From NCBI GenBank assembly GCA_903842345.1, contig CAIMLR010000021.1:1-64000 (forward strand): a stretch of 64,000 bases of DNA. Reading direction: 5' to 3'. This document shows, piece after piece, positions 1 to 64,000 of the stretch. The stretch is from an uncultured Myxococcales bacterium (GTDB lineage Bacteria > Myxococcota_A > UBA9042). A program made the translations under genes and the position numbers. The notes beneath the pieces were generated by a model. The model saw nothing but the letters and a program-made list of their open reading frames with translations, searched no databases and was not told where the DNA came from. Every line of letters begins with the position of its first letter. The stretch's first letter is position 1.

Positions 1-1341
1 CCCCGCCAGCCCGCCCGTCATGTACCCCACCACGCTGCCGCCGAGCATCGCGCGCAAGCCGAGCGTGGCCAGGTCCTTCCGGCGTTCCGGCGCCATCGCC
101 GCGATGCCGCCGATTTGGATGGCGATGGACGCGAAGTTGGCAAAACCGCACAAGGCGTACGCCGTGATGATGGCGGCGCGCGGGGAGAGCGCTTGCGGCG
201 AGGCGAGGTTCTTGGCGAGGTCGAGGTAGGCGACGAACTCGTTCAGCACAATCTTGACGCCCAGCAGGCTGCCGACCGCGGGCGATTCCTCCGCCGAGAT
301 GCCGATGAGCCAGGCGACGGGCGTGAAGAAGTAGCCGAGCAGCTTCTGCAGCGTCACGCCCTCAAAGCCGAAGAGGCCAAGCGTCCACCCGAGCATCGCG
401 TTGGCCAGCGCCACGAGCGCGATGAAGGCGATGAGCATCGCGCCGACGTTCAGCGCCAGATGCAGGCCTTCGGAAGCGCCCGCCGCCGCCGCGTCGATGA
501 CGTTTTCGTGCAGCCGCGGCACTTCGATCGTTGAATCCGGACCGGTTTCAGGAACTTCCGTCTCCGGCACGAGCAGCTTGGACACAAGCACCGTCGCCGG
601 CGCCGCCATGATGGACGCCGCGAGCAGGTGCCCCGCGATGTCCGGGAAGGCCTTGTGCAACATGCCGACGTAGGCCGCCATGACGCCGCCGGCGACCGTG
701 CCAAAGCCGCCGACCATGATGCAGTGGAGCTCCGAGCGCGTCATCTTGGGCAGGAACGGGCGGACCATCAGCGGCGCTTCCGTTTGGCCGAGGAAGATGT
801 TGCCGACGGTGGAGAGCGACTCCGCGCCCGACGTGCCCATGAAGCGCGCGAGGCCTTTGGCGAACACGCGGACGATGCGGACCATGATGCCGCTGTGGTA
901 GCCGACGGTCATGAGCGACGAGAAGAAGATGATGGTCGGCAGGACGCTGAACGCCACGACGGCGGTGCCGCTGACGAGATCGCCAAAGAGGAAGCGCGCG
1001 CCGTCGTTGGAGAAGTTCATGAGCGCGACGAAGGCGTCATTGACCCACGAGAAGAACTTGTTGGCCTGCGAGGACTTGAGGACCAACGCCGCGAAGACGA
1101 GCTGCATCGTGACGCCCGCGCCGACGACCCGCCACGGAAATTTCTGGCCGGGGCGCTTGTCGCGGAAGATCCAGCACCCGGCGATCATGACGATGAGGCC
1201 GAGGACCGCCTGCAAACGCGGCAGAATGCCGGCGTCGCCGACGTCGTGAACAAAGGCGTGCGGGGCAGTTGCCGGATCGGCGCTGGCAACCAGCGGAAAT
1301 GCCAGACAAAGCGCGACAAGAACGACGAGGCGAATCGGCAT
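1..1341 (-). CDS. nupC: Concentrative nucleoside transporter (CNT/NupC family), C-terminus cut by window edge
   Basis: This is a cation-coupled nucleoside uptake permease of the inner membrane. I translated it from the reverse strand: 447 codons lie in the window with no stop, and the stop should be just outside because the last residues (GLRAMLGGSVVGYMTGG) match the family C-terminus. Family motifs include GNIFLGQTEAPL, MTRSELHCIMVGGFGTVAGG and GFANFASIAIQIGG. The ATG at 1341 is followed by a signal-like hydrophobic segment and preceded by a GGAG at suitable spacing. About 100 bases separate it from the divergent kinase-fusion gene at 1448, so the two probably share a promoter region and perhaps a pathway. 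The family call is firm; the nucleoside transported cannot be read from sequence. Confidence 0.9.
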   Translation of the reverse strand, partial: MPIRLVVLVALCLAFPLVASADPATAPHAFVHDVGDAGILPRLQAVLGLIVMIAGCWIFRDKRPGQKFPWRVVGAGVTMQLVFAALVLKSSQANKFFSWVNDAFVALMNFSNDGARFLFGDLVSGTAVVAFSVLPTIIFFSSLMTVGYHSGIMVRIVRVFAKGLARFMGTSGAESLSTVGNIFLGQTEAPLMVRPFLPKMTRSELHCIMVGGFGTVAGGVMAAYVGMLHKAFPDIAGHLLAASIMAAPATVLVSKLLVPETEVPETGPDSTIEVPRLHENVIDAAAAGASEGLHLALNVGAMLIAFIALVALANAMLGWTLGLFGFEGVTLQKLLGYFFTPVAWLIGISAEESPAVGSLLGVKIVLNEFVAYLDLAKNLASPQALSPRAAIITAYALCGFANFASIAIQIGGIAAMAPERRKDLATLGLRAMLGGSVVGYMTGGLAG

Positions 1342-1447
1342 CGCGGACTCCGGTCGCAGCGGATGGCGACGGACCGAGCGTGCGTGGTTGTGCGCACGCC
1401 GTCAACGCTTGCCCGCAGACACGGCAGCGTGCCACCATCGCGGTCCC

Positions 1448-3259
1448 ATGGCGCGTCGTCCTCACATCCTCATCATCGGCGGCGCTTCCGTGGACAGCCT
1501 GCGCGCGGACGGCCAGGCCATCACGACGCCAGGCGGCGCGGCGCTCTACACCGCGATTGCCGCGCGAAAAGCCGGCGCGGACGTGCGGTTTTTCGGCTTC
1601 AAGCCCGATCCCCTGCCCGAACTCTTCCGCGAGCCGGCGCGCATGGTCGATTGGGTCGGCCCGCCGTGCCGGCTGGACGACATTCCGCACTTTGAAATCA
1701 TCTACGACGAGCGCGGCGATGCCCGCATGGGCGCGGCGTCCTGGGGCAAGGAAGACCAGCTCGATCCGGCGATGGTCCCGGACGCGTTGCTGGAGAGCGT
1801 CGACTACATCCACATTGCGGCGATCCACGATCCGTCGCTGCAGATGAAGTTCGTGCAGACGCTGCGGCGGCGTTCGTCGGCGAAGCTGTCGGCGGGCACG
1901 TTTGGCTACATGGTGCACCGCGCGCCGGATGCGGTGCGGGCGCTGCAGGAAGCGACGGACCTGTTCTTCCTGAACGGCTTTGAGGCCGATCTGGTGTTTG
2001 GCCGGCAGGCGCCAACCGTGCGACCCGGGCAGATCCTCGTGATTACCCGCGGCGCGGAAGGCGCGGACGTGTGGCAGGGCGATTGGTGCACGCGGGTGCC
2101 GTGCTATCCGGCCCAGCCGCTCGACCTCACGGGCGCGGGCGATTCCGTGTGCGGCGGCGCGCTGGCGGGGCTTGTGGACGGCCTGCATCCGACCCAAGCG
2201 GTGCAACTGGGCGCGGCTGTCGCGGCGCTGACCATCGAGTCCCCGGGCATGACGGGGCTGCTGAAAGCGACGCGGATGACCATCGTCCAGCGCCAGACGC
2301 AGACCGTGGACGCGCGCGTGAGCGTGGATGAGGCGCAAGTGGAGCGCATTGGCGCGATCCTCGCCGACCTGCCGCACATCGCGCCGTTTGATTTTACTGG
2401 CCCGCACTTTCCGCCGGTCGGCGATCCGCTGGCGATCCCGTGGTTCTTCGCCACGATGCTGCACCAGTTTGGCTTCTGGAGCCCGCGCGAAGGCCGTTGG
2501 GACCAGCCGATGCTGGCGAACCTCGATGGCGAGCGGCTCAAGGGCTCGGACTACGTCTTTGCAGCCTTTGCCCGCGTGCTGCGGGACAATCCCGACCTGC
2601 TGGCGCCGCGCGCGCAGGCGACGTTGCGCTGGAGCGACACGGAAGACACGTTCCGCGCGGACGACGGCAACGTGCCGGTGCCGGTGCTGGCCAACCACCA
2701 CGCGTTGGCGCGCAGCTATGGCCGCGACTTGTGGGAATTGGGCTGGACGCCGGAGCTTTTGGTGACGCTTGCGCAGGAGGCCGCGAATCCGGTCGCGGCG
2801 CTCGTGGAAAAGCTCGACCACATCGCCGGCTACCGCGAGGATCCGCTGCGGAAGAAGTCGATGTTGCTTGTGGCGGCGCTGGGCCAACGCCCGGAGAAGT
2901 TCCTGGATCTGGCCGACGGCCGCGATCTGGCGCCCATTATCGACTACCACCTCATGCGCTCCTGCCTGCGCACGGGCCTGGTGCGCGTGCATGACGACGC
3001 GCTGCGGGCGACGCTGCTGGGCCGCAAACTGTGCACGCCGGCCGACGAAAACGCGGTGCGGGTGGCGAGCTACGACGCGATTCAACGCCTGTGCGCGCAC
3101 TCCGGGCGGGACGTGGGCACGGTCGACTATTTCTTCTTTGGTGCGCGCAAACGCTGCCCGGAGCTGACCGAGCCCGATTGCGCGAATTGCCCGCTGGAGA
3201 GCGCGTGCGCGAAGGACAAGGGGCTGTTCCAGCCGGTCCTGCGGACGACTTTCTACTGA
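1448..3259 (+). CDS. PfkB-family kinase fused to an iron-sulfur, HhH-glycosylase-like C-terminal domain
   Basis: Residues 1 to about 285 form a PfkB (ribokinase-type) kinase, with an N-terminal IIGGASVDSL strand, a PGGAALYTAIAA substrate loop and the anion-hole motif LDLTGAGDS holding the catalytic Asp near residue 232. Residues about 300-603 are a second domain. It has D499-x-H501 in DYHLMRSCLRTGLV, reminiscent of DxH..R..RTG in endonuclease III. It ends with C570-x7-C578-x2-C581-x5-C587, close to the C-x6-C-x2-C-x5-C [4Fe-4S] loop of that family. Spacing and sequence also recall queuosine-salvage (DUF2419/Qng1) glycosylase-fold proteins. The canonical LPGVG hairpin is not visible. I chose the ATG at 1448 because it sits directly before the kinase fold; upstream in-frame codons look noncoding. 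The nearby nucleoside permease suggests salvage of a (modified) nucleoside. The kinase call is firm, the second domain tentative. Confidence 0.75.
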   Translation: MARRPHILIIGGASVDSLRADGQAITTPGGAALYTAIAARKAGADVRFFGFKPDPLPELFREPARMVDWVGPPCRLDDIPHFEIIYDERGDARMGAASWGKEDQLDPAMVPDALLESVDYIHIAAIHDPSLQMKFVQTLRRRSSAKLSAGTFGYMVHRAPDAVRALQEATDLFFLNGFEADLVFGRQAPTVRPGQILVITRGAEGADVWQGDWCTRVPCYPAQPLDLTGAGDSVCGGALAGLVDGLHPTQAVQLGAAVAALTIESPGMTGLLKATRMTIVQRQTQTVDARVSVDEAQVERIGAILADLPHIAPFDFTGPHFPPVGDPLAIPWFFATMLHQFGFWSPREGRWDQPMLANLDGERLKGSDYVFAAFARVLRDNPDLLAPRAQATLRWSDTEDTFRADDGNVPVPVLANHHALARSYGRDLWELGWTPELLVTLAQEAANPVAALVEKLDHIAGYREDPLRKKSMLLVAALGQRPEKFLDLADGRDLAPIIDYHLMRSCLRTGLVRVHDDALRATLLGRKLCTPADENAVRVASYDAIQRLCAHSGRDVGTVDYFFFGARKRCPELTEPDCANCPLESACAKDKGLFQPVLRTTFY

Positions 3260-3268
3260 CGCGCGCGG

Positions 3269-4042
3269 CTACTTCCGCCGCCGCGCCAGAAACGTATCCA
3301 TCCGCCGAAACTTCTCGGGATTCTCAAACAGCGCCGCCTGCGTCGCGTTGGCAAAGCGCGTCTGCGCCGCCGTATCGCCTTCATACTGCGCCAGCGCCAG
3401 CTTGGTCATGCGCGTCGCCATCGGATCGTTGTTGCTGATCATGTCGGCGATGCCGAGCGCCGCCTCCAGCACGTCGTTGTCGTCCACGACCTGGTTGACC
3501 ATGCCCATGTGGAGCGCCTCGTCGGCTTCCACAATGCGACCGGTGAACAGCAGCTCGCGCGCCCGCCCGAGGCCCACGAGCGCCGCCAACCGCCACGTCG
3601 CGCCTGCCGCCGCCATGATGCCCAGACCCGTCTCCGGCTGGCCAAACTTGGCCGACTGCCCCGCCACGCGGATGTCGCACGCCAACGCGAGCTCGCAACC
3701 GCCGCCCAGCGCGTAGCCGCGAATCGCCGCAATCACCGGGCTGGGAAACTTGGCGATGCGGTCAAAAAGCGCGCTGTTGATGCCCTTCAGCGCGTCCTCA
3801 GCGCGGCGATCCCGCAGTTGCGCAATGTCCGCGCCCGCAGCGAACGCTTTGCCGCCCGCGCCAGTCAGGACGACCACGTGCACGTCCGGGCGGTTCTCAT
3901 AGAGGTCGAGCGCGGCGTGCAGCGCATCAACCAGGCCATGGTCAAGCGCGTTCAGCTTCTCGGGCCGATTCAGCGTGAGGATCAAGACGTTGCCACGCAC
4001 TTCATCAAGAAGCGCTGGCTGATGCACACCCGGGATACTCAC
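3269..4042 (-). CDS. Enoyl-CoA hydratase/isomerase (crotonase) family protein
   Basis: A 257-residue crotonase that would hydrate 2,3-enoyl-CoA esters or catalyse a related reaction in the cytoplasm. It shows the oxyanion-hole segments AAGADIAQL and GYALGGGCELALACD, and keeps a conserved acidic residue in FGQPETGLGI. The length is normal for single-domain hydratases. The start is GTG at 4042, supported by a GGAGG about eight bases upstream. It lies downstream of boxB and boxC on the same strand with a 76-base gap, so it may serve the lower part of the benzoyl-CoA route or general beta-oxidation. Substrate cannot be decided from sequence. Confidence 0.88.
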   Translation of the reverse strand: MSIPGVHQPALLDEVRGNVLILTLNRPEKLNALDHGLVDALHAALDLYENRPDVHVVVLTGAGGKAFAAGADIAQLRDRRAEDALKGINSALFDRIAKFPSPVIAAIRGYALGGGCELALACDIRVAGQSAKFGQPETGLGIMAAAGATWRLAALVGLGRARELLFTGRIVEADEALHMGMVNQVVDDNDVLEAALGIADMISNNDPMATRMTKLALAQYEGDTAAQTRFANATQAALFENPEKFRRMDTFLARRRK

Positions 4043-4118
4043 GAGCTTTCCTCCTCACCTGTAGCCCCGGGAAGCCGGCACGCCGCGCTGGTGCGCGAAG
4101 TCCCGGTCGAGCGGCGCA

Positions 4119-5534
4119 CTACAGCTTGACGTACTCGTACTGAAACTCTTGACCGTTGATGCCGCGCCGCGGCGGGGCAATCCAATTCGCGACCTTACCC
4201 TGCTCGTACACGCCGTGCATGATGCTGCGGAGATACGCCTTGTCGGCATCGCTCGGCAGCCAATCCGCCTTGCGCGCGTTGAACTCCGCTTCGCTGATGG
4301 GGTTGCCCTGCAGGTCAAAGAACGAACCGTTGTAGACGCCCTGGTGGCGATGGAAACGGCGCGACGGCAGCGTGACCTCAAAGTCCAGCCCTTCGTCCTT
4401 GACCGCCTTGCTCCAGCGCCGCACGGCATTCGCGCAGTCGTCGATGTAGTCGTCCCGCAGCACTTCATTCATCGCGTTGCGCAGCGCCACGCTCTCGTCC
4501 ACGAACTTGCCGTCCTTGAACAGCGTCACCAGCTTTTCCTGGCCAAGCGCGGTGTGCTCCGTGTAGTTCTTTTCTTCCATGAAGCGGCCTTTCAAGCCCG
4601 CGGCAAAAAAGTCCGCGGCGTTGCTTGAAATTTCGCTGCCAAAGAGGTCGAGGCAGTAGCTGAACCAGAAGTTGATGAACTTCTGGACCGTCGCCAGGTC
4701 AATGCCGCCCTGCGCCCGCGCGTCGCCGCTCGGATCCAGAAGCGTCAACTGCGCCGAACGACGGAGCACGCGCTCCAGACCGGTATCGCCCACGAACATG
4801 TGATGCGCTTCTTCCGTGAGCATGAACTTGCACGTGCGGCTCAGCGGGTCAAAGCCCGATTCTGAAAGCGAATGCAGCTGGAACTTGCCGTCGCGATCCG
4901 CGAACATCGTGAAGCAGTAGAAGCTCAACCAGTCGTCGCACGGCTGATTGAACGCATCCAGGATGCGCGGCTTGTCAGCATCGCCAGAGCGACGCGCCAG
5001 CAATTCCTCCGCCTCATCGCGGCCTTCCGCGCCAAAATAGCTGTGCAGCAGGTACACCATCGCCCACAAGTGGCGGCCTTCTTCCACGTTGACCTGACAG
5101 ACGTTGCGCATGTCATACAGGCTCGGCGCGGTCTTCCACAGTTGGCGCTGCTGCTCCACGCTCGCCGGCTCGGTATCGCCCTGGGTCACGATGATGCGCC
5201 GCAGCGTGTTGCGGAACTCGCCCGGCACTTCCTGCCACGCGGGCTGGCCGATGTGGTCGCCAAAGTTGACCTTGCGCTCCGGATCCCGCTCCGACAGGAA
5301 AATTCCCCAGCGGTAATCGGGCATCTTCACGTAGTCAAAGTGCGCCCAACCGTCCTTGTCCGCGCTCACGGCGGTGCGGAGGTAGACGTCCTTCTCCTGA
5401 ATGCCATCCGGTCCCATCTCCTGCCACCACTGCAGGTAGCGCGGCTGCCAATGTTCCAACGCGCGCTGCAACCGCCGGTCATCGGACAGGTTGACGTTGT
5501 TCGGAATTTTGCTCTGGTAATCGATACTCGCCAT
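4119..5534 (-). CDS. boxB: Benzoyl-CoA 2,3-epoxidase, oxygenase component BoxB
   Basis: BoxB is the diiron oxygenase that epoxidises benzoyl-CoA with O2 in the aerobic benzoyl-CoA (box) pathway. The 471-residue protein starts MASIDYQSKIPNNVNLS, typical of the family. It has two ExxH iron-binding pairs, EEGRH (E152, H155) and EEAHH (E242, H245), with E122 and D213 at the spacing expected for the other ligands. The ATG at 5534 is preceded by GGAGGG. It follows boxC by 57 bases. The reductase BoxA and a benzoate-CoA ligase are not in the window, so they must be encoded elsewhere if the pathway works. Confidence in the family is high. Confidence 0.95.
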   Translation of the reverse strand: MASIDYQSKIPNNVNLSDDRRLQRALEHWQPRYLQWWQEMGPDGIQEKDVYLRTAVSADKDGWAHFDYVKMPDYRWGIFLSERDPERKVNFGDHIGQPAWQEVPGEFRNTLRRIIVTQGDTEPASVEQQRQLWKTAPSLYDMRNVCQVNVEEGRHLWAMVYLLHSYFGAEGRDEAEELLARRSGDADKPRILDAFNQPCDDWLSFYCFTMFADRDGKFQLHSLSESGFDPLSRTCKFMLTEEAHHMFVGDTGLERVLRRSAQLTLLDPSGDARAQGGIDLATVQKFINFWFSYCLDLFGSEISSNAADFFAAGLKGRFMEEKNYTEHTALGQEKLVTLFKDGKFVDESVALRNAMNEVLRDDYIDDCANAVRRWSKAVKDEGLDFEVTLPSRRFHRHQGVYNGSFFDLQGNPISEAEFNARKADWLPSDADKAYLRSIMHGVYEQGKVANWIAPPRRGINGQEFQYEYVKL

Positions 5535-5556
5535 GCACTGCCCTCCGTCGCGTTCA

Positions 5557-5571
5557 GGCTCCTGCGGAGCC
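5557..5571. other. Short perfect hairpin between boxC and boxB
   Basis: GGCTCC, a three-base TGC loop, then GGAGCC lies in the 57-base gap between the boxC stop and the boxB start. It has no T-run on either side, so a role as a strong intrinsic terminator is unlikely. It might stabilise or process the boxCB transcript, or have no function. Confidence 0.35.
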
Positions 5572-5591
5572 AGCTCCCGTTTATCCCCGTA

Positions 5592-7280
5592 TCAAGTGCG
5601 ATTCCAGTCAAACACCGGCGCTTGCGGATGCCCGTACATCGGCAGCGCGCCGCGCTCGCCCACCGCATTCGGCCGCTGGAAGATCCAGTTCTGCCACGCG
5701 GTCAGCCGACCAAAAAGCTTGGTGTCACAGTTCTCCGGACCGGCAAAACGCAGGTTTTGCTCCATGCCCGTCAGTGCATCCGGCGAGAACGACACGCGTT
5801 CTTCAATCGCCAGCCGCACTTCGTCTTCCCAGTCGATGTCGTCCGGCGCGCGGGTCACGAGCCCCAGCTGCTCCGCGGTCGGCGCGTCCACGGCGCCGTG
5901 CATCGCCAGGATCTTGGCCAAGCCGTCCGGATCGCCGTACAGGCGAATCTGCAGCCGCGTCATGCCGTTGTGCGCCGCGTGCGTGCCCGCGTGAACCTGC
6001 CCGAGCGCGATGCTGTTGGCGGCATCCGGGTCGTCGAGCATGTACGCCCGATCCGCCGACCACGCGATTTCCAGCAGCGTGCCGGCAAAGCACGAGCCGG
6101 GCTCAATGAGCGCAAACATCGACCGCGACATGTTGTCCAGCCGCCGGAGCACGCGCGACTGGAACAGCTGGATTTCACGCGCCAGCCACGAGCCGTCGGC
6201 GCGCAACTGCGCAATCGCCGCGTCATGGCCGAGGACGCCTTCCGCCGTTCCCACCGTACGCAAAAGAATCAGACCGATTTTTGGATAGTTGAAGCGCAAA
6301 TCGAGAAGCGCCGCATCCAACTCGCGAAACGCCTGCAGCGACCACGCCGTCGCGCCCTGAGCCTGCAAGCCTGCGGCCGAAGCCGGCGCCGCTTCACTCG
6401 GACCGCGCAGCGTCAGCTCGCACCAACGCTTGTCATGGAGGATGCGCAGCGTCACATTCGGCCACGTCAGCGTCTCGATTTCGCCGTCGCGCACCTGCGT
6501 GCGGGCAACGGGCGTCAGCGCGATGCCCTGTTCGCCTTGATTGCCGCCAGCGTCCGCGACGATCTTCTGCGAGCGTTCGGCAATCCCCTGATCCCACTTC
6601 GATTTTGGCCAACCGCCGTCGACAAGCCGCATCTTCAGCGCGTCGCGCAGGCGAAAGCCTTCCGCTTTGGTGCAGAACAAGTCCGCCACGTCGCGCCGCA
6701 CCTTGCGCTTGTCCACGAGCCGCGTCAGGCCGCCCGTACCCGGCAGCACGCCAAGGAGCGGCACTTCCGGCAGGGACACGGCGGAAAAACCGTCGTCAAT
6801 CAGGTAGATCTCCGCGCACGCCTCGGCCAGTTCATAGCCACCGCCCGCCGCCGTTCCGTTCAGCGCCGCGATGTAACGCTGACTGGAGTGCGTCGTCGCG
6901 TCTTCGATCTCGCAGCGGGTTTCATTGGTGAACTTGCAGAAGTTGACCTTGAAGCCATGCGCGGAGCCCGCGAGCATCTTGATGTTGGCGCCGGCGCAGA
7001 ACATCTTGGGCACGCCGCCCGTGACGACGATGCAGCGCACTTGCGGGTGCTCAAAGCGCAGCCGGCGGACCGCGTCGGCCAACTCGATGTCCACGCCCAG
7101 ATCGTAACTGTTCATTTTCAGGTCATAACCCGGCCGCAAGGGGGCATCGCGATCGACCTGCATCGTGAGCGTGGCGACGGCGCCGTCCACGGCGAGCTTC
7201 CAGTGGTGGTAGCGCTCCGGCGAGGTGTCAAACGTGACCGGCGGCAAGTCCAAATGCGCAGAATCGTGAGCCATTTGCAT
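5592..7280 (-). CDS. boxC: Benzoyl-CoA-dihydrodiol lyase BoxC (2,3-epoxybenzoyl-CoA dihydrolase)
   Basis: BoxC opens the ring of 2,3-epoxybenzoyl-CoA, releasing formate and 3,4-dehydroadipyl-CoA semialdehyde. The 562 residues contain two crotonase-like halves. The N-terminal half shows CAGANIKMLAG and GTAAGGGYELAEACAEIYL, which form the acyl-CoA pocket; the second half is more divergent (CFAGTLLEIAWSADRAYML). Length and the opening segment PPVTFDTSPERYHHWKL fit the family. The ATG at 7280 is used; an in-frame ATG two codons later (MAHD) is possible. It heads a minus-strand group boxC, boxB, crotonase and is divergent from the ADP-ribosylglycohydrolase gene, with a 114-base gap holding their promoters. 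Confidence 0.94.
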   Translation of the reverse strand: MQMAHDSAHLDLPPVTFDTSPERYHHWKLAVDGAVATLTMQVDRDAPLRPGYDLKMNSYDLGVDIELADAVRRLRFEHPQVRCIVVTGGVPKMFCAGANIKMLAGSAHGFKVNFCKFTNETRCEIEDATTHSSQRYIAALNGTAAGGGYELAEACAEIYLIDDGFSAVSLPEVPLLGVLPGTGGLTRLVDKRKVRRDVADLFCTKAEGFRLRDALKMRLVDGGWPKSKWDQGIAERSQKIVADAGGNQGEQGIALTPVARTQVRDGEIETLTWPNVTLRILHDKRWCELTLRGPSEAAPASAAGLQAQGATAWSLQAFRELDAALLDLRFNYPKIGLILLRTVGTAEGVLGHDAAIAQLRADGSWLAREIQLFQSRVLRRLDNMSRSMFALIEPGSCFAGTLLEIAWSADRAYMLDDPDAANSIALGQVHAGTHAAHNGMTRLQIRLYGDPDGLAKILAMHGAVDAPTAEQLGLVTRAPDDIDWEDEVRLAIEERVSFSPDALTGMEQNLRFAGPENCDTKLFGRLTAWQNWIFQRPNAVGERGALPMYGHPQAPVFDWNRT

Positions 7281-7394
7281 CCCAAGGCGCGGTTCGACCG
7301 CGAGCGGCGGAGCCTATCACAAAACGTTGCCGCTTGTCTGCCGCCTCTTTGACGTCGCGGTCGCGGAGTGCGAGAACAGCGGCGGAGGATTGTC

Positions 7395-8312
7395 ATGACG
7401 AAGCTGCTTGAAAAACGGGACCGCGCGCTCGGCGCGTTCATGGGCCTCGCCGTCGGTGATGCGCTGGGAACGACGCTGGAATTCGTCAAGCGCAAGGACG
7501 TCGTGCCGATTGCAGACATGGTGGGCGGTGGGCCTTTTGGCCTGAAACCGGGGCAGTGGACGGACGACACCGCCATGGCGCTGTGCCTCGCGGATTCGCT
7601 GAACGCGTGTGGCACCTTGAATCAGCGCGATCTGGCTGAACGGTTCCAGCGCTGGCGGCTGAAGGGCGAAAACTCCGTGACTGGCGTCTGTTTTGACATC
7701 GGCGGCGCGACGAAGCAGGCGCTGATTCGGTTCGCGCAGACCGACGATCCGGTCGCGGGCTCGACGGATCCGAACGATGGCGGCAATGGCTCGTTGATGC
7801 GGCTCTCGCCCGTCGCCGTGCGGTTTCACGACGTGGCGACGGCGGTTGAGGCGGCGCGGCGGCAGAGCGAGGTGACGCACGCGTCAGCAGAGTGCATGGA
7901 CGCTTGCGCGCTGTTTGCTGAGGTCCTGGTTCTGGCGATCGACGGCGCGGACAAGGCGTCCGTGTTGCAGGCGCGCGAGCGCGCGTTGGCGCCGAAGATC
8001 GCGGGGATCGCCAGCGGCGCGTGGCAAGCGAAGACCGAGGCGCAGATCAGCTCGACGGGGTACGTCGTCCACACGCTGGAGGCTGCGCTCTGGTGCGTCC
8101 ATCACAGCGACAACTTCCACGACGCCGTGCTGCGCGCCGCCAACCTGGGGCATGACGCCGATACCGTCGCCGCGGTGACGGGCCAACTGGCGGGCGCGAT
8201 CTGGGGCCTCTCCGGCATTCCGGCGGCCTGGCTGGAGAAGCTGGCCTGGCGTGACGATCTTGTGGCACGCGCGACCCGCCTTTGGGACGCCGGAGTCGCG
8301 GACGCCCGATGA
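7395..8312 (+). CDS. ADP-ribosylglycohydrolase family protein
   Basis: A 305-residue member of the DraG/ARH fold, which removes ADP-ribose from proteins or nucleic acids using a binuclear Mg centre. Visible motifs are GAFMGLAVGDALGTTLEF, PGQWTDDTAMALCLADSL (the metal-binding T-D-D) and the C-terminal NLGHDADTVAAVTGQLAGA, which supplies further metal ligands. I chose the ATG at 7395 rather than an upstream GTG because GGAGGA sits about seven bases before it. It is divergent from boxC and 70 bases before the thiolase gene. The target is unknown; a DraG-like role on nitrogenase is not supported by any neighbour. Confidence 0.9.
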   Translation: MTKLLEKRDRALGAFMGLAVGDALGTTLEFVKRKDVVPIADMVGGGPFGLKPGQWTDDTAMALCLADSLNACGTLNQRDLAERFQRWRLKGENSVTGVCFDIGGATKQALIRFAQTDDPVAGSTDPNDGGNGSLMRLSPVAVRFHDVATAVEAARRQSEVTHASAECMDACALFAEVLVLAIDGADKASVLQARERALAPKIAGIASGAWQAKTEAQISSTGYVVHTLEAALWCVHHSDNFHDAVLRAANLGHDADTVAAVTGQLAGAIWGLSGIPAAWLEKLAWRDDLVARATRLWDAGVADAR

Positions 8313-8382
8313 CAACTGCCGCGCCGGAGCCTACACTCCCCGCCCGCGGCCGTCTGACCGCCCTTTCCTCTCCGGAGTCACC

Positions 8383-9573
8383 ATGAGCAACGCCCAGGAC
8401 ATCGTCATCGTCGCCGGCAAGCGCACGCCTTTTGGCGCGTTTTGCGGTTCCCTCAAAGATCTGACCGCTACGGACCTGGGCGTGGAAGCCGCCAAGGCCG
8501 CGCTCGCCTCCATCGGCGCTGACGGCAGCGTCATCGACGCGGTGTTCTTCGGCAACGTGCTCCAGACTTCACAGGACGCCATCTACCTCGCGCGTCACAT
8601 CGGCCTGCGCACCGGCGGCCGCCAGGATGCCCCCGCGCTCACGCTCAATCGACTCTGCGGCTCCGGCTTTGAAGCCATCGCCCAGGGCGCCAACGCCATC
8701 AAGCTCGGTGAAGCGGAAGTCGTCCTCGTCGGCGGCGCAGAGAGCATGACGCAGGCGCCCCACGTCGTCCGCGGCGCGCGCAGCGGCATCGGGTTTGGCC
8801 CCGGCGGCAAGTTTGAGGACTCGCTCTTCACGTGCCTCATGGACACGACGACCGGCTTGATGATGGCCAACACGGCCGAGAAGCTCGCGCGGACGCACGA
8901 GATTTCCCGCCAGGCGTGTGACGACTTCGCGCTGGAAGGCCAGAAGCGCTACGCCAAGGCGCTGGCCGACGGCATCTACAAGGACGAGATCGCGCCCGTG
9001 ACCATCCAGTCGCGCAAGGGCCCGGTCGTTGTTGAGAAAGACGAGCACACGCGCCCCGAAACGACGATGGAAGGGCTGGTCAAGCTGAAGCCGGCGTTTG
9101 AAAAAGAAGGCGTTGTGACCGCCGGCAATGCGTCGGGCATCGTCGATGGCGCGGCGGCGCTCATCGTGACGACCCGCAAGCGCGCGGAAGCCGAGAAATG
9201 GCCGGTGTTGGCGCGCATCGTCGCGCACGCCGCGGTCGGTTGCGATCCGACGGTGATGGGCATTGGCCCGGTGCCGGCGGTCAAGAGCGCGCTGGCGCGT
9301 GCGGGCTTGAGCCTGGCCCAGATGGATGCCGTTGAAGTGAATGAGGCGTTTGCGCCGCAGTTCCTCGCGGTCGCCAAGGATCTTGGCCTGGACATGGCCA
9401 AGACCAACATCCACGGCGGCGCGATCGCGATGGGTCACCCGCTTGCGGCGTCCGGCGCGCGCATCATGCTGCACCTCGCGTTGCACTTGCAGCGCACCGG
9501 CGCGCAGTACGCGGTCGGTTCGGCGTGCATCGGCGGCGGCCAGGGCATGGCCGTCGTTATCGCCCGCGATTAG
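8383..9573 (+). CDS. Thiolase (acetyl-CoA acyltransferase)
   Basis: A 396-residue thiolase that cleaves 3-oxoacyl-CoA or condenses acetyl-CoA units. The nucleophilic Cys lies in LNRLCGSGFEA, the catalytic His in GGAIAMGHPLAASGARI and the second Cys in GSACIGGGQGMAV. The ATG at 8383 follows CCGGAGTCACC; the longer upstream reading is unlikely because it has no ribosome site and is arginine- and proline-rich. With boxB, boxC, the crotonase and the hydroxyacyl-CoA dehydrogenase at 14771 it could complete beta-oxidation of ring-cleavage products. Degradative and biosynthetic thiolases cannot be separated here. Confidence 0.92.
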   Translation: MSNAQDIVIVAGKRTPFGAFCGSLKDLTATDLGVEAAKAALASIGADGSVIDAVFFGNVLQTSQDAIYLARHIGLRTGGRQDAPALTLNRLCGSGFEAIAQGANAIKLGEAEVVLVGGAESMTQAPHVVRGARSGIGFGPGGKFEDSLFTCLMDTTTGLMMANTAEKLARTHEISRQACDDFALEGQKRYAKALADGIYKDEIAPVTIQSRKGPVVVEKDEHTRPETTMEGLVKLKPAFEKEGVVTAGNASGIVDGAAALIVTTRKRAEAEKWPVLARIVAHAAVGCDPTVMGIGPVPAVKSALARAGLSLAQMDAVEVNEAFAPQFLAVAKDLGLDMAKTNIHGGAIAMGHPLAASGARIMLHLALHLQRTGAQYAVGSACIGGGQGMAVVIARD

Positions 9574-9609
9574 TCCAACGGTTAGACTCCATGTCAGCGG
9601 CTGCGTGAG

Positions 9610-9640
9610 CCGTTCGCCCGGTCAATTCGGCGAACGGTTT
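9610..9640. terminator. Possible hairpin terminator after the thiolase gene
   Basis: CCGTTCGCC and GGCGAACGG form a nine-base perfect stem around a ten-base loop, followed by TTT, 37 bases after the thiolase stop. The T-run is short, so termination efficiency is uncertain. It separates the catabolic block from the RNase J operon. Confidence 0.45.
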
Positions 9641-9737
9641 GCGCAGCGCGTGGCCAATTCGATAGCCACGCCTCGCCGCGGGGTGTATCCTCCCGCTCCA
9701 TTCGCGGCTGAACCGCTTCAAAAAGATCCAACGCCCC

Positions 9738-11405
9738 ATGCCCAAGACCAAGAAATCCGACAAACAAACTGTGCAGTTGCTGCCCCTCGGCGGCGTTGGC
9801 CGCATGGGCATGAACGCGATGTTGCTGATCTGCGGCGACGACGCTGTGCTGCTCGATTGCGGCGTGTCGTTTGTCGACAGTGAAATTCCCGGCATCGACG
9901 TTATGCTGCCGTCCTTGCGCGTGCTCGCAAGCTACAAGAAGAAACTCCGCGCGATTGTCCTGACCCACGGTCATGAGGATCACATCGGCGCGTTGCCCCA
10001 CGTCCTCCGGCTCTTTCCGGTGCCGATCTACTCGACGCGCTTTACCGCCGCGCTCATCCAGCAGCGTTTGCGCGAACATGGCATGGAGTCGTCGGTCAAC
10101 CTGTCGATCATCAAGCCCGGCAAGAAGCTGCAGATCGGCCCGTTCGATTTCAATTTCCTCCGCGTCACGCACTCGCTGCCTGACTGCGTCTCGCTGGCGA
10201 TTGGCACGCCGTCGGGCAATATCCTCTTCACCGGCGACTTCAAGATTGAAGCGGGCCTGCGCGACGGCGCTGTCTTTGATGAAGCGGGCTTCCGCGCTTT
10301 TGGCGACTCGGGCGTCGCGCTCATGATGTCGGACTCGACAAACGCAGAAGTGCCCGGTTGGTCCGGCGCCGAATCCGGCGTGTCGATTGCGCTCACGGAA
10401 GTCATCGGTGCGTGCAAAGGCCGCGCGATTGTCGGCCTGTTCGCGTCCAACCTCTACCGCGTCCACACCGTCGTCGACGCCGCCCGCACCGCCGGCCGCT
10501 ACACGGTCCTCCTCGGCCGCTCGCTCGACCGCTACATCGAGTGCGCCAACAACGCGACGGACATGCCCTTTGACGCCGATGACTTCATCGATGCCAAGGA
10601 CATGCACCTGTACGACGACAACGAGCTCTGCGTCATCTGCACCGGCAGCCAGGCGGAACCGCGCGCCGCGCTCAGTCGCGCCGCCCAGGGCATCCATCCG
10701 AACCTGTCGATCAAGGACACGGACACGATCATCCTGTCCTCGCGCGTCATTCCCGGCAACGAGAAGCGCATCTACTCGATGATCAACGACCTCGCCCGCC
10801 GCGGCGCGCACATCATCTCCACGCGCACGCGCCGCGACATTCACGCTTCGGGCCACGCGTATTCTGACGAACAGCGCGCGCTGATTTCCTGGGTGCGGCC
10901 CAAGCATTTCTTCCCGGTGCACGGCGAATACACGTTCCTCCAGCGCCACGCAGAGCTGGCCGCCGAATTCAACGCGAAGACCGTGCTGGCTGAAAATGGC
11001 CAGATTCTGGAGCTGACGCAGGACGGCGTTTCCGTGCGCGATTTGGTGGAAGTGACGCCGTGGTATGCCGATGGCTCCATCGTGGGCGACGCGGAAACGC
11101 TGCAGATCAAGGCGCGCGAGAAGCTGGCGTTCAACGGCGTTGTCGCGATTTCCGCGCGGCTGAAGATCCAGCGCGGCGTGGTGTCGCCCAAGGTACGCGC
11201 GCAACCGAGCGGCGTGTATCAGGGCAACGGCGAGCTGGCCGAGGAAATCGAGAAAGCGCTCATCCGCGTCCTGACGGACATGGACGCCAAGACGGCGCCG
11301 GACAAGATCGAGGGCCTCATCACCCAGCACGTCCGCAAGGTGTGCAAGCGCTACACGACGCGCAAGCCGGTGGTGCTGGCGCTCGTTGAAGTCGACAAGG
11401 ACTGA
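9738..11405 (+). CDS. rnj: Ribonuclease J
   Basis: A metallo-beta-lactamase/beta-CASP ribonuclease with 5'-3' exo- and endonuclease activity on mRNA and rRNA. The 555 residues begin with the LPLGGVGRMGMNAML strand. The zinc motif THGHEDHIGA spans residues 76-85 (H77, H79, D81, H82). Further metal and RNA motifs include MMSDSTNAEVPGWSG, CTGSQAEPRAALSR and KHFFPVHGEYTFL, and a C-terminal domain of about 100 residues follows. It heads an operon with engB (two-base gap), the RimI-like gene and the ThiE-like gene. No strong ribosome site precedes the ATG, but the start agrees with the fold. Confidence 0.95.
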   Translation: MPKTKKSDKQTVQLLPLGGVGRMGMNAMLLICGDDAVLLDCGVSFVDSEIPGIDVMLPSLRVLASYKKKLRAIVLTHGHEDHIGALPHVLRLFPVPIYSTRFTAALIQQRLREHGMESSVNLSIIKPGKKLQIGPFDFNFLRVTHSLPDCVSLAIGTPSGNILFTGDFKIEAGLRDGAVFDEAGFRAFGDSGVALMMSDSTNAEVPGWSGAESGVSIALTEVIGACKGRAIVGLFASNLYRVHTVVDAARTAGRYTVLLGRSLDRYIECANNATDMPFDADDFIDAKDMHLYDDNELCVICTGSQAEPRAALSRAAQGIHPNLSIKDTDTIILSSRVIPGNEKRIYSMINDLARRGAHIISTRTRRDIHASGHAYSDEQRALISWVRPKHFFPVHGEYTFLQRHAELAAEFNAKTVLAENGQILELTQDGVSVRDLVEVTPWYADGSIVGDAETLQIKAREKLAFNGVVAISARLKIQRGVVSPKVRAQPSGVYQGNGELAEEIEKALIRVLTDMDAKTAPDKIEGLITQHVRKVCKRYTTRKPVVLALVEVDKD

Positions 11406-11407
11406 CG

Positions 11408-12232
11408 ATGGCCGCGCCAATTGCCCGCAAAGGCGCGCCTGCCAAGGCCGCGCCGTATGTGAAGAAAGCCGCGCCTGCGAAAGCCGCGCCGTTTGCCAAA
11501 AAGCCCGCGTCCGCGAAAGCTGCGCCGTTTGCCAAGAAGCCCGCGCCAGCAAAGACCGCGCTGCCCGCCAAGAAGGGCGGACCTGCGACGGCCGCGCCCT
11601 ATATCAAGAAAAAGGGCGGATCGACCAAGGATTTGCGGACGCTTTCCGCCGACTTTCTCGCAGCGGTCACCGGTCCCGGCGAGTTTCCCTCGGGTCCGCC
11701 GGAGATCGCGATTGTCGGCCGCTCCAACGTCGGCAAATCTTCGCTCGTCAACGCGTTGGCCAACCGCCACAGCCTCGCGCGCACGTCCAAGACGCCCGGG
11801 CGCACGCAGGCGATCATCCTGTTTGACCTGCTGCTGTCGTCTGGCGACACGATTCGGATGTGCGACCTGCCGGGCTTTGGCCACGCCAAGGTCGCCAAGA
11901 CGCTGCGGGAATCGTTCTCGCCGATGATCCAGAAGTTCCTGGAGGAATCCAAGGAGCTGCGTGGCGTCATCCTGCTGCAGGATTGCCGGCGCGACGTCGA
12001 TGAGGACGCGATTGGCTTTGCCGAATGGCTGCGCGAAATCAACCGCCCGGTGCTCATCGTCGCGACCAAGATGGACGAGCTGCCCAAGACCAAGCGCGGC
12101 GGCGTGATTGCCCGGCTGCAGCGCGATTTTGACCTGGAGCATCCGCCGATCGCGACGAGCGTGCGGGAAAGCCTCGGGATCGCCGATTTGCTGCACAACA
12201 TGCGTCGGTTGGCGCGGCAAACGCAGGCGTAG
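11408..12232 (+). CDS. engB: Ribosome-biogenesis GTPase EngB (YihA/YsxC) with lysine/alanine-rich N-terminal extension
   Basis: EngB is a small GTPase needed for assembly of the large ribosomal subunit. The G1 loop GRSNVGKSS starts at residue 104; CDLPGFGHAK is G3, TKMD is G4 and ATSVRESLGI is near G5. Typical EngB is about 200 residues. This one has 274 because the first 73 residues are a low-complexity Lys/Ala/Pro tail in which AAPFAKKPA-type units recur about five times. The tail is in frame from an ATG two bases after the rnj stop, and no equally good internal start is visible, so it is probably translated. Such basic tails may contact RNA, which is inference. Confidence 0.93.
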   Translation: MAAPIARKGAPAKAAPYVKKAAPAKAAPFAKKPASAKAAPFAKKPAPAKTALPAKKGGPATAAPYIKKKGGSTKDLRTLSADFLAAVTGPGEFPSGPPEIAIVGRSNVGKSSLVNALANRHSLARTSKTPGRTQAIILFDLLLSSGDTIRMCDLPGFGHAKVAKTLRESFSPMIQKFLEESKELRGVILLQDCRRDVDEDAIGFAEWLREINRPVLIVATKMDELPKTKRGGVIARLQRDFDLEHPPIATSVRESLGIADLLHNMRRLARQTQA

Positions 12233-12234
12233 AC

Positions 12235-12669
12235 GTGGAAATTCGCCGCGCGACCGCCGTTGATGCACCGGTCCTCGCGGCGCTGGAACGCGCGTGCTTC
12301 GCGGAACCGTGGTCGCTTGAATCCGTCGCCGCTGACCTCGCAAGCCCCCTGGCACGCGCGTGGATCGCGCACGAGGCTGACGTCCCCGTCGGCTACCTGA
12401 TCGGCACCCAGGTCGTCGACGAGTTCACCGTCGCCCGCATCGCCAGCCTCCCCAGCTCCCGCCGTCGCGGCATTGGCCGCGCGCTCTTGGACCGCGCCAT
12501 CGCCACCGCGCGCGCCAGCGGCGTCACGGTCGTGTTTTTGGAAGTGCGCGCCGGCAACGTCCCCGCCATCGCGCTCTATGAATCGGTCGGCTTCGTCGCC
12601 ACACGGCGGCGCAAGGGCTACTACGCGGACGGGGAAGACGCGCTCGACATGCGCTGGGAGCTAACGTGA
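12235..12669 (+). CDS. rimI: GNAT N-acetyltransferase, RimI-like
   Basis: A 144-residue GNAT enzyme resembling RimI, which acetylates the N-terminal alanine of ribosomal protein S18. The acetyl-CoA pyrophosphate loop is SSRRRGIGRALLDRAI, followed by VVFLEVRAGNVPAIALYESVGFV and the RRRKGYYADGEDALDM ending usual in RimI. It starts with GTG at 12235, two bases after the engB stop, so it is translationally coupled in the rnj-engB operon. It overlaps the next gene by four bases (GTGA). A ribosome-related role fits the EngB and RNase J neighbours, although GNAT substrate calls by sequence are only moderately reliable. Confidence 0.82.
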   Translation: MEIRRATAVDAPVLAALERACFAEPWSLESVAADLASPLARAWIAHEADVPVGYLIGTQVVDEFTVARIASLPSSRRRGIGRALLDRAIATARASGVTVVFLEVRAGNVPAIALYESVGFVATRRRKGYYADGEDALDMRWELT

Positions 12670-13343
12670 AGCCATTGCGAAGCGGGATTTACGCGATTGT
12701 GGACGGCGACCGCCTCGGGCTTGCCGCGCGGACGGAGCTGCGGCCGCCCGTGAACCTGCTGCGGGCGTACGCGGAGGCAGCGGCGCAGGCGGGCGCAATC
12801 GCGGTGCAACTGCGCCTGAAGCACCTGCCGCTGGGCCATCCGACCCGGCTGACGGCGCTCAATGCGGTGCGGCGCGCGCTGGCAGGGCAGATTCCGGTGA
12901 TTGCGGACGACGATGTGGCGGCTGCAGTTGCGGCGCACGTCGGCGTGCATCTGGGCCAGGAAGATGGCGATCCACGCGTGGCGCGCGCTCAGCTCGACGC
13001 AGACGCGCTGCTGGGCTTTTCGACCCACACGGTGGCGCAGGTCCACGCGGCGCAGGCGATGCCGGTGCAGTACCTCGGTTTTGGCCCCGTGCGCGCGACC
13101 GATGGCAAGCAGGCGCACGACGGCGTCACGGGTCTGGCAACGCTGGCGCAGGCGGTGACCGCCAGTCGGCTGCCCGTTATCGCGATTGGCGGCCTGACGC
13201 TGGCCGACGTCCCGCTGATCCGCCAAACCGGCGCGCATGGCATGGCCGTCATCGGCGCGTGGCTGGGCCCGCTTGGCCAGCCCCACGACGCCGCGACCGC
13301 GCATGCGCGGATGGTTGAACTCGTCGCCGCGTGGAACGCGTAG
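12666..13343 (+). CDS. Thiamine-phosphate synthase (ThiE/TenI) family protein
   Basis: A 225-residue TIM-barrel protein of the ThiE/TenI family. ThiE couples HMP-pyrophosphate and thiazole phosphate to thiamine phosphate. Visible family segments are YAIVDGDRLG, IPVIADDDVAAA, GVHLGQEDGD, GFSTHTVAQV, YLGFGPVRATDGK and PVIAIGGLTLADV, giving much of the phosphate-binding surface. It starts with GTG overlapping the RimI-like stop. Its place in an operon with ribosome and RNA genes does not point to thiamine, and no other thi gene is in the window, so a TenI-like or altered role cannot be excluded. Confidence 0.8.
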   Translation: MKPLRSGIYAIVDGDRLGLAARTELRPPVNLLRAYAEAAAQAGAIAVQLRLKHLPLGHPTRLTALNAVRRALAGQIPVIADDDVAAAVAAHVGVHLGQEDGDPRVARAQLDADALLGFSTHTVAQVHAAQAMPVQYLGFGPVRATDGKQAHDGVTGLATLAQAVTASRLPVIAIGGLTLADVPLIRQTGAHGMAVIGAWLGPLGQPHDAATAHARMVELVAAWNA

Positions 13344-13349
13344 GCGAAA

Positions 13350-13718
13350 TTACCCGGCCTGGACGCCCTGCGCCGCCAACTGCTTGCGCACTTCGACCAT
13401 GTCGACCTTGCGCAGCTCCACAATCAAACCGTCCAACGCCTGTGGCGGCAGCATCCCGGGCTGGGAAAACAGCAGGACGCCGTCGCGAAACGCCATCAGC
13501 GTCGGGATCGCCTGAATCTGGAACGCACCCGCAAGACCGGGCTCATCTTCCGTATTCACTTTGCCAAAGCGGATGTCCGGATTGCGCGTGGACGCGGCCT
13601 CGTAGATCGGCGCAAAGGACCGACACGGCCCGCACCACGGCGCCCAGAAATCGATGAGCGTGATGCCCTCTTTTTCCACGGTCGCTTCAAAATTCTGTTC
13701 GTTCAGTTCCAAGCTCAT
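13350..13718 (-). CDS. Thioredoxin
   Basis: A 122-residue cytoplasmic thioredoxin. The redox-active WCGPC lies in LIDFWAPWCGPCRSF and the cis-proline in QAIPTLMAFRDG. There is no signal peptide or membrane anchor, so it probably reduces cytosolic disulfides. The ATG at 13718 is chosen because the thioredoxin fold starts there (MSLELNEQNFEATV). It is convergent with the ThiE-like gene with a six-base gap, and divergent from the sigma factor gene at 13859. Confidence 0.93.
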   Translation of the reverse strand: MSLELNEQNFEATVEKEGITLIDFWAPWCGPCRSFAPIYEAASTRNPDIRFGKVNTEDEPGLAGAFQIQAIPTLMAFRDGVLLFSQPGMLPPQALDGLIVELRKVDMVEVRKQLAAQGVQAG

Positions 13719-13858
13719 CGTGTACCCCTGCGGCCTCCAATGCCGACTGCTGGGTGGGAGCCATGCCACGGCGGAAAGATTCGTTCAAGCGCCTCGACGC
13801 AAACCAGCGCGAGCGATACGCTTTGGCCCCGACGCACCACACGCGTCTGACGTGGCCC

Positions 13859-14686
13859 ATGACGCAAACGCCTGCTGAACTCCTGCACCGCGCTCAAGCT
13901 GGCGACCGACGGGCGATCGAGACGCTCCTCTCTGAGCAGGCGCCGCGGATCGCCCGGTTTGCCGCGCGGATGTGCAAGAACCGCGCGGATGCGGAAGAAG
14001 TGGTGCAGGAAACGCTCATTGCGGCGGCCCGCACGCTGCCGAATTTTCGCGGCGACGCGGCGATCTCGACCTGGATGTACACAATCGCGCGGAGCTTTTG
14101 CATCAAGCAGCGGCGGCGCGGTCGGACGGTGCGGCAGGCGGACACCTCGCTGGACGATCCGCAGTCGCACGCGGCGCTGACCCTGAGCGACGACCAGGAT
14201 CGCCCGGATCGCGAGCTGGGCGAGCGCGAGATGGGCCAAGCGGTCGAGGATGCGATTGGCGAGCTGGCGCCGATGTACCGGGAAGTGCTTGTGTTGCGCG
14301 ACGTGGAAGGCTTGAGCGCGGCGGAAGTGGCGGAGACGCTGGGCCTGCGCGTGGACGCGGTCAAGAGCCGTCTGCACCGCGCGCGGATCGCGGTGCGCGA
14401 TCGCCTGTCGCCGATGCTGATGCCGCCGCAACTGCCGCCGTCCGCGCCGGGCGGCCAGTGCCCGGACGTGCTGGCCAACTACTCCCGCCATCTGGAAGGC
14501 GACATGCGGCCGGAGATGTGCGCGGAGCTGGAAACCCACCTGTCGCAATGCCCGCGCTGCCAGGGCATGTGCGATTCCCTGCGCCGGACGCTCTCCCTGT
14601 GCGCGCGCGCGCCCGGTCCTGCCGTGCCGCCGTCGACGCAGATGCTGGTCCGCGTGGCGCTGCAACGCGCGCTGGATGCCCGCTGA
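13859..14686 (+). CDS. ECF-type RNA polymerase sigma factor with C-terminal zinc-binding anti-sigma-like tail
   Basis: This is a sigma-70 family factor of about 275 residues. Region 2 is DAEEVVQETLIAAARTL followed by FRGDAAISTWMYTIARSF; region 4 is LAPMYREVLVLRDVEGLSAAEV with the helix RVDAVKSRLHRAR. After region 4 comes a tail with CPDVLANYSRHLEGDM and HLSQCPRC, matching the H-x3-C-x2-C core of zinc-binding anti-sigma (zf-HC2) domains that normally sit on a separate protein. The start is uncertain: an in-frame ATG at 13763 would add 32 residues, but ATG 13859 opens directly into region 2. A self-inhibited, redox- or zinc-responsive factor is possible; the thioredoxin gene is divergent next door. 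Confidence 0.88.
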   Translation: MTQTPAELLHRAQAGDRRAIETLLSEQAPRIARFAARMCKNRADAEEVVQETLIAAARTLPNFRGDAAISTWMYTIARSFCIKQRRRGRTVRQADTSLDDPQSHAALTLSDDQDRPDRELGEREMGQAVEDAIGELAPMYREVLVLRDVEGLSAAEVAETLGLRVDAVKSRLHRARIAVRDRLSPMLMPPQLPPSAPGGQCPDVLANYSRHLEGDMRPEMCAELETHLSQCPRCQGMCDSLRRTLSLCARAPGPAVPPSTQMLVRVALQRALDAR

Positions 14687-14770
14687 CACGCCGCCAAGCG
14701 CGCGCAGTCGAACGTGCCGGCTTGTGCAACCGCGCCCTGCCCGCTAGATTCCGCGGCACGGAGAAGAACG

Positions 14771-15664
14771 ATGCATCCTGAGACGACAGAAAGTGTGGAA
14801 GACGCGTTTGCCATCCGCCGCGTGATCGTCATCGGCGCGGGAACGATGGGCCACGGCATCGCGCACGTGTGCGCGGCGGCGGGCTGTGAAGTGTGGCTGA
14901 ACGACGTTTCTGCCGCGGCGATCGACGCGGGCTTGGCCAAGATTCAGCAGAACCTCGCGGTGGGCGTGCAAAAGGGCAAGCTGACCCAGAAAGCCGCGGA
15001 CGCGACGCGCGCGCGCCTGCACGGCGAGCCGGACCTGCGGGTGGCGGCGTCGCTGGCTGACCTCGTTGTGGAGGCCGCGCCGGAGAACATCGAGCTGAAG
15101 CGGCGCATTTTCCAGACGGTGACGGAGACGCTGCCGGCCAACGCGCTGCTCGCGAGCAACACGAGTTCGATTCCGCTGCGGCTGCTGACCGCCGGGCTGG
15201 CGCGCCCGGATCGCTTCCTCGGCCTGCATTTCTTCAATCCGGTGCACATCCAGCCGCTGCTGGAAGTGGTGCGTGCGGAGAGCACGTCCGATGCCGCGCT
15301 CGCGAGCGCGCTGGAGTTCGCGCGGCGGATTGGCAAGGAGCCGATTGTCGTGCGCGACGTCGCCGGTTTTGCCTCCTCGCGGCTGGGTCTGGCGCTCGGG
15401 CTGGAGGCGATTCGGATGCTGCAGGAAGGCGTGGCGAGCGCCGCGGACATCGACAAGGCCATGGAACTGGGCTACCGGCATCCGATGGGACCGCTGAAGC
15501 TGACGGATCTGGTCGGCCTGGACGTGCGGTTGGCGATTGCTGAAACGCTGGCGCGGGAGATTGACCCGGTGCGCTTTGCCCCGCCGCAGCTGCTGCGCGA
15601 TCTGGTGGCGGCTGGCAAGTTGGGCAAGAAGAGCGGCGAAGGCTTCTACAAGTACGAGACCTAG
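14771..15664 (+). CDS. 3-hydroxyacyl-CoA (3-hydroxybutyryl-CoA type) dehydrogenase
   Basis: A 297-residue NAD-dependent dehydrogenase oxidising 3-hydroxyacyl-CoA to the 3-oxo ester. The Rossmann motif is VIVIGAGTMGHGIAHV. The catalytic region is HFFNPVHIQPLLEVV, and DVAGFASSRLGLALGLEA with the C-terminal GYRHPMGPLKLTDLVGLD complete the fold. The ATG at 14771 is preceded by GGAGAAG. Single-domain length matches HbdA/PaaH-type enzymes. It could act between the crotonase and the thiolase encoded at 3269-9573. Its stop overlaps the stop of the convergent permease gene. Confidence 0.93.
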   Translation: MHPETTESVEDAFAIRRVIVIGAGTMGHGIAHVCAAAGCEVWLNDVSAAAIDAGLAKIQQNLAVGVQKGKLTQKAADATRARLHGEPDLRVAASLADLVVEAAPENIELKRRIFQTVTETLPANALLASNTSSIPLRLLTAGLARPDRFLGLHFFNPVHIQPLLEVVRAESTSDAALASALEFARRIGKEPIVVRDVAGFASSRLGLALGLEAIRMLQEGVASAADIDKAMELGYRHPMGPLKLTDLVGLDVRLAIAETLAREIDPVRFAPPQLLRDLVAAGKLGKKSGEGFYKYET

Positions 15665-16962
15665 CGGGCGGGATCCTGTAACTGCGGCAGACGCAGCGCG
15701 AACGGCAGGATCAGCATCGACGGAACCGCCACCGCAAAGGACAGCAGGAAGAGCTGCGTGTAGCCGATTTGCGTGACGATCTCGCCGGCCTTCGCGCCCA
15801 GCGTTGCGCCGCCCAGACTGGCCAGCGCGGTGGCGATGGCGTAGTGCGCGGCCTTGAAGTCCGGATTGCACGTGCGCAACGCGAAGACAATCAGCGCGGA
15901 ACTGCCGAGACCGCCGGCGAATTGCTCAAACGAGTAGATACACGCGACGATGGGCAAGCCGGGCGCGACGTGCGACGGGTCGATCTTGGCCTGCGCCACC
16001 GACCACGCGAGCCAAACGTACAGCCAGATGTTCAGGTTCATGCCAAGCGTCAACGGCCACACGGAGCGCCGCCAGCCGAACTTCTGGATCGCCCACGCCG
16101 ACGTCAGGGAACCCGCCGTCAGCGCCGCGCTGCCGAGCACGCCGCCGATCCACGCGAGATCGGGCTTGCTGACGCCGACCTCCCGCATCAGGAACGTGGT
16201 GTTGAGCGCGAACATGAGTTGGTCGCCGAGCTTGTAGGTCACGAGCAGCGCCAGGACCAGCAGAATGCTCGGCTGCCGCAGATAGGAGAGGAAGGCACGG
16301 CCAAAGCCGCGCATCGCCTCGGGGACGGTGGTGCGGTGCGTGCGGGCGATCTCGACGCGGGGCAGAAACGCGAGGTGGAACATCCACAGGACGGCGAGTG
16401 TGATGGCGCCGACGCCGAAGCCCCAGTGCCAGCCGATCCAGCCAGTGAGCGCGAGGAGCGCGCTACGGACGAACAGCTTGGCGACCTGGAAGGCGAGGCT
16501 GCGCAGGCCTGTGTAGGCCGCCTGCTCCCCGGGATCGGTGATGGCCTCCATGTAGTAGCCGTCGATGGCGATGTCGTGCGTCGCGGCGAGGACCGCGAGG
16601 ACCGCGAGCGTGGCGATCGCGCCCTGCAGGAGCACGTTGTGATCGGCGGCGGCGGCGTCGCGCGGCCCGTGCATCATCAGGAGCGTCAGGAGACCGAAGC
16701 CGACGACGAGCGCGCCCTCCACGGTTACGAGCCAGCGGCGCTTGGTGCCCCAGAAGTCGACGGCGGGCGCCCACAGGAACTTGAGGCTCCAGGCGAGGCC
16801 GAAATAGTTGAGGTAGCCGATCCACGCTTCCTTGACGCCGATGTCCGTCAGGTACGCGGCAAACAGGAAGTTGATGAGCATGAACGGCAAGCCCTGCGCG
16901 AAGTAGGTCGAGGAGACCCAAGTGCGCGTGAAGGCTGTCGAACGGGGCGCTGCGGTGGACAT
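15661..16962 (-). CDS. AmpG-like major facilitator (PAT family) permease
   Basis: A 433-residue inner-membrane transporter with about 12 hydrophobic segments. The opening TYFAQGLPFMLINFLF and LAWSLKFLWAPAVDFWGTKRRW are typical of AmpG/acetyl-CoA transporter-type (PAT) permeases, which import anhydro-muropeptides in enterobacteria. No beta-lactamase or peptidoglycan-recycling gene is adjacent, so the substrate is open. An upstream in-frame GTG (16980) is possible, but ATG at 16962 is preferred. Its 3' end overlaps the convergent dehydrogenase gene by four bases, leaving no room for separate terminators. Confidence 0.8.
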   Translation of the reverse strand: MSTAAPRSTAFTRTWVSSTYFAQGLPFMLINFLFAAYLTDIGVKEAWIGYLNYFGLAWSLKFLWAPAVDFWGTKRRWLVTVEGALVVGFGLLTLLMMHGPRDAAAADHNVLLQGAIATLAVLAVLAATHDIAIDGYYMEAITDPGEQAAYTGLRSLAFQVAKLFVRSALLALTGWIGWHWGFGVGAITLAVLWMFHLAFLPRVEIARTHRTTVPEAMRGFGRAFLSYLRQPSILLVLALLVTYKLGDQLMFALNTTFLMREVGVSKPDLAWIGGVLGSAALTAGSLTSAWAIQKFGWRRSVWPLTLGMNLNIWLYVWLAWSVAQAKIDPSHVAPGLPIVACIYSFEQFAGGLGSSALIVFALRTCNPDFKAAHYAIATALASLGGATLGAKAGEIVTQIGYTQLFLLSFAVAVPSMLILPFALRLPQLQDPAR

Positions 16963-17026
16963 GGCGGGCTCGTGTGGCACGCGCCACCGGCCCGAGATTA
17001 TCCGTCAACCGAGGCGAGGCAAGTTT

Positions 17027-17194
17027 TCAGGCCTCGGGCGGGACGTCCTTGACCGGCTCGTCGTCGTGGAGCGCGCGCATGCCCGGCGTGCGGACGTCGT
17101 CAAATTGGCCACCGCGAACGGCCCACAGGAAGGCAGCGACGGCAGATCCGGAGAGCAAGATGGCCAAAGGCACGACGATGTAGAGGACGCTCAT
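17027..17194 (-). CDS. ccoS: cbb3 oxidase maturation protein CcoS
   Basis: A 55-residue protein read from the reverse strand. It begins MSVLYIVVPLAILLSG, with one membrane span, and continues AFLWAVRGGQFDDVRTPGMR, the diagnostic CcoS signature. CcoS is needed to insert heme and copper into the catalytic subunit of cbb3 oxidase. Its ATG overlaps the ccoI stop (ATGA), so it is the last gene of the operon. No convincing terminator was seen between it and the convergent permease side. Confidence 0.94.
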   Translation of the reverse strand: MSVLYIVVPLAILLSGSAVAAFLWAVRGGQFDDVRTPGMRALHDDEPVKDVPPEA

Positions 17195-19647
17195 GCGGAC
17201 TTTCCCTTGCGCGCTTCGTCAAACGTCCGCGACTTGAACGAGCTGCTGACGACGGTCAGCGAGCTGAACGGCATCAGGATGGCAGCGACGAGCGGGCTGA
17301 GCAAGCCGGCCATCGCGAGGCCGGCGCCGATGAGGTTGTAAATCAGTGAGAACGCGATGTTGCGGCGGATGGTGCGGACCGTGCGGCGCGCGCCGGTGAT
17401 GAGCGTGACGATCGGGTCGAGGCCGGCTTCCGTGAGGAAGACGTCGGCGGCGGCGAGACTCGCCTCCGCGCCACCGTGGACGCTGATGCCAACGGTTGCG
17501 GCGGCGAGCGCGGCGGCATCATTGACGCCGTCGCCCACCATCAGCACCGGACCGTTCAGCAACTCTGCCTGCACCTTGGCGAGCTTCTGCTCGGGCGTCG
17601 CCCCGCCCTGGGCGCGGTCAGGCGGAATCCCCAGTTGCCGCGCGACCGCCGCCACGACGTCCGGGTGATCGCCTGACAGGATGCCGACCTTCATGCCCTG
17701 CGCCTCCAGCGCGCGGAGACATGCCGCCGCTTCCGGACGAATCGGGTCGCCAAAGCCCATCGCCGCAACGACCACGCCATCTTGCGCCACGAGCACCGGC
17801 GTCCACGCCTGCTGCGTCAGCTGGCCAATCCACGCCTGCGCCTCGGACGACACGTGCGCCACGCGCAGCGCAACAAACGCCGGCGAACCGACAATCAGCG
17901 CGTGACCGCCCACCAGCGCTTCCAGACCACCGCCCACCGTTTGCTGGATCGCGCTGACAGCAAGCGGCGGCTGCTCGCCAAAATGCCCCACGACCGCGCG
18001 CGCGAGCGGATGGGCAGATTGCTGCTCCAGCACGGCGACGAGCGGCTGGACCGACGCGTCGCCAAGCCACTGCATCAGCGCGATCTTGCCTTCAGTCAGC
18101 GTGCCGGTCTTGTCAAACAGCACCAGCCCCGGCTTGGCCAGCCTCTCCATCGCGTCGCCGCCTTTGACCAGGATGCCGCGCTGCGCCGCCTTGCCAACCG
18201 CCGCCGTCACCGCCAGCGGCGTGGCCAATCCCAGCGCGCAGGGACAGGTCACAATCAGCAGGGCAACCGCATGATCAAGCGCCAGTTTTTGGTCGAGCCA
18301 GAGCCACAGCGCCGCGGTAATCGCCGCCAGCACCAGCACGACCGCGACGAAGTAGCCAATCACGTGGTCCGTCAGCGCGACGATCGGCGCGCGCCGCCGC
18401 GATGCCTCCGCCACGGCCTGCATCAGCCGCCCTACCCGCGTGTCCTCGCCGGTCGCTTCCGTGCGAATCCGCAGCAGCGCGGAGATGTTGAGCGTCCCCG
18501 CGTGCACGCGGTCGCCTTCCGCCACGTCCACCGCGCGCGACTCGCCGGTCAGTACGGAGGCGTCAAGCGCCGAACGGCCAAAGACGACGACGCCGTCGGT
18601 GGGAATCGTATCGCCCGCGCGCACTTCCACCACATCGCCCGCCGCGAGCCGCTCCACGGGCACTTCCTGCACCTGGTCGTTTTGCACAAGCCGCGCCGAC
18701 GACGGCGCCAGGGAGTACAGCAGTTCAGCCGCGTCGCCCGCCATGCGCCGCTGTCGCAATTGCAGCCAGCGGCCGACAAGCAGCAGGAAAATGAGCGAGG
18801 CCACGGAGTCAAAATAGATTTCACCCGTACCGCGGAGCACGTTCACAGTGCCGCCGATGAAGCCCGCAGAAAGCCCCACCGCGATGGGCAGGTCCATGTG
18901 CAGCATCCGCGCCTTCAGCGCCCGCCACGCGCCCACGAAGAAGACGCGCGCGCTCCAGAAGAACGACGGAATCGTGAGCGCAAAGCTGACCCAGCGGAAG
19001 AGCTGCTCCGTGTCGGCGTCCATGTCCGTGAAAAAGCCGCTGTAGAGCGTAATGGCCATGACCATGACGTTGCCCGCAACGGCCCAGGCGACGCCGATGC
19101 GGCCCATGAGCGCGCGCTCCTCCTTGACGCGGAGGTCGCGGGCGTCGGCGCCGCGGTAGGGATGGCTGGCGTAGCCGAGCGAGTCGAGGCGGCGGGCGAC
19201 GTCAGAAAGCGTCGTGGTGCGCGGGTCAAAGATGATTTCCGCGGCGCTGCGGCCGATGTCGAGGCGCGCGCGGGTGCCGCTGCCAAAGTCCGTGGTGGCG
19301 CGCTCGACCAGCCAGACGCACGCGGCGCAATGCACGCCTTCCAGGAACAGCTCCGTGCGGATCGTGCCATCGGGCATCGCGCGGCAGTAGCGGGATTGGA
19401 ACGCCGCGTCGTCGAATTCCTTGTAGCTGCGATCCGTCGTGTGCGGCTTGCGGCCGGCGTCGTTGTCTTCACTGCGGATGTTGTAGTAGCGGTCGAGCCC
19501 CTGCTCGCGGATCGCGAAGTAGACGGTCTCACAGCCGTGGCAGCAAAACTGCTCGGACTTGGCCTCGACGAGGAGGCCGGCGGGCACCGGGAGGCTGCAA
19601 TGACTGCAGGCGACGTCCAGGCGCGCTGCGGTCGCGCTGCGGGGCAT
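17191..19647 (-). CDS. ccoI: Copper-exporting P-type ATPase CcoI (FixI)
   Basis: An 818-residue P1B ATPase that moves copper across the inner membrane for assembly of cbb3 oxidase. The N-terminus has the FixI-type cysteine knot C14-x2-C17 with CCHGC at residues 35-39. A heavy-metal domain with C107-A-A-C110 follows, then eight membrane spans with the CPC metal site in VTCPCALGLATP. The phosphorylation motif is DKTGTLTEG and the hinge is MVGDGVNDAAAL. I chose the ATG at 19647, seven bases after the SafE-family stop, because the homologous region starts there. It overlaps ccoS by four bases. Confidence 0.95.
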   Translation of the reverse strand: MPRSATAARLDVACSHCSLPVPAGLLVEAKSEQFCCHGCETVYFAIREQGLDRYYNIRSEDNDAGRKPHTTDRSYKEFDDAAFQSRYCRAMPDGTIRTELFLEGVHCAACVWLVERATTDFGSGTRARLDIGRSAAEIIFDPRTTTLSDVARRLDSLGYASHPYRGADARDLRVKEERALMGRIGVAWAVAGNVMVMAITLYSGFFTDMDADTEQLFRWVSFALTIPSFFWSARVFFVGAWRALKARMLHMDLPIAVGLSAGFIGGTVNVLRGTGEIYFDSVASLIFLLLVGRWLQLRQRRMAGDAAELLYSLAPSSARLVQNDQVQEVPVERLAAGDVVEVRAGDTIPTDGVVVFGRSALDASVLTGESRAVDVAEGDRVHAGTLNISALLRIRTEATGEDTRVGRLMQAVAEASRRRAPIVALTDHVIGYFVAVVLVLAAITAALWLWLDQKLALDHAVALLIVTCPCALGLATPLAVTAAVGKAAQRGILVKGGDAMERLAKPGLVLFDKTGTLTEGKIALMQWLGDASVQPLVAVLEQQSAHPLARAVVGHFGEQPPLAVSAIQQTVGGGLEALVGGHALIVGSPAFVALRVAHVSSEAQAWIGQLTQQAWTPVLVAQDGVVVAAMGFGDPIRPEAAACLRALEAQGMKVGILSGDHPDVVAAVARQLGIPPDRAQGGATPEQKLAKVQAELLNGPVLMVGDGVNDAAALAAATVGISVHGGAEASLAAADVFLTEAGLDPIVTLITGARRTVRTIRRNIAFSLIYNLIGAGLAMAGLLSPLVAAILMPFSSLTVVSSSFKSRTFDEARKGKSA

Positions 19648-19654
19648 GTCAGGG

Positions 19655-20431
19655 TTACTCGTCGTCACGGCAGCACGGCGGCTTTTCTTTGCCGGTCCCA
19701 AGGTTATGCGCGTGCTGCGCTGCCCCTTGCAGGGAAACGGGCGCGGCCGTTGGCACGAAGTGCGGCACATTCAGGCGGTGCGTCAGCGCGAACAGGCCCA
19801 CGCCCATCACACAAAGCGCCGTCACGGCCGGCAGATGACGCCGCAGCGGCCCCGCCATCTGCTGGACCAGCGCGCCCACGCCGACAAGCACGGGGAGAGT
19901 CCCCAGCCAGAACGCAGCCATCGTCAGCGCGCCCCAGGCCCACGAGCCCGTGCCCGCCGCCGTGACCGCAAACGCGTAGAGCCAACCGCAGGGCAGAAGC
20001 GTGGACGCCAAGCCGATGATGGCCGCGCGCACAACCGGCGGCTTGCCGTGGAGCTGCTTGAGCACGTTCGAGTAGGCGCGATGGAGCACAGCGGGCAGCG
20101 GCATCTGGGGGACGCGGACTTCCAGCGCCCGCAGAAGCGCCAGCGCGCCCCACGCGACCATGAGCCCGCCCGCGAGCGCGGCCGCGAGCTTCTCCAGCCC
20201 GGCGGAACGCCCCGCGAGGTCCAGCGCCTGCCCCAGCGTGCCCGCGAGCGCGCCCAGGAGCACGTACGTCACGAGGCGACCGCCGTTGTAGGCCATATGG
20301 GCGAAGACCTTGTTCTTGCCTTGGGACGCGTCACCGCCGGCCCAGAAGACCACGAAGCCGCCGCACATACCGGCGCAGTGCAAGCTGCCGACAAGGCTCG
20401 CCACAAGGACTGTCGAAAAAAGCGCCAACAT
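19655..20431 (-). CDS. TauE/SafE-family membrane protein of cbb3 cluster
   Basis: A 258-residue polytopic membrane protein with about six hydrophobic helices. The first helix contains SLHCAGMCGGF, a Cys/Met motif characteristic of the SafE-like proteins found in fixGHIS/cco clusters, where a role in copper or thiol handling during oxidase assembly is supposed. The tail ends with GTGKEKPPCCRDDE, another cysteine pair. It lies between ccoH and ccoI with gaps of nine and seven bases, so co-expression is almost certain. The exact reaction is not established. Confidence 0.82.
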   Translation of the reverse strand: MLALFSTVLVASLVGSLHCAGMCGGFVVFWAGGDASQGKNKVFAHMAYNGGRLVTYVLLGALAGTLGQALDLAGRSAGLEKLAAALAGGLMVAWGALALLRALEVRVPQMPLPAVLHRAYSNVLKQLHGKPPVVRAAIIGLASTLLPCGWLYAFAVTAAGTGSWAWGALTMAAFWLGTLPVLVGVGALVQQMAGPLRRHLPAVTALCVMGVGLFALTHRLNVPHFVPTAAPVSLQGAAQHAHNLGTGKEKPPCCRDDE

Positions 20432-20440
20432 CGACCAGCC

Positions 20441-20968
20441 TCAGCGCGCGACGTCGATGCGGTGGGTGGCGGTGAACGTGTCAGCACCGCGCTGGGCGCG
20501 CACGCGAATCTCATGCACACCGCGGTGGCCAAAGGGCAGCGTCACGTGGTACCGGCCATCGGCAGCCAGCACCGCGGCGGCCGACTGCACGTCCTTGGAC
20601 CGCGCGAGGAAGAAGCCTTCGACCTGCACGGTCAAGCCCGCCAGGTTTGCCGCCTTGTCCTGGACCTGCACCGCAACGTCCAGCGCCGAACCGACGGGCG
20701 TCGCTGTCACAACCGACTGCCAACCGAGCTTGGCATTCGCCTGCTCTTGCGCCATCGTCGCGTCCCACGCCACGGCCTTGCGGTAGTAATCGGATTCGAT
20801 GGCAAATGTCGGGTCATGCGTCGCCATGTACGCCAAATAGCCACCGGCAACGACGGGCACCAACAGGAGCGCCACCACAAGCAGCGGCCAATGCAGGCCG
20901 CGCGCCACAAAAGTCTTGAAGAGGCCAGGCGCGGTCGCGGATTCCATGGGCAAAGTCGTCACCGTCAT
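20441..20968 (-). CDS. ccoH: FixH/CcoH family cbb3 assembly protein
   Basis: A 175-residue protein with one N-terminal membrane span (HWPLLVVALLLVPVVAGGYLAY) and a periplasmic domain. The juxtamembrane segment ESDYYRKAVAWDATMAQ matches the E-x-x-YY-x(K/R) signature of FixH. CcoH stabilises the oxidase and stays associated with it in known systems. It overlaps ccoG by four bases and precedes the SafE-family gene by nine bases. Only 528 bases long but in a conserved cluster position, which raises confidence. Confidence 0.88.
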   Translation of the reverse strand: MTVTTLPMESATAPGLFKTFVARGLHWPLLVVALLLVPVVAGGYLAYMATHDPTFAIESDYYRKAVAWDATMAQEQANAKLGWQSVVTATPVGSALDVAVQVQDKAANLAGLTVQVEGFFLARSKDVQSAAAVLAADGRYHVTLPFGHRGVHEIRVRAQRGADTFTATHRIDVAR

Positions 20969-22398
20969 TGTTTCGCTCCCGGACCCAGCAAGCGGAACGG
21001 AACGTCAGCAGTGAAGCCTTTCCCGTCGTCCACGTGAATCTCGATCGTTTTTTCACCTTGAATCGCGCCTGGTTGCGACTCCACGAAGATCGTCGTCGTC
21101 ACCGCGTGGTCAGCCGGCACCCGCAGCGGATTCTCCGGCGCGATCCACTTGAGGCCATCCAGCGGCCGCAGGTCAAGCTTGTAGCTGCGCGCCTCTTCCC
21201 CGCGGTTGTGGATCTTCAGGCGCACCTGATTGGTCACAACGCCGCCCTGGCCCTCGGTAAACGGCGCGGCGATGCCACGCAGGATCGTCACCTCCGCGGC
21301 AACGCGATGGCTCGCCAGGTAGCCCAGCGCGCCACCGACGATGAGAATCGCGATCGGGTACAGGATCACCCGCAGCCGCAGCACCCGGCCGACGCCGGTC
21401 GCCAGCTTGGCCTGGGACGTGTAGCGAATCAGCCCGCGCGGCTTGTTGATCTTGTCCATCACCACGTCGCACGCGTCGATGCATTGCGTGCAGCTGATGC
21501 ACTCCATTTGCAAGCCTTCGCGGATGTCGATGTTGGTCGGGCACGTGTTGACGCACGCCTTGCAGTCGATGCAGTCGCCGATCTTCAGGTCGTCGAGCTT
21601 GACCTTGGTGAGCTTGCCGCGCGGCTCGCCGCGGTTGTTGTCGTACGCGACGATCAAGGAGTCCTTGTCGAGCAGCGCCGCTTGGATGCGCGCGTACGGG
21701 CACACGACAACGCACATCTGCTCGCGGAACCACGCGAAATCGATGAACATCAGCACGGATGTAATGAAGACGATGGCGAACCCGGCAGGATGCTCGACCG
21801 GCGATTGGCTCATCCAGTGGCCCAGCTCGTCGACGCCGATGAACCACGCGAGAAAGACATTGGCGACGAGGACCGAGAGGATGCCGAAAACCGCGAATTT
21901 GAGCAGGCGCTTGGGCTGCCAGCCGCCCTTGGCGTCGAGCGCGAGCTGCTTGTTGCGGTTGCCGTCGAACAGGCGCTCGATGGGCCGGAACACGTATTCC
22001 ATGTAGACGGTCTGCGGACAGCCCCAGCCGCACCAGACGCGGCCAAAAAGCGCCGTCAAAAGGAAGATCGTCAGGAAAATCGTCAACATCAGGAGCATCA
22101 GCAGCACGGTGTCGGTCGGCAGGAACGTCGCACCAAAGAACGTGAAGCGGCGATGCAGGACGTCCAAGAGGAACAGCGGCTTGTTGGCGACGTGCAGGAA
22201 CGGCAGTCCGACGAAGCTGGCGATGAGGAACCAGGCAACGGCCAGACGGCGGTAGTAGAAGCGGCCGCGGGCGAGTTCAGGGCGCACCCAGCGCCGCGTG
22301 CCATCCTCGTTCAGGGTGGAAAGCACGCGGCCGGGCGCAGAGCCAGGGCCGTTGTCATGAGGCGCGGGGGAAGGAGCTTCTGGGACAACGGGTGGCAT
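20965..22398 (-). CDS. ccoG: Polyferredoxin CcoG (FixG)
   Basis: A 477-residue membrane iron-sulfur protein thought to reduce Cu(II) for delivery to cbb3 oxidase. Several membrane helices include GRVWCGWGCPQTVYMEYVF and CVVVCPYARIQAALLD. The 4Fe-4S cysteines are in CIDCKACVNTCPTNID and CISCTQCIDACD, and the C-terminal IgG-like domain follows TNQVRLKIHNRGEEARS. Length is normal. It starts nine bases after the ccoP stop and overlaps ccoH by four bases. Confidence 0.95.
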   Translation of the reverse strand: MPPVVPEAPSPAPHDNGPGSAPGRVLSTLNEDGTRRWVRPELARGRFYYRRLAVAWFLIASFVGLPFLHVANKPLFLLDVLHRRFTFFGATFLPTDTVLLMLLMLTIFLTIFLLTALFGRVWCGWGCPQTVYMEYVFRPIERLFDGNRNKQLALDAKGGWQPKRLLKFAVFGILSVLVANVFLAWFIGVDELGHWMSQSPVEHPAGFAIVFITSVLMFIDFAWFREQMCVVVCPYARIQAALLDKDSLIVAYDNNRGEPRGKLTKVKLDDLKIGDCIDCKACVNTCPTNIDIREGLQMECISCTQCIDACDVVMDKINKPRGLIRYTSQAKLATGVGRVLRLRVILYPIAILIVGGALGYLASHRVAAEVTILRGIAAPFTEGQGGVVTNQVRLKIHNRGEEARSYKLDLRPLDGLKWIAPENPLRVPADHAVTTTIFVESQPGAIQGEKTIEIHVDDGKGFTADVPFRLLGPGAKQ

Positions 22399-22407
22399 GG
22401 TTTTTCT

Positions 22408-23076
22408 CTACTGCGCGGCAGTTGGCGCCGCAGGCGCGGCCGCGGGCGTGACCGCAGCAGGTTCCGGCGCCGGTGCGGGCGCGGGGGCAGGCGCAGCCGC
22501 AATCTCCACTGGATTGCCCTGCGGCGCCTTGCCGGCGACATTCGTGTTGCGCAGGGACCCGACAAACGCCGCCACGTTCTTCAACTCAGCAGGCTTCAGG
22601 TTGCGCGACCACGTGGGCATTCCCTTCTCCGGCACACCTTTGGAAATGGTCTGGTAGATATCCGCCAGATTGCCCTTTCCATGGAGCCAGTACTTATCGG
22701 TAAGGTTCGGGCCAATCTTGCCTTCTGCTTTTTCACCGTGGCACGCCACGCACACTTCTTTGAATTTCGCCGCGCCCGCATCGACCGTCGCCTTGTCGGC
22801 GACCGCCGCCATCAGCTCGGCTTCCGTCAGGACCGGCGGGGCATTCTTGAGTTCAAGCGCCAAGGCGGCCGCGACTTCTTCTTCATATTCCTGGTGCACG
22901 GTCTTGCCGCCGCCGCCCCCATGGAGCCAAAAGCCATACGCGATGGCAAAGGCGATGCACAGGATAAACAGCGCTTGCCACCACCCCGGCATCGGGTTGT
23001 CGTACTCCCGGATGCCGTCGTATTCGTGGTCAAGCAACGGGTCCTCACGACGGATGTCACTTTGCTGGTCACTCAT
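22408..23076 (-). CDS. ccoP: cbb3 oxidase subunit III CcoP, single-heme form
   Basis: A 222-residue cytochrome c subunit. It opens with the CcoP motif LLDHEYDGIREYDNPMPGWW and one membrane helix (FILCIAFAIAYGFW). A heme site CVACH follows, with the distal Met likely in KGMPTWSRNL. Typical proteobacterial CcoP is about 300 residues with two CxxCH sites; only one is present here. The C-terminal 35 residues are a low-complexity Pro/Ala tail. The start shares TAATG with the stop of the ccoQ-like gene, so translation is coupled. Confidence 0.93.
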   Translation of the reverse strand: MSDQQSDIRREDPLLDHEYDGIREYDNPMPGWWQALFILCIAFAIAYGFWLHGGGGGKTVHQEYEEEVAAALALELKNAPPVLTEAELMAAVADKATVDAGAAKFKEVCVACHGEKAEGKIGPNLTDKYWLHGKGNLADIYQTISKGVPEKGMPTWSRNLKPAELKNVAAFVGSLRNTNVAGKAPQGNPVEIAAAPAPAPAPAPEPAAVTPAAAPAAPTAAQ

Positions 23077-23312
23077 TAGTTCGCCTCGTCGATTTTGGTG
23101 CCCGCGGTTGCGGGCGAGTCTGCGTCAAAGGTGTGGCGCGAGGCAACGGCCCCGTCTTCCAGCGGCAGCGTCATCGCCAGTGAGAAGCGGTGGCGGTTGC
23201 TGGGCAAGTAGGCCCAGATCGCCGCGCCGATGAAGACTGCGAGGAAGATCGCCAAGGCGACCTCCGCGTAGCTGGCCAAGCCCATGTGGGACATGATATC
23301 GCTCAGTTTCAC
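23076..23312 (-). CDS. ccoQ: Small membrane protein, CcoQ-like cbb3 subunit
   Basis: A 78-residue protein with one membrane helix (YAEVALAIFLAVFIGAAIWAY) followed by a polar tail. It sits between ccoNO and ccoP, exactly where ccoQ is found, and its size fits. CcoQ sequences are poorly conserved, so identity rests mainly on position and topology. The FIGAAIWAYLPSNRHRF segment (short helix end then basic residues) resembles CcoQ. Gaps are nine bases to ccoNO and a one-base overlap with ccoP. Confidence 0.7.
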   Translation of the reverse strand: MKLSDIMSHMGLASYAEVALAIFLAVFIGAAIWAYLPSNRHRFSLAMTLPLEDGAVASRHTFDADSPATAGTKIDEAN

Positions 23313-23321
23313 GATACCCTC

Positions 23322-25505
23322 CTACTTGGCCTGACCGACGGTCTTGGTCTCCGCGGCGGGCTTGGCCTTGATGTCCGTGCCGAGCCGCTGGAGGTAAGCC
23401 ACCAGTGCAATGATCTTCTTGTCCTCCAGGCCATCAGGACCGCCCTGCGCCTTGATGTCTGCGGCCAGCGTCTTGGCTTGCGCGTGCGCCAGCTCCTGCG
23501 CGTGGTTGATCGCGTCGCCGTACGGCACACCGAGCATCGCCATCGCGTCGACGTTCGCCTGCACGTGACCGTAGTCCAGCAGGTCAGTCGCCAGCCACGG
23601 GAACGGCGGCATGATCGAGTTGCGCGTGACCGACGCCGGATCCGCCATGTGACGCACGTGCCAGAGGCTCGGATACTTGCCGCCCACGCGGTGCAGATCC
23701 GGACCGATGCGGCGCGAGCCCCACTGGAACGGGTGGTCATAAACGAACTCGCCCGGCTTGGAGTATTCGCCGTAGCGCTCCGTCTCCGCGCGAATCGGCC
23801 GAATCATCTGGCTGTGGCAGTTGTAGCAACCTTCCGCGATGTAGATTTCCCGACCGGCGAGTTCAAGCGGCGTGTAGGGCTTGACGCTGGCGATGGTCGG
23901 GACGTTGGACTTGATGAGGAAAGTCGGGATGATTTCGCAGAGCGAAGCCGTCAGCACCGCGATGGCGGAGAGAATCGAGAACAGCAGCGGCTTGCGCTCC
24001 CACACGCGGTGGAAGTTGGTCCAATTGCCGGTCTTGTGCAGATCCAGGCCCGGATCGGGCATCAGCTTCGGAGCTTCGAATTCCGGGTCTTCGTATTTCG
24101 CCGGGCGTGCCGCCCAGGTCTTGTAGAAGTTCACGCACGCCAGCAGCGCGCCGCTGAAGTACATCACGCCGCCGAGGACGCGCACCCAGTACATCGGCGC
24201 CAGCTTGACGACCGTTTCCACGAAATCCGGGTACGCGAGGCGACCGGTATCGTCAAACGCGCGCCACATCAGGCCCTGCGTCACGCCAGCCGTGTACATC
24301 GAAACGATGTAGAGCAGCATGCCGACGGTGCCGAGCCAGAAGTGCAGTTCCGCCAGCTTCTTGGAGAAGAGCGGCGTCTGGAACAGGCGCGGCAGCATCC
24401 AGTACATCATGCCGAAGGACATGAAGCCGTTCCAGCCGAGCGTGCCTGAGTGCACGTGCGCGATCGTCCAGTCCGTGTAGTGCGAGAGCGAGTTGACGCT
24501 CTTGATGGAGAGCATCGGGCCTTCGAAAGTCGACATGCCGTAGAACGTGATGGCGACGACAAAGAACTTGAGGACGACGTCTTCCGCAACCTTGTTCCAC
24601 GCCCCGCGCAACGTCAGGAGGCCGTTGATCATGCCGCCCCAGGACGGCATCCACAGCATCACGGAGAAAATCATGCCGAGCGTGGACGCCCATTCCGGCA
24701 GCGCCGTGTAGTGCAAATGGTGCGGGCCGGCCCACATGTAGATGAACACGAGCGACCAGAAGTGGAGAATCGACAGCCGGTAGGAAAACACGGGGCGATT
24801 CGCGGCCTTGGGCATGAAGTAGTACATCATTCCGAGGAACGGCGTGGTCAGGAAGAAGGCGACGGCGTTGTGGCCGTACCACCACTGCATGAACGCGTCC
24901 TGAATGCCGGCGTAGACGCTGTAGCTCTTCAGCGGGCCGGCGGGCACTTCCAGACTGTTGAAAATGTGCAGGATTGCCACAGTAATGATCGACGCAATGT
25001 AGAACCACAGCGCGACGTAGAGGTGGCGCTCGCGGCGCTTGGCGATGGTGCCGAAGAAGTTGACGGCGAAGGCCACCCAGACGACCGCGATGGCGATGTC
25101 GATCGGCCATTCCAGCTCAGCGTATTCCTTGCCGGTCGTAATCCCGAACGGCAGGGTCAGCGCGGCGGAGACGATAATCGCCTGCCAGCCCCAGAAGTGA
25201 AAATTGCTGATGCCGTCCGAGAACATCCGCGCCTTGAGCAGGCGCTGCGACGAATAGTAGACACCGGCGAAAATCGCGTTGCCGGCGAACGCGAAAATCA
25301 CCGCATTCGTGTGCAACGGCCGCAGGCGGCCAAAGTGCAGGATATTCACGTTCGCAGCGGGCCAGGCCAACTGCAAGGCGAGGATGACACCGACGAGCAT
25401 GCCAACGATGCTCCAGATGAGCATCGCCAGCAGGAACTTGCGGACGATCGCGTCGTCATAGCGGAAACGCTCAAGCACGCCGTGCTGTGCGGCATTATCT
25501 GACAT
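23322..25505 (-). CDS. ccoNO: Fused cbb3 oxidase subunits I and II (CcoN-CcoO)
   Basis: A 727-residue fusion of the catalytic heme-copper subunit and the monoheme cytochrome c subunit. Residues 1 to about 480 form CcoN, with the low-spin heme histidine region LHTNAVIFAFAGNAIF, the binuclear-site WWYGHNAVAFFLTTP and AGPHHLHYTALPEW, and TDWTIAHVHSGTLGWNGF. After a linker (EAPKLMPDPGLDLHKTGNW), CcoO follows with a membrane helix, heme site GCYNCHSQMIRP and MPPFPWLA bearing the axial Met. CcoN and CcoO are usually separate genes. The ATG at 25505 is preceded by a GAGG. It reduces O2 to water at low oxygen. Confidence 0.95.
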   Translation of the reverse strand: MSDNAAQHGVLERFRYDDAIVRKFLLAMLIWSIVGMLVGVILALQLAWPAANVNILHFGRLRPLHTNAVIFAFAGNAIFAGVYYSSQRLLKARMFSDGISNFHFWGWQAIIVSAALTLPFGITTGKEYAELEWPIDIAIAVVWVAFAVNFFGTIAKRRERHLYVALWFYIASIITVAILHIFNSLEVPAGPLKSYSVYAGIQDAFMQWWYGHNAVAFFLTTPFLGMMYYFMPKAANRPVFSYRLSILHFWSLVFIYMWAGPHHLHYTALPEWASTLGMIFSVMLWMPSWGGMINGLLTLRGAWNKVAEDVVLKFFVVAITFYGMSTFEGPMLSIKSVNSLSHYTDWTIAHVHSGTLGWNGFMSFGMMYWMLPRLFQTPLFSKKLAELHFWLGTVGMLLYIVSMYTAGVTQGLMWRAFDDTGRLAYPDFVETVVKLAPMYWVRVLGGVMYFSGALLACVNFYKTWAARPAKYEDPEFEAPKLMPDPGLDLHKTGNWTNFHRVWERKPLLFSILSAIAVLTASLCEIIPTFLIKSNVPTIASVKPYTPLELAGREIYIAEGCYNCHSQMIRPIRAETERYGEYSKPGEFVYDHPFQWGSRRIGPDLHRVGGKYPSLWHVRHMADPASVTRNSIMPPFPWLATDLLDYGHVQANVDAMAMLGVPYGDAINHAQELAHAQAKTLAADIKAQGGPDGLEDKKIIALVAYLQRLGTDIKAKPAAETKTVGQAK

Positions 25506-25513
25506 GGTCAACC

Positions 25514-26062
25514 TCATTTGGACGACAGCCGTGTGCTGTCCGTTGGACTGGAACGCGTCGGGGACTGCGTTGCCTTGGTAGAATCGGGGGAGCGGGCCGC
25601 GGACATTTTCGCATCCGCGAGTGTAAGCGAAGAAACAGATTTCACGCCAGTGTGCGAAGCCGCAGGCAACTGCGACTTCAGCGACACCGACGGAATGGGC
25701 GCATGCTGCAAGAGGTAGCCGATCTCCGGCGCCAGCCACATCAGGCTGCGCGGCACGTGGATGAGATCGACTGTCGTTCGGACGCGGGCGGCACAGCCAG
25801 CTGGCGAGTCCAGTTCGGCCGGATGGGGAAGGAGGTACGGCCGATCGGCTGTAACCGCCCATGCGTCGGCGGCGTCCAATGTCGAGCTGAGAGCGAGGTC
25901 GCCTGACAGCACAACATAGACACCACTAGGCACGTGATCGCGATGGATCAGGACCTGTCCAGCCGCAGCTTGCAACCGCGTCACGCTCTCATGAGCGATC
26001 AGCGTGGCAAGCCACGTTTCGACCTTTTTGTCGGTCGGCCGGATGTCAGTCACATCACCCAC
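25514..26062 (-). CDS. Cyclic-nucleotide-binding-domain protein lacking a DNA-binding domain
   Basis: A 182-residue protein opening the cbb3 operon. Residues 25-115 resemble the CRP/FNR sensory beta-roll: LQAAAGQVLIHRDHVPSGVYVVLSGDLALSS matches the G-x6-D/G-x-Y-V-V-x-G-x-L core. The remaining 70 residues are Ser/Thr/Ala-rich with no recognisable helix-turn-helix, so it is unlikely to bind DNA as CRP does. Its stop is eight bases before the ccoNO start. It may sense a ligand or interact with another regulator; a decayed regulator is also possible. Confidence 0.65.
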   Translation of the reverse strand: MGDVTDIRPTDKKVETWLATLIAHESVTRLQAAAGQVLIHRDHVPSGVYVVLSGDLALSSTLDAADAWAVTADRPYLLPHPAELDSPAGCAARVRTTVDLIHVPRSLMWLAPEIGYLLQHAPIPSVSLKSQLPAASHTGVKSVSSLTLADAKMSAARSPDSTKATQSPTRSSPTDSTRLSSK

Positions 26063-26199
26063 GTCACGCTCCTGCGCCAGCGCCCTTCATGCGGGAGAGG
26101 GCGGCGGCTGAAAGGCCAGGGTTGCGGGCCCCGGGTCTCCTAGGGGGCGAATGTAGACGGGTTGGCGAATGCGCGCCTTGGCAGATGTCAGGACCGGAA

Positions 26200-26213
26200 T
26201 TGACTTAGATCAA
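26200..26213. promoter_or_regulatory. FNR/CRP-type box upstream of cbb3 operon
   Basis: TTGACTTAGATCAA matches the FNR consensus TTGAT-N4-ATCAA at nine of ten positions. It lies 138 bases before the first gene of the cbb3 operon (minus strand) and 99 bases before the DUF971 gene (plus strand). Oxygen control of cbb3 operons by FNR-family proteins is well known; use of this site is inferred. Confidence 0.6.
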
Positions 26214-26311
26214 GAATGACGCCGTGACAGTGCTTTCTTGGACGAATTTGTGCCGGGCCGAGGAGAAGCGTACAGTCCGCGCCGGTCGCAGACGGCCAGC
26301 CCAGAAGACAG

Positions 26312-26695
26312 ATGCAGACACACGCTCAACTCATGACCGATCCGGTCAACCTCGCCTGGAACGACGACGGCAGCGTCAAGATCGTTTGGGGCGACGCCCA
26401 TGAATCCACCTACACGCCAGCGTTCTTGCGCGAAAAGTGCCCGTGCGCGACCTGCAAAGGCACCCACGGCGCGCCGACAACGCTCATCGTGCGCCAGAGC
26501 CGCGGCGGATTGCCCATCCTCAACGCCAAGACGCCCGCCGCGCAGGCCGCCACCACAGTGAAGCGCACCGACCCCGTCGGCGGCTACGCGATCCGCTTCA
26601 CTTGGGGCGACGGCCACGACGCTGGCCTCTTCTCCTTCCGCTACCTCCGCGGCCTCTGCTCCTGCGCAGCGTGCACGGCGCAAAGCCCGGCGTGA
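26312..26695 (+). CDS. DUF971 domain protein
   Basis: A 127-residue protein of the DUF971 type, related to the N-terminal domain of gamma-butyrobetaine hydroxylase and seen next to or fused with Mrp/ApbC iron-sulfur carriers. Conserved parts are LREKCPCATCKG, GGYAIRFTWGDGHDAGLFSF and YLRGLCSCAAC. Two cysteine clusters suggest metal or cluster binding. An in-frame ATG at 26333 would start nearer the fold. The stop shares TGATG with the next gene, a Rieske protein, so the pair is translationally coupled. Confidence 0.85.
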   Translation: MQTHAQLMTDPVNLAWNDDGSVKIVWGDAHESTYTPAFLREKCPCATCKGTHGAPTTLIVRQSRGGLPILNAKTPAAQAATTVKRTDPVGGYAIRFTWGDGHDAGLFSFRYLRGLCSCAACTAQSPA

Positions 26696-27000
26696 TGCGC
26701 CTACGGCTTTGTCATGTCAATGAAATCGTTGACGATCGCCTGCTGACGGAGATGCCCGACAGCGGGGATCCCGTGCTTGTCATTCGCGATGCTCAGGGGG
26801 TTCACGTCGTGGACGCGCTCTGCCCGCACCAGTACGCGCCGCTGCTTGGCGGCGAGCTGTCGGACGGCATCCTGACCTGCCCCATGCACCAGTGGCGTTT
26901 TGACGTGCGCACGGGCCAAAGTCCGGACATGCCGGTGTGCCTGCAGCGTTGGGACGCCGTCATCGACGACGGCTGGGTCTGGCTGACCGGCGACGACTGA
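26695..27000 (+). CDS. Rieske [2Fe-2S] ferredoxin
   Basis: A 101-residue soluble Rieske protein. The cluster ligands are CPHQYAPL and CPMHQWRFDVRTG, i.e. C-x-H and C-x2-H separated by 15 residues. There is no transmembrane helix, so it is an electron carrier for an oxygenase or a related enzyme rather than a bc1 subunit. I took the ATG at 26695, which overlaps the DUF971 stop. It is convergent with argJ with only three bases between stops. A partner could be the Rieske oxygenase at 49242, but distance makes that weak. Confidence 0.88.
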   Translation: MRLRLCHVNEIVDDRLLTEMPDSGDPVLVIRDAQGVHVVDALCPHQYAPLLGGELSDGILTCPMHQWRFDVRTGQSPDMPVCLQRWDAVIDDGWVWLTGDD

Positions 27001-27003
27001 CCG

Positions 27004-28653
27004 CTACGCCGTGACCATCGAGCCAATGCCGCGGTCCGTAAACAGCTCTTCAATCAGCGCCGCGTGGACTTGACCGTTCAGCACGTGCATCGTGCCGCCG
27101 CGCTTCAGGAATTCCGCCAAGCCCGGCACAAGCCACGGCTCCGGCAGCGTCGCCAACGTCAGCTCGCGGACGATCTTGCCATCCTGATCGCGAATGCCGT
27201 CGTCTGACGAAAGCACAACGATCTTCGCGGCTTCATTGTCACGCGCCACGGAAGCCGCGGTATCGATGCCAACGTTGCGCAGCACAATCGGCCGAATGCC
27301 CGTCAGCCGCAGCAGCGCCAGGTCGTCGTCCGTCGTCGGCGCTTCTGCCTGCACCACAATCACCATCGTCTTGCGGTCAAAGTCGTGCAGATAGCGCAGC
27401 GCTTCCCGCAGCACGCCCTTCTTGAGCACCGGCGTCAGCGTCTGCATTTCCAGCGACGACCGCACCGGCGCATTCTGGCCATACGCGATCGGCGCTTCCG
27501 CGTTGATGCGCACGTAGTCGTAGGTCAGATCGCAGCCCCACGCCGTCGCCTCGCCCGGACCCGCGCCAATGGTCACGTCCACGGTCAGCGTATCCGACGA
27601 CCGCATCGTCGCCGACAGCGCCGCCTTGTCCAGCGGCCCTTCCACCGGGAAAACCGGATGGTCCATCAGCCGGATGTGCACGTCCGCGCGGTCGATGTCC
27701 ACGCCCTGCCGTGCCAACGACGCGCCGAGCGCCGCGGCAATGCGGCCCCAATTCGGATCGCAGGCAAACAGCGCCGATTTCACCAGATCGCTGCCCGCCA
27801 CGTCGCGCGCGCTCGTCCGGGCGCACGCCTCGTCCGGCGCCCCCTGTACGCGCACCGCACACAGACGCGTCGCACCCTCGCCGTCGCGGGCAATCGCCAC
27901 GGCGAGTTGCTGCATCACCGCGGTGAGCGCCGGCAGCGGATCCGCTACAAACGGGCCTTTGGCCGTGCTCAGGAAGAACGCGCTGTCGTTGGTGCTCGTG
28001 TCGCGATCGACCGTGATTGCGTTGAACGTCCGCGCCGTCGCCACCTTGATGGCGCGCTGCATGGCGTCGAGCGGCACGTCCGCATCCGTCACAACCACGG
28101 CGATCATCGTCGCCATGTCCGGGTGAATCATGCCCGAGCCCTTGGCAATGCCGAGCCACGTCGCGCCCTGCCAGCGCACGCACGCGACCTTGCGCACGGT
28201 ATCGGTCGTGAGCATGGCGTCAGCAAAATCATGGACCGACGCGACGTTGCGAAACACCCGCGGCAGCGCGGCCGCCACCTTGCGGGCATCCATCGGCACG
28301 CCGATCGGCCCCGTCGTCGCGGTCAGCGCCGTATCCGGCGTGGACACCGCCAGCGCCGACGACGCCTTGCGCAGCATCGCATCCGCTTCCAGGTCGCCCT
28401 GCGCATAGCAATTGGCATTGCCCGACACCACGGTCAGCGTGCGGATGTTGGCCGACGGCAGCAGCGGCCGGTTGCCCAGCACGCACGCGGCGGCGCAACG
28501 GTTCTGCGTGAACATCCCGACCGCGCGCATCGGCGCATCCGCGATCAGCAGCGCCGTATCGAGGCGATTGGCCTTGATGCCGCTGTGGCCGCCCATCAGG
28601 CGCACGCCCGCGGGCAGGATCGGTTCGATGTCAATTGGCAGCAGGTCGGTCAT
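27004..28653 (-). CDS. argJ: ArgJ ornithine acetyltransferase fused to a truncated acetylglutamate-kinase-like domain
   Basis: The first 400 or so residues are ArgJ, which transfers acetyl from N-acetylornithine to glutamate. The self-cleavage site lies in GSGMIHPDMATMIAVV (between Ala and Thr), and NAITVDRDTSTNDSAF is the conserved active-site segment. ArgJ is normally about 400 residues; this protein has 549. Residues 414-549 resemble acetylglutamate kinase with its middle missing: KTMVIVVQAE replaces the KTVVIKYGG strand, RPIVLRNVG replaces the GGGP loop, then AAKIVVLSSDDGIRDQDGKI and HAALIEELFTDRGIGSMV match the kinase C-terminus. Catalytic glycines and the lysine are gone. It follows argC by nine bases. 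Confidence 0.92.
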   Translation of the reverse strand: MTDLLPIDIEPILPAGVRLMGGHSGIKANRLDTALLIADAPMRAVGMFTQNRCAAACVLGNRPLLPSANIRTLTVVSGNANCYAQGDLEADAMLRKASSALAVSTPDTALTATTGPIGVPMDARKVAAALPRVFRNVASVHDFADAMLTTDTVRKVACVRWQGATWLGIAKGSGMIHPDMATMIAVVVTDADVPLDAMQRAIKVATARTFNAITVDRDTSTNDSAFFLSTAKGPFVADPLPALTAVMQQLAVAIARDGEGATRLCAVRVQGAPDEACARTSARDVAGSDLVKSALFACDPNWGRIAAALGASLARQGVDIDRADVHIRLMDHPVFPVEGPLDKAALSATMRSSDTLTVDVTIGAGPGEATAWGCDLTYDYVRINAEAPIAYGQNAPVRSSLEMQTLTPVLKKGVLREALRYLHDFDRKTMVIVVQAEAPTTDDDLALLRLTGIRPIVLRNVGIDTAASVARDNEAAKIVVLSSDDGIRDQDGKIVRELTLATLPEPWLVPGLAEFLKRGGTMHVLNGQVHAALIEELFTDRGIGSMVTA

Positions 28654-28662
28654 CGTCGTCTC

Positions 28663-29589
28663 TCAGTTCAGGCCAGTCGTTTCAGGCAGTTGCCACATGC
28701 AGTTCAAATTCGCGATCGCGTGGGTCGCGGCACCGCGGGACAGATTGTCCAGCGCCGTCACGAAGAGCAGGCGTTGCGACGCGGCGTCCAGCGCATAGTG
28801 CACGGAAATCCAAGGCGTGTGGGCGACCGAGTGCACGTCCGGCGCGCTCGCGCTGCGGCGCCAGAACGCGTCGAGCGGCGACAGCGCGTCCAGATCGGCC
28901 TGCGTCACGCCGTCTCGCAGCGGCACGGAGCCGGAGATCAGCATGCCGCGGCGCAGCGGCGCCACCAACGGCACGAACAGCAGCCGCACGGGCACGGCGC
29001 GCTCCACTTCGACGAGGTGCTGATGCGCGCGCAGCGTCTTGTACGGCATCAGGTTTTCCGCCACGGCCATGAAGTGCGTGCGATCGGTCGGCTTCTTGCC
29101 CGCGCCGGACACGCCGCTGATGCCGGTCACGTCCGCCACCGCGTTCGCCGCGAGAAATTGCGCCCGCGCCACGGGCAGCAGCGCTGAGAGCATGCCGTTG
29201 GCATAGCAGCCCGGATTGGCGATCAGCCGCGCGTTGGCCAAGTTGGCGGCCGGCGCGCCAAGGCCATACACGGCCTGCGCCAGCATCTCCGGATGCGGAT
29301 GGTCAAAACCGTACGACGCCCGGTGCGCGTCCGCGTTGCCTGCGCGATGCGCGCCTGAGATGTCCACGACGCGAATTCCGCGTTCAACGAGCGGCGCGGC
29401 CATGTCCGCGGCGACTTCAGCGGGGGTCGCCAGCAGCACGGCGTCGATGTCAGCCGCGATGCCAGCCATGCCAGCGGACGACTCTGGCGTGTCAACGCGC
29501 GCCACGTTGGGATGGCGCCGCAGCAACTGCGCGGCTTCTGCGCCGGAATAGCCCGACGCTCCAACGATGCACACGCGATAGGTTGCCAT
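28663..29589 (-). CDS. argC: N-acetyl-gamma-glutamyl-phosphate reductase
   Basis: A 308-residue NADPH-dependent reductase of arginine biosynthesis. It begins with the Rossmann motif CIVGASGYSGAEAAQLL. The active-site cysteine is in IANPGCYANG, and the conserved GISGVSGAGKKPTDRT and HQHLVEVE segments follow. Length fits the shorter ArgC class. It is immediately upstream of argJ in the same operon. The gap to the next gene upstream is 110 bases and likely holds the operon promoter. Confidence 0.94.
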   Translation of the reverse strand: MATYRVCIVGASGYSGAEAAQLLRRHPNVARVDTPESSAGMAGIAADIDAVLLATPAEVAADMAAPLVERGIRVVDISGAHRAGNADAHRASYGFDHPHPEMLAQAVYGLGAPAANLANARLIANPGCYANGMLSALLPVARAQFLAANAVADVTGISGVSGAGKKPTDRTHFMAVAENLMPYKTLRAHQHLVEVERAVPVRLLFVPLVAPLRRGMLISGSVPLRDGVTQADLDALSPLDAFWRRSASAPDVHSVAHTPWISVHYALDAASQRLLFVTALDNLSRGAATHAIANLNCMWQLPETTGLN

Positions 29590-29699
29590 GGGTTGCGCTC
29601 TCTGAGCGGCCTGTGTGGCGCGCTGGGGCGCGGAAGTCTACGGGGCCGCACCGTTCGCTGCAACGCGCGTGGCAAAATGGTCACATTGCGGCCGCTACG

Positions 29700-31409
29700 C
29701 TAGGGCAGCGGCGATCCATCCACGCCGAAGGTGCAGCCCGCTGGCGCCGGCGAGGTCACGATCAGATCCAGCCGGCCCTTGCGCCCGGCCAGTCCCGCCG
29801 TGTCGAGGCGTTCCACGTTCAGGCCGCGCTGCTTCACGTCGCGCTCCAGCAGCACCTTGTCGTTCAGCAGCACTTTCAGGTGGACGACCGCGTCGGGCCG
29901 GGCGGAATCCGCCAGACCAAACCGCAGGAGGAACGTGCGCGTCAGCGGCACATCGCGGTAGGTCAGCCGCCGCTCCTTGCTCGTGTAGTGCGGCGCGAGC
30001 AGGACCATCGCCTCGGGCTTGTCGCGGTAGCGCAGCGGCACGTCCAGCACACGGCCGGTCAGCTGGCCGTCGTCGGTGTCAAAGTGGCTGCACTCAAAGC
30101 GCTCGACCATGTTGTTGAAGTAGTCGCACGGGATATCGCCCAGCATCACCGTCGCTTGCGGCAGATGTCCCCACAAATACGAAGGCTTGTGCTCGACCGC
30201 CCGCCGGAGCACGCCCGCGCCGATCAGCGTGATCGCCAGCACCAACACGCCGCGCAGGAGCCACGGGCGCGGCGACGGCGTCGCGCTGGACGACGGCGGC
30301 GCGAACGGCGTCAAGAGCACCGCCAGCGGCGTCACGGCCAGCGCGAGTTGCGGCAGGTTGAACTCCAGCCGGTACCACGTGTACGTCGCGTGAAACAGGA
30401 TCGGCACCGCGAGGCACCAGAGCAGCAGGACCGCCTCGCGCCAACGCCGCACGAAAAGCACCGGCAGGCCCAGGAGCGCCGGAAAGAACAGCGGCACGTG
30501 CGGCCAGATGCCGTCGCCGCCCAACAGCACGTTTTTCAGGCCCTGGCGCATGTTGGCAAAGTGGAAATCAGTGGAATGTGAGTGCGTCGTGTTCTTGCCA
30601 GCGACGCGGACGAGGATGCGGTCATAGCCGGTCTTGAACGGCGAGCTGTACATGTACCAGTTCAGCGTCAGGTACAGCAGCACCGGGCCAGCGCCCCAGA
30701 GCACGAAGCGGAACGCACCGCGCCAATCCTTGCGCAGGAGAAAGATGCCAAGCAGCGCTGGGCCGTAGAGCACGTTTGTCGCCTTGGCAAAGACGCCGAC
30801 GCCAAAAAGCATGCCGGCGATGTGCGGCCGATCGGCGAGCGCGGCTTCGATCGCGGCGAGGAGGATGACGGTGTAGAAGACGTCGTTATTGAAGCCCCAA
30901 GCGCAATGCGCGAACCAGGGCGTGGCCACGAGCGCGCATGCGGCCGCGAACGCCGCGCCGGGCGAGGCGACGCGGGCGGCGATGCGATAGGCGAGCAGCG
31001 CGATCAGCGCGTAACAGAGAAAATGACAGACGAGCGAGCCCAACGGGCCGAACGCCCAGATAAACGGCGTGGCGACCAACGGCATGAGGTACGGGTGCTT
31101 GGGCCACCACTCGCCGTGGCGGCCGATGGCGATGTTGCTGAAGGCGGCGTCGACGTTGCTGTTCCAGCCCATGTCCTTTTCGTACCAGGAATGCGGGTGG
31201 ATGCGCTCCTGACGCAGCGAACCGTGCTGCAGGATCGCATTGGCCTCGTTCAGGTAGAACGCGCCGTCGCCGCTGAGCCACTTGTTGGGCTGCCACGTGT
31301 CGTTGACCGCCATCCAGCCCAGCATCGCGGCGAGGAGGAAGACCGCGAGGCCGTACCAACGGCTCGGATCGTGCGGGCGTTGCGTGCTGCTGGGGACGAG
31401 CGTGGTCAA
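29700..31409 (-). CDS. Membrane glycosyltransferase-like protein (ArnT/PMT-type topology)
   Basis: A 569-residue protein with about ten hydrophobic helices in the first 400 residues and a C-terminal soluble domain. An acidic site in the first loop, WLSGDGAFYLNEANAIL, resembles the D-x-D/E region of lipid-linked sugar transferases of the GT-C fold. The following loop (HPHSWYEKDMGWNSNVD) and AFGPLGSLVCHFLCY are consistent with that fold. The C-terminal part has no motif I recognise. It may transfer a sugar from a polyprenyl donor to lipid A or protein. It stands alone between the argC and RidA-type genes. Confidence 0.6.
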   Translation of the reverse strand: MTTLVPSSTQRPHDPSRWYGLAVFLLAAMLGWMAVNDTWQPNKWLSGDGAFYLNEANAILQHGSLRQERIHPHSWYEKDMGWNSNVDAAFSNIAIGRHGEWWPKHPYLMPLVATPFIWAFGPLGSLVCHFLCYALIALLAYRIAARVASPGAAFAAACALVATPWFAHCAWGFNNDVFYTVILLAAIEAALADRPHIAGMLFGVGVFAKATNVLYGPALLGIFLLRKDWRGAFRFVLWGAGPVLLYLTLNWYMYSSPFKTGYDRILVRVAGKNTTHSHSTDFHFANMRQGLKNVLLGGDGIWPHVPLFFPALLGLPVLFVRRWREAVLLLWCLAVPILFHATYTWYRLEFNLPQLALAVTPLAVLLTPFAPPSSSATPSPRPWLLRGVLVLAITLIGAGVLRRAVEHKPSYLWGHLPQATVMLGDIPCDYFNNMVERFECSHFDTDDGQLTGRVLDVPLRYRDKPEAMVLLAPHYTSKERRLTYRDVPLTRTFLLRFGLADSARPDAVVHLKVLLNDKVLLERDVKQRGLNVERLDTAGLAGRKGRLDLIVTSPAPAGCTFGVDGSPLP

Positions 31410-31437
31410 GCGGGGCTCCGAAAGCGGCGGCAGTGTA

Positions 31438-31866
31438 TCACCCGACGACGTCGGCCACTACCGCCACGCACTTCAACTCAATCGCGATCGGCGTCGGCAG
31501 GCTGAGGACCTCCACGGTCGTGCGGCACGGCGCATTCTCGGCAAAATACGCCGCCCAGAGCCGGTTGTAGGTCGGAAAATCGCGTTGCATGTCCGTCAGG
31601 TAGACCGTCACATCGACGAGGTCCTGCCAGCGCGCGCCCGACGCTTCAAGCACCGCGCGGACGTTGGCAAAAACGCTGTGGCACTGCGCTTCAATATCAT
31701 GATCCAGCACCTTGCCTTCTGCGTCCAAAGTTACGCCTGGAATGGCTTTTTGTCCTTTGACGCGAGGACCGATTCCGCTGAGAAACAGCAGATTCCCCAC
31801 CCGCCGGGCGTGCGGATAGAGGCCAACGGGCTCGGCGGCGCGATCGCTGTGAATCGTATGAATCAT
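31438..31866 (-). CDS. RidA-family 2-aminomuconate deaminase-like protein
   Basis: A 142-residue RidA/YjgF-fold protein. The ending RTTVEVLSLPTPIAIELK is close to that of 2-aminomuconate deaminases, which convert 2-aminomuconate to 4-oxalocrotonate and ammonia. The Arg in CRTTVEV is the substrate-carboxylate ligand of the family. It follows the aldehyde dehydrogenase by 41 bases and the KynB-type gene beyond it. That order (formamidase, semialdehyde dehydrogenase, deaminase) supports the 3-hydroxyanthranilate branch of tryptophan catabolism. Generic imine-deaminase function is the alternative. Confidence 0.78.
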   Translation of the reverse strand: MIHTIHSDRAAEPVGLYPHARRVGNLLFLSGIGPRVKGQKAIPGVTLDAEGKVLDHDIEAQCHSVFANVRAVLEASGARWQDLVDVTVYLTDMQRDFPTYNRLWAAYFAENAPCRTTVEVLSLPTPIAIELKCVAVVADVVG

Positions 31867-31907
31867 TTGTTCCTGTAGTTACATGGATTTTGAATCCACT
31901 TTGCCAT

Positions 31908-33347
31908 CTAGTACATCAACGTCACACTCTTGGCGTCGGTAAAGAAGCGCATCGCTTCCCAGCCGCCCTCGCGGCCCACGCCGCTCGCTTTGACGCCGCC
32001 AAATGGCGTCCGCAGGTCGCGCACCATCCAACAGTTCAGCCAGACGATGCCGGCCTGGAGGCGCTCAGCGACGCGGTGGGCGCGGCTGACGTCGCGGGTC
32101 CAGACGTTGGCGGCGAGGCCATACGGCGTGCCGTTGGCGATCTGGATGGCGTCGGCTTCGTCGGTGAACGGCAAGAGCGTCGCAACGGGGCCGAAGATTT
32201 CCTCCTGATTCGTCGCGCACGTCGCGCTCAAACCGTCGATGAGCGTGGGCGCCATGAACCAGCCTTCCGCGCACCGCCCGGGCAGGCGGACGGGCGCGCC
32301 GCCGCACAGGATCGCGCCGCCTTCCACTTGGGCGCGGGCGACGCAGGCGTTGACCTTGGCGAAATGCGCGGCGCTGACCAGCGCGCCCAGATCGCTCGTC
32401 GCTTCCAGCGGATCGCCGACCCGCAACTGCTGCGTGCGCGTCACAAGCCGCGCCTTGAATTCGGCGTAGACGCTCGCCTGGATCAGGATGCGCGAACCAC
32501 ACAGGCAAATCTGCCCTTGGTTGGAAAACGCCGCGCGGACGACCTCGTTGACTGCCACGTCCAGATCGGCGTCGGCAAACACGATCGTCGCATTCTTGCC
32601 GCCCAGTTCCAGGCTCAGCTTTTTCCACGTTCCTGCGGTCACGGCGGCGATCCCGGCGCCCACGCGCGTGCTGCCGGTGAAACTCACCGCCTTGATGTCC
32701 GGGTGGCTGACGAGCGCCGCGCCCACGCGATCGCCCGCGCCGTGGACGATGTTCAGCACGCCCGGCGGAAAGCCGGCTTCAATCGTCAATTTTCCCAGTA
32801 AGAAAGCGCTGTATGGGGTCACTTCAGAAGGTTTTGCCACAACCGTGCAGCCCGCCGCCAGCGCCGGCGCCAGCTTCCAGGTCAGCAGGTACAGCGGCAG
32901 ATTCCACGGGGAAATGCACGCGACGGGGCCCAGCGGCTGGCGCAGTGTATAGTTCAGCTGTCCTGGCACACTGTGCGATTCGCTGGCGAATTGCGTCGCG
33001 GCGTCGGCGAAAAATGCGCAGTTGTCGCGCGCGCGGGCGATGTCCACGGAGCGCGCGACATGCAGCGGCTTGCCGGAATCGCGGCTCTCCGCCTGCGCCA
33101 GCCCTTCCAGATCGCGATCAATCAGTTCAGCGAGGCGGCGCAGACAGCGCGCGCGGGTCGCCGACGGCGCAGCTGCCCAGGCCGGAAACGCCCGTTTGGC
33201 CGCAGCAACAGCTGCGTCGATGTCCGCGCCATCGGAGTCCGGCAGCGTGGCAAAATCGCGCCCCGTCGCGGGCTCAGGCGTCGTAAGCGTCTGGCCATTT
33301 TGCGCGGGACAAAACCGGCCATCGATCAGGTTCAACAGCGTTTCCAT
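31908..33347 (-). CDS. Aldehyde dehydrogenase, 2-aminomuconate/2-hydroxymuconate semialdehyde type
   Basis: A 479-residue NAD-dependent aldehyde dehydrogenase. The catalytic Cys is C281 in NQGQICLCGSR and the general base is E248 in LELGGKNATIVF; CISPWNLPLYLLTWK and VSFTGSTRVG form the cofactor site. The IDGRFCPAQNG opening and PWNLPLYLLTWKLAPAL resemble muconic semialdehyde dehydrogenases. Between KynB and an aminomuconate deaminase-like gene, it most likely oxidises 2-aminomuconate 6-semialdehyde. It follows the KynB-type gene by nine bases. Confidence 0.86.
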   Translation of the reverse strand: METLLNLIDGRFCPAQNGQTLTTPEPATGRDFATLPDSDGADIDAAVAAAKRAFPAWAAAPSATRARCLRRLAELIDRDLEGLAQAESRDSGKPLHVARSVDIARARDNCAFFADAATQFASESHSVPGQLNYTLRQPLGPVACISPWNLPLYLLTWKLAPALAAGCTVVAKPSEVTPYSAFLLGKLTIEAGFPPGVLNIVHGAGDRVGAALVSHPDIKAVSFTGSTRVGAGIAAVTAGTWKKLSLELGGKNATIVFADADLDVAVNEVVRAAFSNQGQICLCGSRILIQASVYAEFKARLVTRTQQLRVGDPLEATSDLGALVSAAHFAKVNACVARAQVEGGAILCGGAPVRLPGRCAEGWFMAPTLIDGLSATCATNQEEIFGPVATLLPFTDEADAIQIANGTPYGLAANVWTRDVSRAHRVAERLQAGIVWLNCWMVRDLRTPFGGVKASGVGREGGWEAMRFFTDAKSVTLMY

Positions 33348-33356
33348 AGGCCCCTC

Positions 33357-33998
33357 TCACATTGCCACGAGGATCGCGCGCACAGGACTCGCGTCCGCGC
33401 CCACCAACGGCAGGGGCAGGGCGACAAGCAGGTACAGGCCATCGGCCACGCCGTCCAGCACCAGCCCTTCCAGAATCGCCAGATCATGCCGATAAATCGC
33501 CGCGTGGCTGAGCAAAACGGCGTCGTCGGCCAGATCCACGCTCGGCGTGTCAATCCCGACGAGCAGCACGCCCTGCCCGCCCAGCCAGTCCACGAGCCCT
33601 GGCGACAGCGCGGCGAAGTCGTTGGTCCACGCGTTGGGCTGCGGAAACGTCCCCGTGCGGATCAGCAGCCGCGGCGCGCGCACCGGCGTGTGGCCCAGAT
33701 GCGCGGGCGTCACGCGCGTACGCGGGGGCACCAGCGCGCTCCGCACTTCACACAGCCCCAGATAGCGGCTCAGGTCGCGCTTCTCAATCGGCGCGCCATC
33801 GGGGTGGTAATGCGACGGCGCGTCCGCGTGCGCGCCCAGGTGGACCGTGGTGCGCACGCTGGAGAGCTCGAGTGAGTCGCCCTGAGCAAAAGCCAGCAAG
33901 ACGTCGCGGCGAAACGGCGTATCGCCCGGAAATACCGCGATTTCCGGCGTGATCGGCGGAGTAATGTCGTGCCAGCGCTGACGGGTCAAGTCCAACAT
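33357..33998 (-). CDS. kynB: Kynurenine formamidase KynB (cyclase family)
   Basis: A 213-residue metal-dependent hydrolase that cleaves N-formylkynurenine to kynurenine and formate. It starts MLDLTRQRWHDITPPITPE and contains VFPGDTPF and HLGAHADAPSHY, the H-x3-H-x3-D-type zinc motif of the cyclase family. Further family motifs are PRLLIRTGTF and LLVGIDTPSVD. I took the ATG at 33998; the in-frame ATG at 34010 adds four residues. It is first in a three-gene minus-strand operon. Tryptophan dioxygenase and kynureninase are not in the window. Confidence 0.88.
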   Translation of the reverse strand: MLDLTRQRWHDITPPITPEIAVFPGDTPFRRDVLLAFAQGDSLELSSVRTTVHLGAHADAPSHYHPDGAPIEKRDLSRYLGLCEVRSALVPPRTRVTPAHLGHTPVRAPRLLIRTGTFPQPNAWTNDFAALSPGLVDWLGGQGVLLVGIDTPSVDLADDAVLLSHAAIYRHDLAILEGLVLDGVADGLYLLVALPLPLVGADASPVRAILVAM

Positions 33999-34336
33999 GC
34001 CGGCAAGCATGGCGTGGCGACGCGGCGGGCGCAACTGCCGCCGCAGCCGCATTTGTCCCCGGCCGCTGACAGGACCCGCGGGCAATGATGGCAATCCCGT
34101 GACGGAGTTGCGCGTCTGCGCACCCCAGATTGCTTGATCCCACTTCGCTGCGGCGCTATACCCTTGCGCGCGGTCTTTTGCGGGACCGAGGAGGGGCGGA
34201 ATCGCTGCAACTCCGGGACGACATCGGGAAGGCGCGCATTTTGGATCCGCAACACGCCGGCGAGCGCCGCGTTGTTTGGCTCTTTGCCGCGGATCGGCGG
34301 GCGCACGAGAAGTCGCCCAAGGACGAGAGGCCCAGC
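33999..34336. promoter_or_regulatory. Divergent intergenic region between kynB and the lipoprotein gene
   Basis: About 340 bases separate the two divergent starts. An in-frame upstream extension of the lipoprotein gene (from 34130) is open but has no convincing ribosome site and lies before a clear signal peptide, so I treat it as noncoding. The region should hold promoters for both sides. No specific operator was recognised. Confidence 0.4.
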
Positions 34337-35038
34337 ATGAGGACTCCAATGAAAATGAAGACTTTGACCCTGGCCGCAATGGCCGCGCTGCTGCTGGTTA
34401 CGGCCTGCAAGCGTGAGGAAGTGAGCCACGCGCGCGTGCCCAAGGGCTCCAGCGCGGGGACGCCGATGGAGGCGCCGTCCATGGGCGGGGGCATGCCGGG
34501 CGGTGGAATGCCGGGTGGCCCGATGCCGGGCGCGGGCGGCAATCCGGGCATGGGCGCGCCGGGCATGGGCGCGGGCGAAGTGGCGCCGCCGCCGCCGCCG
34601 GATCCGGCCAATACGCTGAAGTGGACGCTGCCGACAGGTTGGACCGAGAAGCTCGTGGGCGGCATGCGCTACGCGACGTTGACGCCGGCGACGCCGGGCA
34701 AGGTTGAAGTCTCCGTCGTGATGCTGCCGGGACCGGCGGGCGGTGAACTGGCCAACGTCAATCGCTGGCGCGGTCAGCTGGGCTTGGCGACGCTGGACGA
34801 CGCGGGACTCGCGGCGACGCGCAAGGCGATCCCGACTACGGCGGGCCAATTGGGCGTGTACGACCTGATCAGCGACGGCGCAGTCAAGACGCGGATGACC
34901 GCGGCGCTGCTGGCTGCCAACAATGGCAACACGTGGTTCCTGAAAATGACGGGCGACGCTGACGCGGTCGCTGCCAATCAGGCGGATTTCCAGAAACTGC
35001 TGGAAACGCTGCACTTTGACGCAAGCGGGGCGCCGTGA
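34337..35038 (+). CDS. Lipoprotein of unknown function preceding resB
   Basis: A 233-residue lipoprotein. The signal peptide MKTLTLAAMAALLLVTAC ends in a lipobox with the Cys after TA. A Gly/Met/Pro-rich low-complexity segment (GGGMPGGGMPGGPMPGA) follows, then a globular region starting LKWTLPTGWTEK. The ATG at 34337 is preceded by GAGAGG. Its stop overlaps the resB start (TGATG), so it is translated with the cytochrome c maturation genes and may act in heme or cytochrome handling at the outer membrane. I recognise no family. Confidence 0.8.
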   Translation: MRTPMKMKTLTLAAMAALLLVTACKREEVSHARVPKGSSAGTPMEAPSMGGGMPGGGMPGGPMPGAGGNPGMGAPGMGAGEVAPPPPPDPANTLKWTLPTGWTEKLVGGMRYATLTPATPGKVEVSVVMLPGPAGGELANVNRWRGQLGLATLDDAGLAATRKAIPTTAGQLGVYDLISDGAVKTRMTAALLAANNGNTWFLKMTGDADAVAANQADFQKLLETLHFDASGAP

Positions 35039-36249
35039 TGGCCAAGAACGACAACAAATCCGTAGCCGGCAAGGTGCTCGACGCCCTGCTCTCGCTCAAA
35101 CTCACGATCGTCTGCCTGGCGATGCTCATGGTGCTGGTCGTGGCCTGCACGTTGGCGCAGGTCGACATGGGCACCAACGGCGCGGTCAACGCGTTCATGC
35201 GCAGCTTTGTCGTGTGGTGGAAGCCCGCCGGACAGCCGTACTCCTTTCCGGTTTTCCCGGGCGGAACGACGGTCGGTGCCATTCTGGCGGTCAACCTGAT
35301 CGTCTCGCAGGGGCGCGGTCTCGCGCGGACGTGGGCCAAAGCCGGCCTGTGGCTCGTCCACGTTGGCCTTGTGCTGCTTGTGGCGGCGGAATTCATCTCG
35401 GCGGCGTTGCAGGTTGACGCGCGGCTGACGATTGAAGAAGGCCAGACCATCGACTTCATCGAACGGCCGCTGGAATTTGAGCTGGCCATCGTTGACACGA
35501 CCGATCCCAAGCTGGATGACGTGTACGGCGTGCCAGAGTCGCTGCTCAAGGCCGGCGGAACAATCATCGTGCCGGGGACGCCGCTGACGCTGCGTGTGCA
35601 CGGCTATTACAAGAACACGGAACTCGCGCGCAAAGGCGAGGGCGACGCGCCGTCGATGGCGACCCAGGGCGTGGGCACCGGCGTGGCCATCAAGGAAGCG
35701 CCGCCGGTGACGGCGGATGACGAGCGGAACCATCCGGCGACGTACATTGAGCCGATCGCCAACGGCAAGAGCTACGGCACGTGGCTGGCGGCCGCGGGCC
35801 TGGGTGCGCCGCAGCAGTTTGTCCATGAAGGCCACACGTACCAACTGGCGATGCGGCCGCGCCGCGAATACCTGCCCTATAAGCTGACCTTGAAGAAGTT
35901 CAGCCATGACGTGTACGCGGGCACGGACATCCCCAAGAATTTCTCCAGCCTCGTGCACCTCGTCGACAAGGGCGCGGGTGAGGAGCGGGACGTCCTGATC
36001 TTCATGAACCAGCCGCTGCGGTACGCCGGGCGGACGTTCTATCAGGCGAGCTTTGGCAAGAACGACACGCTCTCTGTGCTCCAGGTCGTGGAAAACCCAG
36101 GCTGGCTGCTCCCTTACATTTCCTGCGCGCTCGTGACGCTGGGCCTGATGGTACACTTCGCCATGAGCCTGCGCCGCGCACAACGCAAGCGTCAGCGGCA
36201 GGCCGCGGCGGCGGAAGCCAGTTCAACGAACAGCAAGGTGATGGCATGA
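35038..36249 (+). CDS. resB: Cytochrome c maturation protein ResB (system II)
   Basis: A 403-residue membrane protein of system II cytochrome c biogenesis, which with CcsA carries heme across the membrane and attaches it to apocytochromes. Hydrophobic spans are near LSLKLTIVCLAMLMVLVVACT, GLWLVHVGLVLLVAAEF and the C-terminal LPYISCALVTLGLMVHFAM. The long periplasmic domain between them contains FMNQPLRYAGRTFYQASF, diagnostic of ResB. It overlaps the lipoprotein gene by one base and ccsA by four bases. The terminal 40 residues are basic and Ala-rich. Confidence 0.92.
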   Translation: MAKNDNKSVAGKVLDALLSLKLTIVCLAMLMVLVVACTLAQVDMGTNGAVNAFMRSFVVWWKPAGQPYSFPVFPGGTTVGAILAVNLIVSQGRGLARTWAKAGLWLVHVGLVLLVAAEFISAALQVDARLTIEEGQTIDFIERPLEFELAIVDTTDPKLDDVYGVPESLLKAGGTIIVPGTPLTLRVHGYYKNTELARKGEGDAPSMATQGVGTGVAIKEAPPVTADDERNHPATYIEPIANGKSYGTWLAAAGLGAPQQFVHEGHTYQLAMRPRREYLPYKLTLKKFSHDVYAGTDIPKNFSSLVHLVDKGAGEERDVLIFMNQPLRYAGRTFYQASFGKNDTLSVLQVVENPGWLLPYISCALVTLGLMVHFAMSLRRAQRKRQRQAAAAEASSTNSKVMA

Positions 36250-38054
36250 AACGCACTGACCTCGTGAACAGCAACAGCAAGTTCGCCAAGTACCTCCCGT
36301 GGCTCGCGGCCATCGTCGCGTTGATCGGCGCCGTGAGCGGCATGTTTGGCTCCGGCAAGGTGCGCAACATGGACGTGCAGGACTTTGCGCGCCTGCCCGT
36401 GCTGGAAGGCGGCCGCGTCAAGCCGCTGGACTCGATCGCCCGCAACTCGCTGTTGGTCATCCGCAGCCAGCAGAGCTTTCGCTACAACGAGCGCACGGTG
36501 AACGCCGATGAATGGCTGCTGGACGTGATGTTCCGCCCGGACGTCGCGGACGACCAGCCGATCTTCGTGATCAACGATCCGGACGTGCTCGGCTTGCTCG
36601 GGATCAAGCAGTCGTCGGAGCGCTATTTTTCCTTCAAGACCCTGATGCCGCACATCGACGAGATCCAGAAGCAGTCTGAAGCCGCGCACCCGATCGACGC
36701 GAAGCAGCGCACGCGGTACCAGTCGGCGATCGTCAACCTGTTTGAGCGCGTGTACCAGTATCACCGCCTGAAGCACTCGATTCAGATCGCCGGCGCGGAA
36801 GGCGGTTTGACGCAGGAAATCAAGGATGTGGCCACGCCGGGCGCCGAGGAGCGCCATGCGGTGCTGCGCGAACTGGGGCTCTTCCGGCCGTTCCCGGGAG
36901 CGAAGCCGAGCGATTGGCGGAGCGTCGGTGAAGCGCTGCGCGATGCCCGCAACGGCCAGCCGCTGGACAAAGGCCTGGCGCCGATGGCGCGCGTGAGCGA
37001 TGCGTGGGCCAAGCAGGACGTCCCGGCGTTCAACTCCGCGGTTTCGGAAGTGCTGGCGTTGGCGCGGCCGGACGAAGTGCGGCAGGCCAAGAGCGAACTC
37101 GCGTTCAACCTCGCGCAGCCGTTCTACGCGGGCATGGTGGTCTACGTCTTTGCCCTGCTCATCCTCTTCGTGTCGTGGGCGTACAAGCCCGCGCTCCTGC
37201 AGCCGGTCGCGTTTGCCGTGCTGCTGGTCGGCGTCCTCGTTCACACCGCGGGCCTGACGTCGCGCGTGATCCTGCAGGGCCGCCCGCCCGTGACCAACCT
37301 CTATTCCTCCGCCGTCTTTGTCGGCTGGGGCGCCGTCGTCCTCGGCGCGATCCTGGAATGGATCTACCGCAAGGGCTACGGCACCGCGGTCGCGGCCTCA
37401 TCCGGCTTCGCGTCGCTCATCATCGCCCATCACCTCGCGGCGGACGGCGACACGATGGAGATGATGCGCGCAGTCCTCGACTCCAACTTCTGGCTCGCCA
37501 CCCACGTCGTGACGATCACGATCGGCTACAGCGGCACCTTCCTCGCCGGCGCGATCGCCATCGGCTGGACCTTGCGCAAGCACATCGTCAAGCACGCCGA
37601 TCCCGCCGCCGACAAGGCGCTCGTCGCCATGTGCTACGGCATCGTCTGCTTTGCGGTGTTCTTCAGCTTCGTCGGCACCGTCCTCGGCGGCATCTGGGCC
37701 GACCAGTCGTGGGGCCGCTTCTGGGGCTGGGATCCCAAGGAGAACGGCGCGCTGCTGATCGTGCTCTGGAACGCCATCATCCTCCACGCCCGCTGGGGCG
37801 GGTATGCGCGCGACCGCGGCATCATGGCCATGGCGATCTTTGGCAACATCATCACGTCGCTCTCCTGGTTCGGCGTGAACATGCTGGGCGTGGGCCTGCA
37901 CTCCTACGGCTTCATGGACAAGGCCTTCTGGGCGCTTGTCGCGTTTGGCACGACGCAGCTGCTGCTGATTGCCCTGGCGCTCCTGCCGCGCCGGTTCTGG
38001 CGCCGTGGCCCCGGTCCGATGGCGACGCCGCATACGCCTGCTTCCGCGGCCTAG
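36246..38054 (+). CDS. ccsA: Cytochrome c maturation protein CcsA/ResC (heme lyase component)
   Basis: A 602-residue protein of the CcsA/CcmF heme-handling superfamily. The periplasmic heme-binding tryptophan motif is SWGRFWGWDPKENGALLIVL (the WWD domain), flanked by conserved His such as in THVVTITIGYSGTF. The first 300 residues, less conserved, carry one early membrane span and a periplasmic domain. They resemble the N-terminal extension of delta-proteobacterial CcsA proteins. It overlaps resB by four bases. It is followed after 470 bases by a decaheme cytochrome that would be its substrate. Confidence 0.92.
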   Translation: MKRTDLVNSNSKFAKYLPWLAAIVALIGAVSGMFGSGKVRNMDVQDFARLPVLEGGRVKPLDSIARNSLLVIRSQQSFRYNERTVNADEWLLDVMFRPDVADDQPIFVINDPDVLGLLGIKQSSERYFSFKTLMPHIDEIQKQSEAAHPIDAKQRTRYQSAIVNLFERVYQYHRLKHSIQIAGAEGGLTQEIKDVATPGAEERHAVLRELGLFRPFPGAKPSDWRSVGEALRDARNGQPLDKGLAPMARVSDAWAKQDVPAFNSAVSEVLALARPDEVRQAKSELAFNLAQPFYAGMVVYVFALLILFVSWAYKPALLQPVAFAVLLVGVLVHTAGLTSRVILQGRPPVTNLYSSAVFVGWGAVVLGAILEWIYRKGYGTAVAASSGFASLIIAHHLAADGDTMEMMRAVLDSNFWLATHVVTITIGYSGTFLAGAIAIGWTLRKHIVKHADPAADKALVAMCYGIVCFAVFFSFVGTVLGGIWADQSWGRFWGWDPKENGALLIVLWNAIILHARWGGYARDRGIMAMAIFGNIITSLSWFGVNMLGVGLHSYGFMDKAFWALVAFGTTQLLLIALALLPRRFWRRGPGPMATPHTPASAA

Positions 38055-38195
38055 TTTCTGCCGCTATTTCAGGCGAATTTCCTGCAAGCGCGCCTCATGC
38101 CCGCGGGACAGTCGCCTTGGCGATCCGCGACTTCCGCGCTGCACCTTCCGCCCGACAAATCGCCAATTGCGACCAATTTTGTCCGACTAGGCGAA

Positions 38196-38209
38196 TTGAT
38201 CCAGATCAG
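38196..38209. promoter_or_regulatory. FNR/CRP-type box 1 upstream of decaheme cytochrome
   Basis: TTGATCCAGATCAG matches TTGAT-N4-ATCAA at nine of ten positions. Centre-to-centre distance to box 2 is 23 bases, about two helical turns, which would allow two dimers on the same face. Confidence 0.6.
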
Positions 38210-38218
38210 GTTGCCGAC

Positions 38219-38232
38219 TTGATCCAAGTCAA
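38219..38232. promoter_or_regulatory. FNR/CRP-type box 2 upstream of decaheme cytochrome
   Basis: TTGATCCAAGTCAA matches the FNR consensus at nine of ten positions. It is downstream of box 1 and 293 bases before the cytochrome start codon. Pairing of two near-consensus sites makes chance less likely. Confidence 0.6.
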
Positions 38233-38353
38233 GCGGACTCTTGAGGTCCGCCTTGCTGGTCGGCAGAACTACGCGACATTCATTTGTTATTTCAATGACT
38301 TCACTCAACTTATCAACACCTGCCAAAACCTCGTCAAATGGGGACTTGAAAGG

Positions 38354-38383
38354 CCCTGTACTGTTGCCGCGCGCTGTACAGGG
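38354..38383. other. Inverted repeat in the decaheme leader
   Basis: CCCTGTAC and GTACAGGG pair around a 14-base loop, 142 bases before the start codon. It could be a leader hairpin or an operator. No T-run follows, and no known riboswitch motif was identified. Confidence 0.4.
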
Positions 38384-38424
38384 GCGGTATCCTTGCCACG
38401 TCGGACCCGAGAGGTTCGAACCCG

Positions 38425-38439
38425 TCAGGCGAGTCGCCT
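38425..38439. other. Near-continuous palindrome in the decaheme leader
   Basis: CAGGCGA-G-TCGCCTG is a perfect 7+7 palindrome around one base, 86 bases before the start codon. It could bind a dimeric regulator. Confidence 0.35.
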
Positions 38440-38524
38440 GGCGTGGGAGAGCACAGCAGATTGGCGTGTGGACGACTTCTGGCTGACTCTCGGTACGGTG
38501 TTCCGACAAACAAAGGTGGATCCA

Positions 38525-41500
38525 ATGAGAAAATCATCCTTCCCCGCCTGGACTGGAGGCCTGCTTCTCGCAGGTGCGCTCGTCTCGGCAACTGGCTGCG
38601 AAAGCAAGGGTACAGCGGGAGCCAATGGCACTTCGTGCACGGCTACCAAGACTGGCACGACGACAACCATTAGCTGTACCGACGGCACGAGCGTCGCGAT
38701 TGAAGATGGCGCGAAGGGTGATACGGGCGCGAAGGGCGCAGTTGGCGACACGGGCGCCAAGGGCGATACCGGCGCCAAGGGTGATACCGGCGCACAGGGT
38801 CCCAAGGGCGACACTGGCGCGAACTCCACGCCGTGCGCGGTTGTCGACAATGGCGACGGCACGAAGAAAGTCACTTGCGGCACGACCTCGGTCACGCTTT
38901 CTGACGGCGCCACGGGCACCGCTGGCGTGAATGGCACCAATGGCACGAACGGCGCCGACGGCAAGCCCTGCGAAGTGGCTGACAACGGCAACGGCACCAA
39001 GACCATCACCTGCGCGGGCGTCACGGTTGACCTCCCCACAGGCGCGACCGGCGCAGCTGGCGAACCCGGCGCAACCGGCGCGCAGGGTGAACCCGGCGTG
39101 AACGGCACCAACGGCACCGATGGCCTCCCGGGCAAGAACGGCGTTGACGCCAAGCCCTGCTCGGTCACCACCAATGGCGGCGGCTCGACGGTCATCACCT
39201 GCGGCGACGGCTCGTCCGTCACGCTCGGCGCGACCGGCACCGTCAATCAGCCCAGCTTCATCGTGGCCAACTTCCACGGCATCAACACGCTCATGACCAC
39301 CGGTGAGTTCGCTGCGGGTGCCAAGTGGTTCGTCACGACGGCGATCACTGGCGCGTCCGTGGATCCGGACAGCGGCAAAGTGACCGTCACGTTCACGGTC
39401 AAGGACACCAAGGGCGCGGCCGTCTCCGGCCTGAAGGCCGTTGGTCTGGCCGTCTCCAAGTTGGTGCCCCCGGCCAACACGGAAGTCTCCAGCCAGTGGG
39501 TGCCGTACATCTACACCAAGGCTGTCGCCGGCGCCGGCGTGTGGAACAGCGCTCCGTACAACACGGACCCCGCGTTCTACACCTACCAGGCCACGCGCGA
39601 GTCCGCGAACGCCGACCCGACCAAGGGTGGCACGCTGACGGAAAGCGCCACGACGCCGGGCACGTACACGTACGTCTCGCTCGTCAACCTGAAGACCGCC
39701 AAGAAGGAAAACACCACCATCGGCTTCAACGCGTCGCTCACGCACCGCGTCACGCTCATGATGGGCGGCCACGCTGGCGCGACCTCGGACGCGAGCTTCG
39801 ACTTCGTTCCGAACGGTGACGCCGTGTCCTACACGCGCAACATCGTCACGACCGACACCTGCAAGCAGTGCCACGGCCCGCTGTTCAAAGCCCACGGCGG
39901 CGACCGCCTGAGCACCGAGACCTGCGTGCAGTGCCACAACCCGAGCACCATTGACCCGCAGTCGGGCAACACCATCGACTTCAAGATCATGATCCACAAG
40001 ATCCACGCCGGTGCGGACATGCAGTCCACCGCTGGCCCGGACGGCATCGTGTTCGACAACCCCGCGACGGTCGTCAATGAAGCCGCTGACAACAACCAGT
40101 ACACCATCTGGGGCTATGCCAACACGCTGGTGACCTGGTGGGACGTCGGCTTCCCGGCGGAACTCGCCAACTGCACCAAGTGCCACCAGGGTGACCCGGC
40201 CAAGCTTGCTGAAGTGAACAACTGGAAGGCCAAGCCGTCCATCGCCACTTGCAGCTCGTGCCATGACCAGGTCAACTTCGTGACCGGCGCCAACCACAAG
40301 GGCGGCATCAAGACCGACGCGCAGTGCGCGGTTTGCCACGACACGGACGTCAGCGGCCCGGGCAAGTCCGTCAAGGATGCGCACAACTGGGAAGTCAAGG
40401 ATGCCCGTAACATCTCGGAATACGCCGTGAACATCGCGGTCGTCGCCCCGGCGAACGGCACGTACTTCGTCGCTGGTGAAACGCCGCTCCTCCGCGTGTC
40501 GCTCAAGGACATGCTCTCGGGCGCGGCGATTGACCTGACCACGATTGAACAGGACGACTCGACGACCGATGAAGGCTGCCTGCCCGACGGCTGCGCGGTT
40601 CCCGATGCCAAGTTCGGTGGCTTCAGCCTGTTCGTTCACGGCCCGCGTGCCGAGAACAAGCCGGTCCTGAGCTACGCCGCCCGCGCGGTCATGGTTGCTT
40701 CGGGCGCTGGCCCGTGGAACCTCACCTCGGCGAAGACCCTGGGCGTCACGTTCGACGGCGGCAAGGACCTGATTGGCTTTGACGTCACCGGTGGCGACTC
40801 CATCTCGAAGCTCGCGGCGGTCACCGTCACGCTCCCGACGTCGGGTGCGCTCAAGCCGGTCAGCATCGCCGCGGTCACCGCGACGGAACTGATGAACATC
40901 CTCAACGCCGATGCGAAGTTCAAGCTCCGCGGCATCGCGTACATGGACGAACTCTCGGGCCGGCTGGCGATTCGCAGCCGCAACCTCGGCGAGCTCTTCG
41001 CTGTGCAGATGCCGGGTGCGACGACGACCACTGACTTGACCAAGGTTGAGAACGTGGTGTTCGGCGCTGACGCGACTGTCCACACCATTGGGCCGTATCT
41101 GAACTTCCCGGGCACGGGCGGCTACGCTGGTTCGCCGGGCCTCAGCACGGTTTCCAACAAGCTGTTCTCCAAGTTCACGGGCGTCTGCGCGGCCGGTACG
41201 CCGAACGCGACGAAGACCTGCTCCGTGGTTGACGGCGGTTGCGGCGCGGCCACGCTGGCTGCCCAGTGTGTCGTTGCCAAGACTTCGTTCGTCGACCCGA
41301 AGGTGACGTTCACGAAGGACTACGTGCAGTACAAGCTTGATCCGGTTGACGATCTGCAGGCGGGCACCTACGTCGCCAACATGGAAATCAAGAACTTGGG
41401 TTCGGGCACGAATCGCGTTTGCGATGCGGGCACCGTGAACGTCGGCAAGACCTGCACCGCGGACGCCGATTGCGGCACCGGCTACAAGGCGGGTTCCTGC

Positions 41501-42097
41501 TTCGCCAACTACAAGACGCCGTCGGTTGGTCGCGTGACCTTCCAGGTTGGCACGGCTACCACCGAGCTGCCGATTGCCGGCAACTGCAACAGCTGCCACC
41601 AGGGTCCGGATGACACCACTCTCCCGAACGGCAACATCAGCCCGGACGGCAAGAAGGGCTTCATCTTTGACCAGAGCGGCCACCACAAGCTGTTCGACTT
41701 CTACGCGACGGACATGTGCACGGCGTGCCACGACTGGGAAGGCCAGTCGGCAACCGGTGACTGGTCGGGTGCGAAGCCGATCGCTCGTCGCGTCCACGCG
41801 CTCCACAACGGCGCGAACCTGAACTACCCGCTCACCACCGTTGGCCACGCTGACGGCGACCCGGGTCGCAACTGGGACATCCCGTACCCGCAGGATATCC
41901 GCAACTGCCAGCAGTGCCACGTCACCGGCACGACCTCCGGCACGTGGGCCACCAAGCCCGGTCGCATTCCCTGCATGGCTTGCCATGACTCGGATGCCGC
42001 CACCGCGCACGCGAAGATCATGACGTTTGACCTGACGCCTCTGAACCCGTACTCGGGTGACGAGACGGAAGCCTGCGCCACCTGCCACGCCCCGTAG
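38525..42097 (+). CDS. Decaheme OmcA/MtrC-type c-type cytochrome lipoprotein with collagen-like stalk
   Basis: A 1190-residue surface-type lipoprotein, probably carrying electrons to extracellular acceptors. The signal peptide ends LVSATGC with the lipid-bearing Cys at residue 25. Residues 38-240 alternate four small Cys-pair modules with collagen-like Gly-x-y stretches (e.g. GDTGAKGDTGAKGDTG). Ten CxxCH heme sites follow from residue 446 to 1188: CKQCH, CVQCH, CTKCH, CSSCH, CAVCH, CNSCH, CTACH, CQQCH, CMACH and CATCH, split five and five by a long beta-rich domain, as in OmcA/MtrC. The last heme is only two residues from the C-terminus. The ATG at 38525 opens a classical lipoprotein signal. 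ResB/CcsA upstream can mature it. Confidence 0.93.
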   Translation: MRKSSFPAWTGGLLLAGALVSATGCESKGTAGANGTSCTATKTGTTTTISCTDGTSVAIEDGAKGDTGAKGAVGDTGAKGDTGAKGDTGAQGPKGDTGANSTPCAVVDNGDGTKKVTCGTTSVTLSDGATGTAGVNGTNGTNGADGKPCEVADNGNGTKTITCAGVTVDLPTGATGAAGEPGATGAQGEPGVNGTNGTDGLPGKNGVDAKPCSVTTNGGGSTVITCGDGSSVTLGATGTVNQPSFIVANFHGINTLMTTGEFAAGAKWFVTTAITGASVDPDSGKVTVTFTVKDTKGAAVSGLKAVGLAVSKLVPPANTEVSSQWVPYIYTKAVAGAGVWNSAPYNTDPAFYTYQATRESANADPTKGGTLTESATTPGTYTYVSLVNLKTAKKENTTIGFNASLTHRVTLMMGGHAGATSDASFDFVPNGDAVSYTRNIVTTDTCKQCHGPLFKAHGGDRLSTETCVQCHNPSTIDPQSGNTIDFKIMIHKIHAGADMQSTAGPDGIVFDNPATVVNEAADNNQYTIWGYANTLVTWWDVGFPAELANCTKCHQGDPAKLAEVNNWKAKPSIATCSSCHDQVNFVTGANHKGGIKTDAQCAVCHDTDVSGPGKSVKDAHNWEVKDARNISEYAVNIAVVAPANGTYFVAGETPLLRVSLKDMLSGAAIDLTTIEQDDSTTDEGCLPDGCAVPDAKFGGFSLFVHGPRAENKPVLSYAARAVMVASGAGPWNLTSAKTLGVTFDGGKDLIGFDVTGGDSISKLAAVTVTLPTSGALKPVSIAAVTATELMNILNADAKFKLRGIAYMDELSGRLAIRSRNLGELFAVQMPGATTTTDLTKVENVVFGADATVHTIGPYLNFPGTGGYAGSPGLSTVSNKLFSKFTGVCAAGTPNATKTCSVVDGGCGAATLAAQCVVAKTSFVDPKVTFTKDYVQYKLDPVDDLQAGTYVANMEIKNLGSGTNRVCDAGTVNVGKTCTADADCGTGYKAGSCFANYKTPSVGRVTFQVGTATTELPIAGNCNSCHQGPDDTTLPNGNISPDGKKGFIFDQSGHHKLFDFYATDMCTACHDWEGQSATGDWSGAKPIARRVHALHNGANLNYPLTTVGHADGDPGRNWDIPYPQDIRNCQQCHVTGTTSGTWATKPGRIPCMACHDSDAATAHAKIMTFDLTPLNPYSGDETEACATCHAP
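38636..39244 (+). repeat. Alternating cysteine-pair modules and collagen-like triplets inside the decaheme gene
   Basis: Four modules of pattern C-x12/13-C (residues 38-51, 104-118, 149-163, 212-226) share a core like VDNGDGTKKVTC then a strand and Gly. The first three are followed by Gly-x-y repeats (residues 62-100, 128-148, 173-209). At the DNA level GGCGCCAAGGGCGATACC-like units recur. Confidence 0.85.
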
Positions 42098-42127
42098 TCT
42101 CGCGACTGCAATAGTGGTATAGAAACA

Positions 42128-42166
42128 CCCACGGGAAGGACTCCGGTCCTTCCCGTGGGCCGTTTT
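42128..42166 (+). terminator. Strong intrinsic terminator after decaheme gene
   Basis: CCCACGGGAAGGAC and GTCCTTCCCGTGGG form a perfect 14-base stem with a TCCG tetraloop, followed by CCGTTTT. It begins 31 bases after the cytochrome stop and ends 27 bases before the PPIase start, so the PPIase gene depends on read-through or its own promoter. Confidence 0.85.
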
Positions 42167-42192
42167 GGCGAACATTCTTTTGGAGACCTGCG

Positions 42193-43122
42193 ATGCGTTA
42201 CGTCCTACCTCTGCTTCTGCTGGCGCTCGGCGCGTCAGCCTGCAACAAGACTGAGTCCACGGCCGTGCCGGCTGCGCCTTCCGCGCCGCCCCGCCCTGCC
42301 CTGTCGATGGACGTAACGCCGACCGGCGCCGATGACCCGGTGCTCGCGACGGTCAATGGCCAGCCCGTGACGATGGCCGATGTGCGGCTGGCGTTGCGCC
42401 TGACCAAGCCGGACGATCCAGTTTCTGAAGAACAGATTGGCCCCGTGCTTGACGGCCTGATCCGCCAGGAGATCGTTGCCCAGGCCGCGGCTGCTGCGGG
42501 TCTGGACAAGGATCCCAAGTTTCAGGCGGACAACGCCAAGGCGGCGGCGCCATACAACGCGTTTCGTCGGCGGGCGCTGGGCGACGCGTACTTTCACGCT
42601 GAAGTGGCCAAGGCGGCGCCCGTCACGGAGGCCGAGGCGCAGCAGTTCTTTGACGAGAACAAGGCGATCCTGACGAGCGAAGTGCGGGTGGAACAGTACC
42701 TGACGCGCGATGCCAACCTCGCGGAGGCTGCCCACAAGCAGATCCTCGCGGGCAAGACCATCGGCGACATCGTGCGCGCGTCCATGCCGCAGTTGCCCCT
42801 GACGGACAAGCCGTGGGAGCTGGGTTGGCAGCCGTGGCAGATCGTCCCCGAGCCGTGGCGCAAGCCGCTGGCGGAGATGAAGATCGGCGAGACAAGCGGC
42901 GTGATCGCGGGGCCGAACAAGCGGTACTGGGTCATCAAGCTGGTGGAGCGCCGCCCGTCCAAGGCGATGGACTTCGCGCAGGCCAAGGCGGGCATCATCC
43001 AGCACCTGACGGACGTGCGCGCTGAAGCCGCGCGGGAGCACATCGGCGACAATCTGATTCCGGCCGCGAAAGTGGTGCGCCACAAGCCCGCGGCGAAGCC
43101 GGCAGTTCCGCCCGAGCCTTAG
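42193..43122 (+). CDS. PpiC/SurA-like peptidyl-prolyl isomerase lipoprotein
   Basis: A 309-residue lipoprotein with signal MRYVLPLLLLALGASAC. The N-terminal VLATVNGQPVTMADVRLAL and LDGLIRQEIVAQAAAAAGL match the SurA-type chaperone helix region. The later parvulin-like part has ASMPQLPLTDKPWELGW, IGETSGVIAGPNKRYWVIKLVERRP. Parvulin identity is moderate because the core is short. It lies just after the decaheme gene, in a position where such isomerases are known beside multiheme cytochrome genes, and may help fold or export it. A Pro/Ala-rich tail ends the protein. Confidence 0.83.
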   Translation: MRYVLPLLLLALGASACNKTESTAVPAAPSAPPRPALSMDVTPTGADDPVLATVNGQPVTMADVRLALRLTKPDDPVSEEQIGPVLDGLIRQEIVAQAAAAAGLDKDPKFQADNAKAAAPYNAFRRRALGDAYFHAEVAKAAPVTEAEAQQFFDENKAILTSEVRVEQYLTRDANLAEAAHKQILAGKTIGDIVRASMPQLPLTDKPWELGWQPWQIVPEPWRKPLAEMKIGETSGVIAGPNKRYWVIKLVERRPSKAMDFAQAKAGIIQHLTDVRAEAAREHIGDNLIPAAKVVRHKPAAKPAVPPEP

Positions 43123-43176
43123 CCTCGCTGACCTGGTGAGCGTGCGCGGCAGACTCTTCGCCCGCGCGCTCGCCCG

Positions 43177-43626
43177 TCAGTACTTGACCTTCAGCTTCAG
43201 CTCCATGCCCGGCGCGGCGAACGCGAATTTGGCGTCGTCAAACTTGGGCGGTCCCATCCGCCCCTTGGCGTTGTTCGACGCGACCATGCCTTCTTTGGGA
43301 ATGCCGAGCCAATTCGTGTCCAGCTTGCCGTTGCCGTTCTCGTCGTGGAAGCACGCGAGCGCGTAGGTGCCCGCGGGCAGGTCCGCAAACCCGAGCGTCG
43401 CGTTGAGGCCGGCAATCGCGCCCCAGTGCAGCGCGCGGGCGGCATTCGCGTCCGTTGGATAGCCCTTGGCGTGCGCGGCGTCATAGAGCCAACAGCCGAC
43501 CTTGCCGCTGCTGGACTGCAAGCCGTAGAGGTTGACCGTCAGCGTGCCCGCCGCGGGTTCGGCGGCGTGGGCGTTCACGGCAATTGCGGCACAGAGTCCG
43601 CCCAGCAGCTGAGAAAGGTGGCGCAT
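43177..43626 (-). CDS. DUF2141-family secreted protein
   Basis: A 149-residue periplasmic protein with signal peptide (LGGLCAAIAVNAHA). The domain has GTLTVNLYGLQSSSGKVGCWLYD, DLPAGTYALACFHDENGNGKLDTN and GIPKEGMVASNNAKG, which match DUF2141. The DENGNGKLDTN loop looks like a calcium-binding site. Role unknown. I took the ATG at 43626. It lies downstream of the cysteine-repeat lipoprotein gene on the same strand, with a 96-base gap. Confidence 0.85.
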   Translation of the reverse strand: MRHLSQLLGGLCAAIAVNAHAAEPAAGTLTVNLYGLQSSSGKVGCWLYDAAHAKGYPTDANAARALHWGAIAGLNATLGFADLPAGTYALACFHDENGNGKLDTNWLGIPKEGMVASNNAKGRMGPPKFDDAKFAFAAPGMELKLKVKY

Positions 43627-43722
43627 CGCGGCCTCGAGCGCGCATCGCACCGCGCGCTTGGCCCTATTGGGGCGCAAGCGCGGGCGCGCGTCAACCCGCC
43701 AGATGCGCGGGCGACCTCCGGC

Positions 43723-46700
43723 CTACGGGCAGTTGGCAATCGCCGTGTGCACGCAGTTGCCGTTCTGCACGTTGCAGCTGTCGGCCGTGCACGCGTTGCC
43801 GTCGTTGCAGTTCTTGGCGGTGCCCGCGCACGTGCCGTTCGCGCACGCGTCCTGGGTCGTGCACGGGTTGCCGTCCGCGCACTGGGCGCCATTTTGCGCC
43901 GTGCCGGTGCACTTGCCCGCCGCGCAGTGGTCCTGCGTGGTGCACGTGTTGTTGTCCGTGCAGAACTGGCTGTTGTTGGCGGTGCCGGCGCACGTGCCCG
44001 CGACGCACGTGTCCTGGCTGGTGCACACGTTGTTGTCGTTGCAGTTGCCGCCGCTCGCCGCGGTGTGTGTGCACGCGCCCGTCGTCGCGTCGCAAGCGTC
44101 CGTCGTGCAGGCATTGTTGTCGTTGCAGTTTGTGGCCTGACCGGCGCACGTGCCGTTGTTGCACTGGTCGTTGGTCGTGCACGCGTTGCCGTCGCTGCAG
44201 GTCACGTTGCCGCCACCGCCGCCGCCGCCGCCACCGACGTTGAAGTGCACGCAAACGCCGCCCTGCTGCTGCGAGCAGAAGTCGTTGGTGCACACGTTGC
44301 CGTCGTCACAGCTCTTCTGCGTGCCACCGGTGCAGGTGCCAATCTGGCAAGCCTCGCCGGTCGTGCAGGCGTTGTTGTCATTGCACGTCGTGCCGTTGGC
44401 CGCATCCTTCACGGCGCAGCTGCCCGCGCTGCAGAACGCCACGATGCACGTGTTGTTGTTGCCCATGCATTGGGCGTCCGTCGTGCAGGCGCCGCCGCAG
44501 TTCTGGATCGTCGCGTGCTGGCAACCGCCGCCGCCACCGCCGCCGTTGGGATTGCAGGAATCCGCGGTACACGGGTTGGCGTCATCGCAGTTGAGCGTCG
44601 TGCCTGCGCACACGCCCGCGGTGCAGACGTCCTGGTTGGTGCACTGGTTGCCGTCGTTGCAGCTCGTGCCGGTCATGGCCGCGTGGGTGCAGAGGCCGGT
44701 CGTGGCGTCGCACGCGTCCGTGGTGCAGGCGTTCTGGTCGCTGCAGTTCGGCGCGGTGCCGGTGCAGGTGCCATTCTGGCAGTGGTCGGCCGTCGTGCAG
44801 AGGCTGCCGTCATTGCAGACCGTCGTGTTCTGCAGGTTCTGGACCGCGCACGTGTGGAGGAGCAGGTTGCAGGTCTGCGTGGTGCACGCGTTGCCGGTGC
44901 TCGGGCAGTCCGCGTTCACGTTGCAGTTGCCGCCGCAGCCGGCGATCGGCGTGTTGATGCAGGCGCCGGTGACGACGTCGCAGCTGTCCGCCGTGCAGTT
45001 GTTCTGGTCGTTGCAGTTCTTGGTGTTCGTGGAAACGCACGTGCCGTTGGTGCAGTGGTCGTTGGTCGTGCACGCGTTGCCGTCCGAGCACGCGTTGCCG
45101 CCGCCGCCGCCGATCGGCTGGAACACGCAGTTGCCGGACGTCGCGTTGCAGCTGTCCGCGGTGCACTGGTTGCCGTCCGTGCAGACTTTCGCGCCGGTGC
45201 CGATGCAGGTGCCGCCGACGCACGTGCTCGCCGACGTGCACGCGTTGTTGTCGTTGCAGACCGTCGCGTCGGCTTTGACAACGGAGCTGCAGGTCGACGT
45301 CGTCAGGTTGCAGAACGCCTGCACGCACTGGTTGGCCGCCGCCGGGCAATCGATGTCGCTGGCGCAGAAGCCGCCGCAACCGGGGATCGGCGTGAACACG
45401 CAGTTGCCCGCGCCGCCGCCGCCGCCGCCGCCGCCACCCTGGTTGCAGGAATCGGCGGTGCAGCTGTTGGAGTCATTGCAGATCTTGACCGGACCGCTGA
45501 CGCACAAGCCGCCCGCGCACTGGTCGCCGGTCGTGCAGGCGTTGTTGTCCGTGCAGTTCAGCGTGTTGTTGGCGTGGGTGCACGTACCGGTCGCCGGGTC
45601 GCACGCGTCGTTGGTGCACACCACGTTGTCGTTGCAGTTGACCGGCGCGGAGCCCTGGCACACGCCGTTGAAGCAGATGTCCGTCTTGGTGCACGCGCTG
45701 CCGTCATTGCACGCCGTCGCGTTGGCGACCGGCTTGGCCGAGCAAACGCCCGCCGTCGTGCAGTAGTTGATCAAGCAGACGTCGGTCGACGTGCCGCAAT
45801 CCGCGTCCACCTTGCACGTGTTGCTGCAGCCCGCGATGGCCGTGTGCGTGCACGTGCCGTTGGTGGCGTCGCAGGCGTCGGTCGTGCACGTGTTGAAGTC
45901 GTTGCAGTCCTTGGCCATGCCGCCGATGCAGGTGCCCGCGCTGCAGGCGTCCGCGCTGGTGCACGGGTTGTTGTCATTGCACACCACGTTGTTCAGCGCG
46001 TTGTTGGTGCAAGCGCCGGTGATGGCGTTGCACTGGTCGGTCGTGCACGTGTTGTTGTCGTTGCAGGACTTCTGCTGGCCGTTGGTGCAGTTGCCGTTCT
46101 GGTTGCACGTCTCGCCGGTCGTGCACGCGTTGCCGTCGCTGCAGGAGCTGCCCGCGGCGATCGGCGCGCTGCCGCACTGGTTGGTCGCGAGGTCGCACAC
46201 GGCCGCGCGGCAGGTGTTGGACGGCGTCGGGCAGTCGCTGTTCTGGTTGCAGAACCCGCCGCAGCCGCTGAGCGGCGCGTTCACGCAGTTGCCGGTCGCC
46301 GCGTCGCAGCTGTCTGACGTGCAGGCGTTGTTGTCGTTGCAGCTCTTCGCCGTGCCGGTGCACTTGCCCGCGAGGCAGGCGTCGGCGCTTGTGCACAGGC
46401 TGCCGTCGTCGCAGATGGTGGTGTTGTTGGTGTGCGCGCAGCCGGTGGCGGGTTCGCACGCGTCATCGGTGCAGACGTTGCCGTCATCGCAGTTCTTGGC
46501 GATGCCGGGGGTGCAGGCGCTGGCCACGCACACGTCGCCTTCCGTGCAGACGTTGCCGTCGTCACATCCCAGCGCGTTGGCCGTGTGCACGCAGCCGCCG
46601 GTCAGGTCGCAGCTGTCGTTGGTGCAGACGTTGCCGTCATCGCACGCCTGGGTGCTGCCGACGCACACGCCGGACTGGCACTTGTCGTTCGTCGTGCACG

Positions 46701-49041
46701 CGCTGCCGTCGTCGCAGGCCAGGCTGTTGTTGGTGAACACGCAGCCGCCCGTGGCGTCGCAGGTATCGGTCGTGCACGGATTGTTGTCGTTGCAGGCAAC
46801 GCTCGAGGTGCCCGCGCAGATGCCGCCACCGCAGACGTCGTTGCTCGTGCACGCGCTCTTGTCGTCGCACGGCGTGTTGTCCGGCGCGGCGGTGTTGCCG
46901 CACTTGCCGGTCGCCGGGGCACAGACGCTGTCCTGACACGCGACGCCGGTCGACCCGCAGGTCACGACGGTGGCCGCGTCCACGACGCACTTGGACGCGT
47001 TGCAGATCAGCGTGCCGTTGCAGAGATTGCCGTCTTCAAACTTGCCGCAGTCGGTGTTGACGGTGCAAGCGCAGCTGCCCGCGCCGGGCTTGCACGCGCC
47101 GTTGCTGCAGGTGTCGCCGGTGGTGCAGCTGTTGCCGTCGTCGCACGCCAAGGTGTTGGCAGCAAAGACGCAGCCCGAGGCCTTGGTGCAGGAGTCCGTC
47201 GTGCACGGATTGCCGTCGTCGCAGAGGATCGCGCCGGTGCCGCCGCAGACGCCCGCCGCGCAGGTGTCGCCGGTCGTGCAGGGGTTGGCGTCATCGCAGC
47301 CGACGCCCGTCGCCGTGCCCGGCAAGTGCACGCAGCCGGTGACAACGTCGCAGGAATCGTCCGTGCACGGGTTGGCGTCGTCGCAGCCGTTGGGCGTGCC
47401 GGTGCAGGTGCCTTCGTAGCACGCGTCGTTCAGCGTGCAGATCGAGCCGTCATCGCACGTCGCGGATTGCGCCGTGTGGACGCACGTGCCGCTCGCCGAG
47501 TCGCAGCCGTCCAGCGTGCACGGGTTGCTGTCGTCACAGTTCTTGGCCGAGCCCGGCGCGCAGGCGCCCACAGCGCACGCATCGGGGCCGGTGCAGAGGT
47601 TGCCGTCTTCGCAGGCGCTGGTGTTGTTGAGGTGCGCACAGCCGCTGGCCGGGGCGCAGGCGTCGTCGGTGCAGATGTTGTTGTCGTCGCAAATCAGGAC
47701 TTGGCCGGTGCAAACGCCCGCCTGGCAGCTGTCGCCTTCCGTGCACGCATTGGCGTCCGTGCAGGTCGAGCCGTTGGCCAAGGGCGCCGCGATGCAGTTG
47801 CCCGACGTCTTGTCGCAGGTCGCGTCTTCACACGCGCTCGGCGCGGCGCAGACAACGACGCCACCGGCGGTGCAGACGCCCACTTTGCAGGAGTCGCTCG
47901 TGGTGCAGAGGTTGCCGTCTTCGCACGCCGCGCCATCGGGCATCGTCACGGAAGCGCAGCCGCTCGTCGGATCGCAGGTGTCGGTCGTGCACGGATTGCC
48001 GTCGTTGCAGATCTGCGCGATGCCCTTGCACACGCCGTTGGTGCACGCGTCGCTCTCCGTGCATGCGTCGCCGTCGGTGCAGGTGCCGGTGCTGAGCGGC
48101 GCGTGGCTGCACACGCCCGCGGCGGTGTCGCAGCTGTCGGTCGTGCACGGGTTGTTGTCGTCACAAGAGGCGGCGCCGACCTGCTCGCATTTGCCAGCGG
48201 TGCAGGTGCCCGTCGCGCAGAAGACGCCCGCCACATCGCACGATCCGCCGTTTGCCGGCGTGTGCGCGCAAGCGCCGTTGGTGCACGCGTCCGCGGTGCA
48301 GGCCTGGCCGTCGTCGCAGTTCACGTTCTCGTCCGTCGTGCCGTCGCAGTTGTCATCTTTGCCGTTGCAGGTCTCCGTCGCAGCTTGCGGCGCGTCGCAC
48401 GCGGTCAGGCCGCCGGTCGCACACACGCGCTGGCCGCTGCAGGTGCCAAAGCTGTTCTTCGCGGTGCAGGAAGTCGCCAAGCCCGCGGCGATCGCGCTGG
48501 CGGAACACGTGCACTGGCCGGGCCCGACCATCCCTTGCTCCATGGGCATGCACACCTGGGCGCTCTGGCCGGACGTGACGTCCGTGGCCAACTGCAGCGC
48601 GTAGCCGGCCGGGCAGTCGGGACCTTGCGAGGCGCAGAAGCTGCCACCGTCAGAATGCGTCACGCACAGGCCGCCGTCGCAGGTGCTCGCGTCCTTGCAC
48701 GGGTCGCAGAGGTGCTTGTCCTTGTCCGTACCCGTGGCCGTATCGGCGGTGTCGACCGCATCGCCGGCATCAGCCGTCACGTCGGCCGCGTCGCCGATGG
48801 CGTCGTCCGTGCCCGTCGCATCCGTGCCCGTGGCGTCGGTGCCGCTCGCATCCGTGCCAGCCACGTCGCCCGTCGCATCGGCATCGCCGACCACGGTGCC
48901 GAGATCATCGATGTCGTCGCCGGCAATGCCGTCCGCGCCGGAACCTTCAACGGCGACATCGTCACCGCAGCCGACCGCAAGCACGGATGTGAGCGCGAGA
49001 AGGGCAAGGATCGAGACAAGACGACAGCGGGGCTGGAACAT
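43723..49041 (-). CDS. Giant cysteine-rich repeat surface lipoprotein
   Basis: A 1772-residue protein. The signal peptide ILALLALTSVLAVGC ends in a lipobox. A D/T/A-rich linker (e.g. TDATGTDATGTDATGTDD) follows, then one CNGKDDNCDGTTDE motif like the MopE metal-binding motif. From there dozens of units of about 20 residues alternate: a long form CDDxNPCTTDSCDxxTGxC and a short form CxDGxxCTxxDxCxxGxC. A third module, CGGxCxxxxDCPxxxxxC, recurs five times. Poly-Gly stretches of 5-9 residues interrupt some units. Such repeats are common in myxobacterial surface proteins. Cysteines probably form disulfides within units. Function unknown; adhesion or metal binding is possible. ATG 49041 chosen because it opens the signal peptide. 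Confidence 0.9.
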   Translation of the reverse strand: MFQPRCRLVSILALLALTSVLAVGCGDDVAVEGSGADGIAGDDIDDLGTVVGDADATGDVAGTDASGTDATGTDATGTDDAIGDAADVTADAGDAVDTADTATGTDKDKHLCDPCKDASTCDGGLCVTHSDGGSFCASQGPDCPAGYALQLATDVTSGQSAQVCMPMEQGMVGPGQCTCSASAIAAGLATSCTAKNSFGTCSGQRVCATGGLTACDAPQAATETCNGKDDNCDGTTDENVNCDDGQACTADACTNGACAHTPANGGSCDVAGVFCATGTCTAGKCEQVGAASCDDNNPCTTDSCDTAAGVCSHAPLSTGTCTDGDACTESDACTNGVCKGIAQICNDGNPCTTDTCDPTSGCASVTMPDGAACEDGNLCTTSDSCKVGVCTAGGVVVCAAPSACEDATCDKTSGNCIAAPLANGSTCTDANACTEGDSCQAGVCTGQVLICDDNNICTDDACAPASGCAHLNNTSACEDGNLCTGPDACAVGACAPGSAKNCDDSNPCTLDGCDSASGTCVHTAQSATCDDGSICTLNDACYEGTCTGTPNGCDDANPCTDDSCDVVTGCVHLPGTATGVGCDDANPCTTGDTCAAGVCGGTGAILCDDGNPCTTDSCTKASGCVFAANTLACDDGNSCTTGDTCSNGACKPGAGSCACTVNTDCGKFEDGNLCNGTLICNASKCVVDAATVVTCGSTGVACQDSVCAPATGKCGNTAAPDNTPCDDKSACTSNDVCGGGICAGTSSVACNDNNPCTTDTCDATGGCVFTNNSLACDDGSACTTNDKCQSGVCVGSTQACDDGNVCTNDSCDLTGGCVHTANALGCDDGNVCTEGDVCVASACTPGIAKNCDDGNVCTDDACEPATGCAHTNNTTICDDGSLCTSADACLAGKCTGTAKSCNDNNACTSDSCDAATGNCVNAPLSGCGGFCNQNSDCPTPSNTCRAAVCDLATNQCGSAPIAAGSSCSDGNACTTGETCNQNGNCTNGQQKSCNDNNTCTTDQCNAITGACTNNALNNVVCNDNNPCTSADACSAGTCIGGMAKDCNDFNTCTTDACDATNGTCTHTAIAGCSNTCKVDADCGTSTDVCLINYCTTAGVCSAKPVANATACNDGSACTKTDICFNGVCQGSAPVNCNDNVVCTNDACDPATGTCTHANNTLNCTDNNACTTGDQCAGGLCVSGPVKICNDSNSCTADSCNQGGGGGGGGGAGNCVFTPIPGCGGFCASDIDCPAAANQCVQAFCNLTTSTCSSVVKADATVCNDNNACTSASTCVGGTCIGTGAKVCTDGNQCTADSCNATSGNCVFQPIGGGGGNACSDGNACTTNDHCTNGTCVSTNTKNCNDQNNCTADSCDVVTGACINTPIAGCGGNCNVNADCPSTGNACTTQTCNLLLHTCAVQNLQNTTVCNDGSLCTTADHCQNGTCTGTAPNCSDQNACTTDACDATTGLCTHAAMTGTSCNDGNQCTNQDVCTAGVCAGTTLNCDDANPCTADSCNPNGGGGGGGCQHATIQNCGGACTTDAQCMGNNNTCIVAFCSAGSCAVKDAANGTTCNDNNACTTGEACQIGTCTGGTQKSCDDGNVCTNDFCSQQQGGVCVHFNVGGGGGGGGGNVTCSDGNACTTNDQCNNGTCAGQATNCNDNNACTTDACDATTGACTHTAASGGNCNDNNVCTSQDTCVAGTCAGTANNSQFCTDNNTCTTQDHCAAGKCTGTAQNGAQCADGNPCTTQDACANGTCAGTAKNCNDGNACTADSCNVQNGNCVHTAIANCP
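43726..48380 (-). repeat. Cysteine-rich tandem repeat array inside the giant lipoprotein gene
   Basis: The DNA repeats roughly every 60-70 bases, e.g. TTGTTGTCGTTGCAG-like and GTGCACGCGTTGCCGTC-like strings on the plus strand. Runs of CCGCCGCCA near 44215, 44540, 45100 and 45415 encode poly-Gly. The array makes long antisense open frames that I do not regard as genes. Confidence 0.9.
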
Positions 49042-49149
49042 GCGAACTCCTGAAACATAGACGCTCAACGACCGTGGGATACCGGCAAGTGCCGACTCGC
49101 ACAAAGATAGTCCGCATGTTCGCCGTTCCCTCCGCAGCTCCACAATCGC

Positions 49150-49173
49150 AATTTACAAATATACACATATCAT
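49150..49173. promoter_or_regulatory. AT-rich island between divergent genes
   Basis: In a GC-rich genome, a 24-base stretch (ATTTACAAATATACACATAT core) lies between the giant lipoprotein gene (minus) and the Rieske oxygenase gene (plus). It probably contains the -10 region of the lipoprotein promoter. The remainder of the 200-base gap shows nothing clear. Confidence 0.45.
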
Positions 49174-49241
49174 CCGTGCATCCACCGCCTGAGGCTGCCC
49201 GGCTTGCAGCCGACCAAGGGCCGGAGTAGCCTGCCCGCTTC

Positions 49242-50468
49242 ATGTTGCACCGCCTGCCATCCCCGTGTTCCGTCATCCCCGCCGCGCGCTACACGTCGCC
49301 GCAATGGGCGGAACGCGAGGCGAGTCTGCTGTGGCCGCGCGCGTGGCTCTACGTTTGCTTCTCATCTGACCTTGGCCAGCCCGGCGAGCGTCAGGTGCTG
49401 GACGTCGGCGCCGAAAGCGCGTTTGCCGTCCGTGGCGATGACGGCCAAGTTCGCGGCTTCCACAACGTCTGCCGACACCGCGGCATGCGGCTCTGCGACA
49501 ACAGCGCGACGCACGGCCGCAACGTCCAGTGTCCCTACCACCACTGGACGTGGAAGCCCGATGGCAAGCTGCTCTCCTGGCCCGACGGCACGCAGTTTGC
49601 CCAGCCGCCCGGAGACGTCGCGCTCAAGCCGGTCCGCTGCGAGGAGCGTTTTGGCCTCGTGTGGCTGTGTTTTGGCGAGCCGCTCCTGTCCCTCGACGCG
49701 TTCCTGGCGCCGATCGCCGACGTCCTCCGCCGCCATCGGCTGGACCGCTGGGCGCGCAGTGACGACATCACGCTGGACATCGCCGCGAACTGGAAGACGT
49801 CAGCGGACGTGTCCAACGAGCTGTACCACATCCGCACGATCCACCCGGAAGTGCTGCCGATCATGAACGACGCGACCGGGACGATCGAGGCGCTCGGACC
49901 GCACACGCGCACGACGGTGCATTTTGGCGTCCCGAGTCCGCACATGCCGGCGAGCGCGCCGTACGACGAGACGATGCGCGGCTGGCAGGAGTCGATCGGC
50001 GTGAAGCCGCCCTTGGACCCGCGCACGCCCAACCTGCGCGAGCGCCTGCAGCACGCGATCCGCGCCCGCGGCGTGGCGCAGAAGCTGCCGTGGCAGGATT
50101 TGACGGACGCGGAGCTGTTGGACAACGTGCAGCTCAACCTGTTTCCCAACACGCAGCTCAACCTGTACGCGCACCGCATCCAGATCTACCGGCACCGGCC
50201 GGCGGGCAGCGATCCGCAGCAGATGGCGTTTGACCAGGTCGCGTACCGGCCACTGGCCGACGGTGAACTGCGCCCGCCGCTGCCGCCGCACAAGCACGCC
50301 GACAGCCGCCATTCTGACCAGGGCGCGATGATGGCCGCCGACATCGCGATGGTCGTTGGCCTGCAGCGCGGGATGCAATCGTCCGCCTGCGACGGCCTGC
50401 GGCTGACCGATGAAGAAGCGGCGATCCTGCACCTGCACCGCACGCTGGACGACTGGCTGTTTGCCTGA
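49242..50468 (+). CDS. Rieske non-heme iron oxygenase, alpha subunit
   Basis: A 408-residue ring-hydroxylating or demethylating oxygenase. The Rieske ligands are NVCRHRGMRLC and NVQCPYHHWTW (C-x-H, C-x2-H). The catalytic iron site is in ANWKTSADVSNELYHIRTIHPE, whose two His are ligands; the third is an acidic residue further on. The LNLFPNTQLNLYAHRIQIYRHRP segment lines the pocket. No beta subunit or reductase is adjacent, as in class IA or carnitine-type oxygenases. The substrate is unknown. The ATG at 49242 has GGAG within 20 bases upstream. Confidence 0.9.
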   Translation: MLHRLPSPCSVIPAARYTSPQWAEREASLLWPRAWLYVCFSSDLGQPGERQVLDVGAESAFAVRGDDGQVRGFHNVCRHRGMRLCDNSATHGRNVQCPYHHWTWKPDGKLLSWPDGTQFAQPPGDVALKPVRCEERFGLVWLCFGEPLLSLDAFLAPIADVLRRHRLDRWARSDDITLDIAANWKTSADVSNELYHIRTIHPEVLPIMNDATGTIEALGPHTRTTVHFGVPSPHMPASAPYDETMRGWQESIGVKPPLDPRTPNLRERLQHAIRARGVAQKLPWQDLTDAELLDNVQLNLFPNTQLNLYAHRIQIYRHRPAGSDPQQMAFDQVAYRPLADGELRPPLPPHKHADSRHSDQGAMMAADIAMVVGLQRGMQSSACDGLRLTDEEAAILHLHRTLDDWLFA

Positions 50469-50516
50469 TCGCAGCCGCACCTGACCGATTTTCTCAACCC
50501 GCACCAACAGCGAACC

Positions 50517-52322
50517 ATGCCGATTTTGACCGCGCAGAACCTGATGAAATCCCACGGCGCGTCCGTCCTGCTGGAGGGCGCGGAGCTGCACCTTGCGCGT
50601 GGCGAGAAGGTCGGCCTTGTGGGCCGCAACGGTACGGGCAAGTCGACGCTGCTGAAGATTCTGGCGGGGCTGGAGGACGCCGATTCCGGGCAAGTCGTGC
50701 GGCGGCGCGAGGCCCACGTGGCGTATCTGGCGCAGGATCCGCCGATGAGCACGACGGAAACGCTGATGGACATCGCGCTGGCCGGCGCAAAGCTGTGCCG
50801 CGAGCATCTGGATCCGCACGAGGCGGAGCTGCGCGCCGAGCAGGCGCTCAAGGGCCTGGGCATCGAGAATCCGCACCAGAAAGTGTCTGAGGCTTCGGGC
50901 GGAACGCGGCGGCGGGCGGCGCTGGCGGCGGCGCTCCTGCAACAGCCGGATCTGCTGCTGCTGGACGAGCCGACCAATCACCTGGACCCGGGAACGTCGG
51001 ACTGGCTGCAGGCGGAGCTGCGGGCGCTGCCGGGCGCGCTGGTGCTCGTGACCCACGATCGCTATTTCCTCAACCAGGTCGTGGACCGGATCGTGGAACT
51101 GCGGCACCGCAAGCTGAAATCCTACGAGGGCTCGTTCCAGGACTACCTGCAAGCGCGGCTGGACGAAGACGGTCAGGCAGAGCGCGTGGAAGGCAATCGC
51201 CGGCAGCGGCTGCGGGCGGAGCTGGCGTGGCTGGGCACAAGTCCGGCGGCGCGGTCGTGCAAGCCCAAGGCGCGGATGGAGCGGGCGCGCGCGGCGGTGA
51301 ATGAAGTTGTGGACGTGGAAAAACCGCTGCAACTGCCGATGTTCCAGCTGGAGCGGATGGGCAAGGTGCTGGTGGACGCCAAGGACCTGCGCGTCGGTTG
51401 GCCGGACAAGACGGTCATCCAGCATCTGACGCTGCTTGTGACGCGCGGCGAGCGGATCGGCATCGTGGGGCCCAACGGCGCGGGAAAGACGACGCTGCTG
51501 CGGACGCTGCTGGGTGAAATTCCGCCGCTGGCGGGGACCGTGACGCGCGGGGCGACGACGCAGGTGATGCAGATCGACCAGCAGCGCTCAGGGCTGGAGC
51601 AGACATGGACGGTGCGCGAGGCTGGCTCTCCCGCGGGGACGGAATGGGTCACGACGCCGACGGGCAAGATGCACATCGCCGGGTACCTGGAGCAGTTCCT
51701 CTTCAAATTTGACGATCTGCGCCAGACGGTAGCGACGCTGTCCGGCGGTCAACGGTTTCGCCTGCTGCTGGCGCGCAAGCTGCAGGAGCCGATGAACCTG
51801 CTGGTGCTGGATGAACCGACCAACGATCTGGATTTTGAGACGCTGGAACTGCTGGAAGAGACGCTGCTGGCGTGGCCTGGCACGTCCTTGATCGTCAGCC
51901 ATGACCGCGCGTTCCTGGACCGCGTGTGCACGGCGATTATCGACGTACCAGGCGACGGCACCGCGACGCTGCACGCGGGTGGCTGGAGCGATTTGCAGGC
52001 GCGCAAGAACCAGAAGGTGACGAGCGCGCCCGTGGCGGCGGCCGTGCGGCAAGTGGCAAAGACGGATGCGCCGCCGAAGCTGACGTTTGCCGAAGAGAAG
52101 CGCCTGACCGGCATGGAAGCGGAGATTGAAGCGGCGGAAGACCGCGTGGTGGCGGCGGAAGCGCGGTTGGCGGACGGCGACATCACCGCGGACTACGCCA
52201 AGCTGCAGGCGGCCATCGCGGCGCAGACGGCGGCGGCTCAGGCGCGCGACGACCTGTGGGCGGAATGGCAGCGGCTGGAAGAGAAGCAGCGCGTGTGGCT
52301 GGCGTGGAAGAACGGCGGCTGA
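50517..52322 (+). CDS. uup: ABC-F family ATPase, Uup-like
   Basis: A 601-residue cytosolic ABC-F protein with two nucleotide-binding domains and no membrane part. The first Walker A is GLVGRNGTGKSTLLKIL and Walker B is LLLLDEPTNHLD. The second domain has GIVGPNGAGKTTLLRTL, the signature LSGGQRFRLLLARKL and VLDEPTNDLD. A C-terminal coiled coil (about residues 510-600, KLTFAEEKRLTGMEAEIEAA) matches Uup, a DNA- or ribosome-associated ATPase. In the first domain the signature is altered to EASGGTRRRAALAAAL. It follows the oxygenase by 48 bases. Confidence 0.92.
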   Translation: MPILTAQNLMKSHGASVLLEGAELHLARGEKVGLVGRNGTGKSTLLKILAGLEDADSGQVVRRREAHVAYLAQDPPMSTTETLMDIALAGAKLCREHLDPHEAELRAEQALKGLGIENPHQKVSEASGGTRRRAALAAALLQQPDLLLLDEPTNHLDPGTSDWLQAELRALPGALVLVTHDRYFLNQVVDRIVELRHRKLKSYEGSFQDYLQARLDEDGQAERVEGNRRQRLRAELAWLGTSPAARSCKPKARMERARAAVNEVVDVEKPLQLPMFQLERMGKVLVDAKDLRVGWPDKTVIQHLTLLVTRGERIGIVGPNGAGKTTLLRTLLGEIPPLAGTVTRGATTQVMQIDQQRSGLEQTWTVREAGSPAGTEWVTTPTGKMHIAGYLEQFLFKFDDLRQTVATLSGGQRFRLLLARKLQEPMNLLVLDEPTNDLDFETLELLEETLLAWPGTSLIVSHDRAFLDRVCTAIIDVPGDGTATLHAGGWSDLQARKNQKVTSAPVAAAVRQVAKTDAPPKLTFAEEKRLTGMEAEIEAAEDRVVAAEARLADGDITADYAKLQAAIAAQTAAAQARDDLWAEWQRLEEKQRVWLAWKNGG

Positions 52323-52365
52323 CAGGCGGAAATTCACTATTGACTCTTATTCAACAGCTGGCAGA

Positions 52366-52388
52366 CTGACGGGGAGACACACCGTCAG
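52366..52388. promoter_or_regulatory. Inverted repeat overlapping the alkB ribosome-binding region
   Basis: CTGACGG and CCGTCAG form a perfect seven-base stem with a nine-base loop. Its right arm runs into the likely Shine-Dalgarno CAGGAG (52386-52391), just before the ATG at 52398. It may act as an operator or modulate translation of alkB. Confidence 0.45.
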
Positions 52389-52397
52389 GAGTCCGCC

Positions 52398-53537
52398 ATG
52401 CTCAAGTCCATCCCGCAGACCGCCGTAGCCGTGACGGATTGGCGCGACAAGAAGCGCTACTTGTGGATGCTCGGTTTCGTCGCGATGCTGCTGCCCGCCA
52501 TCGGAATCCAGCTTGTGCAGGTCACCGGGCTGCGGCTGTTCTGGTGGTTCGCGCTTCTCGTCATCTTCGTCGCAATTCCGGTGCTGGACCACCTGCTGGG
52601 CGATGACACGAGCAATCCGCCGGAGAGCGCGGTGCCGGCGCTGGAGCACGACGGCTACTACCGCTGGATCGTTCGCTTCGCCGTCCTCGCTGAATTCGTC
52701 TCGCTCATCGCCTCCGCGCAGGCCGTCGTCGCCTATCGCCTTGGCTGGTTTGACTACCTGGGCGTCGCGTTCTCACTGGCGCTTGTGACCGGCGTGTCGA
52801 TCAACACGGCGCATGAGCTGGGCCACAAATCCAACCGCGTCGAACGCTTTCTCGCGCAACTCGCGCTCGCGCCCACCGGCTACGGCCACTTTTGCATCGA
52901 GCACAACTACGGCCATCACAAGCGCGTCGCCACGCCCGAGGATCCCGCGTCGTCCCGCTACGGCGAGTCCTTCTGGCAGTTCTACCCGCGCACGACGTGG
53001 GGCGGCATCGTCTCAGGCTGGCGGATTGAAACCGAGCGCCTCGCGCGCCACGGCCTGCCCGCGTGGCACTGGCGCAATGAAATCCTGCAGTCGTGGGCGA
53101 TGACCGTCGTCATTTGGGCAAGCCTCATCGCGTGGCTCGGCGCGACAATCGTGCCGCTGCTGCTGATTCAGGCGATTTACGGCTCGTCGATGCTGGAGGT
53201 CGTCAACTACATTGAACATTACGGCTTGCTGCGCAAGAAGCGCCCCGACGGCGGGTATGAGCGCTGCCAGCCGGAGCATTCCTGGAACAGCAACCGGCGC
53301 GTCACCAACCTTTTCCTCTACCAACTGCAGCGGCACGCGGATCACCACGCCAATCCATCGCGTTCGTACCAGTCGCTGCGGCACTTTGACACGGCGCCGG
53401 AACTGCCCGCCGGATATGCGACAATGCTGCTCATCGCCTATGTGCCGCCGCTCTGGTTCAAGATCATGAATCCACGGGTCAAGGCGCATTACAACGGCGA
53501 TCTGGGGCTGGCCAACGTGATGCCGCGGGCCGATTGA
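52398..53537 (+). CDS. alkB: Alkane 1-monooxygenase AlkB-type membrane diiron hydroxylase
   Basis: A 379-residue integral membrane diiron enzyme that hydroxylates terminal carbons of medium-chain alkanes. All histidine boxes are present: NTAHELGHK, EHNYGHHKRV, and LQRHADHHANPSRSYQSLRH, with the NYIEHYG motif typical of AlkB. Early helices (YLWMLGFVAMLLPAIGIQL) fit topology. No rubredoxin or rubredoxin reductase is nearby. The ATG at 52398 is preceded by CAGGAG. It follows uup by 75 bases. AlkB-like hydroxylases can also use other substrates such as xylene (XylM), but the NYIEHYG motif favours alkanes. Confidence 0.93.
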   Translation: MLKSIPQTAVAVTDWRDKKRYLWMLGFVAMLLPAIGIQLVQVTGLRLFWWFALLVIFVAIPVLDHLLGDDTSNPPESAVPALEHDGYYRWIVRFAVLAEFVSLIASAQAVVAYRLGWFDYLGVAFSLALVTGVSINTAHELGHKSNRVERFLAQLALAPTGYGHFCIEHNYGHHKRVATPEDPASSRYGESFWQFYPRTTWGGIVSGWRIETERLARHGLPAWHWRNEILQSWAMTVVIWASLIAWLGATIVPLLLIQAIYGSSMLEVVNYIEHYGLLRKKRPDGGYERCQPEHSWNSNRRVTNLFLYQLQRHADHHANPSRSYQSLRHFDTAPELPAGYATMLLIAYVPPLWFKIMNPRVKAHYNGDLGLANVMPRAD

Positions 53538-53594
53538 CGTCCGCAGCGCCGCCAGCGAGACTCGCCTCCGGACGTGCAACCGGAGAAGAACGCG

Positions 53595-54116
53595 ATGAAA
53601 CTGCTGACGATGCTTGTGACCCTGCTGACGATGACTGCGACGGCGCATGCCAGCGAAATGGCCAAGGGCGAACGGCCGACGACGCCGGCGTTTGAGAAGC
53701 TGAAGTCGCTCGCCGGCGATTGGACGATGGCGGGCGGTGAAGGCGGCGTGGCGTCGTCGTGGAAGGTGACGGCCAATGGCAGCGCGGTCGTGGAGACGCT
53801 GTTTCCCGGCGCGCCCCATGAGATGGTCACGGTCTACACGCTGCACGGCAAGGAGATCCACTTGACGCACTACTGCGCGGCGGGCAACCAGCCGGAAATG
53901 AAGGCGGACAAGAGCGCGGACGACAAGAAAATCGCGTTCCAGTTCGCCGGCGGCGCGGGCATCAATCCCAAGAAAGACATGCACATGCACAGCGCGACGC
54001 TGACGTTTCTGGACGGCAACAGCCTGCATGAAGAATGGGGCACGTTCGCCGACGGCAAGCCAAGCGACGCGAAGGTCTTTGAGCTGAAGCGGGTCGTGGC
54101 GCCAGCGGCAAAATAG
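53595..54116 (+). CDS. Secreted protein of unknown function (DUF1579-like)
   Basis: A 173-residue periplasmic protein with a signal peptide (MKLLTMLVTLLTMTATAHA). The mature part has FEKLKSLAGDWTMAGGEGG and an even pattern of beta strands, reminiscent of DUF1579-type proteins with a lipocalin-like fold. The His/Met-rich KKDMHMHSATLTF could bind metal or be structural. The ATG at 53595 is preceded by GGAGAAG. It lies 57 bases after alkB and may belong to the same operon. Confidence 0.75.
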   Translation: MKLLTMLVTLLTMTATAHASEMAKGERPTTPAFEKLKSLAGDWTMAGGEGGVASSWKVTANGSAVVETLFPGAPHEMVTVYTLHGKEIHLTHYCAAGNQPEMKADKSADDKKIAFQFAGGAGINPKKDMHMHSATLTFLDGNSLHEEWGTFADGKPSDAKVFELKRVVAPAAK

Positions 54117-54131
54117 CGCCGGGGGCGACGT

Positions 54132-55019
54132 TCACTTGCCCGGGCAGCAATCGGCGTGGCTGTTCTGGCAGGCTTGGGTCGCGAGCGCCTGCGCCTCCGC
54201 CGACTTGCCATCCTTGGCGAGCAGTTCGGCCTTCAGGCACTGCAGCTCTGGCACCAACGGATGCCCGGACGGCAGCTTGGCGAGCAGGTCATCCACCGCC
54301 GATCGGTACGGCGCCTCGTGGCCGGCCGCACGCTGCGCCCGCGCGAGGAAGAGCTTGTGCGACGGCTCGTCCGGATTCATCCGCACCGCCGCTTCATAGT
54401 ACGCCACGGCCTCCAGCGGCCGACCGGACTGCTCCAGCATCGTCCCCTTCCACAGCGTCAGCAGTTCATTGGGCGGCGCGAGCACAACCGCTTCGTCGAT
54501 CCGCTGCAGCGCGAGCTTGGTGTTGCCCGCGTCAAACGCCTCCACGGACGCGATGTAGCGCTGCAGCGCCGACTGCGGAATCACGCGCAGGCCGTCGGGC
54601 GGACACGGATTGCCGCACTTGCGCGGCGTTGCGTACCAGATCCGCGGTGTCTGGTCGCCCGGGCACCGGACTTCCCACGCTTCCACACCCTCCAGCGAGG
54701 GCAACGTCCCCGACTGCGCGCGCTCCGTCATCGCGAGGCCGCCACCGGGACAGACGAGCCGGCCAAAGTACAGGGCGCCCGCACGCGTCGCGCCCCACTC
54801 CAGCGGCTTGGACGGCAGCGAGCCGTAGCCGACCGATGCTGGCCCCGCGCAGCTTTGCAACGTCAATTCATGGGTTGCCGGACAATCGACGGCCGATTCC
54901 AACGCCGGCTCTGCGCGGGTTTCAACGCCGCCGCACGCCAGCAGCGGCGTCGCGAGGAGCGCAGCCCACCAAACGCGCAGCGGCAACCCGCGACGCCGTC
55001 GATCCGCCGCCATCGCCAT
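54132..55019 (-). CDS. TPR-repeat lipoprotein
   Basis: About 295 residues. A twin-arginine-like basic start (AADRRRRGLPLRVWW) precedes a hydrophobic core ending LLATPLLAC, so the mature protein is probably lipid-anchored. The middle has pairs of Cys (e.g. KCGNPCPPDG) in a region I do not recognise. Residues from about 175 hold TPR units such as LALQRIDEAVVLAPPNEL and AVAYYEAAVRMNPDEPS. The C-terminus ends NSHADCCPGK with a Cys pair. It is convergent with the secreted-protein gene. Start codon is uncertain: ATG at 55013 is also possible. Confidence 0.7.
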   Translation of the reverse strand: MAMAADRRRRGLPLRVWWAALLATPLLACGGVETRAEPALESAVDCPATHELTLQSCAGPASVGYGSLPSKPLEWGATRAGALYFGRLVCPGGGLAMTERAQSGTLPSLEGVEAWEVRCPGDQTPRIWYATPRKCGNPCPPDGLRVIPQSALQRYIASVEAFDAGNTKLALQRIDEAVVLAPPNELLTLWKGTMLEQSGRPLEAVAYYEAAVRMNPDEPSHKLFLARAQRAAGHEAPYRSAVDDLLAKLPSGHPLVPELQCLKAELLAKDGKSAEAQALATQACQNSHADCCPGK

Positions 55020-55116
55020 TCCCGCGCTGCCCTTTTCCGCCGTGTCGCTCACGATGAACCTCGTCGCCGCCCTGCCCCGCAGCAAGCGGGCTTGCCGATT
55101 GGGCTGCGTCCCGTCC

Positions 55117-55539
55117 ATGATGCTACCCGCCGCGGCGCCTTTCAAGCCGCACGGGGCCGCGTTGCGCAAGATTGGCTGGATTCTGTCAGCGATTGCCATC
55201 TCCATCCTGACGCTTGTCATCGCGCGCCAGTTCCTCGTCTATTTGCCCGCCGACCACTTCTGCGCCCACGACAAACGCACCCTGTCGGGGCCGCGGCGCT
55301 GGGCCCAGCGAATCGGCGGCGTGGTGCTGATGGCGCTCGGCGTGGTGCTGGCGCTCCCGGGCGTACCTGGTCAGGGGCTTCTCATGATCCTGATTGGTCT
55401 TATCTTGGTGGACGTGCCGGTGCTCCGGCGGTTGGAATTGCGGCTGCTGCGGGTGCCAGCGGTGAACACGGCGGTGAACGGCATGCGGGTGAAGGCGGGA
55501 CAGCCGCCGCTCGAGTTGCCGGCGGAGCCGCCGGGCTGA
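55117..55539 (+). CDS. Small membrane protein (PGPGW-like)
   Basis: A 140-residue inner-membrane protein with about three hydrophobic helices: IGWILSAIAISILTLVIAR, VVLMALGVVLALPGVP and LLMILIGLILVDVPVLR. The PGVPGQGLLMILIGLIL segment resembles the PGPGW family of putative transmembrane proteins. The ATG at 55117 (with another ATG right after) is chosen; the longer upstream reading would add a basic stretch. Function unknown. Confidence 0.6.
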   Translation: MMLPAAAPFKPHGAALRKIGWILSAIAISILTLVIARQFLVYLPADHFCAHDKRTLSGPRRWAQRIGGVVLMALGVVLALPGVPGQGLLMILIGLILVDVPVLRRLELRLLRVPAVNTAVNGMRVKAGQPPLELPAEPPG

Positions 55540-55603
55540 AGGGTTCAGCTTGCATCGGGGCAAGGCTTCCCGCACGATGAAACCTGACGCGGAGGACCCC
55601 AGA

Positions 55604-57862
55604 ATGCGGCTCGAACGGTTTGGCTGGTTGGCAGTTGGCATGGCGATGGCCATGGGCTGCTCAGGAAAAGCAAATACTTCCGCGGCGCTTGAAGCCTGCT
55701 TGAACGGCGGCGATCGCACGGACTGCCGCGCGCAGGCCGACGTCCGCCTCGTGACGCCCGCGCGCCAAATCGCTGACCAGAACAGCGTCGACGTGCAAGT
55801 TGGCGGCCTCAAGATCGGCGAGGCGCTGGATCTGGAATTCCACATCAACAACACGATCTCCGTGACGACCGCGGCAGTGCTGCGGGTGTCTGACATCACG
55901 TTGACGCCGCAGGACAGCAGCAACGCGTATTCCTGCGCCGCGGCGGACGGCACGCCGTGCAACCTGATGACCGACAAATGGCAGCCGATCGTGCCCGCGG
56001 GCGGCGACTGGCCCAACACGGTGACGTCGGAGAGCTTCAAGATTCACTTCAAGAAGCTCGATGCGAGCACGCACGACGCCAAAGTCTGCATCAAGGCGTC
56101 CGGCGATCCTGGGCTGCCCGCCGCGGGACTCTGCTTCTCGCTCAGCACCAAGTTGGGCAAGCCGAGCTTGACGCTGGCGCCCAAGAGCATCGATTTCCCC
56201 CACGTCCTGACCGGCAAGACCGCCGATCCGCAGAGCATTTCGCTGCTCAATACCGGCGACGCGCCGCTTGTGGTCAGCCGCGTGAACCTGAACGCCGATG
56301 CGGGCTTTGCCCTCAGCCTCGCGGACGGCGTGACGCACACGAGCCCGGGCGCGTTTGACGTGAAGCCGCCGCTCTCGCTCGCTCCCGGCAAGACGGCGAC
56401 GTGGAGCGTGACCTTCGCCGCGACGGATACGCTGCCCAAAGGCGGCACGGTTGAAATCCAGACCAATGACACGTCGACGCCGCTGGCCAAAGTGCAGCTG
56501 ACCGCGAACGCGAATGTCCCGTGCCTGAAGATCCTGCAGTCGCCGGAGGTCGCTTTTGGCGCCGTGGTGCTGGGGCAGATCGGCGCGCAGGGCGTAGACC
56601 TGCAGAATTGCGGCAGCGCGCCGCTGGGCGTGACGTCGATTCGCCTTCTGGCCGGCGCCAATCCGGCGTTTGCCCTGGATTTTGGCAAGGACGCGACGCC
56701 GAGCACGGACGCGCCGCTGGCGATCGCCCCCAACGGCAGCTACAAGCTGCACGCCACCTACACGCCGTCCGAGCTGAGCGCGGAGGTGAGCGGGACGCTG
56801 GTCAGCGACATCGCGCTGCTGGAGGTCGATTCCAACGCCGATCCCAAGCAGACCAAGCTCACGGGCGTGGGCGTGACGTCGGCTTGCCCCAAGGCGATCG
56901 TCAAGATCAAGGAAGGCGAGGAGGTCGTGCCGCAAACCGTGCTGCACCTGTCCGGGTCCAATTCGCTGGCGCCGGGCGGCGGATCGATCGCCAAGTACAA
57001 ATGGACGGCCAAGAAGCAGCCAGTCGGGTCGACGCAGAAGTTCGTGCCGAATTCCAGTTCAGCCGAAACGACGTTTGTGACAAACGCCTCGGGTACGTAC
57101 GAATTTTGCCTGAGCGTGACGGACAACAAGGGCGTCAATTCCTGCACCGACGCCTGCTCGACCGTGATTGTCACGCCGTCCGATTGCCTGCACGCGGAGC
57201 TGCTCTGGCACACGCCGCAGGACGCCGACGAGACCGACAACGTGGGCGCAGATGCTGACATCCACCTCGCGCACCAGCTGGCCAATCAGCCGGATATCGA
57301 CTGCGATGGCGACCCGGATCCGTGGTTTGACACGACGTTTGACTGCTTCTGGTGGGTGCCGACGCCGCATTGGGGAATGGCTTCGACGGATCAGGCTTCG
57401 CCCAAGCTGGATCTGGACGACACCGATGGCGCCGGTCCGGAGAACGTCAGTCTGCCCGAGCCCGAAGGGACGATGACCGACCCGCACACCTACGCGCTTG
57501 GCGTGCACTACTGGAATGACAAAGGCCTTGGCCACTCGTGGGCGATCGTCCGGGTGTATGTGTGCGGCACGCTGGCGGCGGAGTACAACCAGCCGCATCC
57601 GGATCAGCCCGCGGGTGGCGGCATTGAGCTCAAGGCGCTGGACATGTGGTACGTGGGCAAGATCAACTGGCCCAACCAGGCGATCGGCGGCAAAGGCCCG
57701 GCGGTGACCACGTGCTACCAGAGCGGCGATGCGTGCCTCGGCAAGAAGACGCCCAGCGACCCCAACGGCGGCAAGATGTGGCAGGCCAGCGGCGACTGGT
57801 GCATCACGCCTTGCTACATCAGCGGCAACGCGCCCACCGGATCGAGCTTCTGCGGCAAATAG
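55604..57862 (+). CDS. Surface lipoprotein with ASH/choice-of-anchor-D-like domains, a PKD-like domain and an acidic C-terminal domain
   Basis: A 752-residue lipoprotein, signal FGWLAVGMAMAMGC. Residues about 170-420 contain two or three immunoglobulin-like domains of the ASH/choice-of-anchor D type, e.g. IDFPHVLTGKTADPQSISLLN and VAFGAVVLGQIGAQGVDLQNCG. Then comes a PKD-like domain (LAPGGGSIAKYKWTAKKQPVG, YEFCLSVTDNKG). The last 200 residues begin LHAELLWHTPQDADETDNVG and contain acidic calcium-type loops (DIDCDGDPDPWFD, LDLDDTDGAGPENV). Disulfides are likely. Good ribosome site GGAGGA precedes ATG 55604. Probably a cell-surface adhesin or structural protein; function not known. Confidence 0.82.
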   Translation: MRLERFGWLAVGMAMAMGCSGKANTSAALEACLNGGDRTDCRAQADVRLVTPARQIADQNSVDVQVGGLKIGEALDLEFHINNTISVTTAAVLRVSDITLTPQDSSNAYSCAAADGTPCNLMTDKWQPIVPAGGDWPNTVTSESFKIHFKKLDASTHDAKVCIKASGDPGLPAAGLCFSLSTKLGKPSLTLAPKSIDFPHVLTGKTADPQSISLLNTGDAPLVVSRVNLNADAGFALSLADGVTHTSPGAFDVKPPLSLAPGKTATWSVTFAATDTLPKGGTVEIQTNDTSTPLAKVQLTANANVPCLKILQSPEVAFGAVVLGQIGAQGVDLQNCGSAPLGVTSIRLLAGANPAFALDFGKDATPSTDAPLAIAPNGSYKLHATYTPSELSAEVSGTLVSDIALLEVDSNADPKQTKLTGVGVTSACPKAIVKIKEGEEVVPQTVLHLSGSNSLAPGGGSIAKYKWTAKKQPVGSTQKFVPNSSSAETTFVTNASGTYEFCLSVTDNKGVNSCTDACSTVIVTPSDCLHAELLWHTPQDADETDNVGADADIHLAHQLANQPDIDCDGDPDPWFDTTFDCFWWVPTPHWGMASTDQASPKLDLDDTDGAGPENVSLPEPEGTMTDPHTYALGVHYWNDKGLGHSWAIVRVYVCGTLAAEYNQPHPDQPAGGGIELKALDMWYVGKINWPNQAIGGKGPAVTTCYQSGDACLGKKTPSDPNGGKMWQASGDWCITPCYISGNAPTGSSFCGK

Positions 57863-57880
57863 CGTCGCTTCGGCAGTGCC

Positions 57881-59092
57881 ATGGCCTGGCTCAGGACCAT
57901 CCTTCACGCGGACATGGACGCTTTCTACGCGTCGGTTGAACAGCTCGACAATCCGCAGCTGCGCGGCAAGCCGCTGCTGATCGGCGTGGATCATCCGCGT
58001 TCGGTCGTGTCGACGGCGAGCTACGAGGCGCGGCCGTATGGTGTGGGCAGCGCGATGCCGATGGTCGAGGCCAAGCGGCGCTGTCCGCAGGCCATCATCG
58101 TGCCACCGCGGATGCAGCGGTACGCGGAAGTGTCCGAGCAAATCATGACGGTCTTCGGCAATTTCTCGCCGCACATCGAGCCGCTGTCGTTGGACGAGGC
58201 GTTTGTCGACTTGACCGGATCGGAGCGCCTGCTGGGAGCGCCGGAAGTCGTGGCGCGCAACGTCAAGGCGGCGGTCAAGCTGGCGACGGGCGGGCTGAAC
58301 GTGTCCGTGGGCGTGTCCGGCTGCAAGTACGTGGCCAAGGTGGCGAGCGATTTCCGCAAGCCGGACGGTCTGCTCATCGTGCCGCCCGAGGAGATGGTCG
58401 CGTTCCTGGCGCCGCTGCCGATTTCCCGCCTGTGGGGCGTGGGCAAGCGCGGCGAAGAACAGCTGCGCAACCTGGATTTGCGGACGATTGCCGACGTGGC
58501 GGCGGCGGACCCCTTCTGGCTCAAGCAGCGGCTGGGCTCGCTGGGCGTGCACGTGTATGCGCTGGCGCATGCGGACGACCCGCGGCCGGTGGTCTCCGAT
58601 CGCGAGGCGCACAGCATCAGTTCAGAAGAGACGCTGGACGTGGACGTCTCAGGGCGCGCGGCGATTGCGCCCTACCTGCTGCGCGCGGCGGATCGCGTGG
58701 CGCGGCGGCTGCGGCGGGCTGGACTGCGCGCGGGCGGCGTGCGCGTGAAGCTGAAGACGGACAAGTTCCAGAGCCTGACGCGGCAAGTGGTGCTGCGACC
58801 GCCGGCGACCAGCAGCGCCGTGTTGTACGACGAAGCGTGCAAGCTGCTTGGCCATTTTGACCTGTACCAGCGCTTTCGGCTCATCGGCGTGACGGCGTAC
58901 GACCTGCGGCCGGAATCGGCGCCCATCCAGGGCCTGCTGTTTGGCGAGACCGAGCGCAAGAAGAACGACAAGCTGGACCGCGCGCTGGACAGCCTGCGCG
59001 AGCGTTTTGGCAAAGGTGCCGTGCAGCGCGGGTCGGACATGGGCGCGGCGGAGCGCTTTGGCCTGCCGACCGGCAAGATGCCGGAAGATTGA
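57881..59092 (+). CDS. dinB: DNA polymerase IV (DinB)
   Basis: A 403-residue Y-family translesion polymerase. The catalytic DMDAFYASVEQ opens it; MVEAKRRCPQAIIVPPRM and the second catalytic acid pair in PLSLDEAFVDLTGSERL follow. SVGVSGCKYVAKVASDFRKPDG is the fingers region (usually SxGIAxNKxLAKxAS), and WGVGKRGEEQL is the helix-hairpin. The C-terminal little-finger domain is complete. It follows the surface lipoprotein gene by 18 bases and converges with the sulfatase gene. The Ile/Asn-to-Val/Gly change in the SVGVSGCKY motif is unusual but tolerable. Confidence 0.93.
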   Translation: MAWLRTILHADMDAFYASVEQLDNPQLRGKPLLIGVDHPRSVVSTASYEARPYGVGSAMPMVEAKRRCPQAIIVPPRMQRYAEVSEQIMTVFGNFSPHIEPLSLDEAFVDLTGSERLLGAPEVVARNVKAAVKLATGGLNVSVGVSGCKYVAKVASDFRKPDGLLIVPPEEMVAFLAPLPISRLWGVGKRGEEQLRNLDLRTIADVAAADPFWLKQRLGSLGVHVYALAHADDPRPVVSDREAHSISSEETLDVDVSGRAAIAPYLLRAADRVARRLRRAGLRAGGVRVKLKTDKFQSLTRQVVLRPPATSSAVLYDEACKLLGHFDLYQRFRLIGVTAYDLRPESAPIQGLLFGETERKKNDKLDRALDSLRERFGKGAVQRGSDMGAAERFGLPTGKMPED

Positions 59093-59095
59093 GCG

Positions 59096-60964
59096 CTACG
59101 GAACCGCGTGACCATGGAACGGCTGGCGCGTGCGCACCGCCTCGCTGTAGGCCGGCAGCCGCGCCAGTTGGTCGTCCCGGAACCATTTCAGGATGCCCAG
59201 CAGCTCCGGATAATCGCCGCACGGCAGCGGCCGCGCCTCCGCCGGATCCGTCCGCAAGTTCATGACCCGGCAGCGCTTGTCCATCGGCGACCAGGACATC
59301 TTGATGCCGTCCTCGCGCTGCGCCGTCACCATGCCCTCGTTGGCCCAGAAGAACTCCACCTTGCGCCGCCAGTGGTCCTGGAACAGCGATTCGCCTTGCA
59401 GCAGCGCCTCGTCGTACGGAATCCGCAGCGCGTCGAGCACGGTCGGCACCAGGTCGATGTGCTGCGTCTGCTGCTCAATCCGCCGCGGCGTGAACAGCTT
59501 GGGCTGCCACAGCACCGCCGGCGTCTCAAAATTCTCGCGGTTGCTCCCGCGCGCGTGCGCCCAGTTGCGCGCGTGTTGGCCAAAAGCCTCGCCGTGATCG
59601 CCGGTGAGCACCAGGATGGTGCGATCCAGCACGCCCTGCTTGCGCAACTGCTCGATCACCCGCGCGATCTGCGTGTCCAGAAGGTAGAGGCTGTTGTGGT
59701 ACTGGGCGATCCGCCGCCCGTCCGTGTAGCGCCGCGTCGCCGCGCCGTAGTCCGTGTACGGCCAATGCGGCACGTAGCTGTAGTACATGCCCAGGAACGG
59801 CTCATGTGCGCGCTCCAACCGCTGCAGGAACGTCGTCATGACCTCGATCTCGTCCTTGCAGAGCCCCTCGCCCAGCGGCACGGTCTTGACGGTCGACTCG
59901 GCAAAACCGACAAGCTCCGTCAGCCCTGAATGCTCCAGGAACGGCTTGGGAAAGAAGTACGAGAGCTTGCCCGGCGTGTACAGGAACTTCTCGTAATTCT
60001 TGGGAAAATACCGCGGCAGCGCCGGAATGTAGTTGTCCGGAAGGATGCTGTACATCTGCATCTGCGGCGACGGAATCAGCCCGCTGAGCATCGCAAAAAT
60101 GCTCGTGGCGCTGGAGTTGGACGGCGATTGGTGATGCGCCAGGTACCAGCCTTCGTCCGCCAGCTTGCGCAGGGTCGGCATCGGCGGGTTGTCCGGGAAC
60201 GTCTCGCCCTCAAAATAGCGCGTCCCCGTCGACTCCATGATAATCCACACCACGTTCCATGGCTTATCTGGCTGTGGCGGCAGGATTTTCCGCACGGGCG
60301 CTTGGTCCGCCAGTCGCGGGTCGGTCATCCGCATTGCCAGCGTCGGCGAAACGTCAGCGGGCAGCGGATCGCCGATGGGAAACCCAGCGACCGCGAGCTC
60401 CGGATCGTGGAACATTAGGTGGCCAAAGGGATTCTGCACTGTATCCGCCGGCCATTCCGCCGTCCGCGCCGGCGCCAGGAGCGGCACCACCAGAAAGAGC
60501 CCCACGAGCGCGAGCACGAGTCCCGGGCGGATGCGCGCGCGCCCGGCGGGCAGCCAGCGCAAGGTCAGCAGCAGCAGCGGCGCACCGGCGATCAGCGCGA
60601 CGTCACTCGGCTGGGTATTGGCGTCGACCGCCAGCAGTTCGCCCGACAGATACGCGTCGCGCACCCAGGTCTGGTCCACGCCTTGGTGCAACGCCGCGAG
60701 CAGGATGGCGTAAGCGCGCGCATCGACGACGCAAAACGTCAGGATCGGCACCGTCAGCAGCACCCCAGTCCAGTGCCAGCGCCAACTGAAGAGCAGCGCG
60801 GCGAGCGTCGCCACCGCGGTCCACGTCAAGTCGTGCCAGGTACCGGCCCAGACCATCGCCGACTGCAGCGACACGTGGAGCCCGGCACGGTACAGGAACC
60901 ACACAAGCAGCCAAGCGAGCGCGATGTCGACGGCTAGTTCTGCGCGGTGTTGCGAAGGCGTCAT
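59096..60964 (-). CDS. Membrane-anchored sulfatase/phosphoglycerol-transferase family protein (LtaS-like)
   Basis: A 622-residue protein with five or so N-terminal membrane helices and a C-terminal alkaline-phosphatase-fold domain. The nucleophile region is NVVWIIMESTGTRYFEG, where Thr in ESTGT replaces the sulfatase Cys/Ser as in LTA-synthase-type enzymes. The metal-binding LTGDHGEAFGQHAR follows. Such enzymes transfer phosphoglycerol or phosphoethanolamine to surface glycans or lipids. The ATG at 60964 opens the first membrane helix; the long upstream reading overlaps the divergent lipoprotein region and is unlikely. Substrate unknown. Confidence 0.82.
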   Translation of the reverse strand: MTPSQHRAELAVDIALAWLLVWFLYRAGLHVSLQSAMVWAGTWHDLTWTAVATLAALLFSWRWHWTGVLLTVPILTFCVVDARAYAILLAALHQGVDQTWVRDAYLSGELLAVDANTQPSDVALIAGAPLLLLTLRWLPAGRARIRPGLVLALVGLFLVVPLLAPARTAEWPADTVQNPFGHLMFHDPELAVAGFPIGDPLPADVSPTLAMRMTDPRLADQAPVRKILPPQPDKPWNVVWIIMESTGTRYFEGETFPDNPPMPTLRKLADEGWYLAHHQSPSNSSATSIFAMLSGLIPSPQMQMYSILPDNYIPALPRYFPKNYEKFLYTPGKLSYFFPKPFLEHSGLTELVGFAESTVKTVPLGEGLCKDEIEVMTTFLQRLERAHEPFLGMYYSYVPHWPYTDYGAATRRYTDGRRIAQYHNSLYLLDTQIARVIEQLRKQGVLDRTILVLTGDHGEAFGQHARNWAHARGSNRENFETPAVLWQPKLFTPRRIEQQTQHIDLVPTVLDALRIPYDEALLQGESLFQDHWRRKVEFFWANEGMVTAQREDGIKMSWSPMDKRCRVMNLRTDPAEARPLPCGDYPELLGILKWFRDDQLARLPAYSEAVRTRQPFHGHAVP

Positions 60965-61103
60965 CACCGCGTAACGGAACACAAGTCGCGGTCGAGCGCA
61001 AGGCGCGCACGGGACGCAAATCGCGCGAATTTCTTGACCCGCCTCGGCAGCGCGCTGAGGATTTGCGATCATCGCGCCCTTCTTGCGCGAACTGGAACGG
61101 AAC

Positions 61104-61568
61104 ATGCGACGTATTGCTTTGATTTCTTTGGCACTTGTTGTGGGTTGCGGAACGAAGGCGGCGAGCGACGGCACGCCGACCGATACCACCTCGGGCAGCA
61201 CCGACGCCACTTCTGCGGGCGACACCACGCCCAGTGACACCACCCCCAGCGACACTGCGATGGGCGGAGACATCACCGCGGTCTGCACCGGCGCCCCCGA
61301 TGGCAAGTGCGGCATCTGCCTCAAGGCGCATTGCGACACGGAAATGGCGGCGTGCGTCGGCAGCGAGTGGCAGACAAAGGAAGATCCGGCGTCGGTCTGC
61401 GCTGGCCTCTACGCCGGCATGTGCAAGTGCCAAGCCACTGCCAGCCAGGACGGCGGCGGCAACTGCGGCCCGGGGCCCATCGTCGGCACGCTCGCCGCGG
61501 GTTGCGCGACGTGCTTTGACACGCTCAGCAAGTGCCTCTCCGGAAGCTGCGCGACCGACTGCAACTAA
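61104..61568 (+). CDS. Small cysteine-rich lipoprotein
   Basis: A 154-residue lipoprotein. Signal peptide MRRIALISLALVVGC with the lipid Cys at residue 15, then a Thr/Asp/Ser-rich linker (DTTPSDTTPSDTAMGGD) like that of other surface lipoproteins here, then a compact domain with about 14 Cys (CTGAPDGKCGICLKAHC, CKCQATASQDGGGNC, CATCFDTLSKCLSGSC). I do not recognise the domain. It is divergent from the sulfatase gene with a 139-base gap. ATG 61104 chosen for the signal peptide. Confidence 0.7.
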   Translation: MRRIALISLALVVGCGTKAASDGTPTDTTSGSTDATSAGDTTPSDTTPSDTAMGGDITAVCTGAPDGKCGICLKAHCDTEMAACVGSEWQTKEDPASVCAGLYAGMCKCQATASQDGGGNCGPGPIVGTLAAGCATCFDTLSKCLSGSCATDCN

Positions 61569-61709
61569 GCGCGCTGACGTTCTTCCGAACGGTCATGCGG
61601 GACGGAAAGCCGCGCACGCTGCGCGTTGACGCCGCAGGTTTCCCTTGACGGCCGGGCGATTCAACCGCACCGTACGCGCCCACGTCGGGGTGGCCAAACA
61701 GGGGAAGAA

Positions 61710-62699
61710 ATGATGCGAATCAGGCTGGCAATTTTGGTGGCGACGGCGCTCTCCGCCTGCGGCACGAGCACAACGACGACCACTGAAACGGACGTGGCTG
61801 CAGACGTGACCGTTGCCGCGGACACCGTGGGCGCGGATGCGACGGATGCCGCAGCGGGAACGGATGCGACTGCACTGCCGGCCAAGGCCACTGAGACGGT
61901 TGGCGGCGCGCGTCCCGTTGACGTGACCGTTCCGGACGATTGGACCCCGCAGAAGAAATGGCCGCTCATCCTTGTCCTCCACGGCTACGGCGCAAGCGGC
62001 AGCGTCCAGAGCGCCTTCCTCGGCGTCGCCGCCCGCGCTACCCAATACGGCTTCGTCACGCTCGCACCGGATGGCACGCGCGATCCCTCGGGCAGCTTGT
62101 TCTGGAACGCCACGCCGGCGTGCTGTGACTTCGGCCACGTCAACGTCGACGACGTCGCGTACCTGGGCGGCCTCATCGACGAGGCGATCGCCAAGTTGGC
62201 CGTCGACCCGGCGCGTGTCTACGTCGTCGGGCACTCCAACGGCGGCTTCATGGCCTACCGCCTGGCGTGCGAGCTGTCCGCGAAGGTCACCGCCATCGCG
62301 GTCATCGCCGGCGCGACAAACCCGGACGCCACCGCGTGCGGCAAGCCCAAGGCGGTCAACGTCCTGCACATCCACGGCACCAAGGACGCGACGATCAGCT
62401 ACGACGGCGGCACCATCCAGATCGCCGGGTTCACCGGCGCGACGTATCCGAGCGCCCAGGGCAGCATCCAGCAGTGGCTCGATCGCGACGGGTGCAGCGG
62501 CAGCGCGACGTCGGCGGGCAAGGCGGACTACGACCTCAACGTGGCGGGCGCGGAGACCGATCGCCTGCAGTACCTGAACTGCCCGAACGGCATCGCCGTC
62601 GAGCACTGGCAGATGGCGGGCAGCGGTCATATTCCCGGATTCACGGATGATTTCCGCGAGGCGCTGCCGACGTGGCTCCTGGCGCGCACGCGACCGTAG
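61710..62699 (+). CDS. Esterase lipoprotein of the LpqC/PHB-depolymerase family
   Basis: A 329-residue lipoprotein with signal LAILVATALSAC, a D/T/A-rich linker (ADTVGADATDAAAGTDATA) and an alpha/beta-hydrolase domain. The nucleophilic Ser is in YVVGHSNGGFMAYRLAC (G-x-S-x-G); the oxyanion LVLHGYGASGS and LAPDGTRDPSGSLFWNA fit the feruloyl-esterase/PHB-depolymerase-like family. The catalytic His is probably in GSGHIPGFTDD. GGGGAAG precedes ATG 61710 (61713 also possible). It may hydrolyse polyester or plant esters at the cell surface; substrate unknown. Confidence 0.83.
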   Translation: MMRIRLAILVATALSACGTSTTTTTETDVAADVTVAADTVGADATDAAAGTDATALPAKATETVGGARPVDVTVPDDWTPQKKWPLILVLHGYGASGSVQSAFLGVAARATQYGFVTLAPDGTRDPSGSLFWNATPACCDFGHVNVDDVAYLGGLIDEAIAKLAVDPARVYVVGHSNGGFMAYRLACELSAKVTAIAVIAGATNPDATACGKPKAVNVLHIHGTKDATISYDGGTIQIAGFTGATYPSAQGSIQQWLDRDGCSGSATSAGKADYDLNVAGAETDRLQYLNCPNGIAVEHWQMAGSGHIPGFTDDFREALPTWLLARTRP

Positions 62700-62753
62700 C
62701 CGATCCCAGGCGCCGATTCGCCGGTGCTGCATCGGCCGGAGACGGATACCGCG

Positions 62754-64000
62754 ATGAACCTGCCGCACGTGCCGCGCACGCTCCTGCTCGCCTGTGCCGT
62801 CGCCGCGCTCCTGGCGCTGGCGTGGCCGCTGGACGCGGTGCATCCCGATGCGCTCCACGACCTGCTGATGACCCGCGATTGCCTCGATCTGGGCCGCTGC
62901 GACACCGCCGGCGCGATGTCCAGCCTGCGCGACGTGCACCTGGGTGCGTCCTGGCTGGACCTTCTGGTGCTGGGGCGGACCGTGGCGTCCCCGCTGTGGC
63001 TGGGCGTCGCGCTCGCGCTGCTGACCGGCGGCGCAATGGTGGCGATCCTGCCGCACCGCGCGTCGCCCGATCGGCAGCCGTTGGCGACGCTGGCCGTGCT
63101 CGTGAGCGTCACGCTGCTGACGAGTCCGGTGGTCCTTGTGCCGCCGACCGCGCTGTCGCCATTTTGCCTGCTTGCGACCGCGCTGGGGTTGGCGGCGCTG
63201 GACCGGCCGTCGCTGCCGCTCTGGCTGCTGACCGGCGCGGTGCTCGGCGTTGCCGTTGACCTGCACACGATGGCGTGGCCGCTGGCCTGGACCCTCGCCG
63301 CGCTCGCCTGGCAGCGCGGCCACCGGCGGGGCGCGCTGCTGACGCTGACCGTGCCGTTGGCCACGACGCTGCTCTATTCGCCCCGCGCGTGGGAGCTCCT
63401 GTGGCTGGCCGCGCGGGCGCATCCGGGCTACGGGCTTGCGCTGCTTGGGGCGCCGCTCCTGTGGTTGCTGCTCTGGCCGCAGCGCCGCCTGGAGCCGGTC
63501 GTGCAGTTGAGCATCGTGGGCGCGCTGACGTGGCTCGCAACGGGGCTGACGCACCAGTTCACCGCGCGCTACGCCCTGCCGTTTCTCGGCGCGGCGGCGT
63601 TGGCGATTGCGCCGCGTCTGGCGCGCTGGCGGCCGCTGCCGGTGGCGTCGCTCCTCCTGGTCGCCGTGCTGACCTACTGGCGGCAGGGGCACGTGGCGGT
63701 GACGTGGACAGCGGCGGAACGGGTCGCGGCCGCAGCGGAAGCCAACGGCATGGGCTGGCCGCACGTCCTGACGGAGCTGCGCGGGGAAAACGCGCCGGCG
63801 GTGGCGGAGGCGACCGGTGCGTTCCTGCCGCAGCGACGGCTGGCCGGGATGCGAACTTTGGCGCTGGTGCGGTCGGAAGCTGCGATCACGGGTGCGACGC
63901 CGTTTGCCTCGCGGCTGGACCTCGCGGGGACGCAAATCTGCCTGCTGGGTGGCGGCGATGTGCGCTGTCGGCCGATCACGCGCGCGCCGGGGCCTGGAGA
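62754..64000 (+). CDS. Multi-helix membrane protein, C-terminus cut by window end
   Basis: From ATG 62754 (MNLPHVPRTLLLACAVAALL, preceded by GGAGACGG) an open frame runs to the end of the window without a stop, giving at least 415 residues. It has about ten hydrophobic segments and an N-terminal loop DALHDLLMTRDCLDLGRCD, where the acidic/Cys part may be extracytoplasmic. This resembles GT-C-type glycosyltransferases, with an Asp-rich first loop, but no certain motif is present. A 780-residue minus-strand open frame over the same DNA is judged spurious. Confidence 0.6.
   Translation, partial: MNLPHVPRTLLLACAVAALLALAWPLDAVHPDALHDLLMTRDCLDLGRCDTAGAMSSLRDVHLGASWLDLLVLGRTVASPLWLGVALALLTGGAMVAILPHRASPDRQPLATLAVLVSVTLLTSPVVLVPPTALSPFCLLATALGLAALDRPSLPLWLLTGAVLGVAVDLHTMAWPLAWTLAALAWQRGHRRGALLTLTVPLATTLLYSPRAWELLWLAARAHPGYGLALLGAPLLWLLLWPQRRLEPVVQLSIVGALTWLATGLTHQFTARYALPFLGAAALAIAPRLARWRPLPVASLLLVAVLTYWRQGHVAVTWTAAERVAAAAEANGMGWPHVLTELRGENAPAVAEATGAFLPQRRLAGMRTLALVRSEAAITGATPFASRLDLAGTQICLLGGGDVRCRPITRAPGPG

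Follow-up and report, generated by a model that had tools for sequence, protein, structure and literature searches.

Results

One reading frame encodes a PfkB-type kinase and a Qng1-like domain

The stretch of DNA considered here (hereafter, the window) corresponds to the initial 64 kb of contig C21 in its own genome, with the contig beginning at window base 1. Close to that end, one unbroken frame on the forward strand (positions 1448-3259; ATG at 1448, stop codon at 3257-3259) encodes a protein of 603 residues. A preliminary description of this DNA, made from the sequence itself, had proposed that a full PfkB domain runs on into a cysteine-bearing C-terminal domain, and this was confirmed, with both PF00294 and PF10343 being matched within the single frame. 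The features of the locus are collected in Table 1. Just downstream of the fusion lie genes encoding BoxB (4119-5534, reverse strand; TIGR03225, E = 3e-218) and BoxC (5592-7280, reverse strand; TIGR03222, E = 6e-225) of the aerobic benzoyl-CoA epoxidase pathway, which are probably unrelated to the fusion. A gene for an ADP-ribosylglycohydrolase family protein is found at 7395-8312 (forward strand; PF03747, E = 3e-73).

Table 1. Features of the fusion locus (window coordinates).
Feature	Position	Strand	Basis
Entire fusion gene, 603 residues and stop codon	1448..3259	+	Single open frame; orthologues colinear over residues 1-603 within the family of the window
PfkB kinase domain, residues 1 to ~270; GG hinge 29-30, TGAGD 228-232	1448..2257	+	PF00294, PDB folds, conservation
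Qng1-like N-glycosidase domain (predicted) with four-cysteine tail, residues 283-603	2294..3256	+	PF10343, AlphaFold2, PDB fold matches
K469, aligned with Qng1 K199	2852..2854	+	Alignments; invariant in 33/33
DYHLMRSCLRTG, residues 499-510; D499 aligned with Qng1 D231; DxHxxRxxxRxG as in endonuclease III	2942..2977	+	Alignments, conservation
C570-x7-C578-x2-C581-x5-C587, predicted 4Fe-4S loop	3155..3208	+	Invariant in 33/33; weak but colinear alignment with the FeS loop of endonuclease III
CNT-type (NupC-like) nucleoside transporter, divergent from the fusion	1..1341	-	PF07662/PF01773/PF07670; nine other Myxococcota loci have a homologue near the fusion
Divergent intergenic region, 106 bases, transporter/fusion	1342..1447	.	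Rfam: no match, no riboswitch

The kinase half matches PF00294 with a score of 88.2 bits (E = 8.1e-25), as compared to a Pfam cut-off of 25.8, and its GG hinge (G29, G30) and GAGD catalytic motif are identical in all 32 fused homologues considered. A profile search of the PDB returned 3kd6 and MJ0406 (2c49) as top matches, and a fold search gave ribokinase-family enzymes as the best PDB matches, including the nucleoside kinases 3kd6, 2c49, and 3b1q. As judged from these comparisons, the kinase half is most likely a nucleoside-phosphorylating enzyme. Directly after the GAGD motif, C235 (window 2150-2152, forward strand) is kept in 31 of the 32 fused homologues.

The C-terminal half resembles Qng1 in predicted fold and catalytic residues

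Comparison of the C-terminal half with PF10343 (Q_salvage/DUF2419) yielded 26.6 bits when the whole protein was considered and 28.3-28.4 bits when the domain alone was considered (cut-off 25), with the match covering part of the profile (positions 9-141 of 285). The same profile was matched at E ≤ 1 by 22 of 34 homologues, with the protein from the SAR324 locus L045 covering profile positions 8-238 (47 bits). AlphaFold2, provided with alignments of 33-34 homologues drawn from the fetched loci, gave a pLDDT of 91.3 and a pTM of 0.91 for the whole protein, and values of 92.6 and 0.92, respectively, for the C-terminal half. When the predicted C-terminal half was compared to the PDB using Foldseek, all 11 matches obtained at E ≤ 0.001 were DUF2419/Qng1 structures, namely, human 7ugk and the 7u07 series, with TM-scores of 0.72-0.77 and rmsd values down to 2.8 Å. 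The matches from the latter series include queuosine- and queuosine-5'-monophosphate-bound structures (7u91 and 7ulc containing queuosine-5'-monophosphate). For this predicted model, 7u1o and 7u91 were matched with a TM-score of 0.77 (2.8 Å, E ~1e-10). In a sequence search of the PDB with the C-terminal domain, human QNG1 (7ugk) was the sole significant match (E = 1.3e-4 with the single protein and 1.3e-8 with a 34-row profile), identity to Qng1 being ~18%.

The deposited mutants of Qng1 include K199C (7u5a) and D231N (7ulc). These residues (numbered as in Sphaerobacter Qng1) are the lysine of FYKRAQ and the aspartate of FADYK, and their counterparts in the window protein are K469 and D499, respectively. 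K469 and D499, together with H501, R504, R508, G510, C570, C578, C581, and C587, are identical in all 33 aligned homologues, the remotest of which come from other phyla and are 36-43% identical. As read from this alignment, conservation of the cysteines and of D499/H501/R504/R508/G510 exceeds chance. Because the K469/D499 pair, the DxHxxRxxxRxG motif, the cysteines, and the kinase motifs are all invariant, both halves look catalytically intact in all of the aligned homologues. The similarity to the DUF2419 glycosylase fold noted in the preliminary description is thus supported by the fold search of the predicted model, which returned a glycosylase fold rather than an unrelated one, and by retention of the catalytic pair.

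The likeness to Qng1, a family that includes Sphaerobacter Qng1 and human QNG1, also takes in the FW and YR-D regions. Still, DYRLPQ or DYKVPQ in Qng1 is replaced by DYHxxR in the fusion, and SGYW or DGYW by KGSDY. Given these motif differences and the low identity, the base pocket may differ from that of Qng1.

The C-terminal half carries an endonuclease III-like motif and cysteine loop

A profile of the domain matched endonuclease III at E = 2.3, a weak match that is not significant alone, with the two being colinear at both the DxHxxRxxxRxG motif and the FeS loop. That motif is found in the HhH-GPD glycosylases endonuclease III, MutY, and AGOG, and in endonuclease III and MutY a four-cysteine FeS loop likewise follows the helical core. 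The cysteines of the fusion are spaced 7-2-5, as compared to 6-2-5 in the aligned endonuclease III, such that the first gap is one residue longer. Of the likeness to endonuclease III first described, the presence of a motif and of a cysteine loop held, with the wording of the motif requiring correction to that given here; the cysteines themselves were kept in every orthologue checked. The loop may bind a 4Fe-4S cluster; characterised Qng1 enzymes are not known to contain one. The presence of a Qng1 core and an endonuclease III signature in one domain suggests that this domain is an FeS-containing sister of Qng1.

The same loop and motif could be taken to indicate an enzyme of the HhH-GPD class that excises bases from DNA or RNA, its kinase-like domain being regulatory. 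Such an assignment is highly improbable, since MutY, NTHL1, endonuclease III, and AGOG trail far behind Qng1 in the Foldseek comparison (E 0.015-0.09 vs 5e-12; TM-scores of ~0.4 or less), with Qng1 alone appearing at E ≤ 0.001 and the closest fold thus not being that of a DNA glycosylase. Moreover, the kinase catalytic motifs are kept in all carriers, and a nucleoside transporter adjoins the fusion in one family. Relative to HhH-GPD glycosylases, the protein is distinguished by its distant fold, its attached kinase, and a setting without DNA-repair context.

The fusion is found in at least four phyla

The fusion was detected in all 22 members searched of the family to which the window belongs (its own genome being counted), in some cases split over contigs; outside this family, the same search gave mostly matches to the kinase half only. 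Near relatives of the window's genome in the collection used are uncultured Myxococcales MAGs. A survey of 84,980 species genomes yielded 43 loci from Myxococcota, Actinomycetota, SAR324, and Marinimicrobia, such that the fusion is not peculiar to this genome. In each case where contig and frame permit judgement, the locus is kinase-fused; L056 is apparently frameshifted, and L041 and L050 are truncated. No fused relatives were found in the phage, plasmid, and viral collections searched.

In a tree of these proteins, the 13 Myxococcota rows cluster together as a single group, as do the 11 rows from Actinomycetota and the 3 from SAR324. Distances between kinase halves correlate with those between glycosidase halves (r = 0.92 over 496 pairs), as expected if the two stayed together. 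L026 (CAMDBH010000017.1), from a record titled Klebsiella pneumoniae, falls firmly among the Myxococcota rows, and the record is likely a mislabelled MAG. Two further sequences lie on long branches and are of uncertain placement. One (L065, 2715-3671, forward strand), from genome G035, in which QueC is present and TGT was not found, is a Qng1-like domain that has the four cysteines but is neither fused to a kinase nor encoded next to one. The other (L066, 1771-3567, reverse strand), from genome G008, is a divergent fused paralogue (38% identity) whose branch is very long and whose substrate may differ; this genome also contains a normal fusion.

A nucleoside transporter adjoins the fusion in one Myxococcota family

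The permease encoded divergently from the fusion matches PF07662 (E = 3e-76) and the NCBIfam nupC model (E = 5.7e-118; 394.5 bits, below the model cut-off of 442). When used as a tblastn query, it revealed a homologue (60-95% identity) adjoining or a few genes from the fusion in nine further Myxococcota loci (L022, L023, L025, L026, L027, L030, L031, L036, and L064), i.e., 10 when the window is counted; the 22 loci outside this Myxococcota family (L042-L063) yielded none. As such, the pairing with a nupC-like gene first seen in the window is real, but limited to one family.

In the window and 12 other loci, no preQ1 or other riboswitch was detected close to the fusion. Outside Myxococcota, the neighbourhoods contain no common transporter and no recognisable queuosine (Q) gene, and none of the gene neighbourhoods read contained a recognised Q gene adjoining the fusion. 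In several Myxococcota genera, a small gene resembling, by eye, smpB (tmRNA-binding protein) lies a few genes from the fusion (such genes being seen in L027, L029, L031-L033, L037-L040, and L050). In SAR324 (L045, L047, and L049), the fusion is near a tRNA gene, as well as genes that by eye appear uridine kinase-like and purH-like.

Most carriers of the fusion encode QueA and a preQ1-type TGT

Among the 29 fusion carriers scanned, QueA was found in 28, TGT in 25, and QueC (at E ≤ 1e-15) in none. Those carriers lacking TGT for which completeness is known are partial MAGs (G005, 84%; G019, 67%). The genome containing the window encodes TGT, QueA, and the QPTR importer, the latter being retained in its family, together with a weak and partial QueC-like match; another family member (G003) presents a strong QueC match. 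The QPTR importer and the QueC match of G003 both speak against the salvage reading set out below. As a control, class relatives without the fusion were considered, and six of eight likewise had no strong QueC match. In the Actinomycetota class that includes G063, five of 148 genomes contain the fusion; QueA is found in all five, as compared to 96 of the other 143 (hypergeometric p ~0.14), and QueC is missing from 87 of 101 QueA-positive genomes. The lack of QueC in the 29 carriers is striking at first sight, yet its absence is common class-wide. Accordingly, the loss of de novo queuosine genes raised in the preliminary description holds in that QueC is missing in nearly all carriers, yet relatives that do not have the fusion commonly lack it as well, and the QueC-less, QueA-positive profile hence supports a link to queuosine weakly.

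All 20 carrier TGT sequences read, including that of the window's genome, contain GGL[SA]VGE and are of the preQ1 type. Queuine-inserting TGTs typically contain GG[LS][AS]G, whereas preQ1 enzymes contain GGLAVG (PMC11570991), and the role of Val233 in TGT has been demonstrated (PMC3660597). In Bartonella, a TGT of the preQ1 type can be dual-use (PMC11570991). A preQ1-type TGT together with QueA suggests that carriers are built to use preQ1, in which case the fusion would free preQ1 or preQ0, or release queuine that is later reverted to preQ1 in a QueL-like manner, or else serve a role unrelated to Q. Queuine as the product, as expected by analogy to DUF2419, does not fit such TGTs unless a further step takes place. 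It is thus improbable that the fusion frees queuine from queuosine exactly as does Qng1, for direct reuse by TGT; the Qng1 fold and catalytic pair would agree with this, but the preQ1-linked Val in the TGTs of all 20 carriers (PMC3660597, PMC11570991) and the keeping of QueA, superfluous were queuine inserted directly, argue against it.

Discussion

These comparisons indicate that two-step chemistry, i.e., a kinase followed by a hydrolase acting on some nucleoside, is quite probable for the fusion protein. Taken as a whole, and with the substrate class included, the protein is best read as a bifunctional kinase and 5'-nucleotide N-glycosidase salvaging a 7-deazaguanine-type nucleoside, to which we assign a probability of roughly 0.57. 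In this scheme, for which we infer the substrate, the order of reactions, the cluster, and the role of the transporter, a modified ribonucleoside would be imported, the best guess being a nucleoside of the 7-deazaguanine class, either queuosine or a precursor; in Myxococcota, the adjoining CNT transporter would probably mediate such import. The PfkB half would phosphorylate the nucleoside 5'-OH, after which the K469/D499 pair of the Qng1-like half would hydrolyse the N-glycosidic bond of the 5'-monophosphate, leaving ribose 5-phosphate and the free base. The glycosidase fold would be stabilised by a 4Fe-4S cluster bound in the manner of endonuclease III. The freed base would return to tRNA via TGT and QueA; given the preQ1-type TGT, one would expect the base of use to the cell to be preQ1 or preQ0, or else queuine first reverted to preQ1 by a lyase like QueL. 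The compact salvage route originally envisaged thus stands as regards fold, catalytic pair, cysteines, and a fusion spanning several phyla, and less so where it relied on the transporter, a link limited to one family, and on QueC loss, which is not specific.

The PsuK-PsuG system (pseudouridine kinase and pseudouridine-5'-phosphate glycosidase) relies on the same two-step logic, pairing a PfkB nucleoside kinase with a 5'-nucleotide glycosidase. In the present fusion, however, the domain order is reversed, an N-glycoside rather than the C-glycoside cleaved by PsuG is the predicted target, and the glycosidase fold is unrelated to that of PsuG. Many eukaryotes encode PsuK and PsuG as a fusion, PsuKG, in which PsuG is N-terminal (PMC9247573). 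The primary substrate of Qng1, according to PMC11592518 (citing Hung 2023), is queuosine-5'-monophosphate, implying a kinase step. Together with the PsuK-PsuG precedent, this makes kinase first and hydrolase second the economical reading. Relative to Qng1 itself, the fusion differs in being joined to its presumed upstream kinase, in its four-cysteine loop and endonuclease III-like motif, and in its QueA-positive setting with a preQ1-type TGT. Indirect queuine salvage by QueK-QueL in Clostridioides difficile resembles the possible role of the fusion, in that bacteria whose TGT is of the preQ1 type free a base from a queuosine nucleoside (PMC11570991), but no kinase step is involved and the hydrolase QueK comes from an unrelated family (PMC11130926).

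The same chemistry could instead act on a nucleoside unrelated to queuosine, such as an oxidised or methylated purine nucleoside, in a catabolic or detoxifying role like that of pseudouridine breakdown. Pocket motifs unlike those of Qng1, the resemblance of the DxHxxRxxxRxG motif and FeS loop to DNA glycosylases acting on damaged bases, neighbourhoods without recognised Q genes or a nearby preQ1 riboswitch, and the non-specific Q profile of carriers all speak for such a substrate. We nonetheless consider this unlikely, as the nearest fold is, by many orders of magnitude, that of Qng1 solved with queuosine ligands, and as QueA is kept in nearly all carriers.

In the open literature searched, the scope of which did not extend to the central Qng1/DUF2419 papers, such that prior mention is possible, a kinase-Qng1 fusion was not described. 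Likewise, the literature covered named no kinase generating queuosine-5'-monophosphate, although a 2015 review infers that one must exist (PMC4425180). A PfkB kinase fused to a Qng1-type domain offers Rosetta-stone evidence for a queuosine-type kinase family, and makes the question of this kinase testable with one purified protein. Human QNG1 recovers the micronutrient queuine, and the glycosidase half of the fusion is its relative, with a predicted iron-sulfur cluster. The FeS loop and endonuclease III motif would link Qng1 to FeS DNA glycosylases by sequence, beyond fold. More tentatively, in a bacterial route not described before, a single chain may both phosphorylate and deglycosylate a 7-deazaguanine nucleoside so as to feed preQ1-dependent tRNA modification, with its 4Fe-4S glycosidase bridging, in evolutionary terms, Qng1 and the DNA glycosylases of the endonuclease III type, and its kinase half being the first queuosine (or preQ1-nucleoside) kinase to be identified.
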